Virus record (IMG/VR): IMGVR_UViG_3300037294_000424
Coordinates: 1-63,728 of that record
Length of the DNA: 63,728 bases
Source: a virus
Reading direction: 5' to 3' (one strand)
Part shown: positions 1 through 63,728 of the stretch, piece after piece
Position numbering within the stretch: position 1 is the stretch's first letter
Layout of the letters: each line of letters begins with the position of its first letter
The notes under the pieces: model-generated
What the model saw: only the letters and a program-made list of their open reading frames with translations
What the model was told of the DNA's origin: nothing
Databases searched by the model: none
Program-made: the position numbers and the translations under genes

Positions 1-12
1 CTAAAGGCGTAT

Positions 13-128
13 ATACAGAATCAAGACAAGCCAACATAGCTTCGCTATGTACGCTATCCATCTCCCACCAAACTAACTCGCTTAGGCTCCTTAGTTATGG
101 TCGGAGAATTTCGCTAATTCCGTTAAAT
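13..128. repeat. Left arm of 116-bp terminal inverted repeat
   Basis: Bases 13-128 are the exact reverse complement of 63613-63728. The outermost 12 bases (1-12) are not part of the repeat. If the ends were joined, the two arms would face each other across a 12-bp non-palindromic spacer. Each arm also holds a small hairpin (ACATAGC, 3-nt loop, GCTATGT, about 34-50). It could be a linear-replicon end, a recombination site or an assembly artefact. Confidence 0.9.
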
Positions 129-166
129 AGTAATTATCGGGCTTAATCGCCCTGATGGAGTAAACC

Positions 167-784
167 GTGGCTTGTATTACCAGCTTTCCCCCGAGAACTA
201 ACAAAGAGTGCCGCCAGATCTTAACTGAGGTCGATACCATTAACCCAGTGATAGCGCTGATGCTTGAGTTTATGGCCCTAACAGGTCTGAGGTATAGCGA
301 TGTATCGCGGCTTAAGTTTACCGATGTGATGATCAATGGCGTGTTTAGAGACTCGCTAGTCGTGATCCAGATAAAGCCTTTTAATAAGCGTATTGCTGCT
401 GGCGTTAAGGCGAGCATTGCCAAAGAGAGATCTAAGGTTACGCTTTACTTAAACCCTCAATGTAAAGACTTGTTGGCTGATGCGTTAGGGCTGTCTAATC
501 GCAATCTAGGCTTGATATTTGAATCATCAAAAAAAGCAGGTTCACCCTATACGGCACAGTACGTTAACAGAACCCTGAAGGTGGTAGCTGGCAAGCTAAA
601 GCTGACCTTTGCATTGTCTACGCATAGCTTTAGAAAGGCGTTCGCTTTGATGCTTATTAATCAGAACGCCAAGATCCATCAAGTGCGAGACGCCCTAGGC
701 CAATCCTCGCTGGCTTCTACTGATGCCTACCTAAAGACGTTTATTTCTGAAAGCCAAGCCCTAAGTAATAAAATCTCATTTTAG
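167..784 (+). CDS. Short tyrosine recombinase (integrase/FimB-like, catalytic domain only)
   Basis: The 205-aa protein carries the core of the tyrosine recombinase family. It has the first Arg box (TGLRYSDVSRL, about residue 40), HSFR (the HxxR box) near 150, and a C-terminal Tyr in DAYLK near 190 after a GQSS segment in the GHxs position. These enzymes cut and rejoin DNA through a covalent Tyr-DNA bond. There is no N-terminal core-binding domain, so it is either FimB/FimE-sized (about 200 aa, DNA inversion) or the truncated C-terminal part of an integrase. The start is GTG; an in-frame stop lies just upstream (161-163). It sits beside the terminal inverted repeat and close to the 41-bp inverted-repeat cassette, both possible substrates. 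Confidence 0.8.
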   Translation: MACITSFPPRTNKECRQILTEVDTINPVIALMLEFMALTGLRYSDVSRLKFTDVMINGVFRDSLVVIQIKPFNKRIAAGVKASIAKERSKVTLYLNPQCKDLLADALGLSNRNLGLIFESSKKAGSPYTAQYVNRTLKVVAGKLKLTFALSTHSFRKAFALMLINQNAKIHQVRDALGQSSLASTDAYLKTFISESQALSNKISF

Positions 785-794
785 CCAATCCCTT

Positions 795-821
795 AAGCGC
801 CGTGGCCTGCGGCGCTTTATT
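795..821 (+). terminator. Terminator after recombinase gene
   Basis: A perfect 8-bp stem, AAGCGCCG/CGGCGCTT, with a 7-nt loop begins 11 bases after the recombinase stop codon. It is followed by a short, imperfect T-rich stretch. Confidence 0.6.
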
Positions 822-859
822 GCCTCAATTTTAATCAAACGAAGCACTAGCCCTAAAAT

Positions 860-887
860 TTGACAAGTGGTATAACTGCAATATCCT
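860..887 (+). promoter_or_regulatory. Predicted sigma-70 promoter overlapping operator-like motif
   Basis: TTGACA (860-865), a 16-bp spacer and TATCCT (882-887) form a good promoter for the 909-2215 gene group. The -10 box overlaps the repeated motif ATCCTAACAA at 883-892. Confidence 0.55.
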
Positions 888-892
888 AACAA
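883..892 (-). promoter_or_regulatory. Regulon motif TTGTTAGGAT, site A
   Basis: Read as ATCCTAACAA on the plus strand, it overlaps the -10 box of the promoter for the 909 gene group. Confidence 0.6.
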
Positions 893-908
893 GTTCCAGT
901 TATAACAC

Positions 909-1649
909 TTGGGCTTTGTTGAGTGTCAGCAATTGGCTGGCCCGCTTGTTGAGAGCACATTGAAAACATTAATTAAGCCATCGTTTAACGGCACTTCATG
1001 GGATGTAGATAATCATTTCTTAATCGCTAACAATATAAAGGACTCTGCCGAAGTCATTGAAATTGTGAAGCAGATACAAGAAAAGGCCGCCTCTGCTGAT
1101 AGAGCAAGGCAGCAAGGCCTCTATTCAACCGAAGTCATGGTCAGGCACCCAAGGCACAGGCTAAAGATGCTTCATGAATACACAGCCCAAGGCCTCATGT
1201 CCGTTGATAAAGCGTGGAAGATTGCCAGAGATACATGGCTTAATCTCGACGAGGTTTACCCGCACATTGAAGGCTGGGAGTTGTTTTTCTCTGAGTTCGG
1301 CAGTGGTAGCGATGTGTTTATGACGGCCCACGAAAAGGCGCACTTAGACCAGCTACCAGACGAAATAAAGATTTACAGAGGTTATGACAGAAAGCTTAAG
1401 CGAATGGGCCTTAGTTGGACGATGAGCAAGTTTATTGCTAGCCAATATGCTGACAGGTTTAAATCCACAATCTTGGCTCAGGGCGTCGTTAAGAAGTCCG
1501 AGGTGATAGCCTACGTTTCTACTCGGGGGCATCATGAAATCATTCTTAAGTCACGGGCGTCCGTCCTAAATCAAAGAGCCGTAAGCTCAGTGAACGGTGA
1601 AGATGCAATGCGTTGGGTGATTAAGTACAAAGGGAAGCGATTACTATGA
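909..1649 (+). CDS. Putative ADP-ribosyltransferase-like protein
   Basis: The frame encodes up to 246 aa. The C-terminal half resembles the ADP-ribosyltransferase fold: an IYRGYDR segment (Arg box) near residue 153, SWTMSKFIASQYA (similar to the STS box and following helix) near 168, and a TRGHHEIIL segment near 205 in the position of the catalytic Glu. This is a pattern-level match, not a firm assignment. The N-terminal half is helical and unknown. The start is uncertain: TTG at 909 lacks a ribosome site, whereas TTG at 960 follows a GAG-rich stretch and may be the real start. It overlaps the next gene by 4 bases. If active, it would transfer ADP-ribose from NAD to a host target, a known phage strategy. 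Confidence 0.5.
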   Translation: MGFVECQQLAGPLVESTLKTLIKPSFNGTSWDVDNHFLIANNIKDSAEVIEIVKQIQEKAASADRARQQGLYSTEVMVRHPRHRLKMLHEYTAQGLMSVDKAWKIARDTWLNLDEVYPHIEGWELFFSEFGSGSDVFMTAHEKAHLDQLPDEIKIYRGYDRKLKRMGLSWTMSKFIASQYADRFKSTILAQGVVKKSEVIAYVSTRGHHEIILKSRASVLNQRAVSSVNGEDAMRWVIKYKGKRLL

Positions 1650-1873
1650 TAGAGACGCCATTGTCTTATGACTGCAAGCGCCTATGCAAAGCCATTGAAG
1701 AAAGCCCCGAGCTTTTCCCAAGCGGCCCCTTTGGTGTCAGTAGGGTTCAACGGGCGCTAAAAATCGGTTATGACCGAGCGATGACGGCCATGGATGAGGC
1801 TGTTGGCCTCGGTATTCTTAAGCGCGGGAAAAAGCCGTGGCAGTGTGAGGTGGCTAATGGACGAACTCATTAA
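1646..1873 (+). CDS. FtsK-gamma-like winged-helix protein
   Basis: This 75-aa protein closely resembles the C-terminal gamma domain of FtsK/SpoIIIE translocases. The segment SRVQRALKIGYDRAM (about residues 32-46) matches the domain's recognition helix region, followed by a helix like that of FtsK and an LGIL wing. In FtsK this domain reads KOPS DNA sequences and activates XerD recombination at dif. Here it stands alone without a motor. The ATG overlaps the stop of the upstream gene. Its closeness to a tyrosine recombinase suggests, as inference, a role in replicon dimer resolution or in stimulating recombination. It could equally be a regulator. Confidence 0.65.
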   Translation: MIETPLSYDCKRLCKAIEESPELFPSGPFGVSRVQRALKIGYDRAMTAMDEAVGLGILKRGKKPWQCEVANGRTH

Positions 1874-2021
1874 GATTGTTCACAGCGAAGATGGGGCCGT
1901 TATTTGCTTTCACAGCCCCCATAACACCAAGTATGAGTTTGAAAGCCTAGGGGCGGCATTGGCGGCCCTTCCTACTCTGCCTGAAGCTGGTGGAACGGCC
2001 AAGACAAGGCGGCTGTCATAA
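1857..2021 (+). CDS. Small hypothetical protein (54 aa)
   Basis: Unrecognised. The ATG at 1857 lies inside the end of the winged-helix gene (17-nt overlap) and the stop overlaps the ATG of the next gene, so the three small genes look translationally coupled. The N-terminal part is beta-like (ELIKIVHSEDGAVICF); the C-terminus is rich in Ala, Leu and Pro. The longer reading frame extends upstream to 1794, but that part lies over the preceding coding region. Confidence 0.45.
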   Translation: MDELIKIVHSEDGAVICFHSPHNTKYEFESLGAALAALPTLPEAGGTAKTRRLS

Positions 2022-2215
2022 TGGGTAATAGCGCTAGAAAACGGCACGGTGCCGAAGTTCACAATGCTAAGTGTGCCACTGGCAGCTCGAAGCCTTTGCC
2101 CCCGCCTGTGTTTGTTAACGTCGGTACGATTGGGCATGTTGACCACGGAAGGTCAACTTTTGCAACGGTTGCAGGCAAGGCATTAATTACATATTCGCCT
2201 CGATGGCGCAGATAG
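2021..2215 (+). CDS. 64-aa protein carrying an EF-Tu-like G1 segment
   Basis: Residues about 31-44 read VNVGTIGHVDHGRS, which matches the G1/P-loop stretch at the N-terminus of bacterial EF-Tu almost exactly. EF-Tu has HGKT where this protein has HGRS, so the P-loop Lys is Arg here. None of the other GTPase motifs is present because the protein ends about 20 residues later. It cannot be a working GTPase and looks like a fragment or mimic. The N-terminal 30 residues are basic and Pro-rich. The ATG overlaps the stop of the preceding small gene. Function is unknown; a decoy or competitor of EF-Tu, or a chance capture of tuf DNA, are both possible. Confidence 0.55.
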   Translation: MGNSARKRHGAEVHNAKCATGSSKPLPPPVFVNVGTIGHVDHGRSTFATVAGKALITYSPRWRR

Positions 2216-2358
2216 GCCCGCGCTGGCCGCTTTCTTTATTCCCCTCCCTGTAAAGCCCTTACCTCGCCCTAAATCACCCACCTCATTAATCAGTTGCGCT
2301 ATGGGCGCACCCATAGTGATATCGCTTCATTCGTTACTGGGGTCTTTATCCCATTTAT
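2216..2358. other. Intergenic stretch with a small hairpin
   Basis: No gene is seen here. At 2299-2316 there is a perfect 7-bp stem (CTATGGG/CCCATAG) with a 4-nt loop and no T-tract. The stretch ends at the left 41-bp inverted-repeat arm. Confidence 0.5.
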
Positions 2359-2399
2359 TAGGGGTTTTGCGCCCATCCCCTCGAAATTAACCTTAAGAG
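2359..2399. repeat. Left arm of 41-bp perfect inverted repeat
   Basis: This arm is the exact reverse complement of 3417-3457. The two arms bracket 1,017 bp that holds a strong promoter, a structured leader and small unknown genes. A FimB-sized tyrosine recombinase is encoded about 1.6 kb to the left. Confidence 0.9.
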
Positions 2400-2448
2400 A
2401 ATTTCTATACGTGATCTGAAATTTAAAAGCCTTTGAGATAAGAATATA

Positions 2449-2559
2449 ATGTCTGCCGCGGTGGTTAACTTGGCGCGCGCGTTAGCTAAGGCGTTACCAA
2501 TAAAGACGTTTGTAGAATTTCTTTCCCGTTTTTTGAATAAAATTAAAATAAAATATTGA
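2449..2559 (+). CDS. Possible 36-aa basic amphipathic peptide
   Basis: A short ATG frame just inside the left inverted-repeat arm. It encodes an Ala/Leu-rich helix followed by a Lys-rich tail (NKIKIKY), the composition of a membrane-active peptide. The stop codon overlaps the -35 box of the next promoter. The ribosome site is weak (TTGAGATAAG upstream). Coding status rests on composition and position only. Confidence 0.3.
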   Translation: MSAAVVNLARALAKALPIKTFVEFLSRFLNKIKIKY

Positions 2560-2584
2560 CGGTGCGATATAGGTGCGATATATT
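2556..2584 (+). promoter_or_regulatory. Strong sigma-70 promoter with tandem GGTGCGATATA
   Basis: TTGACG (2556-2561), a 17-bp spacer and TATATT (2579-2584). The spacer contains two tandem copies of GGTGCGATATA, a likely operator for a regulator. The same layout occurs before the 35538 gene. Confidence 0.75.
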
Positions 2585-2590
2585 TAAACC

Positions 2591-2644
2591 GTTCTCAGGG
2601 AACAACTAAGAAGCCCACTGTATTAGTAGGGCGAAAGTTAAGGA
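2591..2644 (+). ncRNA. Structured 5' leader, copy 1 (two hairpins)
   Basis: Hairpin 1 is GTTC/GAAC (2591-2603). Hairpin 2 is GCCC-ACT, a GTATT loop, AGT, a bulged A and GGGC (2613-2632). It is followed by TAAGGA as ribosome site (2639-2644). The second copy at 35477-35530 keeps both hairpins but changes the paired bases together (ACT/AGT here, ACC/GGT there), which supports a real RNA structure. It lies in the untranslated region of the 2654 gene. Confidence 0.65.
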
Positions 2645-2653
2645 AAAAATATC

Positions 2654-2887
2654 ATGGCTAATTTTACAATCAACTCCCGTATATTTGGTTTAACTGAATT
2701 TTTTATGCCTGACAATGGCGGTTATGTGCGCATCGAATCGACAGGTAAGTCGGGCACCCTAGCCTCTCAAATTTGCGAGCGTGGCGGCTTTTCTGGCGGC
2801 ACAATATCTGCAACCCCGTCAAATTTTAAAAAATTCTGCAAGCGTTGGCACAAACAGCGCCTACAAAATCGTATTGACGCCGAATAA
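2654..2887 (+). CDS. Small hypothetical protein behind structured leader
   Basis: A 77-aa protein, not recognised. It has a Gly/Ser-rich middle and a basic C-terminus (KKFCKRWHKQRLQNR). Start ATG follows the structured leader and a TAAGGA ribosome site, under a near-consensus promoter, so strong early expression is expected. It lies in the cassette between the 41-bp inverted repeats. A different small protein follows the same leader at 35538. The set-up resembles anti-defence loci of mobile elements, but nothing in the protein itself shows a function. Confidence 0.7.
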   Translation: MANFTINSRIFGLTEFFMPDNGGYVRIESTGKSGTLASQICERGGFSGGTISATPSNFKKFCKRWHKQRLQNRIDAE

Positions 2888-2952
2888 TTAACGCTTAATG
2901 GCAGCACTAGCTGCCTTTTATTTATCTAAAATTAATTTTAAAAGGAATTATC

Positions 2953-3357
2953 ATGGCTATCAAAAAATCAGTGCGCTTAGTCGATGACACTATCCGCACT
3001 TGCAATAATCTAACCCAAAGCGGTGACGTAAATTGGTCAGGTTCGCTTAATGCAATGTCTGAACAGTTCAATATACTCATTGAAGAAAATACGCCTTTCT
3101 TTCAACCAGAGCAGTGGACTGTTTTTTATTGCTTGTACAACGGCTACGTATCTCACCCCGACATAAAAGAAGAAGCAAAAAACCTACCGTGGCATGTCAG
3201 CGAGGGCTATCAGTATGATGAACAAGTAAGGCATTTTCTAGGTGATGAAGCTCAATCGGCGGCGTTCGTTGAGGTGCTTAAGCTTATGCCTCTTTCTCAG
3301 AGGTTGGCTGTCATCTATAAGGCACGCGCTTATTGGAGAAACGGTCCAGCGGTTTAG
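2953..3357 (+). CDS. Hypothetical protein, second gene of the inverted-repeat cassette
   Basis: A 134-aa, mostly helical protein with many aromatic residues and no motif I recognise. A clear ribosome site (AAAGGAA) stands 8 bases before the ATG. It lies 65 bp after the 77-aa gene, probably in the same transcript, and ends 59 bp before the right 41-bp inverted-repeat arm. Confidence 0.7.
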   Translation: MAIKKSVRLVDDTIRTCNNLTQSGDVNWSGSLNAMSEQFNILIEENTPFFQPEQWTVFYCLYNGYVSHPDIKEEAKNLPWHVSEGYQYDEQVRHFLGDEAQSAAFVEVLKLMPLSQRLAVIYKARAYWRNGPAV

Positions 3358-3416
3358 ATGGGCAACCATTCTTTTTGATTTTCATCATCATAACTTATGA
3401 GATTGGTTGAAAAACA

Positions 3417-3457
3417 CTCTTAAGGTTAATTTCGAGGGGATGGGCGCAAAACCCCTA
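3417..3457. repeat. Right arm of 41-bp perfect inverted repeat
   Basis: Reverse complement of 2359-2399 over all 41 bases. Beyond it lies the promoter region of the baseplate operon. Confidence 0.9.
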
Positions 3458-3491
3458 TGCGTTAAGCCCCCCCCTCTTGCATGGCCTGCTT

Positions 3492-3519
3492 TTGATTGGG
3501 GGCTTAATCGCTACATCCT
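3492..3519 (+). promoter_or_regulatory. Predicted promoter of the baseplate operon
   Basis: TTGATT (3492-3497), a 16-bp spacer and CATCCT (3514-3519). The -10 position overlaps the regulon motif at 3515-3524 exactly as in the 860-887 promoter. The leader to the ATG at 3621 is about 95 nt. Confidence 0.4.
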
Positions 3520-3524
3520 AACAA
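3515..3524 (-). promoter_or_regulatory. Regulon motif TTGTTAGGAT, site B
   Basis: Present as ATCCTAACAA on the plus strand at the predicted -10 position before the 3621 operon. Confidence 0.6.
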
Positions 3525-3620
3525 AGTGTTTAAACCAAAGATAGCCATTGCTTAATATCCCCGTTATTTGATTGAGCAAAACAGGCAAGCCTACTATCCA
3601 GTTTTTCAATTGGAGGGTTT

Positions 3621-4241
3621 ATGTCTGAAAATCGCGTTATTGCTGTATCAATGGCAACAAAGACGGCTCCCTTGATGGCTTTGGCCTCATCCACCAGCAA
3701 CGCCTTTCACGTTCATTCAGTTGAAGCGCTGCCCACATCAGCGACAGCTCTTGCCGCTAAGATGGCCGAGCTTGAGCAAAAGGCCAAAGAGCTAGGGGCC
3801 GAGTTCGTTGTCGAAGATCCGACGGGGTTGTTTTCTTCCTTTGGTCGCCCTCTTAAATTGAATGACAAGGACAATATGGCTCGGCCTGTGCTGGTGGCTG
3901 CCATGGAGAAATACACTTCATTAAAAACCCTTCAAGCGATCACTTACCCGCCACAAAATCAAAGTGCCTTAAACATCCCTAAAACGCTCTACAACCTTAA
4001 GCACTCAGATAATGGCTCAGTAGGTTACGAGATTGATTGGGACAGCCTGAGGGATGAGCAAAGGGTGTTCCTTCTCGCTATTCACACGGCAATGTGCCAA
4101 GGCGTTTATCAAGCGGACTTTCTCGCTAAAATGTTTTGCTTTGTTGAGCGCTCACATGACCAAGTAAGCAGCCCCGCAAGCGAGGTCTCGCCTTCTATTG
4201 GTGTCACTGGCGGCAATGGCGGTAGGAGTTATGTTCTATGA
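3621..4241 (+). CDS. Hypothetical protein, first gene of the baseplate operon
   Basis: A 206-aa protein with an Ala/Glu-rich helical stretch (about residues 43-62) that could form a coiled coil, then a mixed region without known motifs. GGAGGG precedes the ATG by 5 bases. Its stop overlaps the start of the gp53-like gene, and all following genes overlap or abut, so it probably belongs to virion assembly. Function not recognised. Confidence 0.75.
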   Translation: MSENRVIAVSMATKTAPLMALASSTSNAFHVHSVEALPTSATALAAKMAELEQKAKELGAEFVVEDPTGLFSSFGRPLKLNDKDNMARPVLVAAMEKYTSLKTLQAITYPPQNQSALNIPKTLYNLKHSDNGSVGYEIDWDSLRDEQRVFLLAIHTAMCQGVYQADFLAKMFCFVERSHDQVSSPASEVSPSIGVTGGNGGRSYVL

Positions 4242-4555
4242 CGCTATCACGCCTATCTGACGAGCAAATAGCTGACGTTATTATCAGGGCATATCTTTAC
4301 AAAGATATCTTGAGCGCCTTGCGTGATAACACAATAGAAAGCACCCCTTATGAGATTAAGCAAGATGAGCGCTTCAGGCCTGATCTTGTGTCCCAGCGTG
4401 TGTATGGCTCAACGGCTGCTAGGTGGCTAGTCAAGCTGCTATGCAATATCGAAGATGAAGAGCAGCCGCTCCCTGTTGGTTCCGTTATTCGCTTTCCTCC
4501 CGTGGGTTATGTGCGTGAACGTATTCGCCACTTTGAAAATGGTGGTGACTTGTAA
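4238..4555 (+). CDS. Putative baseplate wedge protein, gp53-like
   Basis: This 105-aa protein has the layout of T4 gp53-type wedge proteins. A region like RVYGSTAARWLVKLLCNI (about 52-70) matches their 'YGd-ywW-la-lN' pattern, followed by a PVGSVIRFPP segment like their C-terminal 'G-l-iP' turn. In T4, gp53 helps join baseplate wedges around the hub. It overlaps both neighbours by 4 and 1 bases, within an operon of hub and spike genes. The match is structural-pattern level, so another small baseplate or tail completion protein is possible. Confidence 0.5.
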   Translation: MTLSRLSDEQIADVIIRAYLYKDILSALRDNTIESTPYEIKQDERFRPDLVSQRVYGSTAARWLVKLLCNIEDEEQPLPVGSVIRFPPVGYVRERIRHFENGGDL

Positions 4556-5772
4556 TGCCAGTTAAGAAGGCAAGCAAGAATGAGCAAGGGCTTTATGACA
4601 CTAAAGCCCTGAGCGAAGCCCAGTTTATTGCGACGTTTAACCGCATTAAGGTTGAGCAGAATGAAAAGCGCAGATCTGCTAAGAAGACGCTTAAGCCCCG
4701 TGGGTTAACACGCCGCACAACTCAAGATCTCGCAAGGCTTGGGCAAAAGGCCGACGGCACCCCTTTTACCGCTAATGACTTGAAACGCTTTGAGTCAATG
4801 AGCAAGAAGTTTTCTAAGCGCCGTGGGACAACGCAAGGCATTACATACCTTGAAGTTGTGGCCCGTGGTCGCTCTATTGACGTTAAACGCGCAAACAATA
4901 ACGTCTCTGATGGCTCAGGCATATCAAGAGCCTCGCTAATAGCCCTCAGGGGCGGCAACGTGGCCCACATAAGGGTAAAGGCTTCAAGCAAGTCTAAACA
5001 CCAAGAGCACATGGTAAGAGTTCGCTTTGAAGAGTGGGACGGTGCCATGAGAAATGCAGGGGGTCATGGTAAAGATAATGACGCTGGTTTTCTTGCTGCT
5101 GCTAAACACGCTTGCCGTGGCCGTGTGTCATTTGATTGTGACTGTGGCCGCTATCAGTTCTGGTATCGCTACCTTGCGACGCTGGGAAATTACCAGCTAT
5201 CCCCGCCTAAAGAATTTGCCTACACAAAGATCAGAAACCCCAACTTAGTGGGTGTTGCGTGTAAGCACATAACCAAAGCCCTAACCATGCTCCAAAGCCC
5301 TACTTGGCAAAAGCCGCTATCTGTTCAGATGGAAAGGCAGGCCACTAGAAACGGTTTTGGCGATGATCACAGGGGCAATACTTACTTTGATAAAGACGAG
5401 CAAAAGGCGGCCAACAAAAACCGCAAGCTAACGGTTAATCAAGACAAGGCCCGTGATGAATATCGTAAGTACATAACCCGCATGGGTGCCTTGCAGAAAA
5501 AGCTTAGGGAAAACCCCGAGGCCAATAAGGCAATGCGTGATCAGCTTAAAAAGGTCAAGTCAGAACGGGCCAAGTTGAGCAAAGAAAACCAAGTGTTAAA
5601 GGTCAGGAATGAGCAGCTTGAGCGCCAAGCTAGAGACGCCATGAAAGTGCGCCTTTCGTCGTTCGTAGACGGGGCCAAAATGGCGGGCCTTGGTGAAGAT
5701 AAAGCGATTAAGGCGTTTGCTGAAATGAACAAGTTAAGCCCTGCGGCAATAAAAAAGTTAAGAGGTAATTAA
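4555..5772 (+). CDS. SWIM-type zinc-finger protein
   Basis: A 405-aa basic protein. Residues about 194-240 contain CDC followed some 40 residues later by CKH, the CxC...CxH arrangement of SWIM zinc fingers, which bind DNA or proteins. The N-terminus is Lys/Arg-rich, and residues about 290-365 form a long charged coiled coil. The gene sits in a run of overlapping baseplate genes (start shared with the upstream stop), so the protein is likely in or needed for the virion. Its role is unknown. The Cys/His residues are clearly visible; the family name is my assignment. Confidence 0.65.
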   Translation: MPVKKASKNEQGLYDTKALSEAQFIATFNRIKVEQNEKRRSAKKTLKPRGLTRRTTQDLARLGQKADGTPFTANDLKRFESMSKKFSKRRGTTQGITYLEVVARGRSIDVKRANNNVSDGSGISRASLIALRGGNVAHIRVKASSKSKHQEHMVRVRFEEWDGAMRNAGGHGKDNDAGFLAAAKHACRGRVSFDCDCGRYQFWYRYLATLGNYQLSPPKEFAYTKIRNPNLVGVACKHITKALTMLQSPTWQKPLSVQMERQATRNGFGDDHRGNTYFDKDEQKAANKNRKLTVNQDKARDEYRKYITRMGALQKKLRENPEANKAMRDQLKKVKSERAKLSKENQVLKVRNEQLERQARDAMKVRLSSFVDGAKMAGLGEDKAIKAFAEMNKLSPAAIKKLRGN

Positions 5773-6419
5773 TGGATCCTGTTCCCGTTCTTCCACTAAG
5801 GGCTAAAGGTGCAGGCCATGACGCTTACACGGATAAGGTGCGCCGTGATTGGCTGCTAGTGATTAAGAGTCACCCTGATCGCTTTGATGCAATGTTGCAT
5901 AGGCCTGTTATCGCAGTGCCTAGCCCTGATGATATTAATCAAGCCAAGTTTGAGCGCTTAAACGAGCGCGTAGACGACTTAAGTTATGCGGATCCTGTCT
6001 TGGTGTCGGTTGTCGAATCTAGCGGCGATGATGAGGGTTTTACGTCGTCTTACAGTGGCGATGAGTCCCTAGGCTTTGGCGAGACAGCGACAATGCTTAT
6101 TCGCATATCAGAGTTTGAAGTGCCTGAAGGCTCAATTATAGAGTTTTTAGTGTCACTTGCTGGTGGTGAGTTGCAGCGTCAGTTTTGGTACGTCCATCGT
6201 TCCGTGGCAATTGGTAGTCCAGCCATAGGGGTTATTCACTACTGCATACCGTGCGGCGATGTAGAGCAATCTACCTTGCCAGATCTTACCGTGCAGCCCG
6301 TTCCTGTTGAGCCACCTATTTCAGAAGTGGCTCCCGTCGTTCCTATTGCGGTAGAGCTTGATCCTGTTGTCTCACCGCCAGAAAGCGAACTTACTAAACC
6401 TTTATTTACGCCGAGATAG
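5772..6419 (+). CDS. Hypothetical baseplate-operon protein with Pro-rich tail
   Basis: A 215-aa protein. Residues about 100-165 look beta-rich; the last 55 residues are Pro/Val-rich and low-complexity, a linker-like tail. Start overlaps the stop of the SWIM gene by one base. No family was recognised. Operon position between gp53-like and hub genes suggests a virion or baseplate role. Confidence 0.7.
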   Translation: MDPVPVLPLRAKGAGHDAYTDKVRRDWLLVIKSHPDRFDAMLHRPVIAVPSPDDINQAKFERLNERVDDLSYADPVLVSVVESSGDDEGFTSSYSGDESLGFGETATMLIRISEFEVPEGSIIEFLVSLAGGELQRQFWYVHRSVAIGSPAIGVIHYCIPCGDVEQSTLPDLTVQPVPVEPPISEVAPVVPIAVELDPVVSPPESELTKPLFTPR

Positions 6420-6422
6420 ATT

Positions 6423-7193
6423 ATGACAAGCAAAATATTAACCAAGTTTGAGCAAGTCGTCATGGTTGAAACTGGTGATAGATACGTCTCAGATCTAGGT
6501 GATCTGGATGTGGGGATTGGCAATCATTTAATGGGCGTGATCAATGCCCTAAAAGAGTTTAACGGTAAGAAGTACCCCAACTTCCATTCGTTTGCTCAAA
6601 GAAAGGCAAGCGAGAAGCTATTTCATTCCACAGAGGCAGATCCTAAGCGGTTTATACGGCAGGTTAGGCAGCGTTTTTTTGGTAAAGATGGGGAGAAAAA
6701 TCAGGCCAATAGAAATGCTTTGCCACTTATCTATTTTCATCGTGCGGGAGGCATGGATCAATCAGTCTCGGGTGAAGAGTCATTAATAAAAGATATGTTC
6801 GAGCTGAAAGATGAGGCGGGGAAAACGATTGCGATAGTAGATCAACTGCCAACAACGGCCACCTACATGCTTTACGTCCTTTCTTGGGATCAGCCAACAA
6901 TGGATAAGCTGGTGGCTGGGATTGCTGCTGGCTTAGCGATCAACCCCCGCAAGCTAACGTATTTAACTGGGGTATTAAATGCGACAGATCAGCCTGAGGC
7001 TTCCATATCCCCCGTTCATTCGTCGTCATGGATAGATATGAGTCCCGCTAACATTGACGACAGGCTGCTGGTGTATCAATTAACGATTGAGGTTAAGGCG
7101 TCTTACTATCAAGCCCGATGTGTTACTGAGCATACAATCCGCTTTGAGGTTGTAGAGCCAGAAGTTTTATATGGAGCCTCAAATGTCCTCTGA
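6423..7193 (+). CDS. Hypothetical structural protein (tail or neck)
   Basis: A 256-aa protein in the baseplate operon, directly upstream of the hub gene and overlapping it. The C-terminal part is beta-rich (LLVYQLTIEVKASYYQA, about 221-237), compatible with a tail terminator or sheath-stabilising protein, but I do not recognise a family. The ATG starts 3 bases after the previous stop. Confidence 0.65.
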   Translation: MTSKILTKFEQVVMVETGDRYVSDLGDLDVGIGNHLMGVINALKEFNGKKYPNFHSFAQRKASEKLFHSTEADPKRFIRQVRQRFFGKDGEKNQANRNALPLIYFHRAGGMDQSVSGEESLIKDMFELKDEAGKTIAIVDQLPTTATYMLYVLSWDQPTMDKLVAGIAAGLAINPRKLTYLTGVLNATDQPEASISPVHSSSWIDMSPANIDDRLLVYQLTIEVKASYYQARCVTEHTIRFEVVEPEVLYGASNVL

Positions 7194-8166
7194 TCTATTT
7201 CTTCAAAAGCTAATTATTGACGGTGAAGACGTCGGGACGCATTCAGTGCTAAGGGTTACTTACATCGAGCGCCTAAATCTTACTTGCCCCAAGCTGATGC
7301 TAAAAATTGTCGATAGGAACAAGCTATTTCAAGATAACGCAAAGCTGCATGATGGGGCCAAGCTTGAGCTAGTTATGGGTGATGCTTCAGGCCGTGGTGA
7401 AGAGCTTTTCAAAGATACGTTCATCGTGGGTGCGAATTGGGAAGAGGCGGGTGATGTTGTAATGGTTGAAGCTCTTCAAGCTGATATTCATCGGATCAAG
7501 CAGCCCGTCTCAATACCCCATTTTTTCGTCAACAAGACCGTTAAGCAGATCCTAACTACGGTGTTTCCAGATCATGAAGTGGTGATGGACTCATACGAGT
7601 TAAAGCACACTTATCACGTTCTTACTGGGGCCACTGTGTCCCTCATGCTTGAGCGCTTAAAATGGGATGCTGGGGCCGAGATTTATCTTGCTAGGGGTAA
7701 AGTGTACTTCACACTGCTTAAGTCCTTCTCAGGCCGCAAAGAGGCATTTCAGTTTGATTATGCCCGCAACTCTTCCAGCAACCCCACTATCCAGAGTTAT
7801 AAAAGAGATAGTCCAAAGGGAGCGATTATAAGGCAAGACCTGCGGGATTATATGAGCTGGGATAGGGTGACTGGCTTTTCTTCTCTGGCTGGTGGCAGAC
7901 CTCGGGAGTTCTTGGCCTGTGCTCATGAGTCTCATTTGAGAAATCACAATATCAGTATGGTTCCAGTGATGGAATGCACTATGTCAGGCGATGGCCGCTT
8001 TACCCCCGCCATGGTAATTAAGTTTGAATTAAACAGGGCTACCCCTGATTCGGTTCTCGATGAATCGGTGCCGTCTAAGCAGGTGATGATAGGCGTTAGG
8101 CACTTTCAGGAAGGGATGAAATATATCAGTGTTTGTGAGTTTGGCGAGGTGATAGATGCAAACTAA
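7183..8166 (+). CDS. Baseplate hub protein (gp27 / late control gpD-like)
   Basis: About 327 aa. The order of an N-terminal beta domain (FLQKLIIDGEDVG), a middle domain with a KQILTTVFPDH segment typical of hub proteins, and a C-terminal beta domain fits the gp27/gpD hub family. These proteins form the trimeric ring that joins tube and spike. It is followed at once by the spike gene, the usual order. The frame opens at 7171, but GGAG at 7173-7176 is placed for the ATG at 7183, so I chose that start. Confidence 0.75.
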   Translation: MSSDLFLQKLIIDGEDVGTHSVLRVTYIERLNLTCPKLMLKIVDRNKLFQDNAKLHDGAKLELVMGDASGRGEELFKDTFIVGANWEEAGDVVMVEALQADIHRIKQPVSIPHFFVNKTVKQILTTVFPDHEVVMDSYELKHTYHVLTGATVSLMLERLKWDAGAEIYLARGKVYFTLLKSFSGRKEAFQFDYARNSSSNPTIQSYKRDSPKGAIIRQDLRDYMSWDRVTGFSSLAGGRPREFLACAHESHLRNHNISMVPVMECTMSGDGRFTPAMVIKFELNRATPDSVLDESVPSKQVMIGVRHFQEGMKYISVCEFGEVIDAN

Positions 8167-8932
8167 AGTTATTGGCAGCTCGTTACTATTTGGGGCTTAT
8201 CGCTGCATAGTTGAAGACGTTGAACATCCTGAAAAGCTACTGCTGGCTAAGGTGAGGGTGGTCGGAGAGTGGGAAGGGGTTAACGTGGTTGATCTGCCTT
8301 GGGCCGAGTACATGCTCCCTGTAGGCGCTCGCCCTAATGATGGCGATTTTAGGCCAGCAAGGAAAGGGGATCTCGTTTGGTGTGAGTTCGACAGGGGCGA
8401 CAGTCGTTACCCAATTATTAAAGGATCCTGTTTCTTCGCTCCCAAAGGGGTGCCTAATGCGCCTCATGAGTCCTTTTCGGGTAGCGAGTCCTTTGAGCAC
8501 AAGCGCACAGCCTCACAGCCAAAGCCTGAGGCGGCTAGATACCATAGGGATAGGGTATCGACACAGTTTAACTTTTTAATAGAAAGAACCGAGGCGGGGG
8601 CGCTCAGGGCGACGCATAAAGGGACTGGTACAGCGATTGAAATCACCAAAGACGGCCAGCTAGTGCTACACGCCGAGAATGATTCTTTCGAGTCCACCAG
8701 CCACAACAAGCTTTTAGAGGCTGAGCTGAAGATATCAGTGATAGGTAAAAAGCAAATTCACATTGACTCAAAAGAGGCGAACGTGAAGATAACGGCAGCC
8801 ACAGAATGCACGGTAAACGCGCCAAAGGTAGCCCTTAATAATGGTAGTCCAATAGTCACAACTGCCCATATATGCCACTTCACGGGATCCCCCCATGGCG
8901 ATGGCTCAAGCACTTGCACGGCGGGTAAGTAA
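8156..8932 (+). CDS. Baseplate spike protein (gp5/gpV-like)
   Basis: A 258-aa protein with an N-terminal OB-fold-like domain (about residues 15-100; segments like VVGEWEG and KGDLVWCEFDRGDSRYP) and a repetitive beta-helix-like stretch (about 165-230). The C-terminal tip (HICHFTGSPHGDG) is rich in His, like the metal-binding apex of phage spikes such as P2 gpV. It is the membrane-piercing needle below the hub. There is no lysozyme domain. It overlaps the hub gene by 11 bases. Confidence 0.85.
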   Translation: MQTKVIGSSLLFGAYRCIVEDVEHPEKLLLAKVRVVGEWEGVNVVDLPWAEYMLPVGARPNDGDFRPARKGDLVWCEFDRGDSRYPIIKGSCFFAPKGVPNAPHESFSGSESFEHKRTASQPKPEAARYHRDRVSTQFNFLIERTEAGALRATHKGTGTAIEITKDGQLVLHAENDSFESTSHNKLLEAELKISVIGKKQIHIDSKEANVKITAATECTVNAPKVALNNGSPIVTTAHICHFTGSPHGDGSSTCTAGK

Positions 8933-9495
8933 TGCCAATCAGTGCCAGCTCATTAGAAGGGCTAATCCGTGGCAACTTAAGCGGGGCGGGTTTTGTATTG
9001 GGCGGGGATCACGCCAAGGTAGGGATTGCAGCTAAGGCAGTGGCCGTTGGTGTGGTCGGTGAGGTTCTGGCAACGGGCAAGGTGATAGTGCCGCCTCATG
9101 CTGGTGGTACTTACTCGGTTACGGGGCTGTCTGGGTCTGGGATGAGTGCAAAGATCCGCGCTTCACTCGCGGGTCAAGGTATCGTCTTTGGCGCTCACGC
9201 TCAGGCCCATGTGCTGCATAACGCCATAGCTAATGCTGTTACTGCCCAAGTGCTAGCTAAGTGCTCGGTATCAATCCCCTATGACGGCTCAGGCATGTTT
9301 CAAATAGTGGGCCTTTCTCAAGGTGCCTTAGAGAGCTTGCTCATATCCGAGCTTCAGGGTGCAGGGTTTAATACCAGTGCTGGGGATAGTGACAGGTTCG
9401 CTAATGCAGTAGCTAAAGCGGTAACGACTGAGATCAATAATAGCGCCGTCGTCTCTGGTGACTTCTCGGGTGGGGGTACATTCAGCGTAAGTTAA
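8932..9495 (+). CDS. Three-repeat protein following the spike
   Basis: The 187-aa sequence is made of three tandem repeats of about 60 residues. Each starts with a helix like SLEGLIRGNLSGAGF, continues with an Ala-rich helix, and ends with a Gly-rich beta turn (GGTYSV, GSGMFQIV, GGGTFSV). It overlaps the spike gene by one base and is the last gene before a terminator. The repeat number of three matches the symmetry of spike and hub trimers, so a spike-associated or tip-associated role is a reasonable inference. Confidence 0.75.
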   Translation: MPISASSLEGLIRGNLSGAGFVLGGDHAKVGIAAKAVAVGVVGEVLATGKVIVPPHAGGTYSVTGLSGSGMSAKIRASLAGQGIVFGAHAQAHVLHNAIANAVTAQVLAKCSVSIPYDGSGMFQIVGLSQGALESLLISELQGAGFNTSAGDSDRFANAVAKAVTTEINNSAVVSGDFSGGGTFSVS

Positions 9496-9511
9496 TAATT
9501 AATTAATCACT

Positions 9512-9539
9512 AAGCCTCGCTTTTTAGCGGGGCTTTTTT
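9512..9539 (+). terminator. Rho-independent terminator ending the baseplate operon
   Basis: Stem GCCTCGC/GCGGGGC (9514-9533, one G-U pair) followed by seven T residues. Confidence 0.8.
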
Positions 9540-9545
9540 ATGCCT

Positions 9546-9629
9546 GAAACAAATAACGAAACACATAGTAAATGACATAACGAAACAAATAACGAAACAC
9601 ATAGCAAATTACATAACGAAACACATAAC
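9546..9629. repeat. Two 36-bp tandem repeats plus a part copy between terminators
   Basis: Units 9546-9581 and 9582-9617 are nearly identical, and 9618-9629 is a partial copy. They consist of GAAACAAATAAC and GAAACACATA blocks. The array lies exactly between two terminator hairpins with the same stem sequence. No gene is seen on either strand that I would trust. Confidence 0.8.
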
Positions 9630-9633
9630 AAAA

Positions 9634-9659
9634 GGCCTCGCTAATGCGGGGTTTTTTTT
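9634..9659 (+). terminator. Second terminator after the repeat array
   Basis: Stem CCTCGC/GCGGGG with a TAAT loop and eight T residues. Its stem copies that of the terminator at 9512-9539. Confidence 0.75.
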
Positions 9660-9909
9660 GCCTTCCGCCCTCCCATAAACACCCCCTAACAATGCTGAGC
9701 CAAGCCGCTAAGTTAGGGCGTTCAATCGCCATAACCTAATGTTTTAAAAGCTTTTCTGTTAAATCCCCGTTTTTTTGATTTGACGCAATACCGCCGCATA
9801 GACTCGCGCTCGTTGGGGGAATTACCCCTAAGTACGTTGGGGGTCTGCCACCAATGCGTGAGCACTCGAATGTATTCCTAACTTTTTACAGAGAATCAAA
9901 GGAAACAAA
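9660..9909 (+). promoter_or_regulatory. Upstream region of the capsid operon
   Basis: There is no gene here. A degenerate pair related to the regulon motif, CCCTAAC (about 9685) and GTTAGGG (about 9710), lies in opposite orientation. A weak candidate promoter, TTGATT-18 bp-TAGACT, lies near 9776-9805. The ribosome site AAAGGAAA precedes the ATG at 9910. The true late promoter cannot be fixed by eye. Confidence 0.35.
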
Positions 9910-11604
9910 ATGGATAACAGCAAAAACTTTTTTAAACGCAAGAATGCAATCTCTAATGTTGCTGGCATGGTTAATGCGGCATTGGTTAACTCGCAATTCG
10001 ATGGTAGCTCAGTAATTCAGAATACAGATGCTCGCGTTGAAGCCGTTACAAATGCGGCCATGGCTAGCCCGTTATTTGAAGGCCTAGCAGGCGAGAAATC
10101 GGCTATCGCGACTATTGCAACGTCTTGGTCTTCAGCTATCAAGGACTATTGCGACACACACGGCGTAATGCCTAGACAAGACCTATTAGCGTCTTGTGGT
10201 GAGTCGCTTATGGCGCTAACCAATGGCAACGATGAGTCTAGCCGTTTCATGTTTGAAAGCTTGGGCGGTAAAGCAAACTTTTCATCTTCTGCGGGTATTG
10301 ATATTCGCGCTAAAACGGCAGCCTTAATTCTGCCTGTTTCTTTATCTGCGGTAACAAACGATGCGGCTACTTTCGTTCAAGGTGGCCGTGATGAAGCTGA
10401 ATGCTTTGAAATTCATCGCGTCAGTAACTCATCATTTGGTGATGTTGAAAAGGGCCAGCAATTAGACGAGTTCTTCTACCAGCAATTTAGCGGTATGAAG
10501 CAGGCTTATCTTTTAAGTGGCGGCCCAGATGGCACTAAAGAGCGTTACGTCGTTTATATCTATAACGAAGCGGCCCCTGCTGCTGATCTATCCGCTATTG
10601 TTACCGTTCTAACTAACCACAATCCAAAGCAATGCGCTTACGTGCCTAAGTCTGTGGCGCTTATGTTCAATGGTCGCGCCGTTGCTTCATCTTTAGATAA
10701 TGGCACTCTATTCGGTCAGTTCGATCATGCAGGCACTACATACTCAGTTATGCCAGATGTTGCGGCAGACGTAACAAAGGGCCGTGTGGCATTTAAGATC
10801 TCGCCCGCATTGCCTGCTAACGCTGGTTCATTAACGCTTCAATATGACGTCGATATTGAATCAGGCGCGGCCAACGGTGCGTTCCCTGAAATTAACCACA
10901 CAATGAGTTCGTTCAAGTTGCGTCCTCACCAGTCGGTATTAGCGGCACAGCACACTATCCAGTCTTACTGGGCAATGAACCGCGAATATGGCATTGACGT
11001 TCGTTCGCTACAGACCGCGACACAACGCAATATCATGGCTTACGAAAAAGACATTCGTAACCTACGCGATATGGTCTTGGCATCAAGTGCAAACCCTACG
11101 ACAGCTATTCAGCTAACTGTGACTGCTGGCGCGTACTTCAAAGAGAAGTACGAAGAGCTGCATGAGCACTTGTTATTGCTGTCAAACGTGATGATGACGG
11201 AAACAAAAGTGTCGGGCCTTGTTGGTATGTATGCAGGCATTGGCGCTTCAACCATCTTTAAAGCGTTGGGTGCGCCTTTCTTTGTTCCCGCGCCTAACTA
11301 TCGCCAAGTGCCGCGTATTCACTTTGTCGGTACGTTATTTGGCAAGTGGAAAATCTTTGAATGCCCTCGCCCTATTACACACGGCGGTCAAACGCTTGGT
11401 GAAATGGATGCTGTGGGCTACGCCCGTGGTGATGACTTCTCACAAGCTGGCTTAATCGCTGGTGATGCAGTGTCGCCAACACTTTACAAGCACGGCATGG
11501 ATTCCCGCTTATTCAACCGCGATACATTGTGGGAGTCGTCTTTCGGTGACATTTCACCTCGCGGTGGCGAGAAGTTCTTCCACAAGATCACAATCACTAA
11601 GTAA
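9910..11604 (+). CDS. Major capsid protein (myovirus type)
   Basis: A 564-aa protein. The C-terminal third, with a GLVGMYAGIGAS segment followed by FVPAPNYRQVPRIHFVGTLF and a final HKITITK strand, resembles the HK97-fold capsid proteins of large myoviruses. The helical N-terminus (about 1-120) could be a prohead segment. A prohead protease is encoded at 46352. The protein forms the head shell. It has a strong ribosome site, its own upstream region and a 3' hairpin, all fitting a very highly expressed gene. No decoration gene is certain. Confidence 0.85.
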   Translation: MDNSKNFFKRKNAISNVAGMVNAALVNSQFDGSSVIQNTDARVEAVTNAAMASPLFEGLAGEKSAIATIATSWSSAIKDYCDTHGVMPRQDLLASCGESLMALTNGNDESSRFMFESLGGKANFSSSAGIDIRAKTAALILPVSLSAVTNDAATFVQGGRDEAECFEIHRVSNSSFGDVEKGQQLDEFFYQQFSGMKQAYLLSGGPDGTKERYVVYIYNEAAPAADLSAIVTVLTNHNPKQCAYVPKSVALMFNGRAVASSLDNGTLFGQFDHAGTTYSVMPDVAADVTKGRVAFKISPALPANAGSLTLQYDVDIESGAANGAFPEINHTMSSFKLRPHQSVLAAQHTIQSYWAMNREYGIDVRSLQTATQRNIMAYEKDIRNLRDMVLASSANPTTAIQLTVTAGAYFKEKYEELHEHLLLLSNVMMTETKVSGLVGMYAGIGASTIFKALGAPFFVPAPNYRQVPRIHFVGTLFGKWKIFECPRPITHGGQTLGEMDAVGYARGDDFSQAGLIAGDAVSPTLYKHGMDSRLFNRDTLWESSFGDISPRGGEKFFHKITITK

Positions 11605-11610
11605 TCACCA

Positions 11611-11636
11611 AGGCTAGGCCCAATCGGGCCTAGCCT
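11611..11636 (+). other. Hairpin after the capsid gene
   Basis: An 11-bp perfect stem (AGGCTAGGCCC and its complement) with a 4-nt AATC loop lies 7 bases after the capsid stop. No T-tract follows, so it is better read as an RNA-stabilising or processing hairpin than a terminator. Confidence 0.6.
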
Positions 11637-11654
11637 AACTTGGAGTTTTACCAA

Positions 11655-12086
11655 ATGAAAAAAATAAAAGTGCATATCGTCAACTCATCGACCACTGAAG
11701 CGTTTGGCGCGTCAGGGCTGGTAATTGAACGAAACCATGATGAAAAGCGTGATATGACAATGGAAGAGGCCAACAAGCTTGTAGCTTCATTGTCAGGCAT
11801 AGCGGCTGTATCAGTCTCATTCATATCAGAAGGTGAAGATAGCCCGTTAAGCGGCTTGGACGTCGCGGTTGCGGCGGCGAATGAAGCCCTTCAAGCGGAA
11901 TTGGCTTCTTTGAAATCGGAGCTAGGTGATCAGGTTGCCGCTTTGCAGGCCACGGTTGAAGCTCGGGATCTAACCATCGTTGAGCTAGAAGCTGTGATCA
12001 ATAAGGCTGCAACTTTAGAGCCTGTTACCGCTGCTGAAGCTGAAACGGTAAAGACAGCCGAGACTAAGAAAAAGGCGGCTAAATAA
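11655..12086 (+). CDS. Hypothetical coiled-coil structural protein
   Basis: A 143-aa protein with a beta-like N-terminus (KKIKVHIVN) and an acidic coiled coil (about residues 75-125), ending in a Lys/Ala tail. It lies between capsid and sheath, with its stop overlapping the sheath start. The frame opens with TTG at 11640, but GGAG at 11642-11645 supports the ATG at 11655. Function not recognised; a neck, scaffold or sheath-assembly helper is possible. Confidence 0.65.
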   Translation: MKKIKVHIVNSSTTEAFGASGLVIERNHDEKRDMTMEEANKLVASLSGIAAVSVSFISEGEDSPLSGLDVAVAAANEALQAELASLKSELGDQVAALQATVEARDLTIVELEAVINKAATLEPVTAAEAETVKTAETKKKAAK

Positions 12087-13654
12087 TGAATATCCCACTT
12101 GGTTTAGGAAAGGCGGCGGGGGTCGGCGCGGCTCCTGTAAATGCTAGTGCAACCGTTGCGGCTGGTGGATCAGGCGGTCTGTCGGTATTTGCTGGCGTAG
12201 TTATCTCAGACAAGGGCAAGCCCTTTGAGTTAATGCGTTTAACTAAGCAAAATTGGCAAGGCCTTTTAGGTCGTCCATTGCGCCCAAGCTTAGGCGCTCA
12301 TGCTGGCTCGTTGCGATGCCTAGATGAAGCGTTAAGCGGCGGCGATGGCTACGTGGTACGTGTGGTGCCAAAAACGGCTAAATACCCTGTGCTATCAATT
12401 CTGGCGGTTGATGTTGGGACTGGTAAAAACACCACGACGTCCACAGCTCTTGCTTTCGGCGCTGTCGTCACCTTCTCGGCTGGCGATCAAATGGCGTTCT
12501 ATATCGTTGATGGCTCTACTTCAGCGCGTTCCCTATCTCTGCTGTCTATCGTTGGCGAAAACGGTTATTTCACGCTTTCAGCCTTTGGTACTGATGCGCT
12601 AGGGTCTGAGTACCTAGAGAAAAGCTGGCGCGTATCGTTAGATAGATTGGCCGTTGATGATAACGGTGACTCGCTATTCATTGCTGATGTTTTGGCGCGT
12701 TCAGGGGGCTTTTTACGCTGCGACGTATCAAGCGAGTTTTCATCTTCCACCAGCATTGCGTCCATTGATAAGACGCCCTTTATAGGCGCAACAAGCGGCT
12801 TAGCTAGCGACATAGATCAAGAAGACTGGGCCAAGTCTTGCGCTGTGATTAGCAACGCCATGGTGGGTTACACCGCCGTTGTGGGCTTAGGCATTACTGA
12901 TGCGGCGGTCATAGAAAAGCTGGTTTCTATCGCTAACGCTCGTCGCATTGATGCTTTCATGGATGTGGCAGGCACAAGCTATGCGTCGGCGGTTGCGGCA
13001 GTTAAAGCCATGGCGTTTAACCACGAAAACCTGTGTTTGTACTTCTTTCCGTACAAGTCAAAAGATCCACACTTTGGCGGTCATGCTCACTGGGGGATCT
13101 CAGGCATAGCATTCACGGCTAAAGCGGCGGGCGTTGCCAAAGTAGAAGGCGCTATCGGCGGCTGGCATTACTCGCCTGCTGGCGTTGACCGCGCAATCAT
13201 CCCGCGCAAAGAACCTATCCCGTTTGACAACTTAGACGCCCCTGATGAAGAGCTGATGTATAAGGCTCGCCTTAACAAGCTTGGCCTGTCTGATGGCGGC
13301 CTGTTGATGATCGATGATGCTATCACTACGCGCCAGAAAGAAGATTACCTTCGCTTCCAGCATGTGGGTTCAGTAATGAACGCTATCGTTCGTGACTTCT
13401 ACGCGCTTGCCAAGGCTATGCAGCATGAGCCTGATGGCGTAGCGGGTGACGGCTTGCGTAAACGTATGAAGAACATTCTTGATGGCTACGTCGCCTCTGA
13501 AGCCTTGGTGAAGCCAAGAGATCCAGAAGATGGCACAGAGCCATACGTACTCACTGTTGAGCAAACCGAGTTCGATCTCTGGACTGTGAAATGGTCTGTG
13601 TGCGTGACAGGTACAAGTCGTCGAATCATGGGCATTCCAGCTCTATTCCGTTAA
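12086..13654 (+). CDS. Contractile tail sheath protein
   Basis: A 522-aa protein with the C-terminal signature of sheath proteins: a VDRAIIPRKEPIPFDNLD-like segment (about 372-389), then GGLLMIDDAIT, and the final domain with KWSVCVTGTSRRIMGIPA. The N-terminal Gly/Ala-rich stretch is also typical. Sheath subunits surround the tube and contract to drive it into the host. Sheath and tube genes nearby fix this as a myovirus. Confidence 0.9.
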   Translation: MNIPLGLGKAAGVGAAPVNASATVAAGGSGGLSVFAGVVISDKGKPFELMRLTKQNWQGLLGRPLRPSLGAHAGSLRCLDEALSGGDGYVVRVVPKTAKYPVLSILAVDVGTGKNTTTSTALAFGAVVTFSAGDQMAFYIVDGSTSARSLSLLSIVGENGYFTLSAFGTDALGSEYLEKSWRVSLDRLAVDDNGDSLFIADVLARSGGFLRCDVSSEFSSSTSIASIDKTPFIGATSGLASDIDQEDWAKSCAVISNAMVGYTAVVGLGITDAAVIEKLVSIANARRIDAFMDVAGTSYASAVAAVKAMAFNHENLCLYFFPYKSKDPHFGGHAHWGISGIAFTAKAAGVAKVEGAIGGWHYSPAGVDRAIIPRKEPIPFDNLDAPDEELMYKARLNKLGLSDGGLLMIDDAITTRQKEDYLRFQHVGSVMNAIVRDFYALAKAMQHEPDGVAGDGLRKRMKNILDGYVASEALVKPRDPEDGTEPYVLTVEQTEFDLWTVKWSVCVTGTSRRIMGIPALFR

Positions 13655-13702
13655 CAATCCCGTGGTGGCCATGGCCCCCGCTTTAAATCATTGGGTAATT
13701 TT

Positions 13703-14386
13703 ATGTCATTTGAAAGTGTACACCTTGCTAGCGCTCTAGGTTTAGCGATGTTCGAGGCTGTTGACAAGCTATCTGTCGTGCCTGAAGAAAAAAATGAAGA
13801 AGACAAGCCAAAAGTGCAAACCGAAGAGGCGATGTATGAAGCGATTGAGACTAACTCAATTGTAAATACTCGCACACTAGGTATGGCTGCTGTGCTGGCT
13901 TGGGCTGGTTATGGTGAGCCTACGGCTGAAGACTTTGATATCACAGCTCAGGCGATGGCTGACGTTGATGAAGATGGTGAAGTGTCAGATGAAGAAGAGG
14001 GAAGCTACAACGAGATCCTTTTCGCGATGGTTCAGTCTCTACAGTATCTAGGTGTTTCTGCTGATGATGCCGCCAAGATCGTGGATGGTGACGATAAAGC
14101 CGCCTCGGTTGCCTACGTTCAGGTGTCTGAGAAAATAGAAAACTCGGATATTTCTGACGATGAAATCATTGCTGAGTTTTCAGTTCAGGAACAAGGCATG
14201 ACCGAAGCGAAAGTGAAGGTTATCCGCAATGGCGAAACTAAGTGGGTGAAAAAGCCACTTAAAAAGCGTCGTATGAGTGCAGCCCAACGTGCAGCGCTTA
14301 AGAAAGCCCGCATGAAGTCCAATACTGCTGGCGCTAGAGCTAAGCGCAAGAAATCAATGCGTAAGCGTAAATCGGCAGGCATGTAA
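13703..14386 (+). CDS. Hypothetical protein with acidic centre and very basic C-terminus
   Basis: About 227 aa. The central part (residues 85-145) is highly acidic; the last 45 residues are almost entirely Lys, Arg, Ala and Ser (KKRRMSAAQRAALKKARMK and following). This charge split suggests binding to DNA or to an acidic partner. It lies between sheath and tube genes. The frame opens at TTG 13691; I prefer ATG 13703. No family recognised; a head-tail or DNA-associated virion protein is plausible. Confidence 0.65.
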   Translation: MSFESVHLASALGLAMFEAVDKLSVVPEEKNEEDKPKVQTEEAMYEAIETNSIVNTRTLGMAAVLAWAGYGEPTAEDFDITAQAMADVDEDGEVSDEEEGSYNEILFAMVQSLQYLGVSADDAAKIVDGDDKAASVAYVQVSEKIENSDISDDEIIAEFSVQEQGMTEAKVKVIRNGETKWVKKPLKKRRMSAAQRAALKKARMKSNTAGARAKRKKSMRKRKSAGM

Positions 14387-14398
14387 GGGGAGTAGCCA

Positions 14399-14986
14399 AT
14401 GGGGGTAACTGTCGGAATGACGCGCCAAGATGGCATAAGTGACTTTTTAAAAGTGGCGATTGAGCAAGGCGATGTGACGGTCATTGGCTATATCGGTGAT
14501 GGAGCCGCAAAGCAGCTATCTAACTTCTGGCAGAACCCTTTTGAGGGCGACACAGTAGGGCAAGCTGGTGGCGGTGGCTCAAAGGTTGCCGACTTAATGC
14601 AGGTCGGCAGCGACGTAACAAGCAAAACCGTTATGAATACAGCCATCGTGTGGGAAGGGATAGGGCCGCATGAGTTAACGCTCCCTGTGTACTTTAAGGC
14701 CTACAGCAACGCCAAGAGCGAAGTTAACGACGCCATTATGTACCTAGAGAAGTTCGCTTCGCCTGAGTTGTCAGAAGGCATGGTGGGTGCTGGCGTGATC
14801 CCGCAATCATGCAAGGTCAATGTTGGGCGGCGCTTATTACTGCCTAATTGCCAGATAAAGGACGTTTCAAGTGAGCTGGATGCCCCAAGGGACAAGCAAG
14901 GCTACATGACCAGAAACACGGTACAGCTCAGTATCACCATGGACAAAATGACAAACCGTTCTCAAATTCAAAATCTTTACACCTAA
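14399..14986 (+). CDS. Putative tube-like or baseplate-tube junction protein
   Basis: A 195-aa protein. The segment HELTLPVYFKAYSNAKSEV (about 96-114) and the beta-rich C-terminus (VNVGRRLLLPNCQIKDVSSE) resemble tube-initiator and tube-cap proteins that join baseplate and tube in myoviruses. AAGGGGAG precedes the ATG. It is next to the tube gene, and a third tube-like protein follows at 16097. The assignment is by pattern and context. Confidence 0.5.
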   Translation: MGVTVGMTRQDGISDFLKVAIEQGDVTVIGYIGDGAAKQLSNFWQNPFEGDTVGQAGGGGSKVADLMQVGSDVTSKTVMNTAIVWEGIGPHELTLPVYFKAYSNAKSEVNDAIMYLEKFASPELSEGMVGAGVIPQSCKVNVGRRLLLPNCQIKDVSSELDAPRDKQGYMTRNTVQLSITMDKMTNRSQIQNLYT

Positions 14987-14998
14987 GAAGAGGTATTT

Positions 14999-15502
14999 AT
15001 GTCAGGACACAGTAACGCAAAAGGTAATGCAGGCTTTCTTAAAAAGCACTACACACAAAATAAGAGTATGGGCGAAAAGGCCATGGGCTTTGAGTTCAAG
15101 CTTTCGGTAGCAGGCTTTCCTAATTGGAGCGTGTTGTGCCGAACCTCCCAAATGCCCGCAATGGGCCGCTCTGATGTTGAAGACTTTGGCGCTGGTGGCA
15201 TTAAGTTTGTGCAACACGGTGCACTGGAAAACTCAGGTGAAATTAGCATTTCCTGTGTTGAGACGGTCAAGGGCGACATGATCAAAGACCTCCGTAAAAT
15301 TATCCGCGAAAAGAAATATGTGGATATCACGATGGAAATGACCAGTGAATCATTGGATGGTGCGATTGGCGCTGGTCAAAAGGTCATAATGCTTGATTGT
15401 AAGTTGCGCTGTGATGTTATCGAGTTTTCTACTGAAGACACGGCGGCATTGGTTAAGCCAACAATGACAGCAATTTATAACTTTATCGATCTAGAAGACT
15501 AA
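14999..15502 (+). CDS. Tail tube protein
   Basis: A 167-aa protein with the features of myovirus inner tube subunits (T4 gp19 type): an N-terminal arm, FEFKLSVAGFPNWSV, a QMPAMGRSDVEDFG loop, and a C-terminal beta strand set (MLDCKLRCDVIEF). Length and position soon after the sheath fit. It stacks as hexameric rings to form the DNA channel. Confidence 0.75.
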   Translation: MSGHSNAKGNAGFLKKHYTQNKSMGEKAMGFEFKLSVAGFPNWSVLCRTSQMPAMGRSDVEDFGAGGIKFVQHGALENSGEISISCVETVKGDMIKDLRKIIREKKYVDITMEMTSESLDGAIGAGQKVIMLDCKLRCDVIEFSTEDTAALVKPTMTAIYNFIDLED

Positions 15503-15519
15503 CCGAGTCAGGGGCCGAA

Positions 15520-16086
15520 ATGAAAATTTCACAAATAGTAAACAACGCTAAATCTCGCTTCACTGTGCTGCTCACTGAGGACACAGCGATCCAAGCTTAT
15601 TTAGTGCAAGCGCTAACGGCTTACCAAGACTTAGCGGGCTGTTTGCGAACAGTAGTAATGGAAGCCCCTTTAGTCGGCCCGTATGAAGCCCCACCGTCTT
15701 TTCTCGCTCATGCAATGTGTAAGGACGTTACGGGTAACTTTGTCCCTGTCAGGGTCAGCGAGGATGACGACGGCAGCACAAAAATATACTTCGACTCGGG
15801 CGCTATTTACCCTATCGAATATGAGTTTCTTGTTCACTTGGCTTTCTTTGCTGACAACCCCGAGGCCCATATCCCTAACCGCATATCAGGCATGGTCATT
15901 GATTATCTAGAGTGCCTAATCGCTATGGATAACGACGACCGCATGGCCCGCATTGAAACGGGCGGCAAGATGGACTCATCCAGAACCCCCACAAGATTAG
16001 ACCGAATAGCACAGAAAACGGCACTAGAAGAGCAGTTCAGGGCTAACAGGGCCATTATATCCATGGCGAGTATTCACCCGCTTTAA
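15520..16086 (+). CDS. Hypothetical neck or tail-completion protein
   Basis: A 188-aa protein with mixed alpha/beta character and a polar C-terminal helix (about 140-180). It sits between two tube-like proteins. A GGGGCCGAA ribosome site precedes the ATG. No family recognised; position suggests a connector or tail-completion function. Confidence 0.6.
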   Translation: MKISQIVNNAKSRFTVLLTEDTAIQAYLVQALTAYQDLAGCLRTVVMEAPLVGPYEAPPSFLAHAMCKDVTGNFVPVRVSEDDDGSTKIYFDSGAIYPIEYEFLVHLAFFADNPEAHIPNRISGMVIDYLECLIAMDNDDRMARIETGGKMDSSRTPTRLDRIAQKTALEEQFRANRAIISMASIHPL

Positions 16087-16096
16087 GGGCCAAGTA

Positions 16097-16618
16097 ATGG
16101 GAATGACATTTAATGGCAAGCCTCTTAAGGGACTTGCTAATAAGCTAGTCCATACCAAGTTTCAAATGGGCTGGCAGTGGGTTTTAGAGTTCTCGGGGAA
16201 GGGGATTAACCCACCTAGCGACTTTGAGATCTACGCCAAGTCCGTGGAGCACGGCGGGGCAACGCTTGAGTATGAAGAGAAGCAGATCGGGGCCAACACA
16301 ATCAATTCACCGACACATAAAACGGCGGGAACCATAACGCTCATCATTAGAGATAACGAGGACGGGCGCTGTGAGAAGTTCTTTGCTGAGCTAATAAAAA
16401 GAGTCGTGAATGATGACGGAACCGTCAACCTCCCCGCAGAGTACCTTTTTAGCCTGCGTATGTACCGCCTAATGGACGATGACAGAAAAGAGCTGTATCG
16501 AGACTGGATGGTTTCAATTGCCGAATACGGTAGCTTCACGCGCTCAAATGAAGAGGTAGGCCAGTTTGTTACATACCCTGCCATTTTTAAGAAATACCAA
16601 GCCTTAGGGAAAGAATAA
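16097..16618 (+). CDS. Tail tube-like protein (baseplate side)
   Basis: A 173-aa protein with a tube-fold pattern: an N-terminal strand with QWVLEFSG, a THKTAGTITLIIRDN strand (about 73-87), and a C-terminal VSIAEYGSFTRS region. It is probably a paralogue of the tube protein acting at one end of the tail. Its stop overlaps the start of the tail-chaperone gene, the usual order before the tape measure. Confidence 0.55.
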   Translation: MGMTFNGKPLKGLANKLVHTKFQMGWQWVLEFSGKGINPPSDFEIYAKSVEHGGATLEYEEKQIGANTINSPTHKTAGTITLIIRDNEDGRCEKFFAELIKRVVNDDGTVNLPAEYLFSLRMYRLMDDDRKELYRDWMVSIAEYGSFTRSNEEVGQFVTYPAIFKKYQALGKE

Positions 16619-17424
16619 TGCCAATACCTACTATCAAACTGCCTAGCTCTGGTAAGGCTGTTACGTTCAGAGAAGCAACTATCGAGGACTGTCTGAACTA
16701 TTGCGACGTTAACGATGCGCTTGACGAGCTAATAACAACGGAATATTTAAACTCTGTCCAAGTGGGTGAAAAGAGTGATTCGGCCCTGTGGACGGCAGAA
16801 GACCGCCGCTTGGCGCTCTGGTGGATCTTTGTGACAACAAGCAAAGACACGACAATCGCTTATGAATACCCCTGCGGCCACTGCGGCGAAACTCATTTAC
16901 AGGCTGTCGATTTAGTTGATCTAGATGACGAAGCCACCAGCTTAAAAATCAAGCCTTATCTTGATGACCGTATTTTATTTGACGATAAGATCAGGCTCGT
17001 TAGGTTTCACCCGTATAACGGTTTAGCCATGATGAACATGGAGCAAGCCGCCAATGAGTTAGATGAGCTAGAAGATGGCACCAATGAGCACAAAAGGGCT
17101 GCGGCGAGGCTAAAAGTGCTTGAGGTCGCCCATGCCTTTGACTTTACCGACACAGAGCCTAGCGACTTTGACGCAGAGCTTGCGATCAAGTTGGAGGCTA
17201 TCTCATCCATGAAGCGCACCACAGAGTTTCCTGATTTGGTCGCGGCAGCCATTGCGGCCAGAGAGAAACTTAGGCACGGCCTTAATTGCACCCATGAAAA
17301 TGGTCGGGTTTCCCTCGTATCCCCTGAACTTCAATGTGAAAACAAGACAGGTGAAAAGGGGGAGGCTCTGCATTCGCGATTGCTTATTCCCTTTCGCGGT
17401 GCCGTCTTTATTCCGACGGTTTAG
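16618..17424 (+). CDS. Tail assembly chaperone, upstream frame, with zinc knuckle
   Basis: A 268-aa protein directly upstream of the tape measure, where tail assembly chaperones lie. Residues about 86-94 hold a CGHCGETH knuckle, as in zinc-bearing phage proteins of this position (T4 gp26-like). The central part is helical and acidic. A second open frame overlaps its 3' part (17252-17569) and lacks a convincing start, so a frameshifted longer product is likely (candidate GGGGG run at 17358-17362). Confidence 0.6.
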   Translation: MPIPTIKLPSSGKAVTFREATIEDCLNYCDVNDALDELITTEYLNSVQVGEKSDSALWTAEDRRLALWWIFVTTSKDTTIAYEYPCGHCGETHLQAVDLVDLDDEATSLKIKPYLDDRILFDDKIRLVRFHPYNGLAMMNMEQAANELDELEDGTNEHKRAAARLKVLEVAHAFDFTDTEPSDFDAELAIKLEAISSMKRTTEFPDLVAAAIAAREKLRHGLNCTHENGRVSLVSPELQCENKTGEKGEALHSRLLIPFRGAVFIPTV

Positions 17425-17569
17425 TTATGCGTCTCTTACGCTAATCATTAAAAACCTAACCGTCTATGGCGGCCAGCCTATTGATGCTGTTTATAAGTCC
17501 AGTGTGAGCCTGATAGAAATCGTGAATGACGGGCTTATAGAAAAATACAAAAAGAAAGGGGCGCGATAG
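17252..17569 (+). CDS. Tail chaperone extension frame (probably reached by frameshift)
   Basis: This open frame is +1 (equally -2) relative to the upstream chaperone and runs on to the tape-measure start, overlapping it by one base. The unique part, after 17424, encodes a strand-rich segment (LTLIIKNLTVYGG) and a basic end. No ribosome site stands before any internal start. A shift at the G run 17358-17362 would give a fusion of about 316 aa. Shifted G/GT-type chaperones are general in tailed phages, and a -2 shift is known for Mu. A separate GTG start near 17399 remains possible. Confidence 0.5.
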   Translation: MRPERNLGTALIAPMKMVGFPSYPLNFNVKTRQVKRGRLCIRDCLFPFAVPSLFRRFSYASLTLIIKNLTVYGGQPIDAVYKSSVSLIEIVNDGLIEKYKKKGAR

Positions 17570-20148
17570 TGGAAAAGTTAACAGTTGGACAGCTAGAAGC
17601 CAAAGAGCTAAGCCTCGGTTCTATATCGACCGCTTCTATAAAAGGCATGGAAGAAATAGAGCTTGCTGGCGTCATTGAGGCTATAGAAAAAGCCTCTAGG
17701 CATGGGGTCGAAAGCGTGGCTCAGGGTTTTGACGATCTTAAGTCTGCCATAAAAGCGGAATATTCACGCTCAAATGATGGCGATAACATCCAAAAAAAAG
17801 CCATATTAACGCAAGAAAACCCCACGAGCGTTAGTAGCCTAGGCACCGCCACCGCTAAAGAAGCGACTAACCCGCAAGAAATTGCGGAAAAAAAGCGTGA
17901 AACATCCACTAAAAAGGATAAAGGTAGCGAGCCTGTAGCTAAGAAAGAAATCCCACAAAATGAGCTTGAGTTAGTAGAAGTTCCAACTAACAAAGTGAAA
18001 AGTCCCACAGTTAAGCCCGTAACAGACGCGCCAAAAAAAGCGGTAGAGGCTAAGCAAAGTGCAACAGTTGTCACCAGTGGCATAGCGCCATTAATGACAG
18101 ATGAAGCCACAAGCAAGTTTAAAAAAGGTCTTGATGGCCGCCTCCGAAATGAAAAGGGAGCGTTTGCATCAAAGGCAGAAGAAAAACAGTTTAATAAAGC
18201 CAACGGCAGCAATAGCGACAATAGCCCAAGCGGCGACACTAAAGAGCCAGAAAGGCAAACATCCATTTTAAAGCAGATCCTTTTCTCTACTGGAAAGCTG
18301 GCCCTTCTTGGGGCTGGGGGTATGGGCCGTGGTGATGGGGCTATTAATAATACGGCAGGCCTTGCCCTAGGCGGATCTTACTTTATGGCAGCTCAAGAAA
18401 TTGGGCAGATAATGGGGGAGGTAAAAGAGTCACTTTCTAACTCTGGCATTAACTCGTTCGGTGATGCTGTAAACAAGGCAAAAGAGAGCGCCGCCAAAGC
18501 TAAAGACTCGGTTATAGGCTTTGGTGGTAAGGCTGTTAATTTAGTTCGTGCCGTTCAAATGCGCTCAACAGGTGAAGTCAAAGAAAAAGATGAAGCCAGT
18601 GAAGACAAAAAGCCAAGCTTGTTATCCCGCATATTCTCTAGGGCCGAGCCTAAGCCTGACGAAGCCAGTGAAGGCAAAAAGCCAAGCCTGCTAGCTCGCA
18701 TTAAAGACCGTTATCAAGCGTTGTCGGCGCGGCCTGATGAAGCCAGTGAAGGCAAAAAGCCAAGCCTGCTAGCTCGCATTAAAGACCGTTATCAAGCGTT
18801 GTCGGCGCGGCCTGATGAAGCCAGTGAAGGCAAAGAGTCGGCAGCCAAGAAAACCCCTCCCGTCAAATCCTCGCCGCCATGGCTTAAAAGTCGTGGCAAT
18901 CCTCTGTTTAGGTTTTTTGGAAAGCTGAAGCCTGTCCCGACAAAAACCGATGAGGAACTTTTGAAGGTTTACAAGTCAGAGGCTCAAGCGACAGATCAAC
19001 GCCATCAAGAAACAATAATGGCTCTGGGAGATATAAAAGAAGGGATCAAAGGGATCAGTCTTGATGGCGGTGGCGGTGGCTTGCTGGGGGATATGCTCGA
19101 TTTTGCAGGTGATAGACGTAAAAAAAAGAAGGCTAAAAAAGGGGCTAGAGCGCGAACTGGTGGGCCATCAAATCTTTCTCGAACTAACGAGCTGCCTTCT
19201 AGATCTTCTCGGGTTACTCATGCCGAACGGCGGGGGTCTGCATTTAGATCAGCGGGTCGCCCTATCTCTTCAGTCGCTAATGCTGGTGGTGCCTCGCTGG
19301 CTGGTCGGACAATGGGAGGCGCTGCGAGCATTGGCGGTGCTTCAGTAGCAAGTAAGCCTATTGGTGGGATGGCTAAAGCGGGCGGAATGCTTGGCGGCGC
19401 GGCTAAAGCGGGTGGGGCGGTCTTATCCAAACTAGCATTGCCATTGACTATCGCTATGGCCGCTTATGATGGCATTTCGGGGTTTAATGATAGCGAGGGG
19501 CAGAAGAAGGCTTTTAATTTAAAAGAAGGTGAAGAGGCAAGCTTAGGCCAAAAATCCGCTATGGCTGCTGGTTCAATGCTATCTATGGGCGGGTTAACTG
19601 AGCTTGTTGGGTTTAGTGGTGAAGACATTGCTAAGGGGCTGTACGGGCTTTTTTCTGATGATGCCCCGAAGAAAGACGCTAAACCATTAGCGAAAGAAGG
19701 CGAAAAAGAGAAGGCCGAAGCCAAGGCCATTAGCGATTATCCTCCCTCTGGTGCAATTCCTCCCGTTATTGGGGCTTACCCTGCTGCTGGTGCCGTCCCT
19801 GCTAGTGCTGGGGTCGCTTCCCCTGCCGCAATGGCAACTGTCAGCGGTGCCGTGGCAATGAGCGCATTAAAAAACGTCGATGACATAGAGCAAATTGAAT
19901 CGGTCAATAAGTTAAAAGAAGGCGTAGCAAAAAAAGAGGGGGGGAACCGAAACCCTTCAGCGAGCTTTAAACCCCAAGTTATTAGCAACTCAGATCCCGA
20001 AGTCGTTAAGCTTCTCAAGTCTATTGATAAGAAAATGGACTCAGGGGCCACAAAGAAAGCAGGTAGCTCTGCTGGGCAGCCTAGAGCTTCTATCCCCTCA
20101 GACTTTTCGGATCCGTCACATAGACGCCAAGCCAACAATTTAGGGTAA
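17569..20148 (+). CDS. Tail tape measure protein
   Basis: An 859-aa protein after the tail chaperone frames, the standard tape-measure position. It is largely helical and charged, with a hydrophobic segment near 240-275, a Gly/Ala-rich region near 560-625 and a Pro/Ala-rich stretch near 720-765. Residues about 340-425 contain exact 26-residue repeats. Tape measures fix tail length; at about 0.15 nm per residue this one predicts a tail near 130 nm. Start is GTG overlapping the previous stop, with AAAGGGG upstream. Confidence 0.75.
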   Translation: MEKLTVGQLEAKELSLGSISTASIKGMEEIELAGVIEAIEKASRHGVESVAQGFDDLKSAIKAEYSRSNDGDNIQKKAILTQENPTSVSSLGTATAKEATNPQEIAEKKRETSTKKDKGSEPVAKKEIPQNELELVEVPTNKVKSPTVKPVTDAPKKAVEAKQSATVVTSGIAPLMTDEATSKFKKGLDGRLRNEKGAFASKAEEKQFNKANGSNSDNSPSGDTKEPERQTSILKQILFSTGKLALLGAGGMGRGDGAINNTAGLALGGSYFMAAQEIGQIMGEVKESLSNSGINSFGDAVNKAKESAAKAKDSVIGFGGKAVNLVRAVQMRSTGEVKEKDEASEDKKPSLLSRIFSRAEPKPDEASEGKKPSLLARIKDRYQALSARPDEASEGKKPSLLARIKDRYQALSARPDEASEGKESAAKKTPPVKSSPPWLKSRGNPLFRFFGKLKPVPTKTDEELLKVYKSEAQATDQRHQETIMALGDIKEGIKGISLDGGGGGLLGDMLDFAGDRRKKKKAKKGARARTGGPSNLSRTNELPSRSSRVTHAERRGSAFRSAGRPISSVANAGGASLAGRTMGGAASIGGASVASKPIGGMAKAGGMLGGAAKAGGAVLSKLALPLTIAMAAYDGISGFNDSEGQKKAFNLKEGEEASLGQKSAMAAGSMLSMGGLTELVGFSGEDIAKGLYGLFSDDAPKKDAKPLAKEGEKEKAEAKAISDYPPSGAIPPVIGAYPAAGAVPASAGVASPAAMATVSGAVAMSALKNVDDIEQIESVNKLKEGVAKKEGGNRNPSASFKPQVISNSDPEVVKLLKSIDKKMDSGATKKAGSSAGQPRASIPSDFSDPSHRRQANNLG
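18655..18834 (+). repeat. 78-bp tandem repeats in the tape measure gene
   Basis: Two in-frame 78-bp copies (18655-18732 and 18733-18810) differ at about one base. Each encodes 26 residues beginning PDEASEGKKPSLL. A partial third copy follows and a diverged copy precedes. Gain or loss of a unit would change protein length by 26 residues. Confidence 0.9.
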
Positions 20149-20152
20149 GACG

Positions 20153-20503
20153 ATGGAAAGTAAAGAGATTGATTATCTGATGGGGTTCAGTGAGTCAGGC
20201 GTGGTCACTCACTCTGACGCCAGCGCTGACATTAACAATGTGCTTGAGTGGTTTGATACGCCTATAGGCAGTGTGTACGGGAGGCCTAATTGGGGTAATG
20301 AGCTAGCTCAATTCAAACATGAGCCTGCCAATTCATCGGTAACAGCCATGAATATTGAGTTTAGCGTGGTAGGAACCATTACCCGAGATCTCCCCCACAT
20401 AGTCCTAAGCAGTATTTTTTGTGAGCCTAGCAATGACGAACCAGATTTATATGTAATAAGGCTGGGCATTCCTTCTGGTGAAGTAGTTAAAACAATTAAA
20501 TAA
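20153..20503 (+). CDS. Baseplate wedge protein, gp25-like
   Basis: A 116-aa protein of the gp25/IraD-like family. It has the conserved region around DINNVLEWFDTPIGSVYGRPNWG (about 26-48; only part of the family pattern is quoted) and a C-terminal LYVIRLGIPSG strand. In myoviruses gp25 starts sheath assembly at the baseplate. The ATG is 4 bases after the tape-measure stop, and a gpJ/gp6-like gene follows. Confidence 0.8.
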   Translation: MESKEIDYLMGFSESGVVTHSDASADINNVLEWFDTPIGSVYGRPNWGNELAQFKHEPANSSVTAMNIEFSVVGTITRDLPHIVLSSIFCEPSNDEPDLYVIRLGIPSGEVVKTIK

Positions 20504-20518
20504 CTTTGGTGATAAAAA

Positions 20519-21922
20519 ATGAGTGACAACAAAAACTATAAAGCGGAATTTGAAGAAAACATAACTCGCTTTAGCTGGTGGGAAAGGCTGCAAGGATCTC
20601 AGTTTGTGTCGATGATATCCACATTTGTAGGCCAAATGGTTTACAAGTCTGTTGCGGCCTCAGACCGAAATTTACAAGAAGCCTTTTTAAGTACCGCCGT
20701 AAAGCGGTCGTCCATTCTTGCTGCTTCAGAAGACAAGGGGTATATCGGAAGGAAAATAATGCCATCTTCAGGTTTTGTTCGTGCTACCAATTTAACGAAC
20801 GAATTACTTTCACTTCCAAGAGATACGCCATTAATTTCAAAAGCCGCATTAAGTTACGTCTTAACTAATGCCGTCGAACTCCCGCCACTTTCCTTTGTTG
20901 ATATTCCTACGTCTCAACTCGTGCTTAAAGTGTTCAAGACTGTCGTCACTAAAGAAATTAAATATCTAAGCATGTTACTGCCAAAAGACATAACCGCTCA
21001 AACGCACAGGGTAGAAGTGTATGTTTCAGCATTGGGTGGTGGCGCGGAGCTTTGGGAGAAACGCTATATGTTTAGGCGAACAGATGCCAAGACCAAGTGC
21101 TATGCCGAGTTTTACAAACCTACTGAGCAGCTTGGGATCCGCTTCGGTAGCGGTGTAAATGGGAGAATACCGCCATTAAATTCAGAAATAACACTGCGAG
21201 TATGGACAACAAGTGGTGATACTACGCTAATTAACAACCAAGCCTTAGAGATAACAGGCCCACTAGCCTATCTAAATGACCGTATCAGTATTACAACGCT
21301 CACGCCGATAGTAGGCGGGGCTAAAGCTGAAAGCGATGAAGAAACACGCTCAGGGGCGCTTTACATAACCCCTTTTGATAATCAGATTGTCTGGGATGAT
21401 GATTACGCTCATTACATCAAGCAAAACATCGCGAATATAACATGGGTTGTGGCATGGGGTGAGCACGAACAAGAAAAGCAAGACGGCCAGCCTAATGTTG
21501 CAAATATCAACAAGATTTTTGTGACTGCATATTCACCAGTTCATGATCAGCCCAGCCTAGAAAATATAATTGTTGGGCTGCTAAATGGCACTGACTATCT
21601 AAATAAAAGCTACCAGTACAAGCCCGCCAGCCTCAAGCCTTTTGCCATTAATATAACGGGCAAGGCCAAAGGGGATAAAGACTTGCAGCAAGTGAAGAAG
21701 GCTATAAAAGAGATGGTCAGCGCTACCTATGGCCTAAATCCGACGAAAAACAGGCCAGTAGAAATACTTGAAAAAGACGTAAACACTCTAATAAGAAACC
21801 TAAACTTATTGCATGACTTCTCATTGAGCTGGGTCGCATTTCCGTCTCTGATAAAGCTAGATGACTACATTTATATTGATATGGACGCCTCTGTTGTTGA
21901 TATTAAATATTGGGAGGCTTAA
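20519..21922 (+). CDS. Baseplate wedge protein, gp6/gpJ-like
   Basis: A 467-aa protein. Order after the gp25-like gene, size and the segment IRFGSGVNGRIPPLNSEI (about 205-222) fit the baseplate J / gp6 family that forms the wedge core. The C-terminal KPFAINITGKAKG and later strands also fit. It lies upstream of a gp7/gpI-position gene. Confidence 0.8.
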   Translation: MSDNKNYKAEFEENITRFSWWERLQGSQFVSMISTFVGQMVYKSVAASDRNLQEAFLSTAVKRSSILAASEDKGYIGRKIMPSSGFVRATNLTNELLSLPRDTPLISKAALSYVLTNAVELPPLSFVDIPTSQLVLKVFKTVVTKEIKYLSMLLPKDITAQTHRVEVYVSALGGGAELWEKRYMFRRTDAKTKCYAEFYKPTEQLGIRFGSGVNGRIPPLNSEITLRVWTTSGDTTLINNQALEITGPLAYLNDRISITTLTPIVGGAKAESDEETRSGALYITPFDNQIVWDDDYAHYIKQNIANITWVVAWGEHEQEKQDGQPNVANINKIFVTAYSPVHDQPSLENIIVGLLNGTDYLNKSYQYKPASLKPFAINITGKAKGDKDLQQVKKAIKEMVSATYGLNPTKNRPVEILEKDVNTLIRNLNLLHDFSLSWVAFPSLIKLDDYIYIDMDASVVDIKYWEA

Positions 21923-21924
21923 TC

Positions 21925-22773
21925 GTGGGTAATCATTTTCTTAAGTCCCAGCTCACAACGGCAAAGCAAGCAAGCCCAATGTGGGCAGGGCTTGCAGATG
22001 CCGTGCAGCAAATATTCGACTCACAAGTTAAACCTTTAAGTGATCGAATTGCCGCGCTTAACTCTTACTTCACTATGCACAAAGACGATCTACAAAAGCG
22101 CCTTGATGAAATGGGATCGTTTTTCTATTTCAGTGGAAATATCAATCAAGCAGATATGCCGCTAGCAGTTATGCAAAAACTGGATGAAATACATTTTAAG
22201 CGCACAGATTTACCAATTAAAAATGCAATAAGTCGCGAGTTCCAAGGGTTAAAAGTTGATTGGGCCGCGCTCTACGCCCCCAAGGTGATAACCCCAGATG
22301 GCAGCACTGATTACACGAAAAAGCTCTATAACGGGGCGCTCGTTAATGCGTTAAGAACCAAGGCTGAGATCTCAGACAACAGCGAGTCAGTATCTGATTA
22401 TTTCTTAACGTCGCGGGGTGTGCTTTTAGTGTCGTCAACACTACTAGCGAGCAGCGGCTACGAACCTAGCGAGTTCTCATTAATGGTTGAGCGAATAATC
22501 ACGCCGCTTGTCCCTACAGATATTGTGTTCGACGGTGAGCAAATCCTCATTCATTACGACATTATCGAACCCCTAGAGCGTTTATTTTATTACGAGCAAA
22601 CCGTCACTGAGATATTCAATGCCATTCACGATCCCAAAGTGAAGATCACTGGCAAACCCGAGGTATTGCAAGCGGGCATTATGCTGAACAACAGAGCGCC
22701 TGAGATAACAGGCTATATGAACCGTATTGATGCTATAAGTCTCGATTTTTGGCCTTTAGACATAATCAGTTAA
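21925..22773 (+). CDS. Putative baseplate/tail protein in the gpI (gp7) position
   Basis: About 282 aa; no strong motif. Position after the gpJ-like gene and before tail-fibre genes suggests the wedge protein that anchors fibres. GGAGG at 21913-21917 is correctly spaced for GTG at 21925, which I take as the start rather than the TTG at 21910. Confidence 0.6.
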   Translation: MGNHFLKSQLTTAKQASPMWAGLADAVQQIFDSQVKPLSDRIAALNSYFTMHKDDLQKRLDEMGSFFYFSGNINQADMPLAVMQKLDEIHFKRTDLPIKNAISREFQGLKVDWAALYAPKVITPDGSTDYTKKLYNGALVNALRTKAEISDNSESVSDYFLTSRGVLLVSSTLLASSGYEPSEFSLMVERIITPLVPTDIVFDGEQILIHYDIIEPLERLFYYEQTVTEIFNAIHDPKVKITGKPEVLQAGIMLNNRAPEITGYMNRIDAISLDFWPLDIIS

Positions 22774-22806
22774 TACAATTCTGACACATGAAACCAATAA
22801 GGGTAT

Positions 22807-23241
22807 GTGCCAGTGCCAAATTTAGTAGCAAGAGGCGTACTGCTAGCCAATTACTTTAATAAAAGGGCTTTATCTATGATAAGCCCTACGCCTACTTTCA
22901 GACTTAAAACCGTCCAATTCGGACTGGGTTTTTTGGATAATACAACCAACCCCCCGCTTGTAACTGAAATCCCAATCACTGCTAATAAAGCAGACATAAC
23001 AAATGTTTATATAGATACCGTGCCGACCTTTTTTTATGACACGACGCTAAGGCAGATAAAGGTCAGGGCAGAGATCCCTTCTGGTGCGGCTGGGATCCCC
23101 CCCGAGGGCGTGAGTGTAAATGTGGCGTGTATCCTTGATGGAGAAGGTAATGCCGTTGCTATGCTGGCAGGTCAGCCAACAGTGGTTAACTCTGGCAGGG
23201 GTTACATCGTTGTGGGTGTTATTGAAACCGACATAAATTAA
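22807..23241 (+). CDS. Tail-collar fibre-like protein
   Basis: A 144-aa protein resembling the N-terminal domain of phage tail-collar fibres (DUF3751 type): a helical start, FRLKTVQFGLG, then IKVRAEIPSGAAGIPPEGV and an LDGEGNAVAMLAG ending. Such proteins join fibres to the baseplate. The start is GTG after AAGGG. An ATG at 22876 is an alternative. Confidence 0.6.
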   Translation: MPVPNLVARGVLLANYFNKRALSMISPTPTFRLKTVQFGLGFLDNTTNPPLVTEIPITANKADITNVYIDTVPTFFYDTTLRQIKVRAEIPSGAAGIPPEGVSVNVACILDGEGNAVAMLAGQPTVVNSGRGYIVVGVIETDIN

Positions 23242-23253
23242 TGAGTAAACCTG

Positions 23254-24306
23254 ATGGCAATCAAAAGCATTAACTCAATGCGCCCCCCTAATTTGTCTAC
23301 AAAGGCGCTTATTGCCGACGTTCAAGCCTATGAGCCTTATGGATCTTCGGCATTCAACAGGCAATTAAGGGGCGTTATCCCAAAAGGCATTTATCTAGGC
23401 TTCAATCTTTCGCCCGCCCCCTCTGGCCTTAGTGTTGTAGTCTCATCAAGCGGCGCTTCTGCTGCGGCTATTGAGGTGGCGCAAGACTGGCTAATTAACG
23501 TGCGGCAAAGATTAGCTGTAACCCTCGCAGTCCCAGCGGGCCGAATTTCATCGGTTGTGCTTACTGCGTTTTATGATGGCTCCACATTTACGGATCAAGT
23601 TGATGCTGACTCGACAGTAAAAGCCGCTCAATTGCTCGTTGTTAATGCAGGTTCAGAACCTGTGGGAAGCCTTATTCTTGGACAGCTTAACGTGCCATCT
23701 AATGCAGCAAATATAACTAATCAAATGATAAACCTTGATTTAAGGGCCTCCGTGTCATTAGAAGGCTTTTGGCGAGAGACTGAGCAAGACCATGTTTCGT
23801 CAAGCGGTAAGTGGATAAGAACCGCTTTTGACAAAGGGATTAAGCCCTCGCTTGATAAAGTAAGGGCGCTGGCGACCGATTTTCTCGGTACTCCAACAGC
23901 TTGGTTTAAAGAGTCTTGGGTTAACACCTACAGGGGCGGTTCTATTGATGTTGAAGGCAACATTAAATCTGGCGGCAAGCTCTTATCAGTGTCAAATAAT
24001 GTCACTACAGCAGCGAATTTAGCTGTGACGGGTAGCGCGTCAATAACAGAGCATAGAATTACTTTTAACGGCGTTGAACCAGTCACGTTAACGATTAATG
24101 GCGCTTGGTCGGTTGATCAGCGTGTCACTGTGACAAAAACAAGATCAGATAGCGGATTGTTAACCATAGCAAGCTCATTAGATTTGTTTGTTAGAACAAA
24201 TGTCAATGCAGGCAAAAACCATACCTTTAAGGGTGCGGGGCAGTTCGAGCTAACGGTTAACGGTGCAGGCGCATTTGAGCTAACAAGAATATCAGGGGTT
24301 AAGTAA
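23254..24306 (+). CDS. Tail fibre shaft protein
   Basis: A 350-aa, beta- and Ser/Thr/Gly-rich protein with a WVNTYRGGSIDVEGNIKSGG segment (about 225-244) that reads like a fibre shaft. The C-terminal part (about 245-350) is repetitive beta. Between the collar-like gene and the adhesin-like gene it is best read as the proximal or main fibre. No chaperone domain is visible. Confidence 0.65.
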   Translation: MAIKSINSMRPPNLSTKALIADVQAYEPYGSSAFNRQLRGVIPKGIYLGFNLSPAPSGLSVVVSSSGASAAAIEVAQDWLINVRQRLAVTLAVPAGRISSVVLTAFYDGSTFTDQVDADSTVKAAQLLVVNAGSEPVGSLILGQLNVPSNAANITNQMINLDLRASVSLEGFWRETEQDHVSSSGKWIRTAFDKGIKPSLDKVRALATDFLGTPTAWFKESWVNTYRGGSIDVEGNIKSGGKLLSVSNNVTTAANLAVTGSASITEHRITFNGVEPVTLTINGAWSVDQRVTVTKTRSDSGLLTIASSLDLFVRTNVNAGKNHTFKGAGQFELTVNGAGAFELTRISGVK

Positions 24307-25988
24307 TGGAAATTAGCACTTTAATGTCAGGCGGTGGTGGTGGCTTGCCTGTTTCCGCTAGCATAGGGTTAAAGCAAGACCGTTTTGTTGTTGGAATTAA
24401 TGATGAAATATGGCTGCGATCTGGTGTGCTGGAAACTGATGTTTCAAAGTATCCTTTAGCGCCAGTTTCACCTTATCTTAGGACGGCTGTCATTCCTTAT
24501 CAGTTGCAATCTTTCAACGGCAGTTCTGCAACTATAAAAAACACTTATGGTCTGCATAATCGAGTTTATTTAAACACAAAAAAGGACTTGTTATGGACGC
24601 CTTCAGGGGCAATAATTTTTGAATATAAAATAGATGGTACGCCAACTGGCCGTACAATCTTTAATGGGCAGTCCGTTTCCCATATTTGCTACAACCCTTA
24701 TCGTAACTCTATTGTTTCAATTGATTCGATAGGGCAGCTTGCAGAAAACGATATTGATACGGGTGCTATTTTGCGTTATCAAACGCAACTGTTTGTTAAT
24801 GGAACGACAGTGTCAATGGCTGACATGATCGGGTTTAGTTTTGACGGTACTTATTACGTAGCGGCGTATTCTCATGGCAATCAGAACGTAGCGGCGTATT
24901 CTCATGGCAATCAGAACATGTTATTAGTTTACTTTGACTTGGACTTAAATTATATCACGGCAAAATCAATCGTCCTTACTGAGTCAAGTAGTAAAAGTTA
25001 CAAGGCTATTGGGTTCGATATAGATATAAAAGCAAAGATAATTATCGTAACTCGACGCAATGACAGCGGAGAATCTTATTCATGTGGTGTTTCTGTATTT
25101 GATTACGATGGTAATTCGTTGTTTTTATTTGACAAGGGCAAGGATGTTGATGACACTATTTTGGGCGGGCTTTTAGTGCCCCCAGTTGTGTTAAGGGATT
25201 ATGGTTTAATCATGCTGGTGGGGCAGATTGGCAATGCGTTATTGAACACCAACAAGGTTATTTATAGTCGACCTGTGAGTAATACCTTTGCAGCGGGAAT
25301 CACCTTGTTTACTGATGCTGGTGGTTTTGGTTGGGGGCTAAATCCAGCCACTAAGACTATATTCAAATATAGTGGTAGGAGAGGGAAAATTTCATATTTC
25401 GGGCAAAACTATGCGCTAGCAGGCATTACGTCAGCAATACAGGATTTTTGCGGGGCTTCCAATGGGTGCTTATGGGTGCTTGATGGTTTTAGTTTGGTTA
25501 GAGAGTACAATCTACTTGGTGTTGCAACAGGGAAAACTATTACATTAAGCCGGCCGTGCCGCGCAATGGTTACTGACGGTGAATTTGTTTACACGTTAAC
25601 TTATGGCCTTGCTACCACGGAGGTTACAAAGTTTGACAGTAGTGGGGCAATTGTTGAGGTCTTTTTAAGACCTAATATGTTCAATATGCATGACGCTAGT
25701 AGGCACTTAGCCTTTACTGGTGAGTTTTGGGTTGCTCATGCTGGCAACTCCATAGCAATGATTTTAGATAAGGATTTTAACTACCTAGGGCATGAGCACT
25801 CAATCCTCGAAGCATACTATCGGCCCACTCTTTATAACGGCTACAGCGTTCTAGGTAACATTCTTTTTGTAGCGAGAGACCTTGTCCACTATGCCTATGC
25901 CGCAGGTCGGAGCTTTATTCCCGTCATAGGCGAGATGTACGAATCAAAAGATACTAATGGATTACCTAATTACATGAGGATTAAGTAA
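24306..25988 (+). CDS. Putative receptor-binding tail fibre (beta-propeller-like)
   Basis: A 560-aa protein with a short Gly-rich N-terminal link, then repeated strand-turn units (for example SFDGTYYVAAYSHG, LWVLDGFSLVREYN, FVYTLTYGLATTEVTKFDSSG) like blades of a propeller. It is the last large tail gene and looks AT-richer than its neighbours, as expected for a host-range gene gained by exchange. A 10-residue segment is duplicated exactly near residues 185-204. Confidence 0.6.
   Translation: MEISTLMSGGGGGLPVSASIGLKQDRFVVGINDEIWLRSGVLETDVSKYPLAPVSPYLRTAVIPYQLQSFNGSSATIKNTYGLHNRVYLNTKKDLLWTPSGAIIFEYKIDGTPTGRTIFNGQSVSHICYNPYRNSIVSIDSIGQLAENDIDTGAILRYQTQLFVNGTTVSMADMIGFSFDGTYYVAAYSHGNQNVAAYSHGNQNMLLVYFDLDLNYITAKSIVLTESSSKSYKAIGFDIDIKAKIIIVTRRNDSGESYSCGVSVFDYDGNSLFLFDKGKDVDDTILGGLLVPPVVLRDYGLIMLVGQIGNALLNTNKVIYSRPVSNTFAAGITLFTDAGGFGWGLNPATKTIFKYSGRRGKISYFGQNYALAGITSAIQDFCGASNGCLWVLDGFSLVREYNLLGVATGKTITLSRPCRAMVTDGEFVYTLTYGLATTEVTKFDSSGAIVEVFLRPNMFNMHDASRHLAFTGEFWVAHAGNSIAMILDKDFNYLGHEHSILEAYYRPTLYNGYSVLGNILFVARDLVHYAYAAGRSFIPVIGEMYESKDTNGLPNYMRIK
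24858..24917 (+). repeat. Exact 30-bp tandem duplication in the fibre gene
   Basis: 24858-24887 and 24888-24917 are identical. The copy is in frame and adds VAAYSHGNQN a second time. Confidence 0.95.
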
Positions 25989-26312
25989 ATGGCTCTGATA
26001 GTTGTTAATGCTGGTACAAATTTAGACTCGTTTAAAATAACACGGCTCGCCTTTTTTTCCCGATTTAGTACAGATGAGCTTGTCGCTGTTGATCTTGCTG
26101 GCTTGCTGCCTGATACAAGCGGCGCATACGTCAGGACGTTTATGCTAAAAGTTAATTCAGCGGCTTACATTGATTTAAGTCGTGATGATACGAAAGATGG
26201 TGTTAATTCACTTGTGACATTGAATTTGCTAACGGCTGACCGCGCCAACGAGGTTTTAGAAAATCCCATAACAGATATAGAGCGGCCTACTTGGTCACAA
26301 GGGAGAATATAA
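25989..26312 (+). CDS. Small hypothetical protein after the fibre gene
   Basis: A 107-aa protein starting right after the fibre stop and ending on the start of the amidase-like gene. It is alpha/beta with no recognised motif. Position suggests a fibre accessory or assembly protein. Confidence 0.6.
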   Translation: MALIVVNAGTNLDSFKITRLAFFSRFSTDELVAVDLAGLLPDTSGAYVRTFMLKVNSAAYIDLSRDDTKDGVNSLVTLNLLTADRANEVLENPITDIERPTWSQGRI

Positions 26313-26743
26313 TGGAAAAAGTACCCGTTATTTTTGGTCGAAACTGGCTACCGTTCAGCGTGTTAATTCGCGTTGTTACAATTAGTCGTTGGAGTCATTG
26401 CGGCTTAATTTCTGATTGCGGCCTGTATGTTTATGAGTCTACATTTATAGGCGGCGTCCAAAGAGTACCTATTGCAGATTTTAAAAAGCGCTACGGTAAG
26501 ACTGCTATGGGGTCTATGTATTGTGTTTCACGTAAAAAGGCATATGAAATCGCACAGTCAAAGCTAGGCCATCGGTATGACTTGCTGGCTGTGTTTGGTA
26601 TTTTATTTAAAACGGGCTGGGGCCGAGATAATCAATGGTTATGCAGTGAATACTTAGCTGAATGCACCCAACTGTTCAGAAGTGACAAAACAGCCTCTAT
26701 CTCGCCAGAAGGGTGTTACAGGCTAACACACGACATAGCGTAG
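26312..26743 (+). CDS. Permuted papain-like (NlpC/P60, YiiX-type) hydrolase
   Basis: A 143-aa protein. WSHCGLI (about 28-34) supplies the His and QWLCSEYLAEC (about 109-119) the Cys of the circularly permuted NlpC/P60-like families, in which His precedes Cys. Such enzymes hydrolyse amide bonds in peptidoglycan or lipids. Last gene before a terminator and followed by a holin, so it may be the endolysin, or a virion enzyme. The frame opens at 26291, but GGGAGAA supports the ATG at 26312. Confidence 0.65.
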   Translation: MEKVPVIFGRNWLPFSVLIRVVTISRWSHCGLISDCGLYVYESTFIGGVQRVPIADFKKRYGKTAMGSMYCVSRKKAYEIAQSKLGHRYDLLAVFGILFKTGWGRDNQWLCSEYLAECTQLFRSDKTASISPEGCYRLTHDIA

Positions 26744-26778
26744 TCGCTTATTTCCCAATAATTAACAATCAAAAAAGA

Positions 26779-26813
26779 AGTCCCTTATCATTCGCTGGTA
26801 AGGGACTTTTTTT
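26779..26813 (+). terminator. Terminator between tail operon and lysis genes
   Basis: A 9-bp perfect stem (AGTCCCTTA/TAAGGGACT), 11-nt loop and seven T residues. The holin ATG lies only 18 bases downstream. Confidence 0.85.
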
Positions 26814-26830
26814 ATGGGGCTACGAGAAGA

Positions 26831-27124
26831 ATGTTTGTATTAGCTATGTTGCCTCTGGCGGTTGCAGTGATGGTGTTGTCCGTGTTTTCGGGGTTCGCGT
26901 CCTACCTTCAAGGCTTAAGGGAAGAGCGCTTTGAACGTGGGTGGTTAAATTTGTCGGGAGAAATAACCTCGGCAGTGGTTGCAGGTATGGCGGTGTTGTT
27001 TCTTGGGACTTGGCAAGAGCACCCAGAGTCGCTGACTTGTTTAGTTTCATTGGTTGCAGCCTCAAAAGGCAAAGAGTCTCTTTGTGCGCTGTGGGATATG
27101 TTTTTTAAACGAAAGGTTGGGTAA
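26831..27124 (+). CDS. Holin (LydA / phage_holin type)
   Basis: A 97-aa protein with a hydrophobic N-terminal segment (about 3-27), a second one near 45-60, and a charged C-terminus (FKRKVG). The segment LNLSGEITSAVVAGMA resembles the LydA-like holin family, found for example in P1. Holins open the inner membrane at lysis. The gene begins right after a strong terminator, so read-through or antitermination may control it. Confidence 0.7.
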   Translation: MFVLAMLPLAVAVMVLSVFSGFASYLQGLREERFERGWLNLSGEITSAVVAGMAVLFLGTWQEHPESLTCLVSLVAASKGKESLCALWDMFFKRKVG

Positions 27125-27127
27125 GGT

Positions 27128-27562
27128 ATGGAATTTAATCTAAGCGAGCTATCGGCGTATTCCGTCATTGCTGCGTTGGTATTGGGGTGCATAGGGGATA
27201 GATGGCTGCTGGCAAGAGCTGCGGTAACGATAACGAAAGTTAAGCAGCATAAAAACATGGATGGCATGATCCGTTTTGCTCTGCATTACAAGATGAAAAA
27301 CTTACCTGCATGGTCAGAAATAAGGTATTCACTGGTAGACAAAAAGAACCCTGCGACCATTATCAGCGGCAAAACTCGCGGCCTAGACTTTAGCAAACTA
27401 GGGCTTAATGCCGAGTACCTTTTGCTAAGAGAAGATATTGTCAGCGGCGGCGATTGGGAGCTTAAAATCAAGATAACCACGGTAGCGGGCCGTCTCAATC
27501 CGTTATACAGCCTTTTCCCCTCGCAAACCTTTCACATTCAATCATTAAGGATCGCCAAATGA
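27128..27562 (+). CDS. Membrane-anchored hypothetical protein next to the holin
   Basis: A 144-aa protein with one N-terminal transmembrane segment (about 10-30) and a soluble beta-rich remainder. It overlaps the DarA-like gene by 4 bases and lies 4 bases after the holin. It could be an antiholin or accessory lysis protein; no family recognised. Confidence 0.6.
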   Translation: MEFNLSELSAYSVIAALVLGCIGDRWLLARAAVTITKVKQHKNMDGMIRFALHYKMKNLPAWSEIRYSLVDKKNPATIISGKTRGLDFSKLGLNAEYLLLREDIVSGGDWELKIKITTVAGRLNPLYSLFPSQTFHIQSLRIAK

Positions 27563-28185
27563 GTGATGAACTATTCAGTAAGAACAAGCAACGGTATTTC
27601 ACGCTCGACTATGATAACGCCACCGAGTCGGGCCTGAAGCCGTTAATTGCGGCCTTTGGCAAGGCGGGTGAAAAGGTTGTTGAAGTTGTCGCAAGTAACA
27701 TGAAAAAGCGCACGGATGGCAACTTTCAAAAGCAAGCCCAATTCATTTTCGAGAACGGCCAATCACTTGTTATCACCATTGGCGAGCTGGGCGATGTGGC
27801 ACTAACAAAGCTTAACAGCACAATCATTCCCATTAGCGACTCAGGCACGATAAATGCCTATGCAAAAGACGTATCTAACGCCATGGGTAAGAATCAGGTT
27901 AAGTTTGAAAAGGCTTTGGCCCGTAAAGCTGCTGCTGCCATTAAAGATGTGTCTAACGTCAAGCCAGCGTCTAAGTCGTTAGCGGCCCGAGTCGTGGAAG
28001 CCCAGCAAGCCATGAGTGCGGCCACCAGCAATATTGAAGCGGAAAGTAAGCGCTTAGCAGAAGCTAATTTATTGAAGAATAAAAACAGTGAAGAGCTTGA
28101 TCGCTTAAAGAGCCAGTTATCCGCCGCCAAAAGTGAAGAAAACAGCTTGGCCGATGCCATTAGTGAACTAGAAGGTAAAGCATAA
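27559..28185 (+). CDS. DarA N-terminal-domain-like protein (anti-restriction)
   Basis: A 208-aa protein. The N-terminal 110 residues (YFTLDYDNA, FENGQSLVITIGELGDV and TIIPISDSG segments) match my memory of the 'defence against restriction A, N-terminal' family. Residues about 140-205 form a coiled coil. In P1 the Dar/Ddr proteins are packed in the head, injected with DNA and protect it from type I restriction. It is coupled by overlaps to its neighbours. The family call is from memory. Confidence 0.6.
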   Translation: MSDELFSKNKQRYFTLDYDNATESGLKPLIAAFGKAGEKVVEVVASNMKKRTDGNFQKQAQFIFENGQSLVITIGELGDVALTKLNSTIIPISDSGTINAYAKDVSNAMGKNQVKFEKALARKAAAAIKDVSNVKPASKSLAARVVEAQQAMSAATSNIEAESKRLAEANLLKNKNSEELDRLKSQLSAAKSEENSLADAISELEGKA

Positions 28186-31079
28186 TGTTAAAGACAAGGA
28201 TCATACTTAATGGCTTAGTACACGGCTTGTCTGCCATGACCATTAAAGATTATGAGTATGAAGCGCTACTTGAAACAGATGGCGACTTGATGTTTGAATC
28301 TGTCACGCTCGAAGAGCTGGATAATACTTATCTGTATGGCAAGCCAATGGCCCCCGCGCCAATGTTTGAAGCGATAACGACGACTAAAAACCGTATTGAT
28401 AGAACCATGATGGCCTTTCATCGTGAGCTTACTCGCCAGTTTACAGGGACAGATATTGCGCCTGAAGTGGCCGAGATATCAAAGCCTAAGATCTCTGCGG
28501 GCTTTGCCACGTTAACGGCTCGCTTCCCGCTTAGTGACGGCCAGAGTATTGGCATTATCTTTCACTCACCCTCGGGTGATCCCGCTAAAATCGTTGAGGC
28601 TGATGTGCTGGTGGCCTTCCGTTTCGTGCTTAATAAGCGCGATGTAACGCCAACGGTCGCGCCTGCTGGTGGCGTTGATGTGTCACTAAAGCAAGTAACG
28701 CTTAAGCTCGCCAACTTAGCCGAGCGCAATTCTGCTAAATTCCAAGCGGCTCAGGCAAAGAACAAAGCCAAGAAGGCTGAACTAACCACTATCCAAAATG
28801 AGACTGAGGCCAAAGGGCTAGAGCTAAGCGAATTGTCGTCAAGAGCCGATAGCACTGAATCTGAGGCGGTATTACTTGTGGATCGGGCAAAGACGTACAC
28901 GTTAGCACTTAGCAAGGCAGGCGAGCGTATAGGCGTACTCAAGAAGCGATTAGCAGCCCTTCAGGCACAGGCCAAGCCCGCTAAGCCAGCCGAACAAACA
29001 GGTGACACGCCCGAGGCAAGCCCTACGCCGTCGGTTGCGATGACTGAAAATGACAATGCCGAGATAAAACACTTCATCAAAACAATCGCAAGAGATATCA
29101 AAGTCTATGAAATGATAAACACGGGCGATCCTTCTATGGCGGGGATGGATGCAAGAGCATTCTCAACGTCCATTAGCAATCGCGTTAAAACCCTGCATAA
29201 GAATGGCAAGCAAGCCGTTGTTGATGGTGTTTTAGCCCATATTGCACAGGTTAACCCCTCGCTGACTAAGCCCTTGTTTACCGACAGGCATAAAATTTGG
29301 ACGCTAGGCAGCGGTAAGCCCATTGAAGAAACCGCTAAGCCAGCTTCACCCGCTAAGCCCGTGCAAGATAAGGCTACTAATGAGGTGTTGGCATATCGCC
29401 ACTACGCTAAGCTAAGCGGCAACCTAGAAGAGCGCCCAAGCGATGCGGTAGGTGTTATGAAAGGCAACCAGCTATCAGCCGCGCCTGAGGTTGTCACTAT
29501 GGTTGCAGCCAAAGCGCTGGGAGACGTTGCTGGCGTTCTGGTTTACACCAAAAAGCTCACTGATGCCGATATCACCAAATACGGCCTTGTTGATATCACG
29601 CCTGATGCAGTAGAGCTAGGTAGCGATGGCAGTCTTGCTATCGACTTTAAGACAGAGGTTAGCAATTTAATCTCTACCCACTTTGGTAAAACGTGGCATG
29701 AAATAGGCTTAGAAGATCCTTACTCATTGCCCAAAATTATAAGTGGAGATCCCCGTTTCAATACCGCTCAACGCGATGAGCTTATGAAGGTGGTAGCTCA
29801 GTACCAGATTGATAAGCGCATTGCTGACTCACAAGCCATCTTTGGCGCGGGTGATTTACATTGGTACGGTCTGCGAGCTAGGCCGCTTTCGTTTGGTGCT
29901 TCCCCTAAAGCTCAGGTTGTTGTGCAGCTTGATAATGCCATGGCCTCGGTAAAATTCCCTTTGCTTCAAAACAGCAATTCACTTCGTCACGGCGCGGTGG
30001 CATACCTTGAACCGCTATCTCAGGAGGACATTAAGAGTTATGAATTTGTTGATCTAGCGGCTGGGAGCGGTCAGCTTGATGATGAAGATTATGAATACGC
30101 CATGGCCGATCTGGTAACGGCGCTTTTGGATCGACACGGTGAAAGCTCAATGCGGATAGCGCCTGAGGTTGTTGAGTCGATAATTCAGGGGTTTAATGAT
30201 AACCGTGTAATGTTCATAGCAAAAATAACCCGTAACGTGGAAGCCTTTAAAAGTCGAAAGGTCGATCCTGAAACTTACGAGAATTTCAAAATATTTTCAG
30301 AACAAGTCACGGCTAAAGCTTTGGAAGAAGAGTTGATGAAGTGGGCCATAGATAGCGACGGTGAGCGTATTGCTTCAGAACCCGCGCAAACGCCAAAATC
30401 AACCGTGATAAAGTTACTCGACGGGTTCACGGGTTATAACGGTGTGTCGCTACAGTATGCGGAGAACAAGGGTGAGTACATTGTAATTTATAACCCTTCC
30501 GATAAGCGCGAGCCTGAGTTTGCCCTTTATAAGAATGATCAGATGGCTAAAGACTTCACTTTTGAAGGCTTTAACGAGTTTGTTCGGTCGGATAAAGAAT
30601 TGCCTGTATTTATTCTTGACGCTCTGAAGTCTGTCGATATGGGAAAACATATTGATGCGAGCGGTAAAATGACCAATAGCGGTCAGGATGCAATTTTAGA
30701 CGCTTTCTTCAGTGAAGAAAGAATACAAGCATACTTTGGCGGGCTAGGAGAAATGACTAAGTTTGTCCAAGATGTGAAAGCGGATCATAACAATGGCAGC
30801 AAGCCATTTATGCAAACCTATCAAGGCGCTGAAGGTGAAGAGTTCACGCCCGCTCAAGAAGGCACTGGCGAGCTACCCCCTGAACAAGTGGAGAATGAAG
30901 TGATTAAGACGCTAGAAGACGCGCTAGTTAATGAGAGTGATGTTGAGGCGCTAATCAATATTCTTGAGAAGGCCATTGAAGATCTAGAGCAAGCAGGCAC
31001 TTATGATGAAAACGAGGCCTTAGTTGAGAAGGTGTCCGACCGCATTACTGAGCTTCTAGTCCAAGAGGGGCCAAAATAA
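28185..31079 (+). CDS. Large DarA-related internal head protein
   Basis: A 964-aa protein. Residues about 105-190 (FPLSDGQSIGIIFHSP, VAFRFVLNKRDVTPTVAPAGG, KLANLAERNSAKFQAA) match the conserved block of DarA-related proteins in phages and integrative elements. A coiled coil follows (about 190-260). The remainder is mixed and ends in an acidic helical tail. Its start overlaps the upstream DarA-N-like gene by one base, and it overlaps the following small gene. A virion-borne role in protecting incoming DNA is inferred from the family. Confidence 0.65.
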   Translation: MLKTRIILNGLVHGLSAMTIKDYEYEALLETDGDLMFESVTLEELDNTYLYGKPMAPAPMFEAITTTKNRIDRTMMAFHRELTRQFTGTDIAPEVAEISKPKISAGFATLTARFPLSDGQSIGIIFHSPSGDPAKIVEADVLVAFRFVLNKRDVTPTVAPAGGVDVSLKQVTLKLANLAERNSAKFQAAQAKNKAKKAELTTIQNETEAKGLELSELSSRADSTESEAVLLVDRAKTYTLALSKAGERIGVLKKRLAALQAQAKPAKPAEQTGDTPEASPTPSVAMTENDNAEIKHFIKTIARDIKVYEMINTGDPSMAGMDARAFSTSISNRVKTLHKNGKQAVVDGVLAHIAQVNPSLTKPLFTDRHKIWTLGSGKPIEETAKPASPAKPVQDKATNEVLAYRHYAKLSGNLEERPSDAVGVMKGNQLSAAPEVVTMVAAKALGDVAGVLVYTKKLTDADITKYGLVDITPDAVELGSDGSLAIDFKTEVSNLISTHFGKTWHEIGLEDPYSLPKIISGDPRFNTAQRDELMKVVAQYQIDKRIADSQAIFGAGDLHWYGLRARPLSFGASPKAQVVVQLDNAMASVKFPLLQNSNSLRHGAVAYLEPLSQEDIKSYEFVDLAAGSGQLDDEDYEYAMADLVTALLDRHGESSMRIAPEVVESIIQGFNDNRVMFIAKITRNVEAFKSRKVDPETYENFKIFSEQVTAKALEEELMKWAIDSDGERIASEPAQTPKSTVIKLLDGFTGYNGVSLQYAENKGEYIVIYNPSDKREPEFALYKNDQMAKDFTFEGFNEFVRSDKELPVFILDALKSVDMGKHIDASGKMTNSGQDAILDAFFSEERIQAYFGGLGEMTKFVQDVKADHNNGSKPFMQTYQGAEGEEFTPAQEGTGELPPEQVENEVIKTLEDALVNESDVEALINILEKAIEDLEQAGTYDENEALVEKVSDRITELLVQEGPK

Positions 31080-31405
31080 TGAAGCTATCCTCAAAAGAAA
31101 AGCTGGCTATTCAGCGTGAAAACCTCGGCATTAAAAAACAGCTTGAGGCTGGTGGCCTGAAGGCGAAAGATAAAACCCCCCTGCAAAGATTGTGGAAGGA
31201 AAACCTTAAGCGCCTTGAAGTTAAAGCGCAGGGTCAAACAGAAGGCGGGATGATTGATAAGTACGTCTCAGGGGGCTTTAACAGTGTGGATATTATGAAG
31301 TTTTTAGAAGTGATTGATCAGGTCAGTGCTGAAGGGGCAGATCTCGACCAGCTAAAGACAGGTGCAAAGTCTTGGGCCGAGGCTAACGAACCCTTACTTT
31401 CTTAA
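31079..31405 (+). CDS. Small hypothetical protein in the Dar-like operon
   Basis: A 108-aa, charged helical protein with a basic N-terminal half and acidic C-terminal half. Its ATG overlaps the upstream stop. The tight coupling suggests that it works with the DarA-like protein, perhaps as partner or chaperone. No motif recognised. Confidence 0.6.
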   Translation: MKLSSKEKLAIQRENLGIKKQLEAGGLKAKDKTPLQRLWKENLKRLEVKAQGQTEGGMIDKYVSGGFNSVDIMKFLEVIDQVSAEGADLDQLKTGAKSWAEANEPLLS

Positions 31406-31421
31406 TTAATCGCCATTAACA

Positions 31422-31446
31422 GGGGGCTATCATAGCCCCCTTATTC
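31422..31446 (+). terminator. GC-rich hairpin inside the Dar-like operon
   Basis: An 8-bp stem GGGGGCTA/TAGCCCCC with a 3-nt loop, followed by an interrupted T tract. It may terminate or attenuate transcription before the 31460 gene. Confidence 0.55.
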
Positions 31447-31459
31447 TTGCAGGTATCCC

Positions 31460-33703
31460 ATGAATAAAATAATCCTCCCCCAAGCGCAAACAGGGGATTC
31501 TAAAAGCATTACAACAGTCACAGGTCGCGCCGTTCAGGTTCAATTTGCCGCCGTCGAGTTATCAAGCCTAATCACCTCAAATCATCTTAACGGGGCCGTT
31601 AATGAGTTTTACCCCCAAGAGCTTCAACCAAGAAATAGAACCTCGCTAGCAAGCATACAGAAGGTTTCCGCTAGTTCTAGAGTCGTGTCGCTGGGTTGGC
31701 TATCTACCTCTGACACAAGCGTTTCAGGTGCGCCTATCATCGGTGAAGATATGATTGTTGAGTCAGGTAATGGCCGAGTGATGGCAGTTCGCAAGGCATA
31801 CGCTGAAGGGGGTTGTGATAATTATAGAGAACGGCTTGCATTGGCTGCTGAGCAGTTTGGCCTTGCTGAAGCCACAATAAGAAGCATGAGAGCGCCTGTC
31901 CTTGTGCGTATAAGGCTCACAGAAATGGACAGGGCTGTATTTGCTCAAGAGTCCAATCATGACGATGAGGCAACTAGACAATCGTCTCATCCAGACATAA
32001 TTAATATGTTTGAGTCTATTGGTAGCGATATTGATAGAACCCGCGATGCAGGCAAAATTAAGGCGATGCTGTATCACAGCTATTTACAGTCTAGAAGGAC
32101 AACAAAGGAGCAGGTAGAGGATGCTATAGCCACAGTGCTGGAAAGGTCTATAAAAAACCGAGACGGCAAGGCATTCAGCTATGACTACACGCTGCTAGAA
32201 AAGCTGGTTGACAGAGGTCAGTTAGCGGGACTCAACTTGCACAGCGAAATATCGCGGTTCTGGCACCGCATAGCTGAAAAGATCCTCCCTGATGAAATGG
32301 GCAGTAATATATGGCTATCGGTTATGGCTAGAATTAGCGGCATACTTAATATTGCTGAAATGCTTGCAGCCATTGAAAGTAAAGATTTTGACCGAATAAA
32401 GCCCGTTTACGAATGGATAACGAAAAATAAAGAACAACTTAAAAACGGGTCGTTCGGGTACGAAATGGCTAACGCCTTTGCAGATAGGCCGCTTTCACAG
32501 CAAGAGTATGACGACTTTCTTGAAACAACTATCGACACGGCGCTATACATTGACGCCCCTATTAATGCGCTGGTTGACGACCAAAGGGCGCTAATAGAAT
32601 ACATAACCAATGGATATGGAGAGTTGCCAGTATCAAAGGAAGAGCTGCTTAGGGAGTTCAAGGCCGCGCTAGTAAGAAAGGATTTATTACCGAAAGACAA
32701 CACGCTAGAAGGCGATGAGTTAATTAAAGCCCTCACCTCTGGCCTGCCAAAGAGCAGTACCATAGCTAAAGAGGCTAGCCTTCAAGCAATGAAGGATAGA
32801 AACAAAAAAGATCCTACTGATGTGTCTGATTGGAAACTGCATTCTTTTGAGCGAGATCTAGAAAGAGGGGCGAAATTCTTTAAGGCGCACAACTTGTCAA
32901 AGTCAGTCATGAATACGACAGAGGCGGCGCTCACGGAGTACCTTGATGGTGGCCCAATACCGCTCTTTGGTTTAGTTGGATTGGAGATAGGCAACGCTAT
33001 GATTGCCGCCGATAAAAAAACAAAGCGGCACTCTGAGGTGGCAGATAAGGTGAGCGAGTATGTAAGCGGGCTGATTGATGGCTATGAGCATACAGACAGC
33101 AAGATAGGCAGCCTCACAACTAAGGCAGTGAAAAGCCTGAAAGCAGAAAATAAAACCCCTCAAGATTTACAGGGGTATGTTGATAGCTTCAGTGCGCTGG
33201 TAGGCGGTAATATAACTAAAATAGCGTTTGAAAATGGAGAATCAGTTAAGGGATCTGGTGGCCGTGCTTATGCCTTGTTTAATCGCCCAACAATCAGCAT
33301 AGGGAAAGAACCGTGTAAAGCGACAATATGGCATGAAATGGGCCACGTAATTGAGAATACAAACCCAATAATACACAATGCCGCGCTCGCGTTGATCAGG
33401 CGTCGCCACCTTCAAGCCATAAAAACGCCTAAAGTGACCAAGCTAAAAACTTATACTGAGTTAGCAACTAACAAGGAATACATAGTAAACAACTTTATTG
33501 AAGAGCCGTATTGCAGCAAGTTTTATACGCCTTCGACTGAAGCAGACAGTGATTTTGCTCATGCCATGGGAACAGAGCTTATTTCTATGGGCTTTGAGTG
33601 GTTATCAGAAAAAGCGTTAATGCCTAAGCTGGTGATGGACAAAGAACTGCTTTCTATTATACTCGCGGCTGTAGGCACTCTAAATGAAAGCGGGGCATCA
33701 TAA
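31460..33703 (+). CDS. DdrB-like protein: ParB-type domain plus HExxH metalloprotease
   Basis: A 747-aa protein. Residues about 30-140 look like the DdrB ParB-superfamily domain (ELQPRNRTSLASIQK, then GAPIIGEDMIVESGNGRVMAV). Near residue 625 there is WHEMGH, a HExxH zinc-protease motif, followed by VIENTNP with a possible further Glu ligand. In P1, DdrB is an injected internal head protein. Combining it with a zincin domain suggests a protein that enters the host cell and cuts a target or itself. Ribosome site AGG upstream of the ATG; a hairpin separates it from the earlier Dar genes. Confidence 0.7.
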   Translation: MNKIILPQAQTGDSKSITTVTGRAVQVQFAAVELSSLITSNHLNGAVNEFYPQELQPRNRTSLASIQKVSASSRVVSLGWLSTSDTSVSGAPIIGEDMIVESGNGRVMAVRKAYAEGGCDNYRERLALAAEQFGLAEATIRSMRAPVLVRIRLTEMDRAVFAQESNHDDEATRQSSHPDIINMFESIGSDIDRTRDAGKIKAMLYHSYLQSRRTTKEQVEDAIATVLERSIKNRDGKAFSYDYTLLEKLVDRGQLAGLNLHSEISRFWHRIAEKILPDEMGSNIWLSVMARISGILNIAEMLAAIESKDFDRIKPVYEWITKNKEQLKNGSFGYEMANAFADRPLSQQEYDDFLETTIDTALYIDAPINALVDDQRALIEYITNGYGELPVSKEELLREFKAALVRKDLLPKDNTLEGDELIKALTSGLPKSSTIAKEASLQAMKDRNKKDPTDVSDWKLHSFERDLERGAKFFKAHNLSKSVMNTTEAALTEYLDGGPIPLFGLVGLEIGNAMIAADKKTKRHSEVADKVSEYVSGLIDGYEHTDSKIGSLTTKAVKSLKAENKTPQDLQGYVDSFSALVGGNITKIAFENGESVKGSGGRAYALFNRPTISIGKEPCKATIWHEMGHVIENTNPIIHNAALALIRRRHLQAIKTPKVTKLKTYTELATNKEYIVNNFIEEPYCSKFYTPSTEADSDFAHAMGTELISMGFEWLSEKALMPKLVMDKELLSIILAAVGTLNESGAS

Positions 33704-34005
33704 TGATAATTATAGCAATGGGTAACGCCGACACTGTGCTGGTGGACTCTGAGGCGACAAATGCACGAAACAGAGCAGGGTACAAAAGTGCTGGCGAGCA
33801 CAGCGATGAAGCGATTAAAGAGTTGCTAGTCGGTGGCCCTGATGTTGGCGGCCTGAGCATTAACAGCGAACAGGCTTCGCCATTAGGCATTAAGGGTGTT
33901 CTTGAGCGGAATGGCTATGTAGTCACTATGCCAAAAGAATACGAAGACAGTGAAGACGATGAGTATGAAGGCACGGCCAAAGACGGCTCGCTAGTCCTGT
34001 ACTGA
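33703..34005 (+). CDS. Small acidic hypothetical protein
   Basis: A 100-aa protein, last gene of the Dar-like operon, coupled to the protease-domain gene by a one-base overlap and followed by a terminator. The C-terminal half is strongly acidic (EYEDSEDDEYEG). It could be an inhibitor or chaperone of the upstream protease, which is inference only. Confidence 0.6.
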   Translation: MIIIAMGNADTVLVDSEATNARNRAGYKSAGEHSDEAIKELLVGGPDVGGLSINSEQASPLGIKGVLERNGYVVTMPKEYEDSEDDEYEGTAKDGSLVLY

Positions 34006-34026
34006 TCTTGAACTGTTAATTGAAGT

Positions 34027-34050
34027 AGGCCGCCGAGTGCGGCCTTTTTT
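34027..34050 (+). terminator. Terminator before the replication origin
   Basis: Stem AGGCCGC/GCGGCCT (7 bp), a 5-nt loop and six T residues, shielding the origin from Dar-operon transcription. Confidence 0.85.
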
Positions 34051-34183
34051 GTGCCTGCCAATTACTGGTGGGCGGTATGGGAAACGCCCCAAGTAGCCAT
34101 AAAAAACGCCCTTGTTTCACCTATAAAAAAACGCCCCGTTAAAAGGTGTCAAACTGGAATAGGCACGAATGCCGCCTTATCTG

Positions 34184-34260
34184 TTATCCACATATCAACA
34201 GCCTATTTTTAAATTATTTTACTGTTTTTTTCTTTTTAAAGCTTTTTAGGTATCGCTGTA
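34184..34260. other. Origin core: DnaA box and AT-rich stretch
   Basis: TTATCCACA at 34184-34192 is a perfect consensus DnaA box. It is followed by an AT-rich stretch (about 34201-34255) suited to strand opening, then the iterons at 34289. This is the normal order in iteron plasmids. Confidence 0.75.
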
Positions 34261-34288
34261 GCCCTAGTGCTGCAAGGCTTTCAGGGGG

Positions 34289-34398
34289 GGTGGTATGGGA
34301 TATAGCTCAAGTTACTATGGGAAATAGCTCAAGTTACTATGGGAAATGGCCCAAGTTACTATGGGAAATGGCCCAAGTTACTATGGGAAATGGCCCAA
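34289..34398 (+). repeat. Five 22-bp iterons upstream of rep
   Basis: Four clean units start at 34311, 34333, 34355 and 34377 (core GTTACTATGGGAAATGGCCCAA); the first clean unit differs at two bases. A degenerate unit precedes at 34289. A 22-bp period places all copies on the same DNA face every two helical turns, as expected for Rep-binding iterons. Confidence 0.9.
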
Positions 34399-34476
34399 GT
34401 TAAATTAATTTTTACTAACACCCCTGTATCGCGCTATTGTGGGGGAAATAAAAACACCCCATAGCGCAGTGATACT

Positions 34477-35190
34477 ATGAATAATGTAACCCCGCATAAG
34501 AGCAAAAAAATAATCAGTCAGTCTAACGAATTGACTGAGGCGGCCTACTATCTAGGGCTGAAGGCAAAGCGGGTACTGTGGATCTGTTTATCTCAAATTG
34601 GGAAAAAAGATAATCACGACGGGGTGTTTACTGTGTTGGTTTCTGATTACCAAAGCTTATTTGAAGTGGGGATATCCACAGCCACTAACGATGTTAGGGA
34701 TGGACTAAGAGAGCTTGGCAGAAGCACAGTTATCTTTCACCCTAAGTCTGGGGAATACTCAGAAGTAGAGCGCCCTTGGCTATCTGAAATAGCGACTAAA
34801 AGCGGTCGAGGCAAGTACCTAGTTGAGTTTAACTACAAGCTTGTGCCTTACATCGTGGGCTTGACGCAACAATTCACCACATTCAACTTGCAAGATTGCG
34901 GCAGGCTGAACAGTGTAAGGACAATCAGGCTTTACGAAAGCTTATGCCAGTATCGCTCATCGGGCGTATGGGCTGTGGGGGTGGACTGGCTAACGCGCCG
35001 TTATCAGTTGCCCACTTCTCAAAGGGATAATTTTGCCGAGCTTAAAAGAAGCTTTCTAGATCCGTCCATTAAACGCATTAACAATGAAACGCCTCTTACA
35101 GTGTCTTACATCGAGAATGCCAAAAACAACAAGGTCGTGTCGATAGTCTTCAATATCGTGGATCAGAAGTCGCTCGAAGAAACGCATTAA
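34477..35190 (+). CDS. Rep_3 family plasmid replication initiator
   Basis: A 237-aa protein with the two winged-helix layout of Rep_3 initiators (pPS10 RepA, F RepE type). The first domain includes SQSNELTEAAYYLGLKAKR and a RVLWICLSQI helix; the second has RLNSVRTIRLYESLCQY (about 147-163) and WLTRRYQLP. Rep monomers bind the iterons to open the origin; dimers repress rep. Iterons on both sides indicate copy control by handcuffing. This gene is the main proof of plasmid maintenance. Confidence 0.9.
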   Translation: MNNVTPHKSKKIISQSNELTEAAYYLGLKAKRVLWICLSQIGKKDNHDGVFTVLVSDYQSLFEVGISTATNDVRDGLRELGRSTVIFHPKSGEYSEVERPWLSEIATKSGRGKYLVEFNYKLVPYIVGLTQQFTTFNLQDCGRLNSVRTIRLYESLCQYRSSGVWAVGVDWLTRRYQLPTSQRDNFAELKRSFLDPSIKRINNETPLTVSYIENAKNNKVVSIVFNIVDQKSLEETH

Positions 35191-35360
35191 CTTGGGCTAT
35201 TCCCCATAGCTAACCAATTCCCCCTGACGGTGCGATTTTTTATAGCAAGGCAAGGCGTTAACTTGGGCCATTTCCCATAGCTAACCAATTCCCCCCGACG
35301 GTGCGATTTTTTATAGCAAGACAAGGCGCTAACTTGGGCCATTTCCCATAACTAACTAAG
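35188..35360 (-). repeat. Downstream inverted iterons within 71-bp repeats
   Basis: Two 71-bp units (35188-35258 and 35259-35329) and a partial third (35330-35360). Each starts with the iteron core in inverted orientation to the upstream array (TAACTTGGGCCATTTCCCAT). The first two also contain GACGGTGCGATTTTTTATAG. The first unit begins on the rep stop codon. The layout is like incA of P1, where extra iterons downstream of rep limit copy number. Confidence 0.9.
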
Positions 35361-35441
35361 CACCCTCTGCGCTGACCTATAAAAAAGCACATAGATAAAA
35401 GGCAAATCCAAGGGGATATGCCGATTATTTTACTAAATCAC

Positions 35442-35470
35442 TTGCAGGTGCGGCATGGGTGCGATATATT
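35442..35470 (+). promoter_or_regulatory. Strong promoter, second copy of the 2556 layout
   Basis: TTGCAG (35442-35447), 17-bp spacer and TATATT (35465-35470). The spacer has GGTGCGGCATG and GGTGCGATATA, matching the tandem elements of the promoter at 2556-2584. Confidence 0.7.
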
Positions 35471-35476
35471 GAATCC

Positions 35477-35530
35477 GTTCCCAAGGAACAGCTAAGAAGC
35501 CCACCGCATTGGTAGGGCGAAAGTTAAGGA
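35477..35530 (+). ncRNA. Structured 5' leader, copy 2
   Basis: Hairpin 1 is GTTCC/GGAAC (35477-35489). Hairpin 2 is GCCC-ACC, a GCATT loop, GGT, a bulged A and GGGC (35499-35518), then the TAAGGA ribosome site (35525-35530). Paired bases differ from copy 1 in a compensating way, while loops, bulge and flanks are kept. Confidence 0.65.
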
Positions 35531-35537
35531 AAGAATC

Positions 35538-35843
35538 ATGAAAAACTTAAATGACCTAAAAGTAACTAACATCGAATCCAACACAGAGTTCGGTTTCTTT
35601 TTTGTAGAATTTAGCAATGGGAAGTCGTTGCAGTGCTGCTTAAAGGCTTTACGCCAAAGCGAAGAAGAACATTTTGAAAACGGCCCAATATTTTTAAATC
35701 AAATTGAGCATGATAATAGCGGGTTTTCCGATGGCTTATGCGCAGACTGTAACGAGTGGGCGGTTGTAGATGGTGAGTGGGGCCATATTATTGACTTCTT
35801 AATCGAACGCGCGCGAGAAAATGGCGTTCAGATTGTAGCGTAA
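35538..35843 (+). CDS. Small acidic hypothetical protein behind structured leader
   Basis: A 101-aa acidic protein, pI clearly low by composition, with a CADCNEWAVVDGEWGH segment near the middle. No family recognised. It shares promoter, leader and ribosome site with the unrelated 77-aa gene at 2654, but not the coding sequence. A terminator follows. The strong promoter and leader point to an early, highly made protein; small acidic proteins of this type are often inhibitors of host factors, which is inference. Confidence 0.7.
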   Translation: MKNLNDLKVTNIESNTEFGFFFVEFSNGKSLQCCLKALRQSEEEHFENGPIFLNQIEHDNSGFSDGLCADCNEWAVVDGEWGHIIDFLIERARENGVQIVA

Positions 35844-35861
35844 AACGTAAACCACAAGAAG

Positions 35862-35896
35862 CTAAGCCAGCCTATAAAGCTGGCTTAGTTGTTTTG
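35862..35896. terminator. Terminator after the 101-aa gene
   Basis: A 10-bp perfect stem (CTAAGCCAGC/GCTGGCTTAG), 7-nt loop and T-rich end. It may serve both the plus-strand gene and the minus-strand gene ending at 35900. Confidence 0.8.
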
Positions 35897-35899
35897 AGG

Positions 35900-36415
35900 T
35901 TAACGATAGTTGGGCCTGTATTGTTCAGGAATAAGCTCTACAGGAACATAGCGCAAAGCCTTTTCAAGATAATCACTGATCTCACCGTCGCCCGCTCGGG
36001 TGTTATAGTTAGCCTTCCAATATGCGGCCCGTCCCGCCAGCGTCTTAGGGATCTGGTCAGTCAGCACTAGGTAGCGTAACCGAGTGAAGGCAAAGGCCAG
36101 TAAGGGGCTTAACTCTAGCTCTGGATAAGTCACATTGGATAGCGTGAACCCAAACGCTTTAAATAGCGCCTTTTCTTCTTTCTTCCCTGTGAATTTTTCC
36201 TTTAACCATTTGAAGGTGCCTTCATCCACTTGAGTAGCGCCACTGCCCGCATAGCGCTCTGTTGGATCTCTGAAGTTGCCTAGGTTGGTTTCAACCGCGC
36301 TCGTCTCTAATAGCTGCTGTACGGCGGTATTATTCAAACCGTGGCCCAGTACGTCACACACTGCAATTGATAGGTCTACAGCGTGTTTAAGTGTTACCAA
36401 TCCATATAAAAGCAT
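35900..36415 (-). CDS. Putative lysozyme-like (virion transglycosylase) protein
   Basis: A 171-aa protein. LLETSAVETNLGNF (about 35-48) has the early Glu of lysozyme-fold enzymes. The C-terminal half (RLRYLVLTDQIP, then AAYWKANYNT, about 112-139) matches a pattern I know from phage peptidoglycan-degrading proteins. It would open the cell wall during DNA entry or lysis. GGGGG precedes the ATG. A terminator and about 210 bp separate it from the DarB-like gene group. The match is from memory and moderate. Confidence 0.5.
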   Translation of the reverse strand: MLLYGLVTLKHAVDLSIAVCDVLGHGLNNTAVQQLLETSAVETNLGNFRDPTERYAGSGATQVDEGTFKWLKEKFTGKKEEKALFKAFGFTLSNVTYPELELSPLLAFAFTRLRYLVLTDQIPKTLAGRAAYWKANYNTRAGDGEISDYLEKALRYVPVELIPEQYRPNYR

Positions 36416-36520
36416 AAAGCCCCCTAAATGTAGATGTAAATAAAAGCGGGAGGCTATAGGTAAATGCGTGGTAGGGATAATTCAGAGGGTATTTGTGCTG
36501 TTAAGTGCTTTTTTAGCAAT

Positions 36521-36552
36521 AAAAAACCCGCCACTTCACAGGCGGGTTTTTG
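36521..36552. terminator. Bidirectional terminator
   Basis: Stem AAAACCCGCC/GGCGGGTTTT with an 8-nt loop and A/T tracts on both sides. It ends the minus-strand darB-like transcript. Confidence 0.8.
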
Positions 36553-36629
36553 CTTTATAACAATGCTGGAATATAAATGCGATCACGCAGGCATTGTTTT
36601 TGAAGCTTTGTGGAAGCTGTAACCTAGGC

Positions 36630-37043
36630 TTACCCTAAAATAAGCGACTCCATTTCTAGGTCGTGTAAATGGTAGTCGTAATCATCGCTATCGGCTATCG
36701 CTATTTTGTGAGAAGCACTAAAAACATTGCCATTGTCCACGTTGTAGGTGTGATACGCCCAAGCAGAGCAGCAAAGTAGGTGCGCCCCGTCCATTCTAAA
36801 TACGGTTAATGCGCCCGCTTCAACACTATCACCAAACTCACTGTGACCATGGTTTATCAATAGCTCTTTTAAGGGCCACCAATACGGGCCATAGGCGCGG
36901 TACATAATTGGCTTACCCTTGAGTATGCCAGCAAGGTTTTTAATGTACCCACTCACAAACTCGGCCTCTGTTTGTGTTTCTGTGGCTTCTGCGACTAATT
37001 CAGTCAATTGCTCTGCCGTCGGCACGATTGCTTTATCTAACAT
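36630..37043 (-). CDS. Hypothetical protein downstream of the DarB-like gene
   Basis: About 137 aa, no recognised family. The middle has MYRAYGPYWWPLKELL and a later LLCCSAWAYHTY; it looks like a compact globular domain. The frame opens at TTG 37055, but GGAG is spaced for the ATG at 37043, which overlaps the end of the 2251-aa gene. The coupling suggests that it works with the DarB-like protein. Confidence 0.65.
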   Translation of the reverse strand: MLDKAIVPTAEQLTELVAEATETQTEAEFVSGYIKNLAGILKGKPIMYRAYGPYWWPLKELLINHGHSEFGDSVEAGALTVFRMDGAHLLCCSAWAYHTYNVDNGNVFSASHKIAIADSDDYDYHLHDLEMESLILG

Positions 37044-37044
37044 A

Positions 37045-40000
37045 CTAAGCTCCAATTATTTCTTTGATTTTATCTAGCCCGATACTAGCAGGGATAAACC
37101 ACCAACTGCCAGCAAAGCTATCAGTAAGATTGACCGTATAAAATGCGCCGTCCAACTCTTTAATTTCTTTCCTGATTTTAATTAAATGCCCGTCTTTGCC
37201 GTTCTTATCGTGCAAGCAGATAAGATCAGATGCTTTAAAGTTTCTGGCGGGGTTGTTGTACCATCGCTTACCTGATTCTACCTTCTTTGCTGGCTCGTTG
37301 ATCTCAACAGGGTTAAGCATGTAAGTAATGCCCGTGTCCGTCTCGCCTTTGCTAGTAATAACATCAAGCTCAGTTTTAGCCTCGGCGTTCACTTGCTCCC
37401 TGAACGCTTCAACTTTCTCGGTTTCGCTGGTGGCCGTTTCGACATCTTCAGGTAGCCCCAAAAGTGCGGCCTGAAGTGTTGCGGCGTTGTGAGATATCGC
37501 CATGGCGGCATTGGTCACGGCTGAAGTAAACCCACCTACGGCAATGTTTACTACATCGAGATCACTATCAGAAATACGCTCTAAGATTGCCAAGGCTGGG
37601 CCGTGCCAGTAATCCACGGTTCCAATCTCAACAGCAAAGCTACCCTCTTGGTTAAGGCTGCCTACTGTGGTTCGCACTCCGTCGCTCATAATGGCCTCTA
37701 ACAGCTCTTTGGCATGTTTCAACTGAGTATCATCATTAAGTGACTTTGTGACCTTGTAGGCTGCGTTTATGCCCTTATAAGTCGCTTCGCGCCTGTCGCT
37801 CTTCATTTGTTCCGCAAGCTTTTCAAAGTAGGATTTAGCCTCTTTAATGCCTGCCTCAAATGCGGAGACGTTATCAAACTCGGCTGGGATTGCCTTTTCT
37901 GCAAAGCTGCCCCATTCCCACGATGAGCTATAAGCGCCACTAGCAACCTTATCAAGTGCTGCTTTGCCCTCGTCGGTTTCAAGCCAAAGGTGATGCGTTT
38001 TCATCGCCCAAGAGTTTATCTGTCCGTCGGTTGCCGAGTTGCCGTAAGCTTCACAGTTAAGCAGCCAAGACTTGCCCAAAATGGCTTCATAGTAACCTGT
38101 GGGAGAGCCGTAACTTTTAGCTCTATTGGCACGGTCAGCAAGGATCCATTTAGCGAGCTTCTTTTTGAGGCTTGCATCATTTGGATCTGGGTAGACGTAG
38201 CGCTTACCTTCGACTTTATCAACCTCACCATATCCAGCGAAGAACGGCTCAAACTCGCCGTCTTCCATTATCAAAGCGTAGTAATTGCTGCTATTGCCCG
38301 CGCCACTGCCGTTTAGGCCAAGTCTTAGCTTCCCGTTTTCAATAGCCCAATAGAATTGCTTTTTAGTCAGCTTGTCACTTAGGCCTACAACGCTAATGCT
38401 TTGAGTGAGCGCGTTTTGTAAGTCAAGCTCGCTTTGTTCGATGTTGGTTTCACTTCTTAGCATACTAAGAGGGAGTGATTCAATTGAGCCTATCGTGTCG
38501 CGGCTATAGCTGCTTGATGTGTAAAGCAGGCGGGCAGTCACGGTCTTAAAGTCAAAATTAATCGACTCAATTTGGTAAATCTTGTCCTTTGTATCTACAT
38601 TTTTAGCAAAGACCTTAACTTCATACTTTTTACCAACGGCAAAAGTACGGCCCTCAAAAACAATAAACTTATCACCTTGGTCAATAACTCTGGCGTCAAT
38701 GTCGATTAGGCCCGTCTTAATAGCTTTCTCAACGGTCGGTCGCAAGCGTTTAATCTGAGATTCAGCCTTGTCGATGCGCTGCATTACCCGTGAAAGCGCA
38801 AGCTCTTTTTCTTGCGCTAGCTTTAGCCTCCCGTTTAATTCGTTAAGCGTTTTTCTTTCGTCCTTGGCTTGGTCTAAATACCAGTTCCCCATTGATTCAA
38901 TGGTTTTTGAGCGGGTGACATACCTATCTAACACCTCTTGACTGCTGGCAACTTGGGTTAGAAGTGTGGCGATTTCAGATCTTCTAGCTGCTAAGTCTGT
39001 GCGGATCTGTGTTGGGTCGGCCTTAATGTCGTGAGCTGCTTTGATATAGTTATTAAGGTCAATGCTGGCTCTAACTTTTTGTGCAGTCCTTACCTTCTCA
39101 AGCGCGGCCTTTTTGTTTTCAGCGATACGGGCTTCACGTTCGTCGGCGTCTTTCGCAAGTAGCAAGCTCATTTCTTCATTGTTGCTAGCGTCAGCATTGG
39201 CTAGGCGGTCGGCGTCAGAAGTGAATAGTTCATTCATCCATTCAGCCTTGCGCTTAAGGGCGCTTAATCTGAACTCATCAAAAGAGCCTTTACCTACATA
39301 ATAATGTGCTCTGACTTTCTTCTGCTTGGCCCCGACGCGAGCGCCACGGCCATTCCTTTGCTTGAGGCTGGCGGGTGCCCAAGGTAAAGTAAGATGATGG
39401 ATATCGGTTGTGCCGTGATGAAGGTTAACGCCTACCTCTGCCTTTTTGTTGGCAATAAGTACCTTGTATTGGCCCTCGTTATACGCCAACGCAATCTTTT
39501 CAAGGGATGCTTGCTCATTGTCAGCGTCTTTGCCGCCAACGGTATCAGCATTGATGATGGCAATATCCGCCGCCTTCATGCCCAGATGATTGGCGATAAT
39601 TCGCTTCAGTTTGTTGTGCTGGGTTTTCTCTTCGGTGAAGATAATTTGTTTTCCGTCTTCCAGTCCCGCCTTAAGATTCTCAATCAGTCGAGCATACTTA
39701 GGCGTGATAGGGTGGCTCACTTCCTCATCTTTAATCTTGAACTTAGCCAAGCGCTTGATCACTTCCTCTTCAAAGTCTTGGCGAACAACTAGCGTCACGG
39801 CCTTTGATGTAGTGTTAATCTTTGCGTTGTGCTCAAGCTTTATTGATGTGGTTTCGGCGTCTTCATCGTCCTTGTCCTCATCTTTCATCTTGAGGGTAAG
39901 TGAGTCGGGCAAGTCCTTCACAAGCTCCGCTATGGCTGCGGCTTGGCTGGCTGGAAAGACAAAGGTCATTTCTTTGTTATAAAGGTCAATGTCCGTCGTC

Positions 40001-43000
40001 ACGCGATCCATTTCACGGATGATCCTGAATACGCTATCAACGTCTTGACCTTGGGCCTTCAATGCGTCTTTGTCTGCTGCGCTAAGCTTACTTAGTACTT
40101 CAGCTCTGACTCGAAGATCTTCATAAATCGTTTGTTGCTCGGCGGTCATAGGGCATTCTTGCTCAATGTCCACAATATCAGGCACGGCAACCGTCTCGGA
40201 AACGTCTTTGGCCGTCTTCAGGTTAACGTGCTTATGGAATATGCCCCTAAGCCCAGAAAGGTTTCTGAAGCCAACTAGCGCGGTCTTCATTTCTACTTCG
40301 CCCGATAGCTTTTGTACTGGCACCTCATCGGTATCACCAAACACTTTGATAAAATCGTCAACGTCGGTGATCCCTAACTGGCTCCATTGATCAGGGGTCA
40401 TAACGTGAGAGAGCATGTTGAAAATATCGGTAGGGCTGTTAACGGTAGGTGTAGCAGATAGCATGACAACGCCACGGCCATCATTCTTAGCTTTGATTAA
40501 TTGGCCCTTGATTGCCATATCAACAGAGACTTGAGCACTGGCCTGAGTGGGTAGATAAGCAAGCTTTGACGACTCGCGGCCCGCTTTGTAGCTGTTGCGG
40601 TAGTTGTGGCCCTCGTCGATGATGACGTTATCAAAGCCCATATCCTCAAAGTAGGGGATATCGTTAGCTTTTTGAGTGCCTGTGTCGGCGTACTTCTCTT
40701 TGAACTTCTCGTTTTTAAGTGCTTCCCTGTGCTTCTTAGCTGCTGCAACGTACTTGCCGCCTAACATGCCAGCGTCAACCATTTTAGAAACGTAGTCGCC
40801 AACAGACTCAGGGCGCATAGGGATAGAAGCGTATTGCTCTTTGGTCAACACAACAGTAGTGAAATTAGAATGAGGTATTTGGTTTAACCTGATCTTAATT
40901 TCTTTGCTAGATAAGAATCTCACCTTATCCCTGAACATAGGCTCGCCCGTGTGCTTGTTGATCTTCACTTCGCCATTTTCATCAAGCACTTGCTCTTGGG
41001 CTACTGTGCCGTCTTTCCCCTGTACTGGGTCAATACCAATGAAGAGCATTTGGCTCATGTTCTCACGCCCAAAGAAAGCCTTTGATTCGTGATACCAGTT
41101 TTCTATAACCGCTTTAGGCACGACAAGGCCCGTTCTTCTGGCTCGGCCTAGCTCGGTGTTATAAGCAATTAAGCCCAATGCTGTTGCTGACTTGCCTAGG
41201 CCTGTGCCAAAGCCACAAATACCGCCGCCTGTTTCGCTCAGTCTGCGTATTTCAGCACATTGATAATCAAAGTTAACTATCTCACCTGAAACATTCTTAA
41301 GGGCTATAGGAGCGCCTGAGTGCTCAATAGGAATAAAGCCGTTAAACTTATCGTTATAGCGGTTAACAAGCTGGTCTATGTCGTCATGCTGGCGTAACCA
41401 GATAGCAAAGTCAGCCTCGACGTCTTTGATCCGAGACTTGTAAGCTGAAGCTGCGGCGGCGTCAGAGCTGCGAACTGGGAGGCCGTTTAGGTAGTTTTCA
41501 ATCTGTCGCTCAAATTGCTCATGCGTGTTGTTTCGCTTTTTGCCGCCTCGGGTCTGGTAGCCAGAGAATAAGCCATCGTCGCCCGTGTAGTTTTCATTAT
41601 CGAACTGATCGCCAAATTCATCTTCTTCAACTTTTGAATAGGCAATATCAGCGTATCCATTCTCTTTTAAAAACTCGGTGACATAAGAGCGCGGCAACCA
41701 TTTTGCATTCATGGTCATATCAATAGAATCAACGCCTGTGCGAATGCGCTTACGCTCAATCTCATCTAACTGGCGCTGATAGTTATCAAGCATTGCCTCG
41801 CTGGTTTCTGCGGCCATTGCAGCCAATAAGCGATCCTTTGTTTTTACGATATCGCCGCTGGTGGCCCTATCAAGTGGTGCAAGCAGTCCGTCGGGCGTGA
41901 TGGCTATCCCTTCAATGCCTGCCAACTCTTCCAAGCTGGTGGCCGTGCCTGTGTATGCTGCTAGAAACTCATCCATGGGTACGGGGATCAAGTCTCTAAC
42001 TGCAAACAGATGGCCCACGGTCTGGGTTGCGTCGGTAGAGTCAAAGGCTATCGTTTCACCCTTAACGACTAAGCCGTTAAGTAGCTGGGAAAACTCGCCA
42101 TTCTTATCAAGTGATGATGAGAACGCATTCCAGTAATTAGCATTCTTGCCAGTGAGCACAGCTAGCTTGCCACTTTTAGCGGGTATGCCGTATTTCTGAG
42201 ACTCGGCCAGTACAAGGGATCTTGCTTCCGCTAATAGTGTTTCATCGGCTTCATTAGAGAACTGAAGCGCTTGAATGCTCATTCCTATAATTGAACCCCT
42301 AACAACTTGCGGGCGGTACTTCTCATCTAATTTAGACGCCAGCTTGATAAAGTCGCTTACTGGGCCTTTTGTTAGGAACGGAAAGTCTTTGTGAACGGCA
42401 AGAAGCTGATCGTGTGTTAGTGACAATGCGCCTGAAGGCCTTGCGAGTAGCGCGGCTAATTGTTCGGTACTCGATGCGCCGTAAAGATCAGGGTTTAATG
42501 TGCCGTCGCTATTTTCGCGTTTAATCGGCTCCCAGTTGCCGCTAACAAGCTGCATCCAACGGCCATTGATAAGCTTCTCATCGCCTTCAGTGTAAGCAAT
42601 GGGTAGCGGCTCAGAAGCTTGCAGGCTTTCCCAGTCAATGCGGCTTTCAAACTTGTGGCCTAATTTCTCTTTAAGTGCGGCATTAGTTAGGGCGTTGCTG
42701 TTATTAACGACAAGCTTATTCTGGAACGCTAGGCGCTCAGATTCGCCATGGACAAAGCGCTTACCTTCGGGGCTATCAAACCACTTACCGTTAATGAACG
42801 TGTCCCATAGGACGTTAGCGGTCTTTAAATCAGCGTCCTTGAGGTTAGGCAAGGTGCCTGCTAGCTCTTCAGAGTGTTTTCTCAGGAATATGATATCGGT
42901 AACTACATCGGTGCCTGAGTCGCTAAATACGCCCGATGGCAAGCGGTGAGCGCCTAGGAACTCTGCTTTACGGCTAATGAGGCGGCGCATTTTCTTAGTG

Positions 43001-43800
43001 TCGCTACCGCTAATGATGCGAGTCGGTACAACTAGGCCTATGAGGCCACCAGCTTTAACCTTGTCTATAACGCGCACAACAAAGTAATCGGCAATGTTTG
43101 AAAACTCTTTGGACGCTGGATCAGGATCCATAACTGCCGTCGCGCCTCTGGCTGTACCAAATGGCACGTTACCAATGCAGCTATCAAAGGTGCCGTCTTC
43201 AACGTCGGCGGCCAGCTTTTCAAAGGGTTGGTTTAATACCATATCTTCAGGGTGCAATAGCTGATTAACCGAGCTTGATGTTTTATCAATCTCACTCGAC
43301 GTCATGAGAGTACCTTTAGGCTTGGTCGCTTGGAATACGCCTGTGCCTGCTGATGGCTCTAAGCCATTGCCGCCACTAAAGCCCATAGCGGTTAAGCCGT
43401 CCCATACGCCCGCCGCAATCTCTGTCGGCGTGTAGTATTCATGGATATGGCCGCCAGTGTCACTAACGGTATCGGTGCCGCCAATACCTGAGTATTTTCT
43501 CAGGGTCAGCTTGTCGTCTTCAGTTAGCTTGCTGTGATCCCCTTTAACACGATCAATCACTTCAAGGGCCGCTTCATTGGCCTCTTTTCTTAATCGGTTA
43601 ATGGATACGCCGCTCACCTTTGACACGCCCATAACTGGCGCATTGTCGGGTGTATTGGTTGTTTCAGGATCTTGGCTGGTGGGTTGTTCTGTTGCGGTTA
43701 ATGGGGTGGGTAATGCGTATATTTCACTAAGCGTCGCTTTAAGCTCAGTGGCGTTTTTAACGCTTAATATACGGCTGATAACGTCTTTTAATTCAAACAT
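37045..43800 (-). CDS. DarB-like fused DNA methyltransferase and SNF2-type helicase
   Basis: A 2251-aa protein. The N-terminal part is an N6-adenine methyltransferase: YYTPTEIA (about 122), LEPSAGTGVF motif I (about 147-156) and NVPFG in the NPPY position (about 211-215). The middle is a superfamily 2 helicase: GTGLGKS Walker A (about 865), VIIDEGHNY motif II (about 1060), LSATP motif III and a QRNGRGARVG motif VI (about 1483). The last 600 residues are coiled coil and unknown beta regions. P1 DarB and relatives have this layout and protect injected DNA from restriction. It is the largest gene here; GGAGG precedes the ATG. Confidence 0.85.
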   Translation of the reverse strand: MFELKDVISRILSVKNATELKATLSEIYALPTPLTATEQPTSQDPETTNTPDNAPVMGVSKVSGVSINRLRKEANEAALEVIDRVKGDHSKLTEDDKLTLRKYSGIGGTDTVSDTGGHIHEYYTPTEIAAGVWDGLTAMGFSGGNGLEPSAGTGVFQATKPKGTLMTSSEIDKTSSSVNQLLHPEDMVLNQPFEKLAADVEDGTFDSCIGNVPFGTARGATAVMDPDPASKEFSNIADYFVVRVIDKVKAGGLIGLVVPTRIISGSDTKKMRRLISRKAEFLGAHRLPSGVFSDSGTDVVTDIIFLRKHSEELAGTLPNLKDADLKTANVLWDTFINGKWFDSPEGKRFVHGESERLAFQNKLVVNNSNALTNAALKEKLGHKFESRIDWESLQASEPLPIAYTEGDEKLINGRWMQLVSGNWEPIKRENSDGTLNPDLYGASSTEQLAALLARPSGALSLTHDQLLAVHKDFPFLTKGPVSDFIKLASKLDEKYRPQVVRGSIIGMSIQALQFSNEADETLLAEARSLVLAESQKYGIPAKSGKLAVLTGKNANYWNAFSSSLDKNGEFSQLLNGLVVKGETIAFDSTDATQTVGHLFAVRDLIPVPMDEFLAAYTGTATSLEELAGIEGIAITPDGLLAPLDRATSGDIVKTKDRLLAAMAAETSEAMLDNYQRQLDEIERKRIRTGVDSIDMTMNAKWLPRSYVTEFLKENGYADIAYSKVEEDEFGDQFDNENYTGDDGLFSGYQTRGGKKRNNTHEQFERQIENYLNGLPVRSSDAAAASAYKSRIKDVEADFAIWLRQHDDIDQLVNRYNDKFNGFIPIEHSGAPIALKNVSGEIVNFDYQCAEIRRLSETGGGICGFGTGLGKSATALGLIAYNTELGRARRTGLVVPKAVIENWYHESKAFFGRENMSQMLFIGIDPVQGKDGTVAQEQVLDENGEVKINKHTGEPMFRDKVRFLSSKEIKIRLNQIPHSNFTTVVLTKEQYASIPMRPESVGDYVSKMVDAGMLGGKYVAAAKKHREALKNEKFKEKYADTGTQKANDIPYFEDMGFDNVIIDEGHNYRNSYKAGRESSKLAYLPTQASAQVSVDMAIKGQLIKAKNDGRGVVMLSATPTVNSPTDIFNMLSHVMTPDQWSQLGITDVDDFIKVFGDTDEVPVQKLSGEVEMKTALVGFRNLSGLRGIFHKHVNLKTAKDVSETVAVPDIVDIEQECPMTAEQQTIYEDLRVRAEVLSKLSAADKDALKAQGQDVDSVFRIIREMDRVTTDIDLYNKEMTFVFPASQAAAIAELVKDLPDSLTLKMKDEDKDDEDAETTSIKLEHNAKINTTSKAVTLVVRQDFEEEVIKRLAKFKIKDEEVSHPITPKYARLIENLKAGLEDGKQIIFTEEKTQHNKLKRIIANHLGMKAADIAIINADTVGGKDADNEQASLEKIALAYNEGQYKVLIANKKAEVGVNLHHGTTDIHHLTLPWAPASLKQRNGRGARVGAKQKKVRAHYYVGKGSFDEFRLSALKRKAEWMNELFTSDADRLANADASNNEEMSLLLAKDADEREARIAENKKAALEKVRTAQKVRASIDLNNYIKAAHDIKADPTQIRTDLAARRSEIATLLTQVASSQEVLDRYVTRSKTIESMGNWYLDQAKDERKTLNELNGRLKLAQEKELALSRVMQRIDKAESQIKRLRPTVEKAIKTGLIDIDARVIDQGDKFIVFEGRTFAVGKKYEVKVFAKNVDTKDKIYQIESINFDFKTVTARLLYTSSSYSRDTIGSIESLPLSMLRSETNIEQSELDLQNALTQSISVVGLSDKLTKKQFYWAIENGKLRLGLNGSGAGNSSNYYALIMEDGEFEPFFAGYGEVDKVEGKRYVYPDPNDASLKKKLAKWILADRANRAKSYGSPTGYYEAILGKSWLLNCEAYGNSATDGQINSWAMKTHHLWLETDEGKAALDKVASGAYSSSWEWGSFAEKAIPAEFDNVSAFEAGIKEAKSYFEKLAEQMKSDRREATYKGINAAYKVTKSLNDDTQLKHAKELLEAIMSDGVRTTVGSLNQEGSFAVEIGTVDYWHGPALAILERISDSDLDVVNIAVGGFTSAVTNAAMAISHNAATLQAALLGLPEDVETATSETEKVEAFREQVNAEAKTELDVITSKGETDTGITYMLNPVEINEPAKKVESGKRWYNNPARNFKASDLICLHDKNGKDGHLIKIRKEIKELDGAFYTVNLTDSFAGSWWFIPASIGLDKIKEIIGA

Positions 43801-43878
43801 TTTAAGCCTCCAATCTAAGGTTTAAGGATGCTAACACTTGGGGCTATACAGCCTTTAAAAGACGGGGATTTAAGGGCG

Positions 43879-43906
43879 TTGACGCTTCATTGGATTGGTA
43901 TATAAT
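43879..43906 (+). promoter_or_regulatory. Promoter of vapBC
   Basis: TTGACG (43879-43884), 16-bp spacer and TATAAT (43901-43906), the closest to consensus in the window. Confidence 0.75.
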
Positions 43907-43907
43907 T

Positions 43908-43930
43908 AGTATGTAGCGTTGCTATATACT
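43908..43930. promoter_or_regulatory. Likely VapBC operator
   Basis: An imperfect palindrome, AGTATGTAGC-GTT-GCTATATACT, sits just after the -10 box. It is the usual place for autoregulation by a VapBC complex. Confidence 0.65.
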
Positions 43931-43956
43931 TCCAAATAAAAGATTGAGAGGTTGTT

Positions 43957-44187
43957 ATGTTAAAAGGTTCAGTGTTTGTGGCTAACCGTACTCAGGCGGT
44001 ACGCTTGCCTTTAGAGGCTCGCTTTCCTGTAGATGTAAAAAGTGTTCTGGTTAGGATTGTCGGAGCAGAGAGGGTGCTGACGCCTGCCGATAGTAGTTGG
44101 GATAGTTTCTTCTTTGGCCCAGAGGTGTCTAATGATTTTATGAGTGAGCGCTCAAATCAAGAGCAGAAAGAAAGGGAGGCGTTTTAA
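43957..44187 (+). CDS. vapB: VapB-type antitoxin
   Basis: A 76-aa protein with an N-terminal AbrB/SpoVT swapped-hairpin domain (SVFVANRTQAVRLPLEARFP, about 5-24), typical of VapB/VagC/MvpT antitoxins. The charged C-terminus would fold on the toxin. It binds and blocks VapC and represses the operon through the palindrome at 43908-43930. The stop overlaps the vapC start, the usual coupling. Confidence 0.85.
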   Translation: MLKGSVFVANRTQAVRLPLEARFPVDVKSVLVRIVGAERVLTPADSSWDSFFFGPEVSNDFMSERSNQEQKEREAF

Positions 44188-44585
44188 TGCTCAAGTTCAT
44201 GCTTGACACAAATATATGTATTTACGTAATAAAAAGAAAACCCTTGGAAGTGCTGAAAAAGTTTAATGATTGTGCAAGTGAATTGTGCATTTCCTCAATC
44301 ACATTAGCTGAACTGTTACACGGGGCTGAGAAGAGTGAGCGAAGGCTGGAAAATTTGAGAGTAGTTGAGGATTTTGTATCAAGGCTAGACGTATTGGATT
44401 ATTCAGCTAAGGCCGCCGCTCATTACGGGGATATTAGGGCGTTTTTAGAGAAGAAAGGACAGATTATAGGTGTAAACGACCTGCATATAGCCGCTCATGC
44501 AAGAAGCGAGGCTTTAGTAGTTGTCAGTAATAATCTAAAAGAGTTTGATAGGGTTGACGGCTTGCGCTCGGTCAACTGGATTTAG
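44187..44585 (+). CDS. vapC: VapC toxin, PIN-domain ribonuclease
   Basis: A 132-aa PIN-domain protein. Acidic residues are at D7 (MLDTNICIYVI), E42 (TLAELLHG) and D97 (GVNDLHIAAHA), followed by the VVSNNLKEFDRV strand. VapC of the enteric type cuts initiator tRNA-fMet in the anticodon loop. With VapB it acts as a plasmid-stabilising addiction module, suited to a phage kept as plasmid. It may also serve in phage exclusion. Confidence 0.9.
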   Translation: MLKFMLDTNICIYVIKRKPLEVLKKFNDCASELCISSITLAELLHGAEKSERRLENLRVVEDFVSRLDVLDYSAKAAAHYGDIRAFLEKKGQIIGVNDLHIAAHARSEALVVVSNNLKEFDRVDGLRSVNWI

Positions 44586-44691
44586 CTCCGCGCAATGCGG
44601 CTACCTTCTAGGCGCTAATAGCCCTGTTTTTTCGTGTGCTTACTGTCAGTTGTTATTATCTCGGCCATTATGTTTAAGGGCTGGGGTTAAA

Positions 44692-46362
44692 GTGGATAAG
44701 AACAAAGAGGGAGTAGGGCTGGTTTCCATTTTTAAGCAGCTCTTTACAGGCTTTAATGAAGACGACAATAACGACTTATCAGCTAACTACGAGACGGGTT
44801 CAAGCGTGTCTAGTCGTGCGGTGCCTGAAGGCTCAGACGCAGGGTTAGATCCTAGTGGCGTGAAAATGTCGGGGGCGGGTAGCAATCATTTGAGCGAGTT
44901 TAAGCTCCCCCGTGATAGAGAAGCCCGCTATGACATTTACCAAGAAATGGCCCGTACAGAGTTAGTATCTGCCTGCCTTCAAATGCACATTGCCTATGCT
45001 CTGGCCCCTGATATGGAAACGGGGAGCATTATTGATATCCGATCCAATGATCCAGCGTTTGCAGATTTAGCCAAAGAAATTAACGAAGACTTGGGCCACT
45101 TGCTCAACGCCAATTTAACGAGCTGGGCTTGGTTAATGTGCATTTACGGTGTGCATTATGTGAGGCCGTTCGGTGAAGTGGGTAAGGGAATTACTGATAT
45201 TGAATCAAACTATTTCACGCTGCCAAAGCACATAAAAGAGTTTATGCGCGGGGATCGCCTGTGTGGCTTCACCTCTGAGTACCTAAAGGAAAAAGAGGGT
45301 GAAGATATACGACTGGCTGAGCCGTGGGCCTTGGTAGCGCTTAAGGTGCCGTTCTGGTCGCCTGATCTTGATGATGAACCCGTTCGGGCTGGTTCAGAAA
45401 AGTACAGCCTCTACACAGACCTACACAGGCGCAAGCCTATTGAGACTCAAAACTATGGCACTTCATTTTTAGAGTGTGCGTATTCCGCTTGGGGTGAACT
45501 GTCCGAGTCGGTGAAGTCATTGCGTGGATCACGTTATAACGCCAGTCGAGTGGATCGTTTTATTGCAGTAGGTATGGAAGGACTTGATCCAGCGTCTTCT
45601 AGCCGCTACATGAATGTTATCTCTAATCAGATGAGGCAAGACGAGCAGGCCGAGTATAGCGTCGCTAAGCGAAAAGGCTTGATAGCCACGACTTGGAATA
45701 AGATTATCCCTGTGCTTTCAGGCGGCAAAGGCGGCGTGACAATCGACACTAGCCAAACGTCACCCGATATCAACGGCATTGAAGACACCATGTTTAACCT
45801 GAAGCGCTTTTGCTCGGCCATGGGCGTTGATCCATCGCTAATTGGTTGGAGCGATATGATGCAAGGTGGCCTAGGTGATGGCGGTTGGGCTAGGACTAGC
45901 ATTATTGCGGCCCTTCGCGCTAACTGGATCAGGATAGGTATCAGAGAAATGACCATGCGGCTCATTGATATTCATCTTGCGTACAAGTATCAAAAAACAT
46001 TCCCACGGAATAAATCCCCCTTCACGGTTCACTTCCATTCTATCAACACGGCCCTAGCGATTGAAAAGGCTGATGAGCTGCAAGCTAAGGTTGATTTCTC
46101 AACGTCGGTAGCCACGGTGCTGGATATGATTAATCAAGGCTCTATGGCCCATTCAGAGACGTTCAAGCGCAACACAATGAGCGAGCTTGGGATCTCGGAT
46201 GACGATATCAAACTAATCCTTGATGAGCTTGAGAAAGCCCCTAAGCCTGATGAGGGCATGTATGAGTCAGTAAAGGGTGAAAGCATAGATCAGCGAGTAG
46301 AGCGATTAGTTAATTCGAGATTAGAAGCAATTTTTTCAAGTAAAGGTGATCATGATGAGTAG
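44692..46362 (+). CDS. Portal protein
   Basis: About 556 aa. The region after residue 80 (RDREARYDIYQEMARTELVS) and later NLKRFCSAMGVDPSLIGWSD and GWARTSIIAALRANW fit myovirus portal proteins (T4 gp20-like), followed by a charged C-terminal helix. The portal forms the ring at the head vertex for DNA passage. The open frame extends upstream into vapC; GTG at 44692 after a GGGG stretch is the best start. It precedes the prohead protease, the usual order. Confidence 0.8.
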   Translation: MDKNKEGVGLVSIFKQLFTGFNEDDNNDLSANYETGSSVSSRAVPEGSDAGLDPSGVKMSGAGSNHLSEFKLPRDREARYDIYQEMARTELVSACLQMHIAYALAPDMETGSIIDIRSNDPAFADLAKEINEDLGHLLNANLTSWAWLMCIYGVHYVRPFGEVGKGITDIESNYFTLPKHIKEFMRGDRLCGFTSEYLKEKEGEDIRLAEPWALVALKVPFWSPDLDDEPVRAGSEKYSLYTDLHRRKPIETQNYGTSFLECAYSAWGELSESVKSLRGSRYNASRVDRFIAVGMEGLDPASSSRYMNVISNQMRQDEQAEYSVAKRKGLIATTWNKIIPVLSGGKGGVTIDTSQTSPDINGIEDTMFNLKRFCSAMGVDPSLIGWSDMMQGGLGDGGWARTSIIAALRANWIRIGIREMTMRLIDIHLAYKYQKTFPRNKSPFTVHFHSINTALAIEKADELQAKVDFSTSVATVLDMINQGSMAHSETFKRNTMSELGISDDDIKLILDELEKAPKPDEGMYESVKGESIDQRVERLVNSRLEAIFSSKGDHDE

Positions 46363-47347
46363 AGAGAAAGTAGGGGTGTTAGAGACTGTGACCGACAGCT
46401 TTAACCTAAAGGATCATGGCCGCTCAGATGGCAATGGCCGTGGCTACCTTGTTGATTCGGTCAAGCGAGTTATCAACTCTGATTTTTATAAAGAGCGATT
46501 AAAGCTAGGTGAGTTATACGGGTACTTTGGTCACTCGTTGCGTCAAATGGCCGATAAGATGGATCTTGATGAGGTCACAGTGATCCAGTACAAGGGCAAA
46601 CCCGTTGTTATTGAGTCAGTGCCAAGTAACAGAACAGTATTTTTTGACGTAACCCCTGATGGCATTGTTACGCACACGCAAGAGATCTTAGATACGCCCG
46701 CTGGCCGAGCAGTAAAGGCTATGCGTGATGCTGGGGTAGGCGGTTGGTCTTGGGCAGTGAAAGGCGTCCCTACTGCCATGGGCGCTATTGCTCGCTCATT
46801 CCACGGTTTCGATTTCGTTAAACATCCAAGCTATATCAATGTAGAAAAGCAGCAAGCCATGTTTGAAAGCGTGGGCGTCGATAATGAAGATGATTTATTG
46901 CAATCTTTGTTTGAGTCTGCGGGGTTTGATGCTGGTCAGGCTGGCAAGTTGTTAGGGGTGTTACATCGCAGAGCGCCGACGGCAGAAGATCATGATGAAT
47001 CGGTAATGGAAATTATGATGCTTGAGTCTGCCTTATCGTTCAAAGATAAAGAGCTGGCTACGTTGGTAACGGAAAACGAGCAGCGAACTTTTAGAATGTT
47101 TGAGGCTCTGAAGGCGTTGCCAATCTTTACCAGCGAGCGCCAGCTTCAAGCGCTATGCAATATGACGACGGATGAAGATAAAGAAATTGCTCTGAGCTTG
47201 TTTGAGTCAATCAGCAAGGGCTTTGGAGACTTGCCCATGGGCGTGGGTCAATCGGTAATGATAAAGCCAGCTAGTGGCAAGGTTGACGAGGAAACTCAGG
47301 CTCACGCGATTTCATTCTCAAACTTGGGTCTATCGCCGTTCGGCTAA
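46352..47347 (+). CDS. Prohead protease with C-terminal scaffold-like region
   Basis: About 331 aa. The N-terminal half has ELYGYFGHSLRQ (about 47-58) with a candidate catalytic His, and GGWSWAVKGVP (about 130-140) with a candidate Ser, as in phage prohead serine proteases. Residues about 175-290 form acidic helices like a scaffold. This fits a maturation protease fused to scaffold. It overlaps the portal gene by 11 bases. The frame begins at GTG 46346; ATG 46352 or 46355 follow AAAGGTG. Confidence 0.6.
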   Translation: MMSREKVGVLETVTDSFNLKDHGRSDGNGRGYLVDSVKRVINSDFYKERLKLGELYGYFGHSLRQMADKMDLDEVTVIQYKGKPVVIESVPSNRTVFFDVTPDGIVTHTQEILDTPAGRAVKAMRDAGVGGWSWAVKGVPTAMGAIARSFHGFDFVKHPSYINVEKQQAMFESVGVDNEDDLLQSLFESAGFDAGQAGKLLGVLHRRAPTAEDHDESVMEIMMLESALSFKDKELATLVTENEQRTFRMFEALKALPIFTSERQLQALCNMTTDEDKEIALSLFESISKGFGDLPMGVGQSVMIKPASGKVDEETQAHAISFSNLGLSPFG

Positions 47348-47370
47348 CCCAGTTATTAATGTCTGACAAC

Positions 47371-47402
47371 AATAAGGCCCAGTTTAATAGCTGGGCCTTA
47401 TT
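47371..47402. terminator. Bidirectional terminator after prohead protease
   Basis: A 12-bp perfect stem (AATAAGGCCCAG and complement), 8-nt loop, with A- and T-rich flanks on both sides. Confidence 0.85.
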
Positions 47403-47405
47403 GTT

Positions 47406-47549
47406 TTAGTACCCAGCGTCCATGCTGAAGGTTACGTCAATCCCGCTGCTTTTCATTACCGTGAAAAATATAGAGTCCTCGGATAGCTCTGATATAAAGG
47501 TATTAGCAAAGATTTCGCCTTCTTTTGACATATAATCTGCTGAAACCAT
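47406..47549 (-). CDS. Possible small protein (47 aa)
   Basis: A minus-strand ATG frame encoding an acidic 47-aa protein (MVSADYMSKEGEIFANTF and so on) that ends at the bidirectional terminator. It begins about 35 bases after the terminator hairpin of the spanin pair. No clear ribosome site is visible, so the call rests on the clean frame and gene-sized gap. Confidence 0.35.
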   Translation of the reverse strand: MVSADYMSKEGEIFANTFISELSEDSIFFTVMKSSGIDVTFSMDAGY

Positions 47550-47583
47550 AACAGCAAAGTGCTCGCGCTTAAATGCGGGATAG

Positions 47584-47607
47584 AAAACCCCCTGTTAGGG
47601 GGTTTTT
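47584..47607 (-). terminator. Terminator of the spanin operon
   Basis: Stem AAAACCCCC/GGGGGTTTT with a 5-nt loop lies directly after the o-spanin stop at 47613 on the minus strand. Confidence 0.75.
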
Positions 47608-47612
47608 ATTGG

Positions 47613-47894
47613 TTAATCATTCCCTGAATTAATGGCCCATTCTCTTAGCTTGTCCATGCGCTGGTTGTGCTGCTGAATGATTAGCTTAAGCGTCTCGGCG
47701 TATGCTGATGCGTCTATCCAATCAGTACCCGTGGGCGTGGGTATGTCACTTTTAATTATTAGGTGTGCTGGTGGCACTAACTTGATTGTCTTCACCTCTT
47801 TGAGTGCCACGGTCTTTGGTGTCGTCGGTGTTGAAGAGCAGGCCGATAATGTGAGCAGGCATAGGGCTAAAGCTGCAGTCGTCTTGGGTGTCAT
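47613..47894 (-). CDS. Outer-membrane spanin lipoprotein (Rz1-like)
   Basis: A 93-aa protein with a lipoprotein signal peptide and lipobox LSAC (Cys at 19), then a Ser/Thr/Pro-rich mature part. It overlaps the upstream i-spanin gene by over 140 bases in another frame, the classic Rz/Rz1 arrangement. With the i-spanin it fuses inner and outer membranes at the last lysis step. It confirms a Gram-negative host. Confidence 0.8.
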   Translation of the reverse strand: MTPKTTAALALCLLTLSACSSTPTTPKTVALKEVKTIKLVPPAHLIIKSDIPTPTGTDWIDASAYAETLKLIIQQHNQRMDKLREWAINSGND

Positions 47895-48207
47895 TTTGTG
47901 CTGTCCTTCTGGCTTGTGCTAATCGGTTTTGAAGCTGGGCGTTATCCTTGGCGGCCTTCTCGGTTAAGTCTCGGGCCAGTTGCTGATCCTTGTCGAACTG
48001 AAGCAATAAGCTTCCTAGCTCGGTCTGCTGCCTGATCGTGTCTTTGCCTGCTTGCTCAATGTCACTGGCTAACGCTGCATTGTCACTCGTTAGCTCGGTC
48101 ACGGTCTTTGCCATGGTCATGTTGTCTTGCTGAAGGTCAGTAACAAATACATAGCCCCCAATTGCGCCCAGAGCGATGAGCAGGTACGGCAATAACTTTA
48201 AAAACAT
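47752..48207 (-). CDS. Inner-membrane spanin (Rz-like)
   Basis: About 151 aa. One N-terminal transmembrane helix (LLPYLLIALGAIGGYVFV, about 4-22) is followed by a periplasmic coiled coil (about 25-105) and a Pro/Thr-rich end. The frame opens earlier at 48225, but GGGGA is spaced for the ATG at 48207. It pairs with the embedded lipoprotein gene. The lysis genes are split: holin at 26831, spanins here. Confidence 0.8.
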   Translation of the reverse strand: MFLKLLPYLLIALGAIGGYVFVTDLQQDNMTMAKTVTELTSDNAALASDIEQAGKDTIRQQTELGSLLLQFDKDQQLARDLTEKAAKDNAQLQNRLAQARRTAQNDTQDDCSFSPMPAHIIGLLFNTDDTKDRGTQRGEDNQVSATSTPNN

Positions 48208-48273
48208 AAAATCCCCTTTGGTCAATGGTTGTAAATCTCGGGGCTGATGTTATCGCCTAGGCCTTCAAATGGC

Positions 48274-49116
48274 TCAAAACAGGGCGTTATGCTGGGCTGC
48301 AAATTTGCTCAGTACAATTTTAGCCATCGGGTTGCTTACCATTGATTGGTAGACGGTCGTTAGCTCGGTATACATGGCCTTGGTAAATCCTGTCTTAGTG
48401 GCATTCCAAGTCAGTAGGGCGGTTTCATAGGATCTAACCTTGTCAGAAACGCTCATGGCCTTGGCACGTACAGGGGCATTCTTAGCCGCCATGGCTTTAC
48501 GTCTAGCGGCTTCCTCATCGCTTAGGCGTTCGCCTCTGGCTATCTGGTTGCGCTTTGTAACGGCTTTATAGGCTGAGTCAGTGGCAATCTTACCTAAATG
48601 CTCAAGCTCGCTTCTAATCGCTTCATAGCGCTTTTCAAGAAAACCCCGTGTAGCGTTTACGCTCACAGTGTTCTTTAAATCTTTTCCTTGTTCGTAAGAA
48701 CTGTTTATGTGATCTTTTTTCGAGGGGGCTAAGTGATCTTTTAGCGCTTTCTTCTTTGCAGCTTCCTTAAGTACCATGCGGGCTTTCTTGAACATGGCCC
48801 CTATGAAACTTTCAATGATTTCATAGACCATTGTTTGGCGTACTTGCTGGCCGTTGATAATGATGTTCGGACGCTTTAATACACGGATAGCGCCAGCGTC
48901 TTTAAGTAGCTGGATATGTGTAACGATGGTTCGACGGTCTAAGCCAGTGAGTGCAGCTAAGCGGTCTTGTGATGGGAATATCTTACCTTTAGGACTCCAA
49001 TGTATAGCAAGCGCTTGGAGTGTGCGGCCTAAGCCTTTTTTAATGACTCGGGTATCAATAATGGTTTCTATAGCAGATACAAGGGGTGCAGAGTGTCGGA
49101 TCTTAAACGTATTCAT
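48274..49116 (-). CDS. Winged-helix DNA-binding protein
   Basis: A 280-aa protein. Residues about 45-85 (FPSQDRLAALTGLDRRTIVTHI, split by my reading into helix-turn-helix helices) form an HTH_36-like winged helix, as in many phage and plasmid replication or control proteins. The rest is basic and helical. It is transcribed away from a 500-bp non-coding region with a 13-bp perfect inverted repeat (49170-49215) that may be its own operator. A replication-accessory or lysogeny-control role is possible. Confidence 0.65.
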   Translation of the reverse strand: MNTFKIRHSAPLVSAIETIIDTRVIKKGLGRTLQALAIHWSPKGKIFPSQDRLAALTGLDRRTIVTHIQLLKDAGAIRVLKRPNIIINGQQVRQTMVYEIIESFIGAMFKKARMVLKEAAKKKALKDHLAPSKKDHINSSYEQGKDLKNTVSVNATRGFLEKRYEAIRSELEHLGKIATDSAYKAVTKRNQIARGERLSDEEAARRKAMAAKNAPVRAKAMSVSDKVRSYETALLTWNATKTGFTKAMYTELTTVYQSMVSNPMAKIVLSKFAAQHNALF

Positions 49117-49169
49117 AACTATCCCTGCTTACCTGACTTATTTTCAGGCAAGACTTGACGTTCTAAGGC

Positions 49170-49215
49170 AGTCAGAATACAATTCGATTGGTTAGATCGT
49201 ATTTGTATTCTGACT
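49170..49215. promoter_or_regulatory. Divergent operator-like inverted repeat
   Basis: AGTCAGAATACAA (49170-49182) and TTGTATTCTGACT (49203-49215) are perfect complements 20 bp apart. The right arm overlaps the -35 box of the plus-strand promoter at 49203-49231. The left arm lies 54 bp before the winged-helix gene on the minus strand. Confidence 0.65.
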
Positions 49216-49231
49216 AGATGTGATATTATAT
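49203..49231 (+). promoter_or_regulatory. Predicted promoter for a short RNA
   Basis: TTGTAT (49203-49208), 17-bp spacer, TTATAT (49226-49231). There is no protein gene for 400 bases downstream, but a terminator lies at 49316-49343. Confidence 0.5.
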
Positions 49232-49237
49232 TATTTT

Positions 49238-49343
49238 AAATTAAATTAAATGGTTGGCTAAAACTGTGCTTGGTAGAGCGTGTAACTCTTCTTGCAATAA
49301 GGTGTAAGCCTTGAAAGAGGACTCTTAGGAGTCCTCTTTTTTT
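49238..49343 (+). ncRNA. Candidate small RNA of about 105 nt
   Basis: It lies between a predicted promoter and a strong rho-independent terminator (AGAGGACTC/GAGTCCTCT, 4-nt loop, seven T residues). Only very short frames occur inside. The segment GCTTGGTAGAGC (about 49268-49279) looks like a tRNA D-arm, but no T-arm or acceptor stem is present, so it is not a tRNA. It could act as a regulator or antisense RNA. Confidence 0.5.
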
Positions 49344-49573
49344 GTCTGTTTTTTATTATTTTCATTTCCAATTCCCTTAATTCATTCGGATTTTCTCTTC
49401 TGACGGGGCAAATGATAGATCCCATTGGGGATCAAAGTCACTAACTATCTAGATCACCTCACACTGATCATTCATGCAGTGCTTGTTTACCCCTTGTTTT
49501 TTAAAGTTATTTAATTCACCCCTCGCGATCCCGTCTCACGCTGTTTGCTCAATTATCCCGCTTTACTTCCCAG
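49344..49573. other. Non-coding stretch before the MT-A70 gene
   Basis: I see no gene, RNA or clear repeat in this stretch apart from an AT-rich left half. A palindrome-like GATCCCATTGGGGATC lies at 49419-49434. Confidence 0.4.
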
Positions 49574-49601
49574 TTGAACGATCAAATAAAGGTGTTAGGA
49601 T
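49574..49601 (+). promoter_or_regulatory. Promoter of the MT-A70 gene
   Basis: TTGAAC (49574-49579), 16-bp spacer, TAGGAT (49596-49601). The -10 box is the right half of a regulon motif (49592-49601). Confidence 0.5.
49592..49601 (+). promoter_or_regulatory. Regulon motif, site C (one mismatch)
   Basis: GTGTTAGGAT, 33 bp before the MT-A70 start, on the -10 box. Confidence 0.5.
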
Positions 49602-49633
49602 ATAGGTTCTAAATAAACCTGAAAGGCCTAGCA

Positions 49634-50500
49634 ATGCTTGATTGTGATGAACCCAGTAAAATTGTAAAAACTGAAGCTAATACTTCTGAATTATGTCGTT
49701 TTGATCACAAATATGAGGTTATTAGTGCGGATATCCCTTGGAAGTATAACGATAAGAAGATGAACAGGGGCGGCGCGGCGCGGTATTACGACACGTTAAC
49801 GATTGATGAAGTTAAGAGCATTAACGTCGGATCGGTTGCTGCTGACAACTCACTGCTTATGCTCTGGGCCACTGCGCCGCTATTGCCTGAAGCGCTTGAG
49901 GTTATCAAGGCATGGGGGTTTACCTATAAGACTGTTGGCTTTGTGTGGGTGAAGCGTTCTAGTCGATTCTGGGAGGGGTTAGCCAAGCGAGCCAGAAAAG
50001 ATATTGTTGATTATTCAAAGCTTTATTCTGATGTTGACGAGTTAGATCCTTACTCGCCTTCTGCTGCAAAGTCTTGGTTCGGTGCTGAGTGGGCTAAGTC
50101 ATTATTCAATAGGGCGTCGTATTATATCGGTATGGGGTCATACACTCGGGCTAATGCTGAGTTTGTTCTCTTTGCGGTTAAGGGCAGGGGTGCATCATTG
50201 ATAGACGATCACTCTATTAGTCAGGTCATTGATGCTTGTAAGCAAGAGCATTCTAGAAAGCCTGAAGAGTACCTAGAGCTAGTAGAAAAGCTAACAGGGG
50301 GGTGCAGTCGCTTTGAAATGTTCGCCCGTCGTCGTCGCGAGGGCTGGCACGTATTGGGTGATCAAGTCGATTCCGACTATTATCTTGATGAAAACATGCA
50401 GTTACAGAGATTTTTAATCCCTACAAAATTGAAGAGTAAGCCCACAACTAAGCCGTATGTGAAGAAAATAGCCAGTATGTTTAGTCCTGAAAAGGTGTGA
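49634..50500 (+). CDS. MT-A70-family N6-adenine DNA methyltransferase
   Basis: A 288-aa protein with ADIPWKY (about 32-38), the DPPW-type catalytic motif of MT-A70 enzymes, then LMLWATAPLLPEAL and GFVWVKR segments and a C-terminal RKPEEYLELVEKL with CSRFEMFARRRREGW, all typical. It transfers methyl groups to adenine in DNA. Insertion of about 50 residues after VKRSSR is unusual. In a phage it may protect DNA against restriction or mark genome copies; it complements the methylase in the DarB-like protein. Confidence 0.85.
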   Translation: MLDCDEPSKIVKTEANTSELCRFDHKYEVISADIPWKYNDKKMNRGGAARYYDTLTIDEVKSINVGSVAADNSLLMLWATAPLLPEALEVIKAWGFTYKTVGFVWVKRSSRFWEGLAKRARKDIVDYSKLYSDVDELDPYSPSAAKSWFGAEWAKSLFNRASYYIGMGSYTRANAEFVLFAVKGRGASLIDDHSISQVIDACKQEHSRKPEEYLELVEKLTGGCSRFEMFARRRREGWHVLGDQVDSDYYLDENMQLQRFLIPTKLKSKPTTKPYVKKIASMFSPEKV

Positions 50501-50536
50501 TGATTGTCGCGGGTCGCTTATTAGTTGTTGAATATT

Positions 50537-50585
50537 AAGTTGTTAGGATGTAAATTGCGCCTCAATAGTTACATCCTAACAACTT
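50537..50585. promoter_or_regulatory. Paired regulon motifs, site D (17-bp perfect inverted repeat)
   Basis: AAGTTGTTAGGATGTAA (50537-50553) and its exact complement (50569-50585), separated by 15 bp. The pair is just upstream of the 50599 operon that includes rdgC, and it gives the fullest version of the motif. Confidence 0.75.
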
Positions 50586-50598
50586 CGGGCGGCAAGAT

Positions 50599-51525
50599 AT
50601 GGCGATAAACTCAGATATATGGGGGGCTTCATGCGCCCATAGTGGTGAAGATGACTTGGTTTTTGATTGCGTGAATGATAGTGGATCCCGTGGTTTTTCG
50701 GTTGAGGTTACTCGTTCAGCCATAGAGCCAATGCTCGGTGGTGCCGATAGCGCTGAAGTTGATGCGGTTGATCTCTATGAAGTCATGCTTGCAGATCTAA
50801 AGATCAAGCTTGATGCTTCGATTTATGTTGGTGAGGCCCACAAAGGGCGGGTTGAAGTATTGGCGGCAGAATTAGCCAAGTTTAAATCCAAGGTTCGCGA
50901 CCAGAAAGCGGGTTCTGTGTCTGCGCTTGAGACGTTGAAGACGGCAAAGCGCATACGAGACGAGATCACCGATGAGCTATCAGACGTCCGTAACGATAGG
51001 CGTTATCTCACAATGCTGGTGGACTCAATCATTCATGACGACTTCTTCACTTGTGATGAGGGCAGTGCTTCGCTGTTTTCCTTCAGCACTTATAACGTCT
51101 CTTCTACTGAAGATGGCTTTGCCATAGATGAAAACTTCCCTATCGCGCTCTGGCTCAATAAAAATGGCTTTGCCTGTATCTTGGGCGTTTCTGCTGACGT
51201 AGATGAAAACGGCGAGCGCTCGCTTGTCATGCCTGATTCACCCAGCCTTTCAAGAAAGCGGATAGCCTACCTTTGCCCGCCTAAAAAATATCACAATGAG
51301 ATAGCCGAAAAGCTTATGCAGTATGACGTTAAGGCCTGTAACGAAGCGTTAGCTAGGAGCCGACTTATTTTGTCAACGCTCGCTATTAAGGGTGAGTATG
51401 AAGAAAACGGCAAGCTCACTAACAAAGAGTTAATCGCTGTGTCCCGCACTCGTCGCGAGTCTGTGGCTGCCCACTTTGCTAGCAAGTCAAAGAGAAAGGT
51501 TAAAGCAAAAAAGGGAGGCCGTTAA
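50599..51525 (+). CDS. Hypothetical protein, first gene of the rdgC operon
   Basis: A 308-aa protein. Residues about 60-140 are charged helix with probable coiled coil; the remainder is mixed, ending in a Lys-rich tail (SKSKRKVKAKKGG). No family recognised. It starts 14 bases after the paired operator, with GGCGGCAAG as a poor ribosome site. It is co-transcribed with a membrane protein and RdgC. Confidence 0.7.
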   Translation: MAINSDIWGASCAHSGEDDLVFDCVNDSGSRGFSVEVTRSAIEPMLGGADSAEVDAVDLYEVMLADLKIKLDASIYVGEAHKGRVEVLAAELAKFKSKVRDQKAGSVSALETLKTAKRIRDEITDELSDVRNDRRYLTMLVDSIIHDDFFTCDEGSASLFSFSTYNVSSTEDGFAIDENFPIALWLNKNGFACILGVSADVDENGERSLVMPDSPSLSRKRIAYLCPPKKYHNEIAEKLMQYDVKACNEALARSRLILSTLAIKGEYEENGKLTNKELIAVSRTRRESVAAHFASKSKRKVKAKKGGR

Positions 51526-51720
51526 ATGCCTGAGTTCGTTTTTGCTATTAAGCCGATGTTCGCCATGGCCGCGCTTGTCGTGGCTATTGAAGCTATCGCC
51601 ATCTTTGTGCAGTGCATGTTTTCAGAATTTAACCCAGTAAAAATAGGTGTCAGCGTCGGCGCTGTTGTCACTGCTGTTGAGGTGTTTCTTTTAACCGTCC
51701 CTATCCACTGGTTTATTTAA
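51526..51720 (+). CDS. Small membrane protein (two helices)
   Basis: A 64-aa protein with two hydrophobic segments (about 10-30 and 39-60) and almost no charged residues. It follows the preceding stop directly. No family recognised; could be a membrane regulator or superinfection-type protein. Confidence 0.65.
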   Translation: MPEFVFAIKPMFAMAALVVAIEAIAIFVQCMFSEFNPVKIGVSVGAVVTAVEVFLLTVPIHWFI

Positions 51721-51730
51721 GGTATTGATT

Positions 51731-52723
51731 ATGATTAGTAAGAATTTCCCGCGCTCTGTGAGCCTGTACTCAATCAAGCAGGGCTTTGTTTTCGACACGC
51801 AAGCCCTAGCCGAACAGTTGCCCGCTTTCTCGTTCACGCCTTGCCTGCCTGATAGCGGGCAATCACTCGGCTTTGTTGGCCCGCTGGGCGGTGATGAGCT
51901 TGTGCATCATTTAGTTGAGGGTGCGTTTGTGTTGGCCATTCGCCATCAAGAGAAAGTTGTCCCCGCTGCTGAAGTGGAACGGGCGTTAAAAGAGCGCACT
52001 GACCATATTGAAAAGACTGAGCTTAGGCTTGTTCGCGGTGCAGAAAAACAAGCTCTTAAAATAGAGGTTATTTTGGAGGCGAGAAAGGTGGCATTTAGTC
52101 GTTATAAGAACGCTTCGATAATGGTTATTCCTTCAAAGGGCTTGCTGTGCGTATTCGGTGTGAAGGCGGCCTTTGCAGACCAGATAACGGTATTGCTTAG
52201 TAAGGCTATTGGGTCGCTGCCTATTCTTGTGGCCGAGGTGCCAAAGCTTGATCTAAACGGTCTGTTTAAAGGCCTGTTTAGTAGTCACCTAGTTGAGCCG
52301 TTGGGCAATATCGCTTTGCAGCACACAGATCACGGCAAGGCTCACTTTGAAATACTTGATGCGGATATTCGCATTAATGAAATGCTGACAGAAGGCTATA
52401 TGGTGGATTCGATAAGGGTTGACTTGGTGGGGCTTTTCTCATTCGTGATTAAGTCCAGCTTTGCTATCTCGGGCCTTAGATGGCATGAGTCGATCGCCCT
52501 CAAGTCTGAAGAGTATGAAGCGCCTCTTAATGAGGAAGGTGTGGATGCTGCTGAAGCCAAGGAGGTTGCCCGCCGCCTGCAATTAGCCGCTAACTTTCTG
52601 CTTGTTCAGGTGGCTTTCAGTCGATTTGTGGACAATTTCTTAGCGCTGTTCGGCGGTCTAACAATAAGGCATCTGGCAGAGAAAGGCCAAAATGAAGCAG
52701 AAAGCGGCGAGGGCGTTAAATAA
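51731..52723 (+). CDS. rdgC: RdgC-like nucleoid/recombination protein
   Basis: About 330 aa. It follows E. coli RdgC along its length: an N-terminal KNFPRSVSLY start, FTPC (about 35-38), GFVGPLGG, IRHQEKVVPAAEVERAL, then a GSLPILVAEVP segment (about 160-170) and the C-terminal LLVQVAFSRFVD helix. RdgC forms a ring round double-stranded DNA and limits RecA filament action. A phage copy may guard replicating DNA or steer recombination. I take the ATG at 51731 over the TTG at 51725. Confidence 0.85.
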   Translation: MISKNFPRSVSLYSIKQGFVFDTQALAEQLPAFSFTPCLPDSGQSLGFVGPLGGDELVHHLVEGAFVLAIRHQEKVVPAAEVERALKERTDHIEKTELRLVRGAEKQALKIEVILEARKVAFSRYKNASIMVIPSKGLLCVFGVKAAFADQITVLLSKAIGSLPILVAEVPKLDLNGLFKGLFSSHLVEPLGNIALQHTDHGKAHFEILDADIRINEMLTEGYMVDSIRVDLVGLFSFVIKSSFAISGLRWHESIALKSEEYEAPLNEEGVDAAEAKEVARRLQLAANFLLVQVAFSRFVDNFLALFGGLTIRHLAEKGQNEAESGEGVK

Positions 52724-53187
52724 TGTCACTTCAACCAAGAACAAAAGAGGCCGTGTTTTCCGCGATGCGCTTTGCCGTTGAAAACTTCGGTGGGTTTTTT
52801 GAAGCCGCTAAGGCCTTAACCATAAATGAGCTGCGCTTTTCCTCGGTGATAGATGAAAAGTGTGATGTGCCGCCTCAGTGGGTGGATGCGTTCATTGCTT
52901 ATGGTCAGGGCCATGTAGGCGCTCATGGCTTCAAGGTCGTAAGGAATAAGTATCTTGAATCTATTAACGTCGCTAAAAGCACTAAGAGCCGTGCAGGGAT
53001 AATGAAAAGAAGCGGGTCTACAAACAAGTTAATCAGAATAGGCGGCCAGCTTAGGCTTTTACCAAAAGAAACGCCATTGCCTGCTGGGGCTGTGTATGTG
53101 AGCGTTGTAGCGGGTAGCTCGGTGTACTTGGATGGCAAGCTCAAGGCCAAATACCAAAGCATGGCGATGTGTGAAAAAAGTATTTAA
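52723..53187 (+). CDS. Hypothetical protein after rdgC
   Basis: A 154-aa basic protein whose ATG overlaps the rdgC stop by one base. The C-terminal half looks like a short beta domain (GAVYVSVVAGSSVYLDG). No known motif. The coupling suggests DNA metabolism, but nothing shows it directly. Confidence 0.65.
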   Translation: MSLQPRTKEAVFSAMRFAVENFGGFFEAAKALTINELRFSSVIDEKCDVPPQWVDAFIAYGQGHVGAHGFKVVRNKYLESINVAKSTKSRAGIMKRSGSTNKLIRIGGQLRLLPKETPLPAGAVYVSVVAGSSVYLDGKLKAKYQSMAMCEKSI

Positions 53188-53231
53188 CGGCCTTCGCTAC
53201 TAAATAGCGCTAGGCCACCAGCCACTAACTC

Positions 53232-53257
53232 GCCCTGTCTTTGATGGGGCTTTTTTA
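53232..53257 (+). terminator. Terminator of the rdgC operon
   Basis: A GCCC/GGGC stem with a 10-nt loop, then six T residues. The stem is short; the T tract is good. Confidence 0.6.
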
Positions 53258-53290
53258 TGCCTGAATACCGCCTAATTCAACTGGCGTTAC

Positions 53291-53300
53291 ATCCTAACAA
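53291..53300 (-). promoter_or_regulatory. Regulon motif, site E
   Basis: ATCCTAACAA on the plus strand with the extended GTTAC before it, 75 bp before a 25-aa leader frame. Confidence 0.55.
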
Positions 53301-53374
53301 AAGCTAATTGCAAGAGTTGGCGTAAAGTGCCAGAATATCTGCTTGTTTTTGGCAAACTAATTCGGGTGAATAAG

Positions 53375-53452
53375 ATGCTAGTTAAGAGAGAAATTAAAAA
53401 GATCACATACCTATTCCCATTGGGCTTGAGAGCCATTAAGGGGGCCATGTGA
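53375..53452 (+). CDS. Possible 25-aa leader peptide
   Basis: A basic short frame (MLVKREIKKITYLFPL and so on) that ends in ATGTGA, overlapping the GTG start of the next gene. The overlap suggests translational coupling, so that translation of the leader controls the 163-aa gene. Confidence 0.45.
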   Translation: MLVKREIKKITYLFPLGLRAIKGAM

Positions 53453-53940
53453 GCATACTTGAAAACCTTTTTACTCAAGATGACTATGTGATATTGCATC
53501 ATAACGGGAGATTCGTTTTATACAGTGTGAGCGCTGGCCGTCCTATCGTTACTGAGTCTTTTACTGAGAAGCCTTTACTAGCCTATCTGTTAGAGTTTCA
53601 TGATTGTGAGGATGAGGGCGATGAAGACGAGGCCTTTGTTGTGAGTGTGACTATTGATGAGGCTAAAGAGAGGGGCGTTACTGGTAGCTATGACAGCCTT
53701 GAGCATTGCATAGAGGCCAATACGCTAGGAGAAGGCGGTATACCTATCTCTTACGTGCAGTTCCTTTTAACGTATTTCCAGAGAGGCATTAAGAATGTCC
53801 ATCGTTGTGAGCAATGCAATGAGGCGGTACGTATAGCTGATAGTGTGAGTGAGTTCATTGGCAATGGCGGTGAGTTGTTAGTGTCGCATTATTGTAGTCA
53901 CTGTTCGTCATTTAATGGCATGAGCGTGGGTGTTATCTAA
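53449..53940 (+). CDS. Zinc-ribbon-like hypothetical protein
   Basis: A 163-aa acidic protein with two CxxC pairs near the C-terminus (CEQC about 120, CSHC about 148), which could bind zinc. The N-terminal part is beta-rich (DYVILHHNGRFVLYSV). Start is GTG overlapping the leader peptide stop, with AAGGGGG upstream. It is likely an early protein under the site E motif; function unknown. Confidence 0.7.
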   Translation: MSILENLFTQDDYVILHHNGRFVLYSVSAGRPIVTESFTEKPLLAYLLEFHDCEDEGDEDEAFVVSVTIDEAKERGVTGSYDSLEHCIEANTLGEGGIPISYVQFLLTYFQRGIKNVHRCEQCNEAVRIADSVSEFIGNGGELLVSHYCSHCSSFNGMSVGVI

Positions 53941-53962
53941 GCTTATTTTTGCGCTTAAATTC

Positions 53963-53972
53963 ATCCTAACAA
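53963..53972 (-). promoter_or_regulatory. Regulon motif, site F
   Basis: ATCCTAACAA on the plus strand, 37 bp before the ATG at 54010. Confidence 0.6.
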
Positions 53973-54009
53973 AGTATAGTTACAATAATTAATTTGTGAG
54001 TGCCTGATT

Positions 54010-54237
54010 ATGACGATAAAGAACAGACGTAGAGCCTCTTTGGATAATGATATTAGCCTGCTATCTGATGCGGTTAAGTTTACGTTCCTTAATGAGCTGC
54101 CCAATGGATCACTTGGTAGAGCTGATGTATTGAGTGGTATTAACGATATGTGGGTTTCTGCCCGCTTGGCTAGTCGCCTGCTTAATACCGATTACATGCT
54201 AGAGGTTCAGGCTAAGGGGGCGGCTAATGGCCTTTGA
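54010..54237 (+). CDS. Small hypothetical protein upstream of the nuclease
   Basis: A 75-aa, probably helical protein with a basic N-terminus (KNRRRAS). The segment LGRADVLSGINDMWVSARLASRLL is divided over two helices and might be a helix-turn-helix, but the match is weak. It overlaps the VRR-NUC gene by 11 bases. Confidence 0.6.
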   Translation: MTIKNRRRASLDNDISLLSDAVKFTFLNELPNGSLGRADVLSGINDMWVSARLASRLLNTDYMLEVQAKGAANGL

Positions 54238-54925
54238 TGAGCAATTTCTGAGGGAGAGGCAAGCTAAGCAAGCTGATTGGGGTAGAAGGGGCGTTAGAAC
54301 AGGTTCGGGCCGTATGTTCACTTCTGAGGTTGATGCTCGCTTAGCTGCTGGTGGTTTTGGTGTTACTGCAAAGCCTGAGCAAAGAGGGCGTATTAAGAAG
54401 AGCGGCAAGAAGAAGGTTCGCCCTATTGGTTCCCCTCACGCTATGGCACTAGCCAAGCAGGCTGCTAACCCTGCGCTTAGGACTGGTGCAATCGTTAACG
54501 GTAAGAAGAAAGCTGCTAATCATGAGCATTGGGAGCAAGTCATGGTATTTGATTGGCTCTATAGAATAATGCCCGCTTATTACGATGACTTTGCCGCTAT
54601 CCCAAACGGTGGCCTTCGAGATAATAAAACGGCTGGCGAGCTTTATGATGAGGGCGTTAAGTCAGGTTATCCAGATATAACGGGTGATGTGCCTTGTGGC
54701 ATTTATCACGGCCTTTACATCGAGCTTAAGTATGGCAAGGGGAAACCCAGCGATAACCAGAAAGCAGCATTGAGCCGCAAAACGGCAAGGGGTTACTTTT
54801 GCGCTCTGTGTTACGGGCATGAAGAGGCAATCGCAGTGATAAAAGAATATTTAGCTTTGGCCGCTGGTGGCGTGATGGTCAATAACAAATGGGCCGAGCT
54901 TTGGAGTGTTGAAAGTGATCAATAA
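54227..54925 (+). CDS. VRR-NUC domain nuclease
   Basis: A 232-aa protein. The C-terminal 130 residues carry a VRR-NUC (PD-D/ExK) nuclease: E103 in the first helix (HEHWEQ), IPNGG (about 125-129), GYPD (D150), ELK (E166-K168) and a Q/KxxA helix (DNQKAALSRK). Phage VRR-NUC enzymes cut branched or specific DNA structures during replication and packaging. The N-terminal 90 residues are basic. It overlaps both neighbours. Confidence 0.85.
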   Translation: MAFDEQFLRERQAKQADWGRRGVRTGSGRMFTSEVDARLAAGGFGVTAKPEQRGRIKKSGKKKVRPIGSPHAMALAKQAANPALRTGAIVNGKKKAANHEHWEQVMVFDWLYRIMPAYYDDFAAIPNGGLRDNKTAGELYDEGVKSGYPDITGDVPCGIYHGLYIELKYGKGKPSDNQKAALSRKTARGYFCALCYGHEEAIAVIKEYLALAAGGVMVNNKWAELWSVESDQ

Positions 54926-55577
54926 TATTAGCGAGCTGGTGGCCCGTCTAAAAGATGAGGCTGAATCATTAGAAGGGCTAGGCGCTTCAGAGCTTGCCTG
55001 TGGTGTGCTGGCTGCAATTAGAGTTATCAATGATGAGCTAAGCCCATACGACCAGATCGGCGGCGAAGCCAGCGAGCAGGCCGAGCCGTTAGATACCGCC
55101 GAGCTTGATGCTGTAAAAGGTGAGCTTGAAGCAATGGCTACCGCTCATGGCTCGCTGTCAGTGAAGCACGAGCGGCTGATGAAGAGTGTCGGGGCCATTG
55201 AGGCTAATAGGCATTTGGCGGCAGATTACGGCGGCAGGCTGGCCCTAGGGTTTAACGGTTACAAAGTGCTTCAATCCGATGTGAATGCCGCTGAGCAAGG
55301 CATTAGCCACCTTCTAAGGTGTAAGGCCTGTCGTGGCGGCGGTAAGGTTAGGCCCATGTTCTATGTTTATGATTGCGATGTTTGCGGCGGCTCAGGTTGT
55401 AACATTAAAGCCAAGGGGGTGATAGTGGCCCAGCAAACGCTAATCCGCACTCAGAAAACAATGATAACTAAATTGCTGCATGAGATTTTCATGCGGGCAT
55501 TATCCCAAAAAGAGAAAGAGGCCATATCTATTGAGGCCTTTTACGAAGACTCTAAAACGAATGTGAGGTGCGACTAA
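54915..55577 (+). CDS. DnaJ-type zinc-finger protein, antitermination-Q-like
   Basis: About 220 aa. Near residue 135-160 there are two CxxCxGxG-type knuckles (CKACRGGGK and CDVCGGSGC), separated by a short beta region. This arrangement occurs in DnaJ and in some phage antitermination Q proteins, which let RNA polymerase read through terminators of late genes. Several internal terminators in the late region (for example 26779) fit such a role, as inference. The frame opens at 54906; GGAG suits the GTG at 54915. Confidence 0.55.
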   Translation: MINNISELVARLKDEAESLEGLGASELACGVLAAIRVINDELSPYDQIGGEASEQAEPLDTAELDAVKGELEAMATAHGSLSVKHERLMKSVGAIEANRHLAADYGGRLALGFNGYKVLQSDVNAAEQGISHLLRCKACRGGGKVRPMFYVYDCDVCGGSGCNIKAKGVIVAQQTLIRTQKTMITKLLHEIFMRALSQKEKEAISIEAFYEDSKTNVRCD

Positions 55578-55654
55578 TGACGAGAAGGCTTCTAGTAAGG
55601 CGAAGGCGGGCGAATGTGGCTAAGCGCCTAGGGCTATATAATGCGTTTAAATAG
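55577..55654 (+). CDS. 25-aa Arg-rich peptide
   Basis: An ATG frame overlapping the previous stop (TAATG). It encodes a peptide with nine basic residues in the first eighteen (MTRRLLVRRRRANVAKR). It ends at a terminator. Arg-rich short peptides such as lambda N bind RNA hairpins; that analogy is speculative. Confidence 0.45.
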   Translation: MTRRLLVRRRRANVAKRLGLYNAFK

Positions 55655-55678
55655 GGGTTATGGCCCTTATTTTTTTAT
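55650..55678 (+). terminator. Terminator after the nuclease operon
   Basis: Stem AGGG/CCCT with A/T extension and seven T residues. Confidence 0.55.
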
Positions 55679-55688
55679 CAAATAACTT

Positions 55689-55716
55689 TTGTTAGGATGG
55701 TTTTTGGCGGTAATAT
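55689..55716 (+). promoter_or_regulatory. Promoter with regulon motif G as -35 box
   Basis: TTGTTA (55689-55694), which begins the motif TTGTTAGGAT (55689-55698), a 16-bp spacer and TAATAT (55711-55716). It drives the 55747 operon. Confidence 0.55.
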
Positions 55717-55746
55717 ACATGCTCATATATTTCATGGGGGTGTAGT

Positions 55747-56310
55747 TTGATATTGACGGCAGCAATTTTTTCAGCAATAGGCTATGGGGATGCTCACTTA
55801 ATTGTAGAGCGCCACTTTCCTGCCTCTACAGTCGCCCGCAATAAGCAGGCGATATCTAGCGCGGCGCTGGTGAAGTTTAACCCCGAATCTCTGGGGTTAG
55901 AAATTGTCGATGCCATAGACTACAGGGTAATAGTTGAAATGCTGTCAAAAGGTGTTTTACTGCGGCGTGGTAGTGATGGCTATGGCCTATGCACTTACTA
56001 TGAGCTAGCAGAAATGCCAACTTACGACAGGCTAGTGTCAAATAGATGCACGTTTGAAGTAAACCACGTTCCCTCGGCAGCGAAGATCACAACAGTTAAT
56101 AACATGGCTGCGGAGTTCGGTTTTAAGATTGTGTTTATCAAACCTATCAGGGCGTTTAGGCTTGAGAGTATTGCTGATAGTGAACTAAAGCTAAACGATC
56201 CCTACATACATGGAATAGTTAGAATTAGAGAATTTAACGTGGCCCAGTGGAAGCGGGCCATTGTTGACACCTTGCGACGTGAAGGTGTTGAGATAAAGCC
56301 GATAAAGTAG
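55747..56310 (+). CDS. Hypothetical early protein
   Basis: A 187-aa alpha/beta protein, not recognised. Start is TTG after GGGGGTG. It precedes the ribbon-helix-helix candidate by 33 bp and shares its transcript, so a control or DNA-related role is possible. Confidence 0.65.
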   Translation: MILTAAIFSAIGYGDAHLIVERHFPASTVARNKQAISSAALVKFNPESLGLEIVDAIDYRVIVEMLSKGVLLRRGSDGYGLCTYYELAEMPTYDRLVSNRCTFEVNHVPSAAKITTVNNMAAEFGFKIVFIKPIRAFRLESIADSELKLNDPYIHGIVRIREFNVAQWKRAIVDTLRREGVEIKPIK

Positions 56311-56343
56311 GCTTATAACTTTAATTTTGATGGAGGCTGCCTC

Positions 56344-56697
56344 ATGGCCGAGCTAAGAGAAACAACGAGAAGACAACGGATCCTGAGGGCGCGGGACAAA
56401 GCCAGTGGCATTAAAGGGCTTAAGCTGCGATGCACCGAGAATGAAAGCAATATGATTGATACGGTACGGGCCGCGCTTTCAATGACCAGAGCAGAAGCCT
56501 GTATGGCGCTGTTTTTTGAGAAAGCCAAAATTCTTAATATCCCCGTGGTGTGCCAGAAACCTGAAGTTAGGGTTGTATGTAATACTCGCGACTCAGAAAC
56601 CGCGCGGCTGTTAAACGAGCTGGTAGAGTTAACGGGCGCGGCCCCTGCTAATATCCTTGCTGACGCATTGAAGCAAATGAAAGCGTCGCTTTATTGA
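56344..56697 (+). CDS. Ribbon-helix-helix-like regulator candidate
   Basis: A 117-aa protein with basic N-terminus. The segment KGLKLRCTENESNMID (about 24-39) followed by an ALSMTRAEACMAL helix looks like a MetJ/Arc ribbon-helix-helix: strand, helix, turn, helix. A second strand-helix-helix (VRVVCNTRDSETARLLNEL, about 76-94) may be a repeat of the same fold. GGAGG precedes the ATG. It lies amid operons marked by TTGTTAGGAT, so it is a candidate for the protein that reads that motif, without direct proof. Confidence 0.55.
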   Translation: MAELRETTRRQRILRARDKASGIKGLKLRCTENESNMIDTVRAALSMTRAEACMALFFEKAKILNIPVVCQKPEVRVVCNTRDSETARLLNELVELTGAAPANILADALKQMKASLY

Positions 56698-56702
56698 AAA
56701 CT

Positions 56703-56712
56703 ATCCTAACAA
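56703..56712 (-). promoter_or_regulatory. Regulon motif, site H
   Basis: ATCCTAACAA on the plus strand, 16 bp before the ATG at 56729. Confidence 0.55.
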
Positions 56713-56728
56713 AGATTAGATATCATAG

Positions 56729-56974
56729 ATGACTGAAGACATTGTAAGAACAAATAACCACTTACCTCTTTGCTCACAGCAAGATGCAGGTACGTTAAGT
56801 GCTCATTTTATTAATCAGTACCTAACCAATTGCCGCGCAGTAACTAAAGCCGAGGCGGTTGTGTGCCTTGATGTGCTCAAGGGTGTGGCAGATGGAGCGC
56901 TAAAGGATCTTAGCGTTGATGTAGGGGGTGAAGGTGCGCCAGCGTTAGAGCCAAAGGGTGGGCTTGTTGAGTAA
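56729..56974 (+). CDS. Small hypothetical protein (81 aa)
   Basis: A mostly helical 81-aa protein with Gly/Pro-rich end; no motif recognised. The ATG lies very close to the regulon motif, with no clear ribosome site. It overlaps the next gene by 17 bases. Confidence 0.55.
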   Translation: MTEDIVRTNNHLPLCSQQDAGTLSAHFINQYLTNCRAVTKAEAVVCLDVLKGVADGALKDLSVDVGGEGAPALEPKGGLVE

Positions 56975-57158
56975 AGGCTTGAAGGGTGGCGAGTGCGCGG
57001 GTAGGTGTTGTAATACCGTCGGCGCTCAGTCTTACAGTATTGATTTTTTCCCTCTGGTTTACTATTGCCAAGATTGTGCAAAGCACGAAAATGATTCGAA
57101 GCTTAGAAAGGCGGAAAGCCCTAGTTATTCAGTCAGGCCCAACGGGACAGATAGATAA
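56958..57158 (+). CDS. Small Cys-rich (zinc-finger-like) protein
   Basis: A 66-aa protein with CAGRCC near residue 13 and YCQDCAKHE near residue 37, an arrangement able to bind zinc. Start is GTG after AAAGGG. An overlapping frame (56986-57174) would encode a one-helix membrane protein instead; I prefer this frame because of its paired Cys motif and better ribosome site, but both could be used. Confidence 0.5.
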   Translation: MGLLSKGLKGGECAGRCCNTVGAQSYSIDFFPLVYYCQDCAKHENDSKLRKAESPSYSVRPNGTDR

Positions 57159-57164
57159 GAAAAG

Positions 57165-57188
57165 GCCAGCTTAGATGCTGGCTTTTTT
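57165..57188. terminator. Terminator between early genes and parR
   Basis: Stem GCCAGC/GCTGGC, 6-nt loop, six T residues. Confidence 0.75.
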
Positions 57189-57206
57189 GTTTGTGCGTTA
57201 AGGCTG

Positions 57207-57569
57207 TTACTGGCCGAGTTTAGGAAGGGCAGCCTTTGGAACGGCTATTTCCTTGGGTGCCGCCACTGCTTGAGGTGCGGTTGTTGCTAGATCTTCTATG
57301 GGCAACCCCTGTGCCTCTGGCAGCTTTTCCCCTGACATTAGCGCGATAATATTTTCTCGCTTTGCCATGGGCGGTAGGTCGTGAAAGCTCGGGCTTAAAT
57401 CAAGCATTTTAAGCAGGTCGGTAAACCCCGCTTCTTTCATCATGAAACCCACACTTAGGCAGTCGCCTATGAATGAGCTTTTCCCGAACGCCCCCGACTT
57501 GTAAGCCTCGGCCATTCTGGCCTCTGCTGTTTTGGTATTGCCTTTGGTCTTGTAGCGTATTTCAGCCAT
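57207..57569 (-). CDS. ParR/StbB-like partition adaptor
   Basis: A 120-aa protein encoded 3 bases after the ParM-like gene, the position of ParR adaptors. The N-terminal part is basic and helical (KTKGNTKTAEARMAEAY) and could hold the DNA-binding domain; the C-terminal 40 residues are Ala/Pro-rich and flexible, as in ParR proteins, whose tails bind the filament. Sequence similarity is not obvious, so the call is by position and layout. Confidence 0.55.
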   Translation of the reverse strand: MAEIRYKTKGNTKTAEARMAEAYKSGAFGKSSFIGDCLSVGFMMKEAGFTDLLKMLDLSPSFHDLPPMAKRENIIALMSGEKLPEAQGLPIEDLATTAPQAVAAPKEIAVPKAALPKLGQ

Positions 57570-57572
57570 TCG

Positions 57573-58628
57573 TTAAGCCTCTTGGTTTTGCAGTAATAAC
57601 CTAACACCTCTGACGATTGCCATTTCTGGCTGTTCAGGAATGTCTACAGTATGGAACCAAGCTTGCGCTTGTTCTTTGAGCCAGTTAGCGCCGCCACCGA
57701 CAAAGACTATTCTAGTCAGCGTGTTTAGGTTTGAGTCGAGCAGCTTCATTATATCTTTGAGCACAAGATCGGATAGGTGCTGAGCAGCCTCAGTGACCAA
57801 GTGAGAAACGTCTATGCGGGCTTTCACGGCATTTTCTTGGGTGCTTGTTGAGCCAACGTAGCCTAGATCAATGATTATCCTTAAATCGGATGCTGAGAGC
57901 GCCTTGACTGCATGTAACCCTAGCGCTTCTGTGTTGCGGTGTAAAAGGGTTTGAAAGTGGTCGATCATGTTGTGGACGCCGTTCTCACTTGTCGCGTAGT
58001 CGATAACCTCAAAGTTGCGGCCCATTAGCGCTAAGTCATTAGAGAACTGGCCCAAGTCTACAATCAGCGTTTTGATATCGTTGGCGTATTCTTCTTTAAT
58101 AGAGCCGTCGCTATTGAGTGCCACGTAAACGTAAGCGGGGATAGCTTCAGGGAAAACAAGAATATTCTTTATCTTAGCTGCGGTCTTTGCTCCGTTGATG
58201 TTAGTCACGGGTGAAAGTATGGACGCCTTTTTCTTGTTAACGAGATCTGTATTGATGGGGGCCACAGCGTCGCCCTTGTTGTAATACTGGGTAGTTGGGA
58301 TTGTGCAGCCTATGATGCACTCTACGCCCCCAAGGCCTGCGGTGGATAGTGTGTCATGGACTAATACCCTGTTAGCTTCTGATATCTGGTATTCACGGTA
58401 GCATGTGGCTTCTGGGTCGCTTGACGCATTACGAACCGTATAACGCTCACCACTTTCACACGCCCATGCTGAGTCGCTTATTCCCGCGACGCCCATTTTT
58501 ACGCCTTTCTCAATTATGGACGGTTGATGGCCTTCAATAAGCGCCCCGTCTTTGTCGGTAAAAGAGTAGGCGATATTGCCCGAGCCGTCGTCTATAGCCA
58601 CTAAAGGTATAAATATTGTGTTTGTCAT
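57573..58628 (-). CDS. ParM/StbA-like actin-type partition ATPase
   Basis: About 351 aa. Actin-fold motifs are visible: phosphate-1 AIDDGSGN (about 11-18), phosphate-2 TLIVDLGQFSNDLALM (about 167-182), and the adenosine motif RIVFVGGGANWL (about 306-317). ParM-type filaments push plasmid copies apart before division. The frame opens further upstream, but GGGGA suits the ATG at 58628. The candidate centromere is the 340-bp gap upstream, which also holds two regulon motifs. Confidence 0.8.
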   Translation of the reverse strand: MTNTIFIPLVAIDDGSGNIAYSFTDKDGALIEGHQPSIIEKGVKMGVAGISDSAWACESGERYTVRNASSDPEATCYREYQISEANRVLVHDTLSTAGLGGVECIIGCTIPTTQYYNKGDAVAPINTDLVNKKKASILSPVTNINGAKTAAKIKNILVFPEAIPAYVYVALNSDGSIKEEYANDIKTLIVDLGQFSNDLALMGRNFEVIDYATSENGVHNMIDHFQTLLHRNTEALGLHAVKALSASDLRIIIDLGYVGSTSTQENAVKARIDVSHLVTEAAQHLSDLVLKDIMKLLDSNLNTLTRIVFVGGGANWLKEQAQAWFHTVDIPEQPEMAIVRGVRLLLQNQEA

Positions 58629-58683
58629 AAGTAAATCCCCGATTAATTGATTGCCAAAAAGCAGCGACAATATAGCAGAAAAC

Positions 58684-58693
58684 ACCCTAACAA
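58684..58693 (-). promoter_or_regulatory. Regulon motif, site I (one mismatch)
   Basis: ACCCTAACAA on the plus strand, 56 bp before the parM-like start on the minus strand. Confidence 0.4.
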
Positions 58694-58930
58694 AAATACA
58701 TATATACGCGAGTTAGTGGCGGGTTTGTTCCACTGTGCCGTGTGGACTATCCAAAATAAGGTTATAAGTGCGCGTGAATACGGAAGAGTACCGCATGTTT
58801 TATGCGGCTTATTGCCGTGTTTTGCCGTCCAAGCTTTGACGCTCTAAGTCGCCACTTGGCCGCTTGGAGTGGATCACGAGCACAAGTCACTGATGGCAGT
58901 AAGCTTGCAATCATGTAGGATATAAGCAAC

Positions 58931-58940
58931 TTGTTAGGAT
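58931..58940 (+). promoter_or_regulatory. Regulon motif, site J
   Basis: TTGTTAGGAT, 27 bp before the ATG of the small terminase candidate. A partial copy, GTAGGATATAA, lies 18 bp further upstream. Confidence 0.6.
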
Positions 58941-58966
58941 ATGCGTACAAAGGCGAAGCGTAAAGA

Positions 58967-60292
58967 ATGTCTAGCAGTCCCAAAAATACGGCTTCTGTCG
59001 ATTGGTGCGCTCATCGAATTGACTACATGGAGAATCACGCTCCAAGTGGTATAAGCGCTAGAAAATACCTAGATAATCAAGACCTTAATGTTAACTCAGG
59101 ACGGCGGCATTTTGCCGCCATGGCAAAGCTTGAGCAAGAGGGGCTTAGCTATGAAGAGATAAGTAAACAGCTCTTCAGCAAGGCCTCAGGGGCGTCTGAG
59201 AGTGGATCAAAAACAAAGGTTAAAAGTGGATCAAAAAGTGGATCACAAAAGAAAGCTGATCCACTTCCTAATAAAGTACGATCCACTTCCAATCCAGCAA
59301 AAGCCTTAAAAAACAAGGACTCTACAGGGGGGGAAGCAGAGAAGGCTTCGCCCCCCGAGAATAAACGATCCAAAACAAGGACACGGTTAACAACTCCGTT
59401 ACAACTGGAATTTATAGACCGTTCCAGTGATTCGCAGATAGGCAACGGCGGGCGGTTTGACTCGGGTAATACGGCAGGCGTTAGAACAGCCGCTTACTTG
59501 AATTTGGTACACGCTCAATCTGACATTGTTGAAACCGTCCTTAGGGCCCGTCTCGGTGATGTGTCGGGTTTAGTGAAGCTAGCAGAAATTAGGTATATCC
59601 AAATGGAGCGCCTGCTAGTTGATCGGCTTGTTGATATCAAGGTGCAGGCTAAAAAGGGTCTGCTTCCCAAAGACCATGAAGGCAATGAGAGAAGTGAAGC
59701 CGACTTAACGCGAGAAGCTATCTGGGGTTCCTCTGGTGTGATGACGGGCTTACTTGGCACATTGACCATGGCACACACTCAGGCCAGCAAAGCGCTTGTT
59801 GATAATGAAATCAAGACGTATCGCTTTGATAGAGATAACTCAGATAGAGCGTTCATGATTGAAATTGCCGAGCGCCGCGCAAATGAAGAGATCACAGCCC
59901 TTACCGCCGCTACCTTGATTGAGGCCAGAGGCTTATCACCTTCCCCAATCATTACTGCTGAAGCACTGAAAGAAATCGAATTGATGAAGCCTAAGGTCGA
60001 TACGTCGGGCATTAGTGATGCCGAGCTTGACGCCTTGGTCGAAGGGTTCATGCAAGAAAAGACTGAAGAAGTCCAAAGCATGGCCGCACGTTCCGCAATT
60101 CTTGAAAGGCTCATATTACAAAGCAATGCTGAGTTAGAAAGCGACGGCTTAGAGGAAAACGAGTTCGCGGAATCAGCTTACACGGGCCTAGAAGACGATG
60201 ATGTGAGTTTTGAGGGCATAGAGGGTGAGCTGCTTGATGATGACGACGAGGATTTTGAATGGGCTGATGATCCCCATAAAGGTAGTGCTTAG
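58967..60292 (+). CDS. Putative small terminase subunit
   Basis: A 441-aa protein directly before the large terminase, 3 bases apart. The N-terminal 60 residues are helical with SGRRHFAAMAKLEQEG, a possible DNA-binding helix pair. A low-complexity Lys/Ser linker (about 72-140) follows, then a helical core (about 180-330) and a very acidic tail. Small terminases recognise pac DNA and stimulate the motor. The gene itself holds a cluster of AGTGGATC words (59202-59288), as expected for a pac site within a terS gene. No family match is certain. Confidence 0.6.
   Translation: MSSSPKNTASVDWCAHRIDYMENHAPSGISARKYLDNQDLNVNSGRRHFAAMAKLEQEGLSYEEISKQLFSKASGASESGSKTKVKSGSKSGSQKKADPLPNKVRSTSNPAKALKNKDSTGGEAEKASPPENKRSKTRTRLTTPLQLEFIDRSSDSQIGNGGRFDSGNTAGVRTAAYLNLVHAQSDIVETVLRARLGDVSGLVKLAEIRYIQMERLLVDRLVDIKVQAKKGLLPKDHEGNERSEADLTREAIWGSSGVMTGLLGTLTMAHTQASKALVDNEIKTYRFDRDNSDRAFMIEIAERRANEEITALTAATLIEARGLSPSPIITAEALKEIELMKPKVDTSGISDAELDALVEGFMQEKTEEVQSMAARSAILERLILQSNAELESDGLEENEFAESAYTGLEDDDVSFEGIEGELLDDDDEDFEWADDPHKGSA
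59202..59288. repeat. AGTGGATC cluster, candidate pac site
   Basis: Three direct copies (59202, 59226, 59238) and two inverted copies (59258, 59280) of AGTGGATC in 87 bp. With a further GATC at 59367, there are six Dam sites in 166 bp. P1 pac is a similar cluster of GATC-bearing words inside its packaging gene. Confidence 0.6.
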
Positions 60293-60294
60293 CT

Positions 60295-61782
60295 GTGGCG
60301 GTAATTAAATCAATAAGAACAGATCCGCGCTGGGTGGAGCTGGTTAAGCGGTATCGCCATAACTGGACGTTGGCCCCTGTTGAGCTTTTTGGCTTTAAGC
60401 CGAAGGTGCAACAGCTAGAGCTTTTAAGTGCAACTCAAAAAGTAGGGTGCCGTGTAAGCGTGTCGTCGGGCCACGGTACGGGTAAATCTTCTCAGATCGC
60501 GATTGTCGTTATCATCTACATGCTAGTTTACCCTGAGGCCCGTGTGATTCTGGTAGCTAACAAGCTAGATCAGGTCAAAATTGCGGTAATGAAAAACATC
60601 AAGATTTACTGGCTTGAGCTAATAAAGTTTCACCCGTGGATAGAGGGCTATTTTGTCTTAACTGGGCAGACTTTTTATGAGCGGGCCAGTAAGGGTATAT
60701 GGGAGCTTTCCCCTAAAGCGTGTAAAGTTGGCAACGAAGAGGCATTAGCGGGTGAACATGCTAAACACATGCTATGGATTGTTGATGAGGCCTCAGGTCT
60801 CAGCGATAAGGCCTTTGGTGTTATCACTGGCTCATTAACAGAAGATGACAATAGGTTGGTGTTGCTGTCACAGCCAACACGCGATAGCGGCTTCTTTTGG
60901 CAGACTCACAACGATCCGTCAATCATGAAAGACTGGGTTAGCCTTGTATTTAACGCTGAAGATTCCCCGCTCGTTACCATGAAGTTTCTCATGGAGAAAT
61001 TCAGGCAGTACGGTAATGATAGGGACTCGCCCGAGTACATGATAAAAGTGCGTGGCCTGTTCCCCAAAGATTATAAAGGCTACTTGCTTACTGCTGAAGA
61101 TATGCTTAAGGCCACTAGGGCTAGACCTAAGCTGTTGAAATCGTCTTGTGGCTGGGTTATTACCTGTGACGTTGGTAACGGTCGTGATAGCTCTGTGGTT
61201 AACATTAACCGTGTCTCAGGCGATGGTGACGAGCGACGTTCTATAAACCATGAAGTGATAGAGTTTACGGGTAGCATGGATCCTGTTGATTTTGGTCGTG
61301 AGATTATCAGTATCGTTCGCTCGGGGCTTTACCCTAATGTGTCCATTGGTATTGATGCTGACGGCGCGGGAGGCTCAACGTGTAAGATTGTCGAAGAGGC
61401 GGGGATTGCCGTTACTCGTATTCACTGGGGCGATCCTTGTTTCTCTAAAGAAGAAAAACGACGGTTTTATAATAAGCGAGCGATGGCGACCGTTTACGCT
61501 AAGGACGCGATACGATCAGGCCGTATGCGTATCGACAAACACATTAAAACACGCCTGCAAGGGTCTAGGATCCCGTATAAAATTGATGATATGGGCCGTT
61601 ATCTTATTGAGCAAAAGAAAGTCATGCGCGAGAAGATGAACTTGCCATCGCCAGATAGGTTCGATACCTATTGTTTTGTGTTCTTGATGGATGTGACGCC
61701 AGCAAACGCAGAAGTTGAAGAATACACGATGGAAGATAGAGAGGCTGCTGGTGGGTGGACTAAAGAAGTTACCCGCGCCTAG
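60295..61782 (+). CDS. Terminase large subunit
   Basis: A 495-aa packaging motor. Walker A is SGHGTGKSS (about 58-66), Walker B with catalytic Glu is MLWIVDEAS (about 159-167), and the coupling motif LSQPTRDSG follows (about 191-199). The RNase H-like nuclease has VITCDVGNGRDSS (D292) and IGIDADGAGG (about 351-360). It pumps DNA into the prohead and cuts it. Start is GTG, 3 bases after the terS stop. Headful packaging is suggested by the pac-like cluster upstream. Confidence 0.9.
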   Translation: MAVIKSIRTDPRWVELVKRYRHNWTLAPVELFGFKPKVQQLELLSATQKVGCRVSVSSGHGTGKSSQIAIVVIIYMLVYPEARVILVANKLDQVKIAVMKNIKIYWLELIKFHPWIEGYFVLTGQTFYERASKGIWELSPKACKVGNEEALAGEHAKHMLWIVDEASGLSDKAFGVITGSLTEDDNRLVLLSQPTRDSGFFWQTHNDPSIMKDWVSLVFNAEDSPLVTMKFLMEKFRQYGNDRDSPEYMIKVRGLFPKDYKGYLLTAEDMLKATRARPKLLKSSCGWVITCDVGNGRDSSVVNINRVSGDGDERRSINHEVIEFTGSMDPVDFGREIISIVRSGLYPNVSIGIDADGAGGSTCKIVEEAGIAVTRIHWGDPCFSKEEKRRFYNKRAMATVYAKDAIRSGRMRIDKHIKTRLQGSRIPYKIDDMGRYLIEQKKVMREKMNLPSPDRFDTYCFVFLMDVTPANAEVEEYTMEDREAAGGWTKEVTRA

Positions 61783-61804
61783 AGCCTCTGGCGTCCTTTC
61801 CGCC

Positions 61805-62587
61805 CTATTTTTTTGCAGTGGTGAGGTCGTCGGCTTCCTTTGCCGCCTGATTGCGCTCTGCCACGGCTGATAGTTTGGCGTTTTCTAAGTCTGATATTCT
61901 AAATAGGCGGCACCTTCTAACAAGTGAGTACCTTACCGCCTTCACTCCGAGGTTTTTAACCTTGTCGCCACGGTTGCGGCCCTTGGTGGATTGAGGCTGA
62001 TTAATCTTACATGAGTTATTAGGGTCAAAGATAAAGATACCAGCGAATGGGACTCTTATCTTTTCAAACTCTACGTCTTTATCTGAACGAATGAGCAACA
62101 AGATCTCAGTGTAGCCCTCAGAGCGTAAGCGATAAGTCTCTTCTGTTTCAGCCTTAAAGAAGGATATTTCCCTGTCTAACCTAGCTATTGCTGTGCTTGT
62201 CTCTTTACCGCTACTAATTTTTTCAGCCGTCCGTGCCTTCCTCAGTCGCCTGAGAATGTCGTCCCTATTTATTTTACGGGTGCTGGTGGCCTCATTAACG
62301 ATAATGTTAGCTTCACTGAGTCCGTAGAGCACTTTAGGCTCAGGCGAGAAGATGACAGATGAGCGGTTAAATCGGTGTGGCGATTCATCGCATAGCTGGT
62401 CAGCTAAGACTTGCCACTTTGCGATAAGCTTGTTTATTTCTGTTAACTCTTTTGCTGCTGTTATTCTAACCACTGGGCGCACACGTTCCCCGTCTCGCTT
62501 TTCGCTAAATACGGCGTTAGATAAGGCGTTATCAATGAGTTGCTTCCGCAGTTCCAAGAACTTTGAGTATGCTGTGAATTGTTCCAT
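61805..62587 (-). CDS. Hypothetical protein, convergent to terminase
   Basis: About 260 aa, basic, with helical N-terminal half, a central charged helix (about 130-165) and a beta-containing part near 165-190 (TEILLLIRSDKDVEFEKIRVPFAG in two strands). No family recognised. Chosen start is ATG 62587 after GGGGGC; the frame opens at TTG 62590. A regulon motif lies 35 bp upstream, so it probably belongs to the same control group. Confidence 0.65.
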   Translation of the reverse strand: MEQFTAYSKFLELRKQLIDNALSNAVFSEKRDGERVRPVVRITAAKELTEINKLIAKWQVLADQLCDESPHRFNRSSVIFSPEPKVLYGLSEANIIVNEATSTRKINRDDILRRLRKARTAEKISSGKETSTAIARLDREISFFKAETEETYRLRSEGYTEILLLIRSDKDVEFEKIRVPFAGIFIFDPNNSCKINQPQSTKGRNRGDKVKNLGVKAVRYSLVRRCRLFRISDLENAKLSAVAERNQAAKEADDLTTAKK

Positions 62588-62621
62588 CAAGCCCCCTGTT
62601 TGCCACTGTCGTTTATGTTAC

Positions 62622-62631
62622 ATCCTAACGA
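62622..62631 (-). promoter_or_regulatory. Regulon motif, site K (one mismatch)
   Basis: ATCCTAACGA on the plus strand, 35 bp before the minus-strand ATG at 62587. TTGCAA lies on the minus strand upstream as a possible -35 box. Confidence 0.45.
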
Positions 62632-62715
62632 AATGTTGCAACTGTAACAAGGGGTGATGGTTGCGCTAGGCGTGAGCGCTCACGAAAAAAAACATGGGCG
62701 TCGTTAACTCGTTGT

Positions 62716-63051
62716 TTAAGTGAGCTTTTTCATTATTACGTCACAGATAATGAACGCAATAAAAAAAGAAGTCAGTCCTATGGTGAAATGCAACCCGCTC
62801 GCAGTCTGCGCTATAACCTCACTCGCTATCGCGGTGATAAAAAAACAGGCTGAGAACAAGGCTAGTTCGATTAATCGTATGTTTAGCACGGCTATTATAA
62901 ATAGCAATAATCCCACAATGATCATGGCGAATGTTTCACGCACTATAGGGGGCATTGCCACAGCTATAATATTTGAGGTTGCCAGTCCAATGAGGGAGCC
63001 TGCAATCATAGAACAAATAACATTGATTGCTGTAGGCTTGGCTTTAATCAT
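62716..63051 (-). CDS. Four-helix membrane protein
   Basis: About 111 aa with four hydrophobic segments (about 8-24, 32-55, 58-80 and 88-108) and very few charges between them. No family recognised. The frame extends to 63171, but ATG 63051 overlaps the stop of the 80-aa gene (CTATGA), so coupling is likely. It could act in superinfection exclusion or as an accessory holin, without direct evidence. Confidence 0.6.
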   Translation of the reverse strand: MIKAKPTAINVICSMIAGSLIGLATSNIIAVAMPPIVRETFAMIIVGLLLFIIAVLNIRLIELALFSACFFITAIASEVIAQTASGLHFTIGLTSFFIAFIICDVIMKKLT

Positions 63052-63290
63052 AGATAGGTTATCTCGTACTCTATTGCTGTTAGATAATCCGTCAAATGTC
63101 GTGAGAACTGCTGTATCTGACAAATAGCTTCTTTTGTGGTCAGGTGCTCTGCTAGCCCCTGTGTAAAGCACTGTAATATTAAATTAAATGTATTAGACGG
63201 AGGTTCGTTCATATCCATAGCATTTTTAAACAATGTATCAATGTCGCAATCCGACGCCTGAGCGTAGCTAGTTGTGTTCGGGTCGTGCAT
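63048..63290 (-). CDS. Small hypothetical protein coupled to membrane protein
   Basis: An 80-aa acidic, helical protein with no known motif. It begins with ATG after an AGGGA-like ribosome site and ends by overlapping the start of the membrane protein gene. The pair may be toxin-immunity- or exclusion-like; this is a guess from layout only. Confidence 0.55.
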   Translation of the reverse strand: MHDPNTTSYAQASDCDIDTLFKNAMDMNEPPSNTFNLILQCFTQGLAEHLTTKEAICQIQQFSRHLTDYLTAIEYEITYL

Positions 63291-63612
63291 CGTAATAGTC
63301 CCTATTCCCTGATTTAGTTAAGTATTTTCGCGCACTATGCGCCCTCTAACATTCTCGGCCCCGCTGTAATTATTTTGACTGATGACACATGCTAACACCA
63401 TAAATTAGAAATAGAAGGGGTGGGTAGCCAGAATTTTACCCGCTGACACTGGCCGTTTATGTCGATGTAACAAAAGTTTCATTATATTTCTTATATATAG
63501 AATTTGTTAGGATAAATATTTATTGCCCACTTTACATATCGGGGTTAACTTAGTCGTCAACGCAGGTTCGCGTTTGGCAGATGTGAGGTTTCTCGGGTGA
63601 AATCATTAGACG
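63291..63612. other. Non-coding stretch before the right inverted-repeat arm
   Basis: It holds a regulon motif at 63504-63513 followed by a GAGG stretch and a short GTG frame (63597). An inverted-repeat-poor, AT-rich segment lies near 63470-63540. No intact gene is seen. Confidence 0.4.
63504..63513 (+). promoter_or_regulatory. Regulon motif, site L
   Basis: TTGTTAGGAT in the orientation that elsewhere precedes plus-strand genes; here it points at the right end of the window. Confidence 0.55.
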
Positions 63613-63650
63613 ATTTAACGGAATTAGCGAAATTCTCCGACCATAACTAA
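63597..63650 (+). pseudogene. Possible 5' end of a broken gene running into the inverted repeat
   Basis: A GTG frame of 17 codons (VKSLDDLTELAKFSDHN) with a GAGG ribosome site and a regulon motif 84 bp upstream, stopped by TAA inside the repeat. One frame over, the repeat stays open to the window end. It may be the separated 5' part of the recombinase gene at 167, which lacks an N-terminal domain, or an unrelated short leader. Confidence 0.3.
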
Positions 63651-63728
63651 GGAGCCTAAGCGAGTTAGTTTGGTGGGAGATGGATAGCGTACATAGCGAA
63701 GCTATGTTGGCTTGTCTTGATTCTGTAT
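63613..63728. repeat. Right arm of 116-bp terminal inverted repeat
   Basis: Exact reverse complement of 13-128, reaching the last base of the window. Confidence 0.9.

Follow-up and report, generated by a model that had tools for sequence, protein, structure and literature searches.

In acr-aca operons, an exchangeable anti-CRISPR or other small gene is followed by a conserved regulator gene under one operator-bearing promoter, and a transient burst of expression has been described for these operons. AcrIF24 and AcrIIA1 are anti-CRISPR proteins that also repress themselves, and in the Aca2 system an RNA hairpin adjoins the ribosome site of an anti-CRISPR operon. CUP elements enter the comparison through the ArdK system of IncN and IncW plasmids. 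There, one repressor serves several unlinked promoters that carry a conserved direct-repeat sequence (PMC9723621). In the establishment regulons of the pLS20 family (Reg_p576, EGeRS), an RHH-type repressor acts on repeated conserved promoters, and plasmid establishment genes are expressed in a transient burst on entry (PMC8708921). The early anti-defence regulon of SIRV2 places a near-identical regulatory sequence before unrelated small counter-defence genes and aca8 (PMC11065993). Klebsiella plasmids carry an AcrIE9-AcrIE10 operon (PDB 9wdl, 8ji9, 9m7t), whose second product blocks Cascade assembly via Cas7e (PMC13131331).

Here we describe a locus in the 63.7-kb viral record IMGVR_UViG_3300037294_000424, analysed at its full length of 63,728 nt (hereafter, the window). 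We consider it probable that this locus is a portable, autorepressed, acr-aca-like expression cassette for counter-defence genes of the anti-CRISPR type, equipped with a new structured leader.

Two promoter-leader units in one viral record

The window encodes a Rep3 initiator with iteron-like repeats, and its PHROGs and Pfam families include a ParM-type segregation protein, DarA, a ddrB-type ParB domain, tail sheath, baseplate and portal. Judged by these families, it is a P1-like phage-plasmid; a first reading from gene layout as a conjugative plasmid was dropped on the same PHROGs and Pfam assignments. The iteron-like repeats are 22 bp long and flank the Rep3 gene in opposite orientation (34294-34403 and 35188-35350).

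A sequence-only reading had proposed that the window contains a duplicated unit of promoter, two hairpins, bulged A and ribosome site in front of different small proteins. Both units lie where it placed them (copy A, 2556-2653; copy B, 35442-35537), with their common -35, -10, hairpins, bulged A and Shine-Dalgarno correct to the base, and the proteins downstream are indeed unlike each other. A BLAST search of the record with copy A as query returned copy B as its sole further match, with 87% identity over 90 nt (E=1e-26). The reading's picture of a bare promoter-leader was right about the unit itself but missed a conserved third gene (2953-3357) and a direct-repeat operator, and with these two the locus is therefore laid out as an acr-aca-like operon. 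The coordinates of all features are collected in Table 1. The copy A operon is bracketed by a 46-nt inverted repeat with 1,007 nt between its arms, as if it lay in an invertible or inserted segment; the core of the arm had no match in other viral contigs.

Table 1. Coordinates of cassette features in the window
Feature	Position	Strand	Detail or basis
Left arm of 46-nt inverted repeat	2359..2404	+	96%; repeat search
Copy A promoter	2556..2584	+	-35 TTGACG 2556-2561, 17-bp spacer, -10 TATATT 2579-2584
Copy A operator repeats GGTGCGATAT	2561-2570 and 2572-2581	+	11-bp period, overlaying promoter
Copy A hairpin 1 (GUUCU/GGAAC)	2591..2603	+	Expected mRNA 5' end; covariation, 13 leaders; fold
Copy A hairpin 2 and basal helix	2605..2638	+	Covariation; covariance model 82.8 bits
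Copy A basal helix	2605-2607/2636-2638	+	Part of hairpin 2
Copy A internal loop AAGAA / GAA	2608-2612 / 2633-2635	+	Part of hairpin 2
Copy A lower stem	2613-2616/2629-2632	+	Part of hairpin 2
Copy A upper stem	2617-2619/2625-2627	+	Part of hairpin 2
Copy A bulged A	2628	+	Invariant
Copy A Shine-Dalgarno AAGGA	2640..2644	+	Directly 3' of basal helix; sequence
Copy A cargo, 77-aa AcrIE9 homologue	2654..2887	+	phmmer to PDB 9wdl, E=4.9e-10, residues 4-70
134-aa conserved protein, putative autorepressor	2953..3357	+	Protein family; AlphaFold; Foldseek to AcrIE10
Right arm of 46-nt inverted repeat	3412..3457	+	96%; repeat search
Copy B promoter	35442..35470	+	-35 TTGCAG 35442-35447, -10 TATATT 35465-35470
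Copy B operator repeats	35447-35456 and 35458-35467	+	Sequence
Copy B hairpin 1 (GUUCC/GGAAC)	35477..35489	+	Fold
Copy B hairpin 2 and basal helix	35491..35524	+	Bulged A 35514; covariance model 80 bits
Copy B cargo, 101-aa protein	35538..35843	+	84% identical homologue in Shewanella L022

Operator repeats between -35 and -10

Two GGTGCGATAT-type repeats, direct repeats of (G)GTGCGA exactly 11 bp apart, occupy the whole 17-bp spacer in both copies. This period held in 17/17 promoters tabulated. The conserved gene is preceded by such a promoter at 17 of the 18 distinct loci whose upstream sequence is long enough, in phages and plasmids of various kinds; the exception, L022, has hairpin 2 without the repeats. 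A tandem operator of one-turn period between -35 and -10 would suit a repressor that blocks RNA polymerase. The operator half-site GGTGCGAT also occurs at 35229-35236 and 35300-35307, once in each of two 71-bp repeats located behind the Rep3 gene and just upstream of copy B; the putative regulator might touch the replication origin as well.

A covarying leader RNA

The sequence-only reading had described the hairpins as carrying compensating changes between copies A and B. Only one true compensated pair separates the two copies (U-A to C-G in the upper stem of hairpin 2), the differences in hairpin 1 and the basal helix being one-sided. Further homologues make the compensation clear: across 15 leaders, 93.2% of cells in hairpin 2 and its basal helix are paired compared with 83.8% in shuffles, and five pairs change on both sides. 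The covariation score was 0.319 versus 0.157 in shuffles, with 0/500 shuffles reaching it; the shuffles keep relatedness, so this count is not a formal probability. When the hairpin 2 alignment of the 15 leaders was slid, at most 46% of cells paired. Covariation thus gives strong support to hairpin 2 with its basal helix. In the hand segmentation, the ACU/AGU basal helix is replaced by ACA/UGU in L039 and by UUU/AAA in L012; the covariance-model alignment puts the L039 helix elsewhere and scores it as unpaired. Hairpin 1, segmented by hand in 13 leaders, pairs in 52/52 cells. It takes six helix types, and counting each distinct type once gives p=0.003; its variants include GUUC/GAAC, GUAC/GUAC, GUGC/GCAC and GUGU/ACAC.

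The bulged A is invariant (15/15 leaders), and the purine internal loop AAGAA/GAA is nearly so. Conservation of unpaired bases inside covarying stems suggests that the leader is recognised as a site and is more than a plain hairpin. The Shine-Dalgarno stays single-stranded in the predicted folds of both copies. An Rfam scan of the leader gave no family match at the gathering score; the sequence-only reading, too, had not recognised the RNA as a named family.

The covariance model also found further leader copies, including the second complete unit of the Shewanella aestuarii plasmid described below and one between two cargo genes (L009:3525-3604) with no promoter repeats in front. The leader is thus kept apart from the promoter, since it is present without promoter repeats both there and in L022. 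Loci L015-L019 have promoter and regulator with another single hairpin in place of the leader, which is therefore common but not essential. Locus L004, with a regulator of the same subgroup as L015-L019, has the leader, and leader and regulator occur together in most loci.

The conserved downstream protein

Nearly every cassette ends in a gene of the 2953 family. The protein had no Pfam, NCBIfam or PHROGs identity and, in particular, no Pfam or NCBIfam match to a named HTH Aca family. Its AlphaFold model, built from 13 sequences, has a mean pLDDT of 85.6. The top four Foldseek matches of this model were all AcrIE10 (probability 0.99-1.00, TM 0.56/0.65, E=0.04-0.2), among them an AcrIE10-DNA complex, and AcrIE10 stood well apart from all other matches listed. 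Sequence profiles of the two families did not match significantly (hhalign P 0.02-0.1), so the likeness is at the level of fold only, and we describe the product as having a predicted AcrIE10-like fold. In the model, a strand-like KKSVRLV is followed by helices 11-21 and 28-46, which looks like a ribbon-helix-helix N-terminus; the fold matches listed included no structure of this class. Since AcrIE10 itself blocks Cascade assembly, the 2953 product may, by analogy, be both CRISPR inhibitor and repressor.

Exchangeable cargo and relatives

All-against-all comparison divided the genes lying between promoter and regulator into at least 13 unrelated families. Sequence comparison identifies the copy A cargo as homologous to the anti-CRISPR AcrIE9 (its AlphaFold model, from two sequences only, had a pLDDT of 50 and was too poor for use). 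PADLOC, Pfam, NCBIfam and PHROGs gave nothing usable on the cargoes, nor did a PDB sequence search with three others, and most cargoes match nothing known by these profile, PADLOC and PDB searches; their counter-defence role is putative. Copy B has its cargo alone, with no regulator gene of its own. In Shewanella sp. SG41-4, a homologue of this cargo forms an in-frame fusion with the regulator (L022:3650-4402, 250 aa); a leader of the copy A/B type stands in front, and the promoter repeats are missing. Because cargo homologue, leader and regulator are joined at this locus, copy B can be tied to the regulator-bearing system.

Further copies are found on Shewanella plasmids, in a Pseudoalteromonas phage, in a P2-like phage and in other viral contigs. 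DNA similarity gave two carriers of the unit, a Shewanella xiamenensis plasmid and Pseudoalteromonas phage vB_Pun_Y3, and a pattern scan added a P2-like viral contig; in all three, a cargo gene is followed by a homologue of the window's 2953 gene. With the 2953 protein itself as query, 14 to 16 of the loci found were viral, and the others lay on two Shewanella plasmids, in a phage and on a Shewanella contig. The family is rare in sampled species genomes: 2/129 from Shewanella matched, and among 395 from the order there was one clear match and a weak one. In a Shewanella aestuarii plasmid (L048:700-1680, minus strand), two complete promoter-leader units stand in tandem, both having operator and leader, ahead of genes for 252 aa and 169 aa, with the regulator after the second, so the two-unit arrangement of the window recurs. 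On sequence evidence, the cassette is shared among phages and plasmids from marine and other aquatic bacteria. The sequence-only reading had likened the unit to portable cassettes for small proteins in anti-defence islands, and its presence with compensating changes in several kinds of phage and plasmid, its at least 13 cargo families and its AcrIE9-homologous cargo all support this.

Plasmid records with a homologue of the copy A cargo number 2,392, and most of them are conjugative plasmids of Klebsiella. In the examples examined (Klebsiella, Shewanella, Photobacterium) the next gene belongs to the AcrIE10 family, the Klebsiella one being AcrIE10 itself. We compared ten of these plasmid acrIE9-acrIE10 loci (L042-L046, L050-L053, L055). 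The palindrome GTATGACANNTGTCATAC lies in their promoter spacer, exact in 9/10, and is followed by a structured leader with the hairpin GCC-GAA-GCGC..GCG-GGUGA-GGC, the lower stem of which is compensated in Klebsiella (GGC/GCC). The covariance model of the cassette leader did not detect the Klebsiella leaders, and we therefore do not claim a common origin for the two. Both kinds of operon occur on Shewanella xiamenensis plasmid NZ_CP106875, the GGTGCGATAT-type cassette (L003) about 9 kb from the AcrIE9-AcrIE10-type operon (L043).

Proposed mechanism and alternatives

In our preferred reading, the strong promoter would be free when the phage or plasmid enters a cell, and would fire. The transcript would begin with a 5'-terminal hairpin followed by the second structured hairpin adjoining the Shine-Dalgarno, and this leader would make the message for any small cargo stable and its translation efficient and perhaps open to control. 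The AcrIE10-like product of the last gene would then bind the two direct repeats and shut the promoter once the element is established. The outcome would be a transient burst in which cargo and regulator are made before the regulator closes the promoter. A single regulator (2953) would act on copy A in cis and on copy B in trans.

Some alternatives concern the role of the leader. It could be a passive mRNA stabiliser and ribosome standby, with hairpin 1 guarding against RNase E entry, hairpin 2 keeping the ribosome site open and no protein bound. The position of hairpin 1 at the predicted +1, the single-stranded Shine-Dalgarno and the different hairpin in L015-L019 all fit, but a passive hairpin needs neither the bulged A nor the AAGAA/GAA loop, whose conservation equals or exceeds that of the stems, and we regard this account as possible but the less probable one. 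The AcrIE10-like protein might instead be a putative dual repressor, like Aca2, acting on the DNA operator and on the RNA leader. A bulged-A RNA site abutting the Shine-Dalgarno, the joint occurrence of leader and regulator, and the promoter-less leader before the second cargo inside the L009 operon would agree with this, and Aca2-RNA complexes are known (PMC11239489). That L015-L019 keep the regulator without the leader, when L004 in the same regulator subgroup has it, argues the other way, and we hold dual repression to be rather unlikely. Unlikelier again is a triple use, in which the 2953 product would be Cas7 inhibitor, direct-repeat DNA repressor and translational repressor at the bulged-A leader, such that any cargo acquiring the leader would join a two-level regulon.

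The RHH-like N-terminus, the short two-gene operon and the location on plasmids and phages would also befit a toxin-antitoxin operon, in which a small variable toxin precedes an autorepressing RHH antitoxin. However, one regulator family accompanies at least 13 unrelated cargoes rather than one cognate toxin family, the copy B cargo stands alone and copy A carries an AcrIE9 homologue, which leaves this explanation improbable. Hairpins near a promoter before counter-defence genes also recall the Frpo/ssi-type single-stranded DNA promoters of plasmid leading regions, which would allow expression on entry (PMC11541004). Here, single-stranded DNA around the promoter folds no more stably than shuffles (z=-0.64), the long stem containing -35 and -10 that defines Frpo does not form, and the conserved hairpins, situated downstream of +1, show the covariation of a transcript; we give a promoter of this type hardly any credence.

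Comparison with known systems

Counter-defence genes share no sequence and are hence hard to find. A covariance-model leader tied to one regulator family offers a search handle for unknown ones, and has so far brought out no fewer than 13 cargo families, including an AcrIE9 homologue. From the autorepressed cassette proposed here it would also follow that proteins of AcrIE10 fold are autorepressors and that an extra control at the RNA level operates in some anti-CRISPR operons. No description of the leader, the operator or the regulator family was found in the mostly open-access literature that our search covered.

Set against the systems introduced above, the cassette shares with the ArdK regulon a repeated promoter-operator before unrelated genes on one element, as in window copies A and B and on the S. 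aestuarii plasmid. ArdK is a KorA-type HTH protein with its repeats at -35 (PMC9723621), whereas the cassette has its repeats between -35 and -10, another predicted fold and a structured leader; identity with CUP/ArdK was rejected on the protein, since neither profile searches nor the fold matches listed yielded KorA or ArdK. The pLS20-family regulons belong to Bacillus conjugative plasmids and have other sequences (PMC8708921), and the cassette differs in occurring with exchangeable cargo in phages, plasmids and a phage-plasmid. The SIRV2 regulon uses an archaeal promoter before mostly single genes, and the available portion of its description mentions no RNA structure (PMC11065993). Control by Aca2 involves RNA and DNA binding, and its RNA complex is known (PMC11239489). 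That system likewise has a hairpin by the ribosome site, but the fold of its regulator is unrelated, and RNA binding in the cassette is a conjecture. Copy A resembles the AcrIE9-AcrIE10 operon of Klebsiella plasmids in its AcrIE9-family cargo, the predicted AcrIE10-like fold of the next product, an operator-like repeat in the -35/-10 spacer and a structured leader; that operon differs in its GTATGACANNTGTCATAC palindrome in place of GGTGCGATAT direct repeats and in a regulator without significant sequence match. Relative to acr-aca operons, with which it has its gene order and operator-bearing promoter in common, the cassette has a regulator of predicted AcrIE10-like, RHH-like fold rather than HTH, a covarying two-hairpin leader and a second unit without its own regulator. 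The RNA element is absent from Rfam, and we rate the cassette as a relative of the known acr-aca-like systems.
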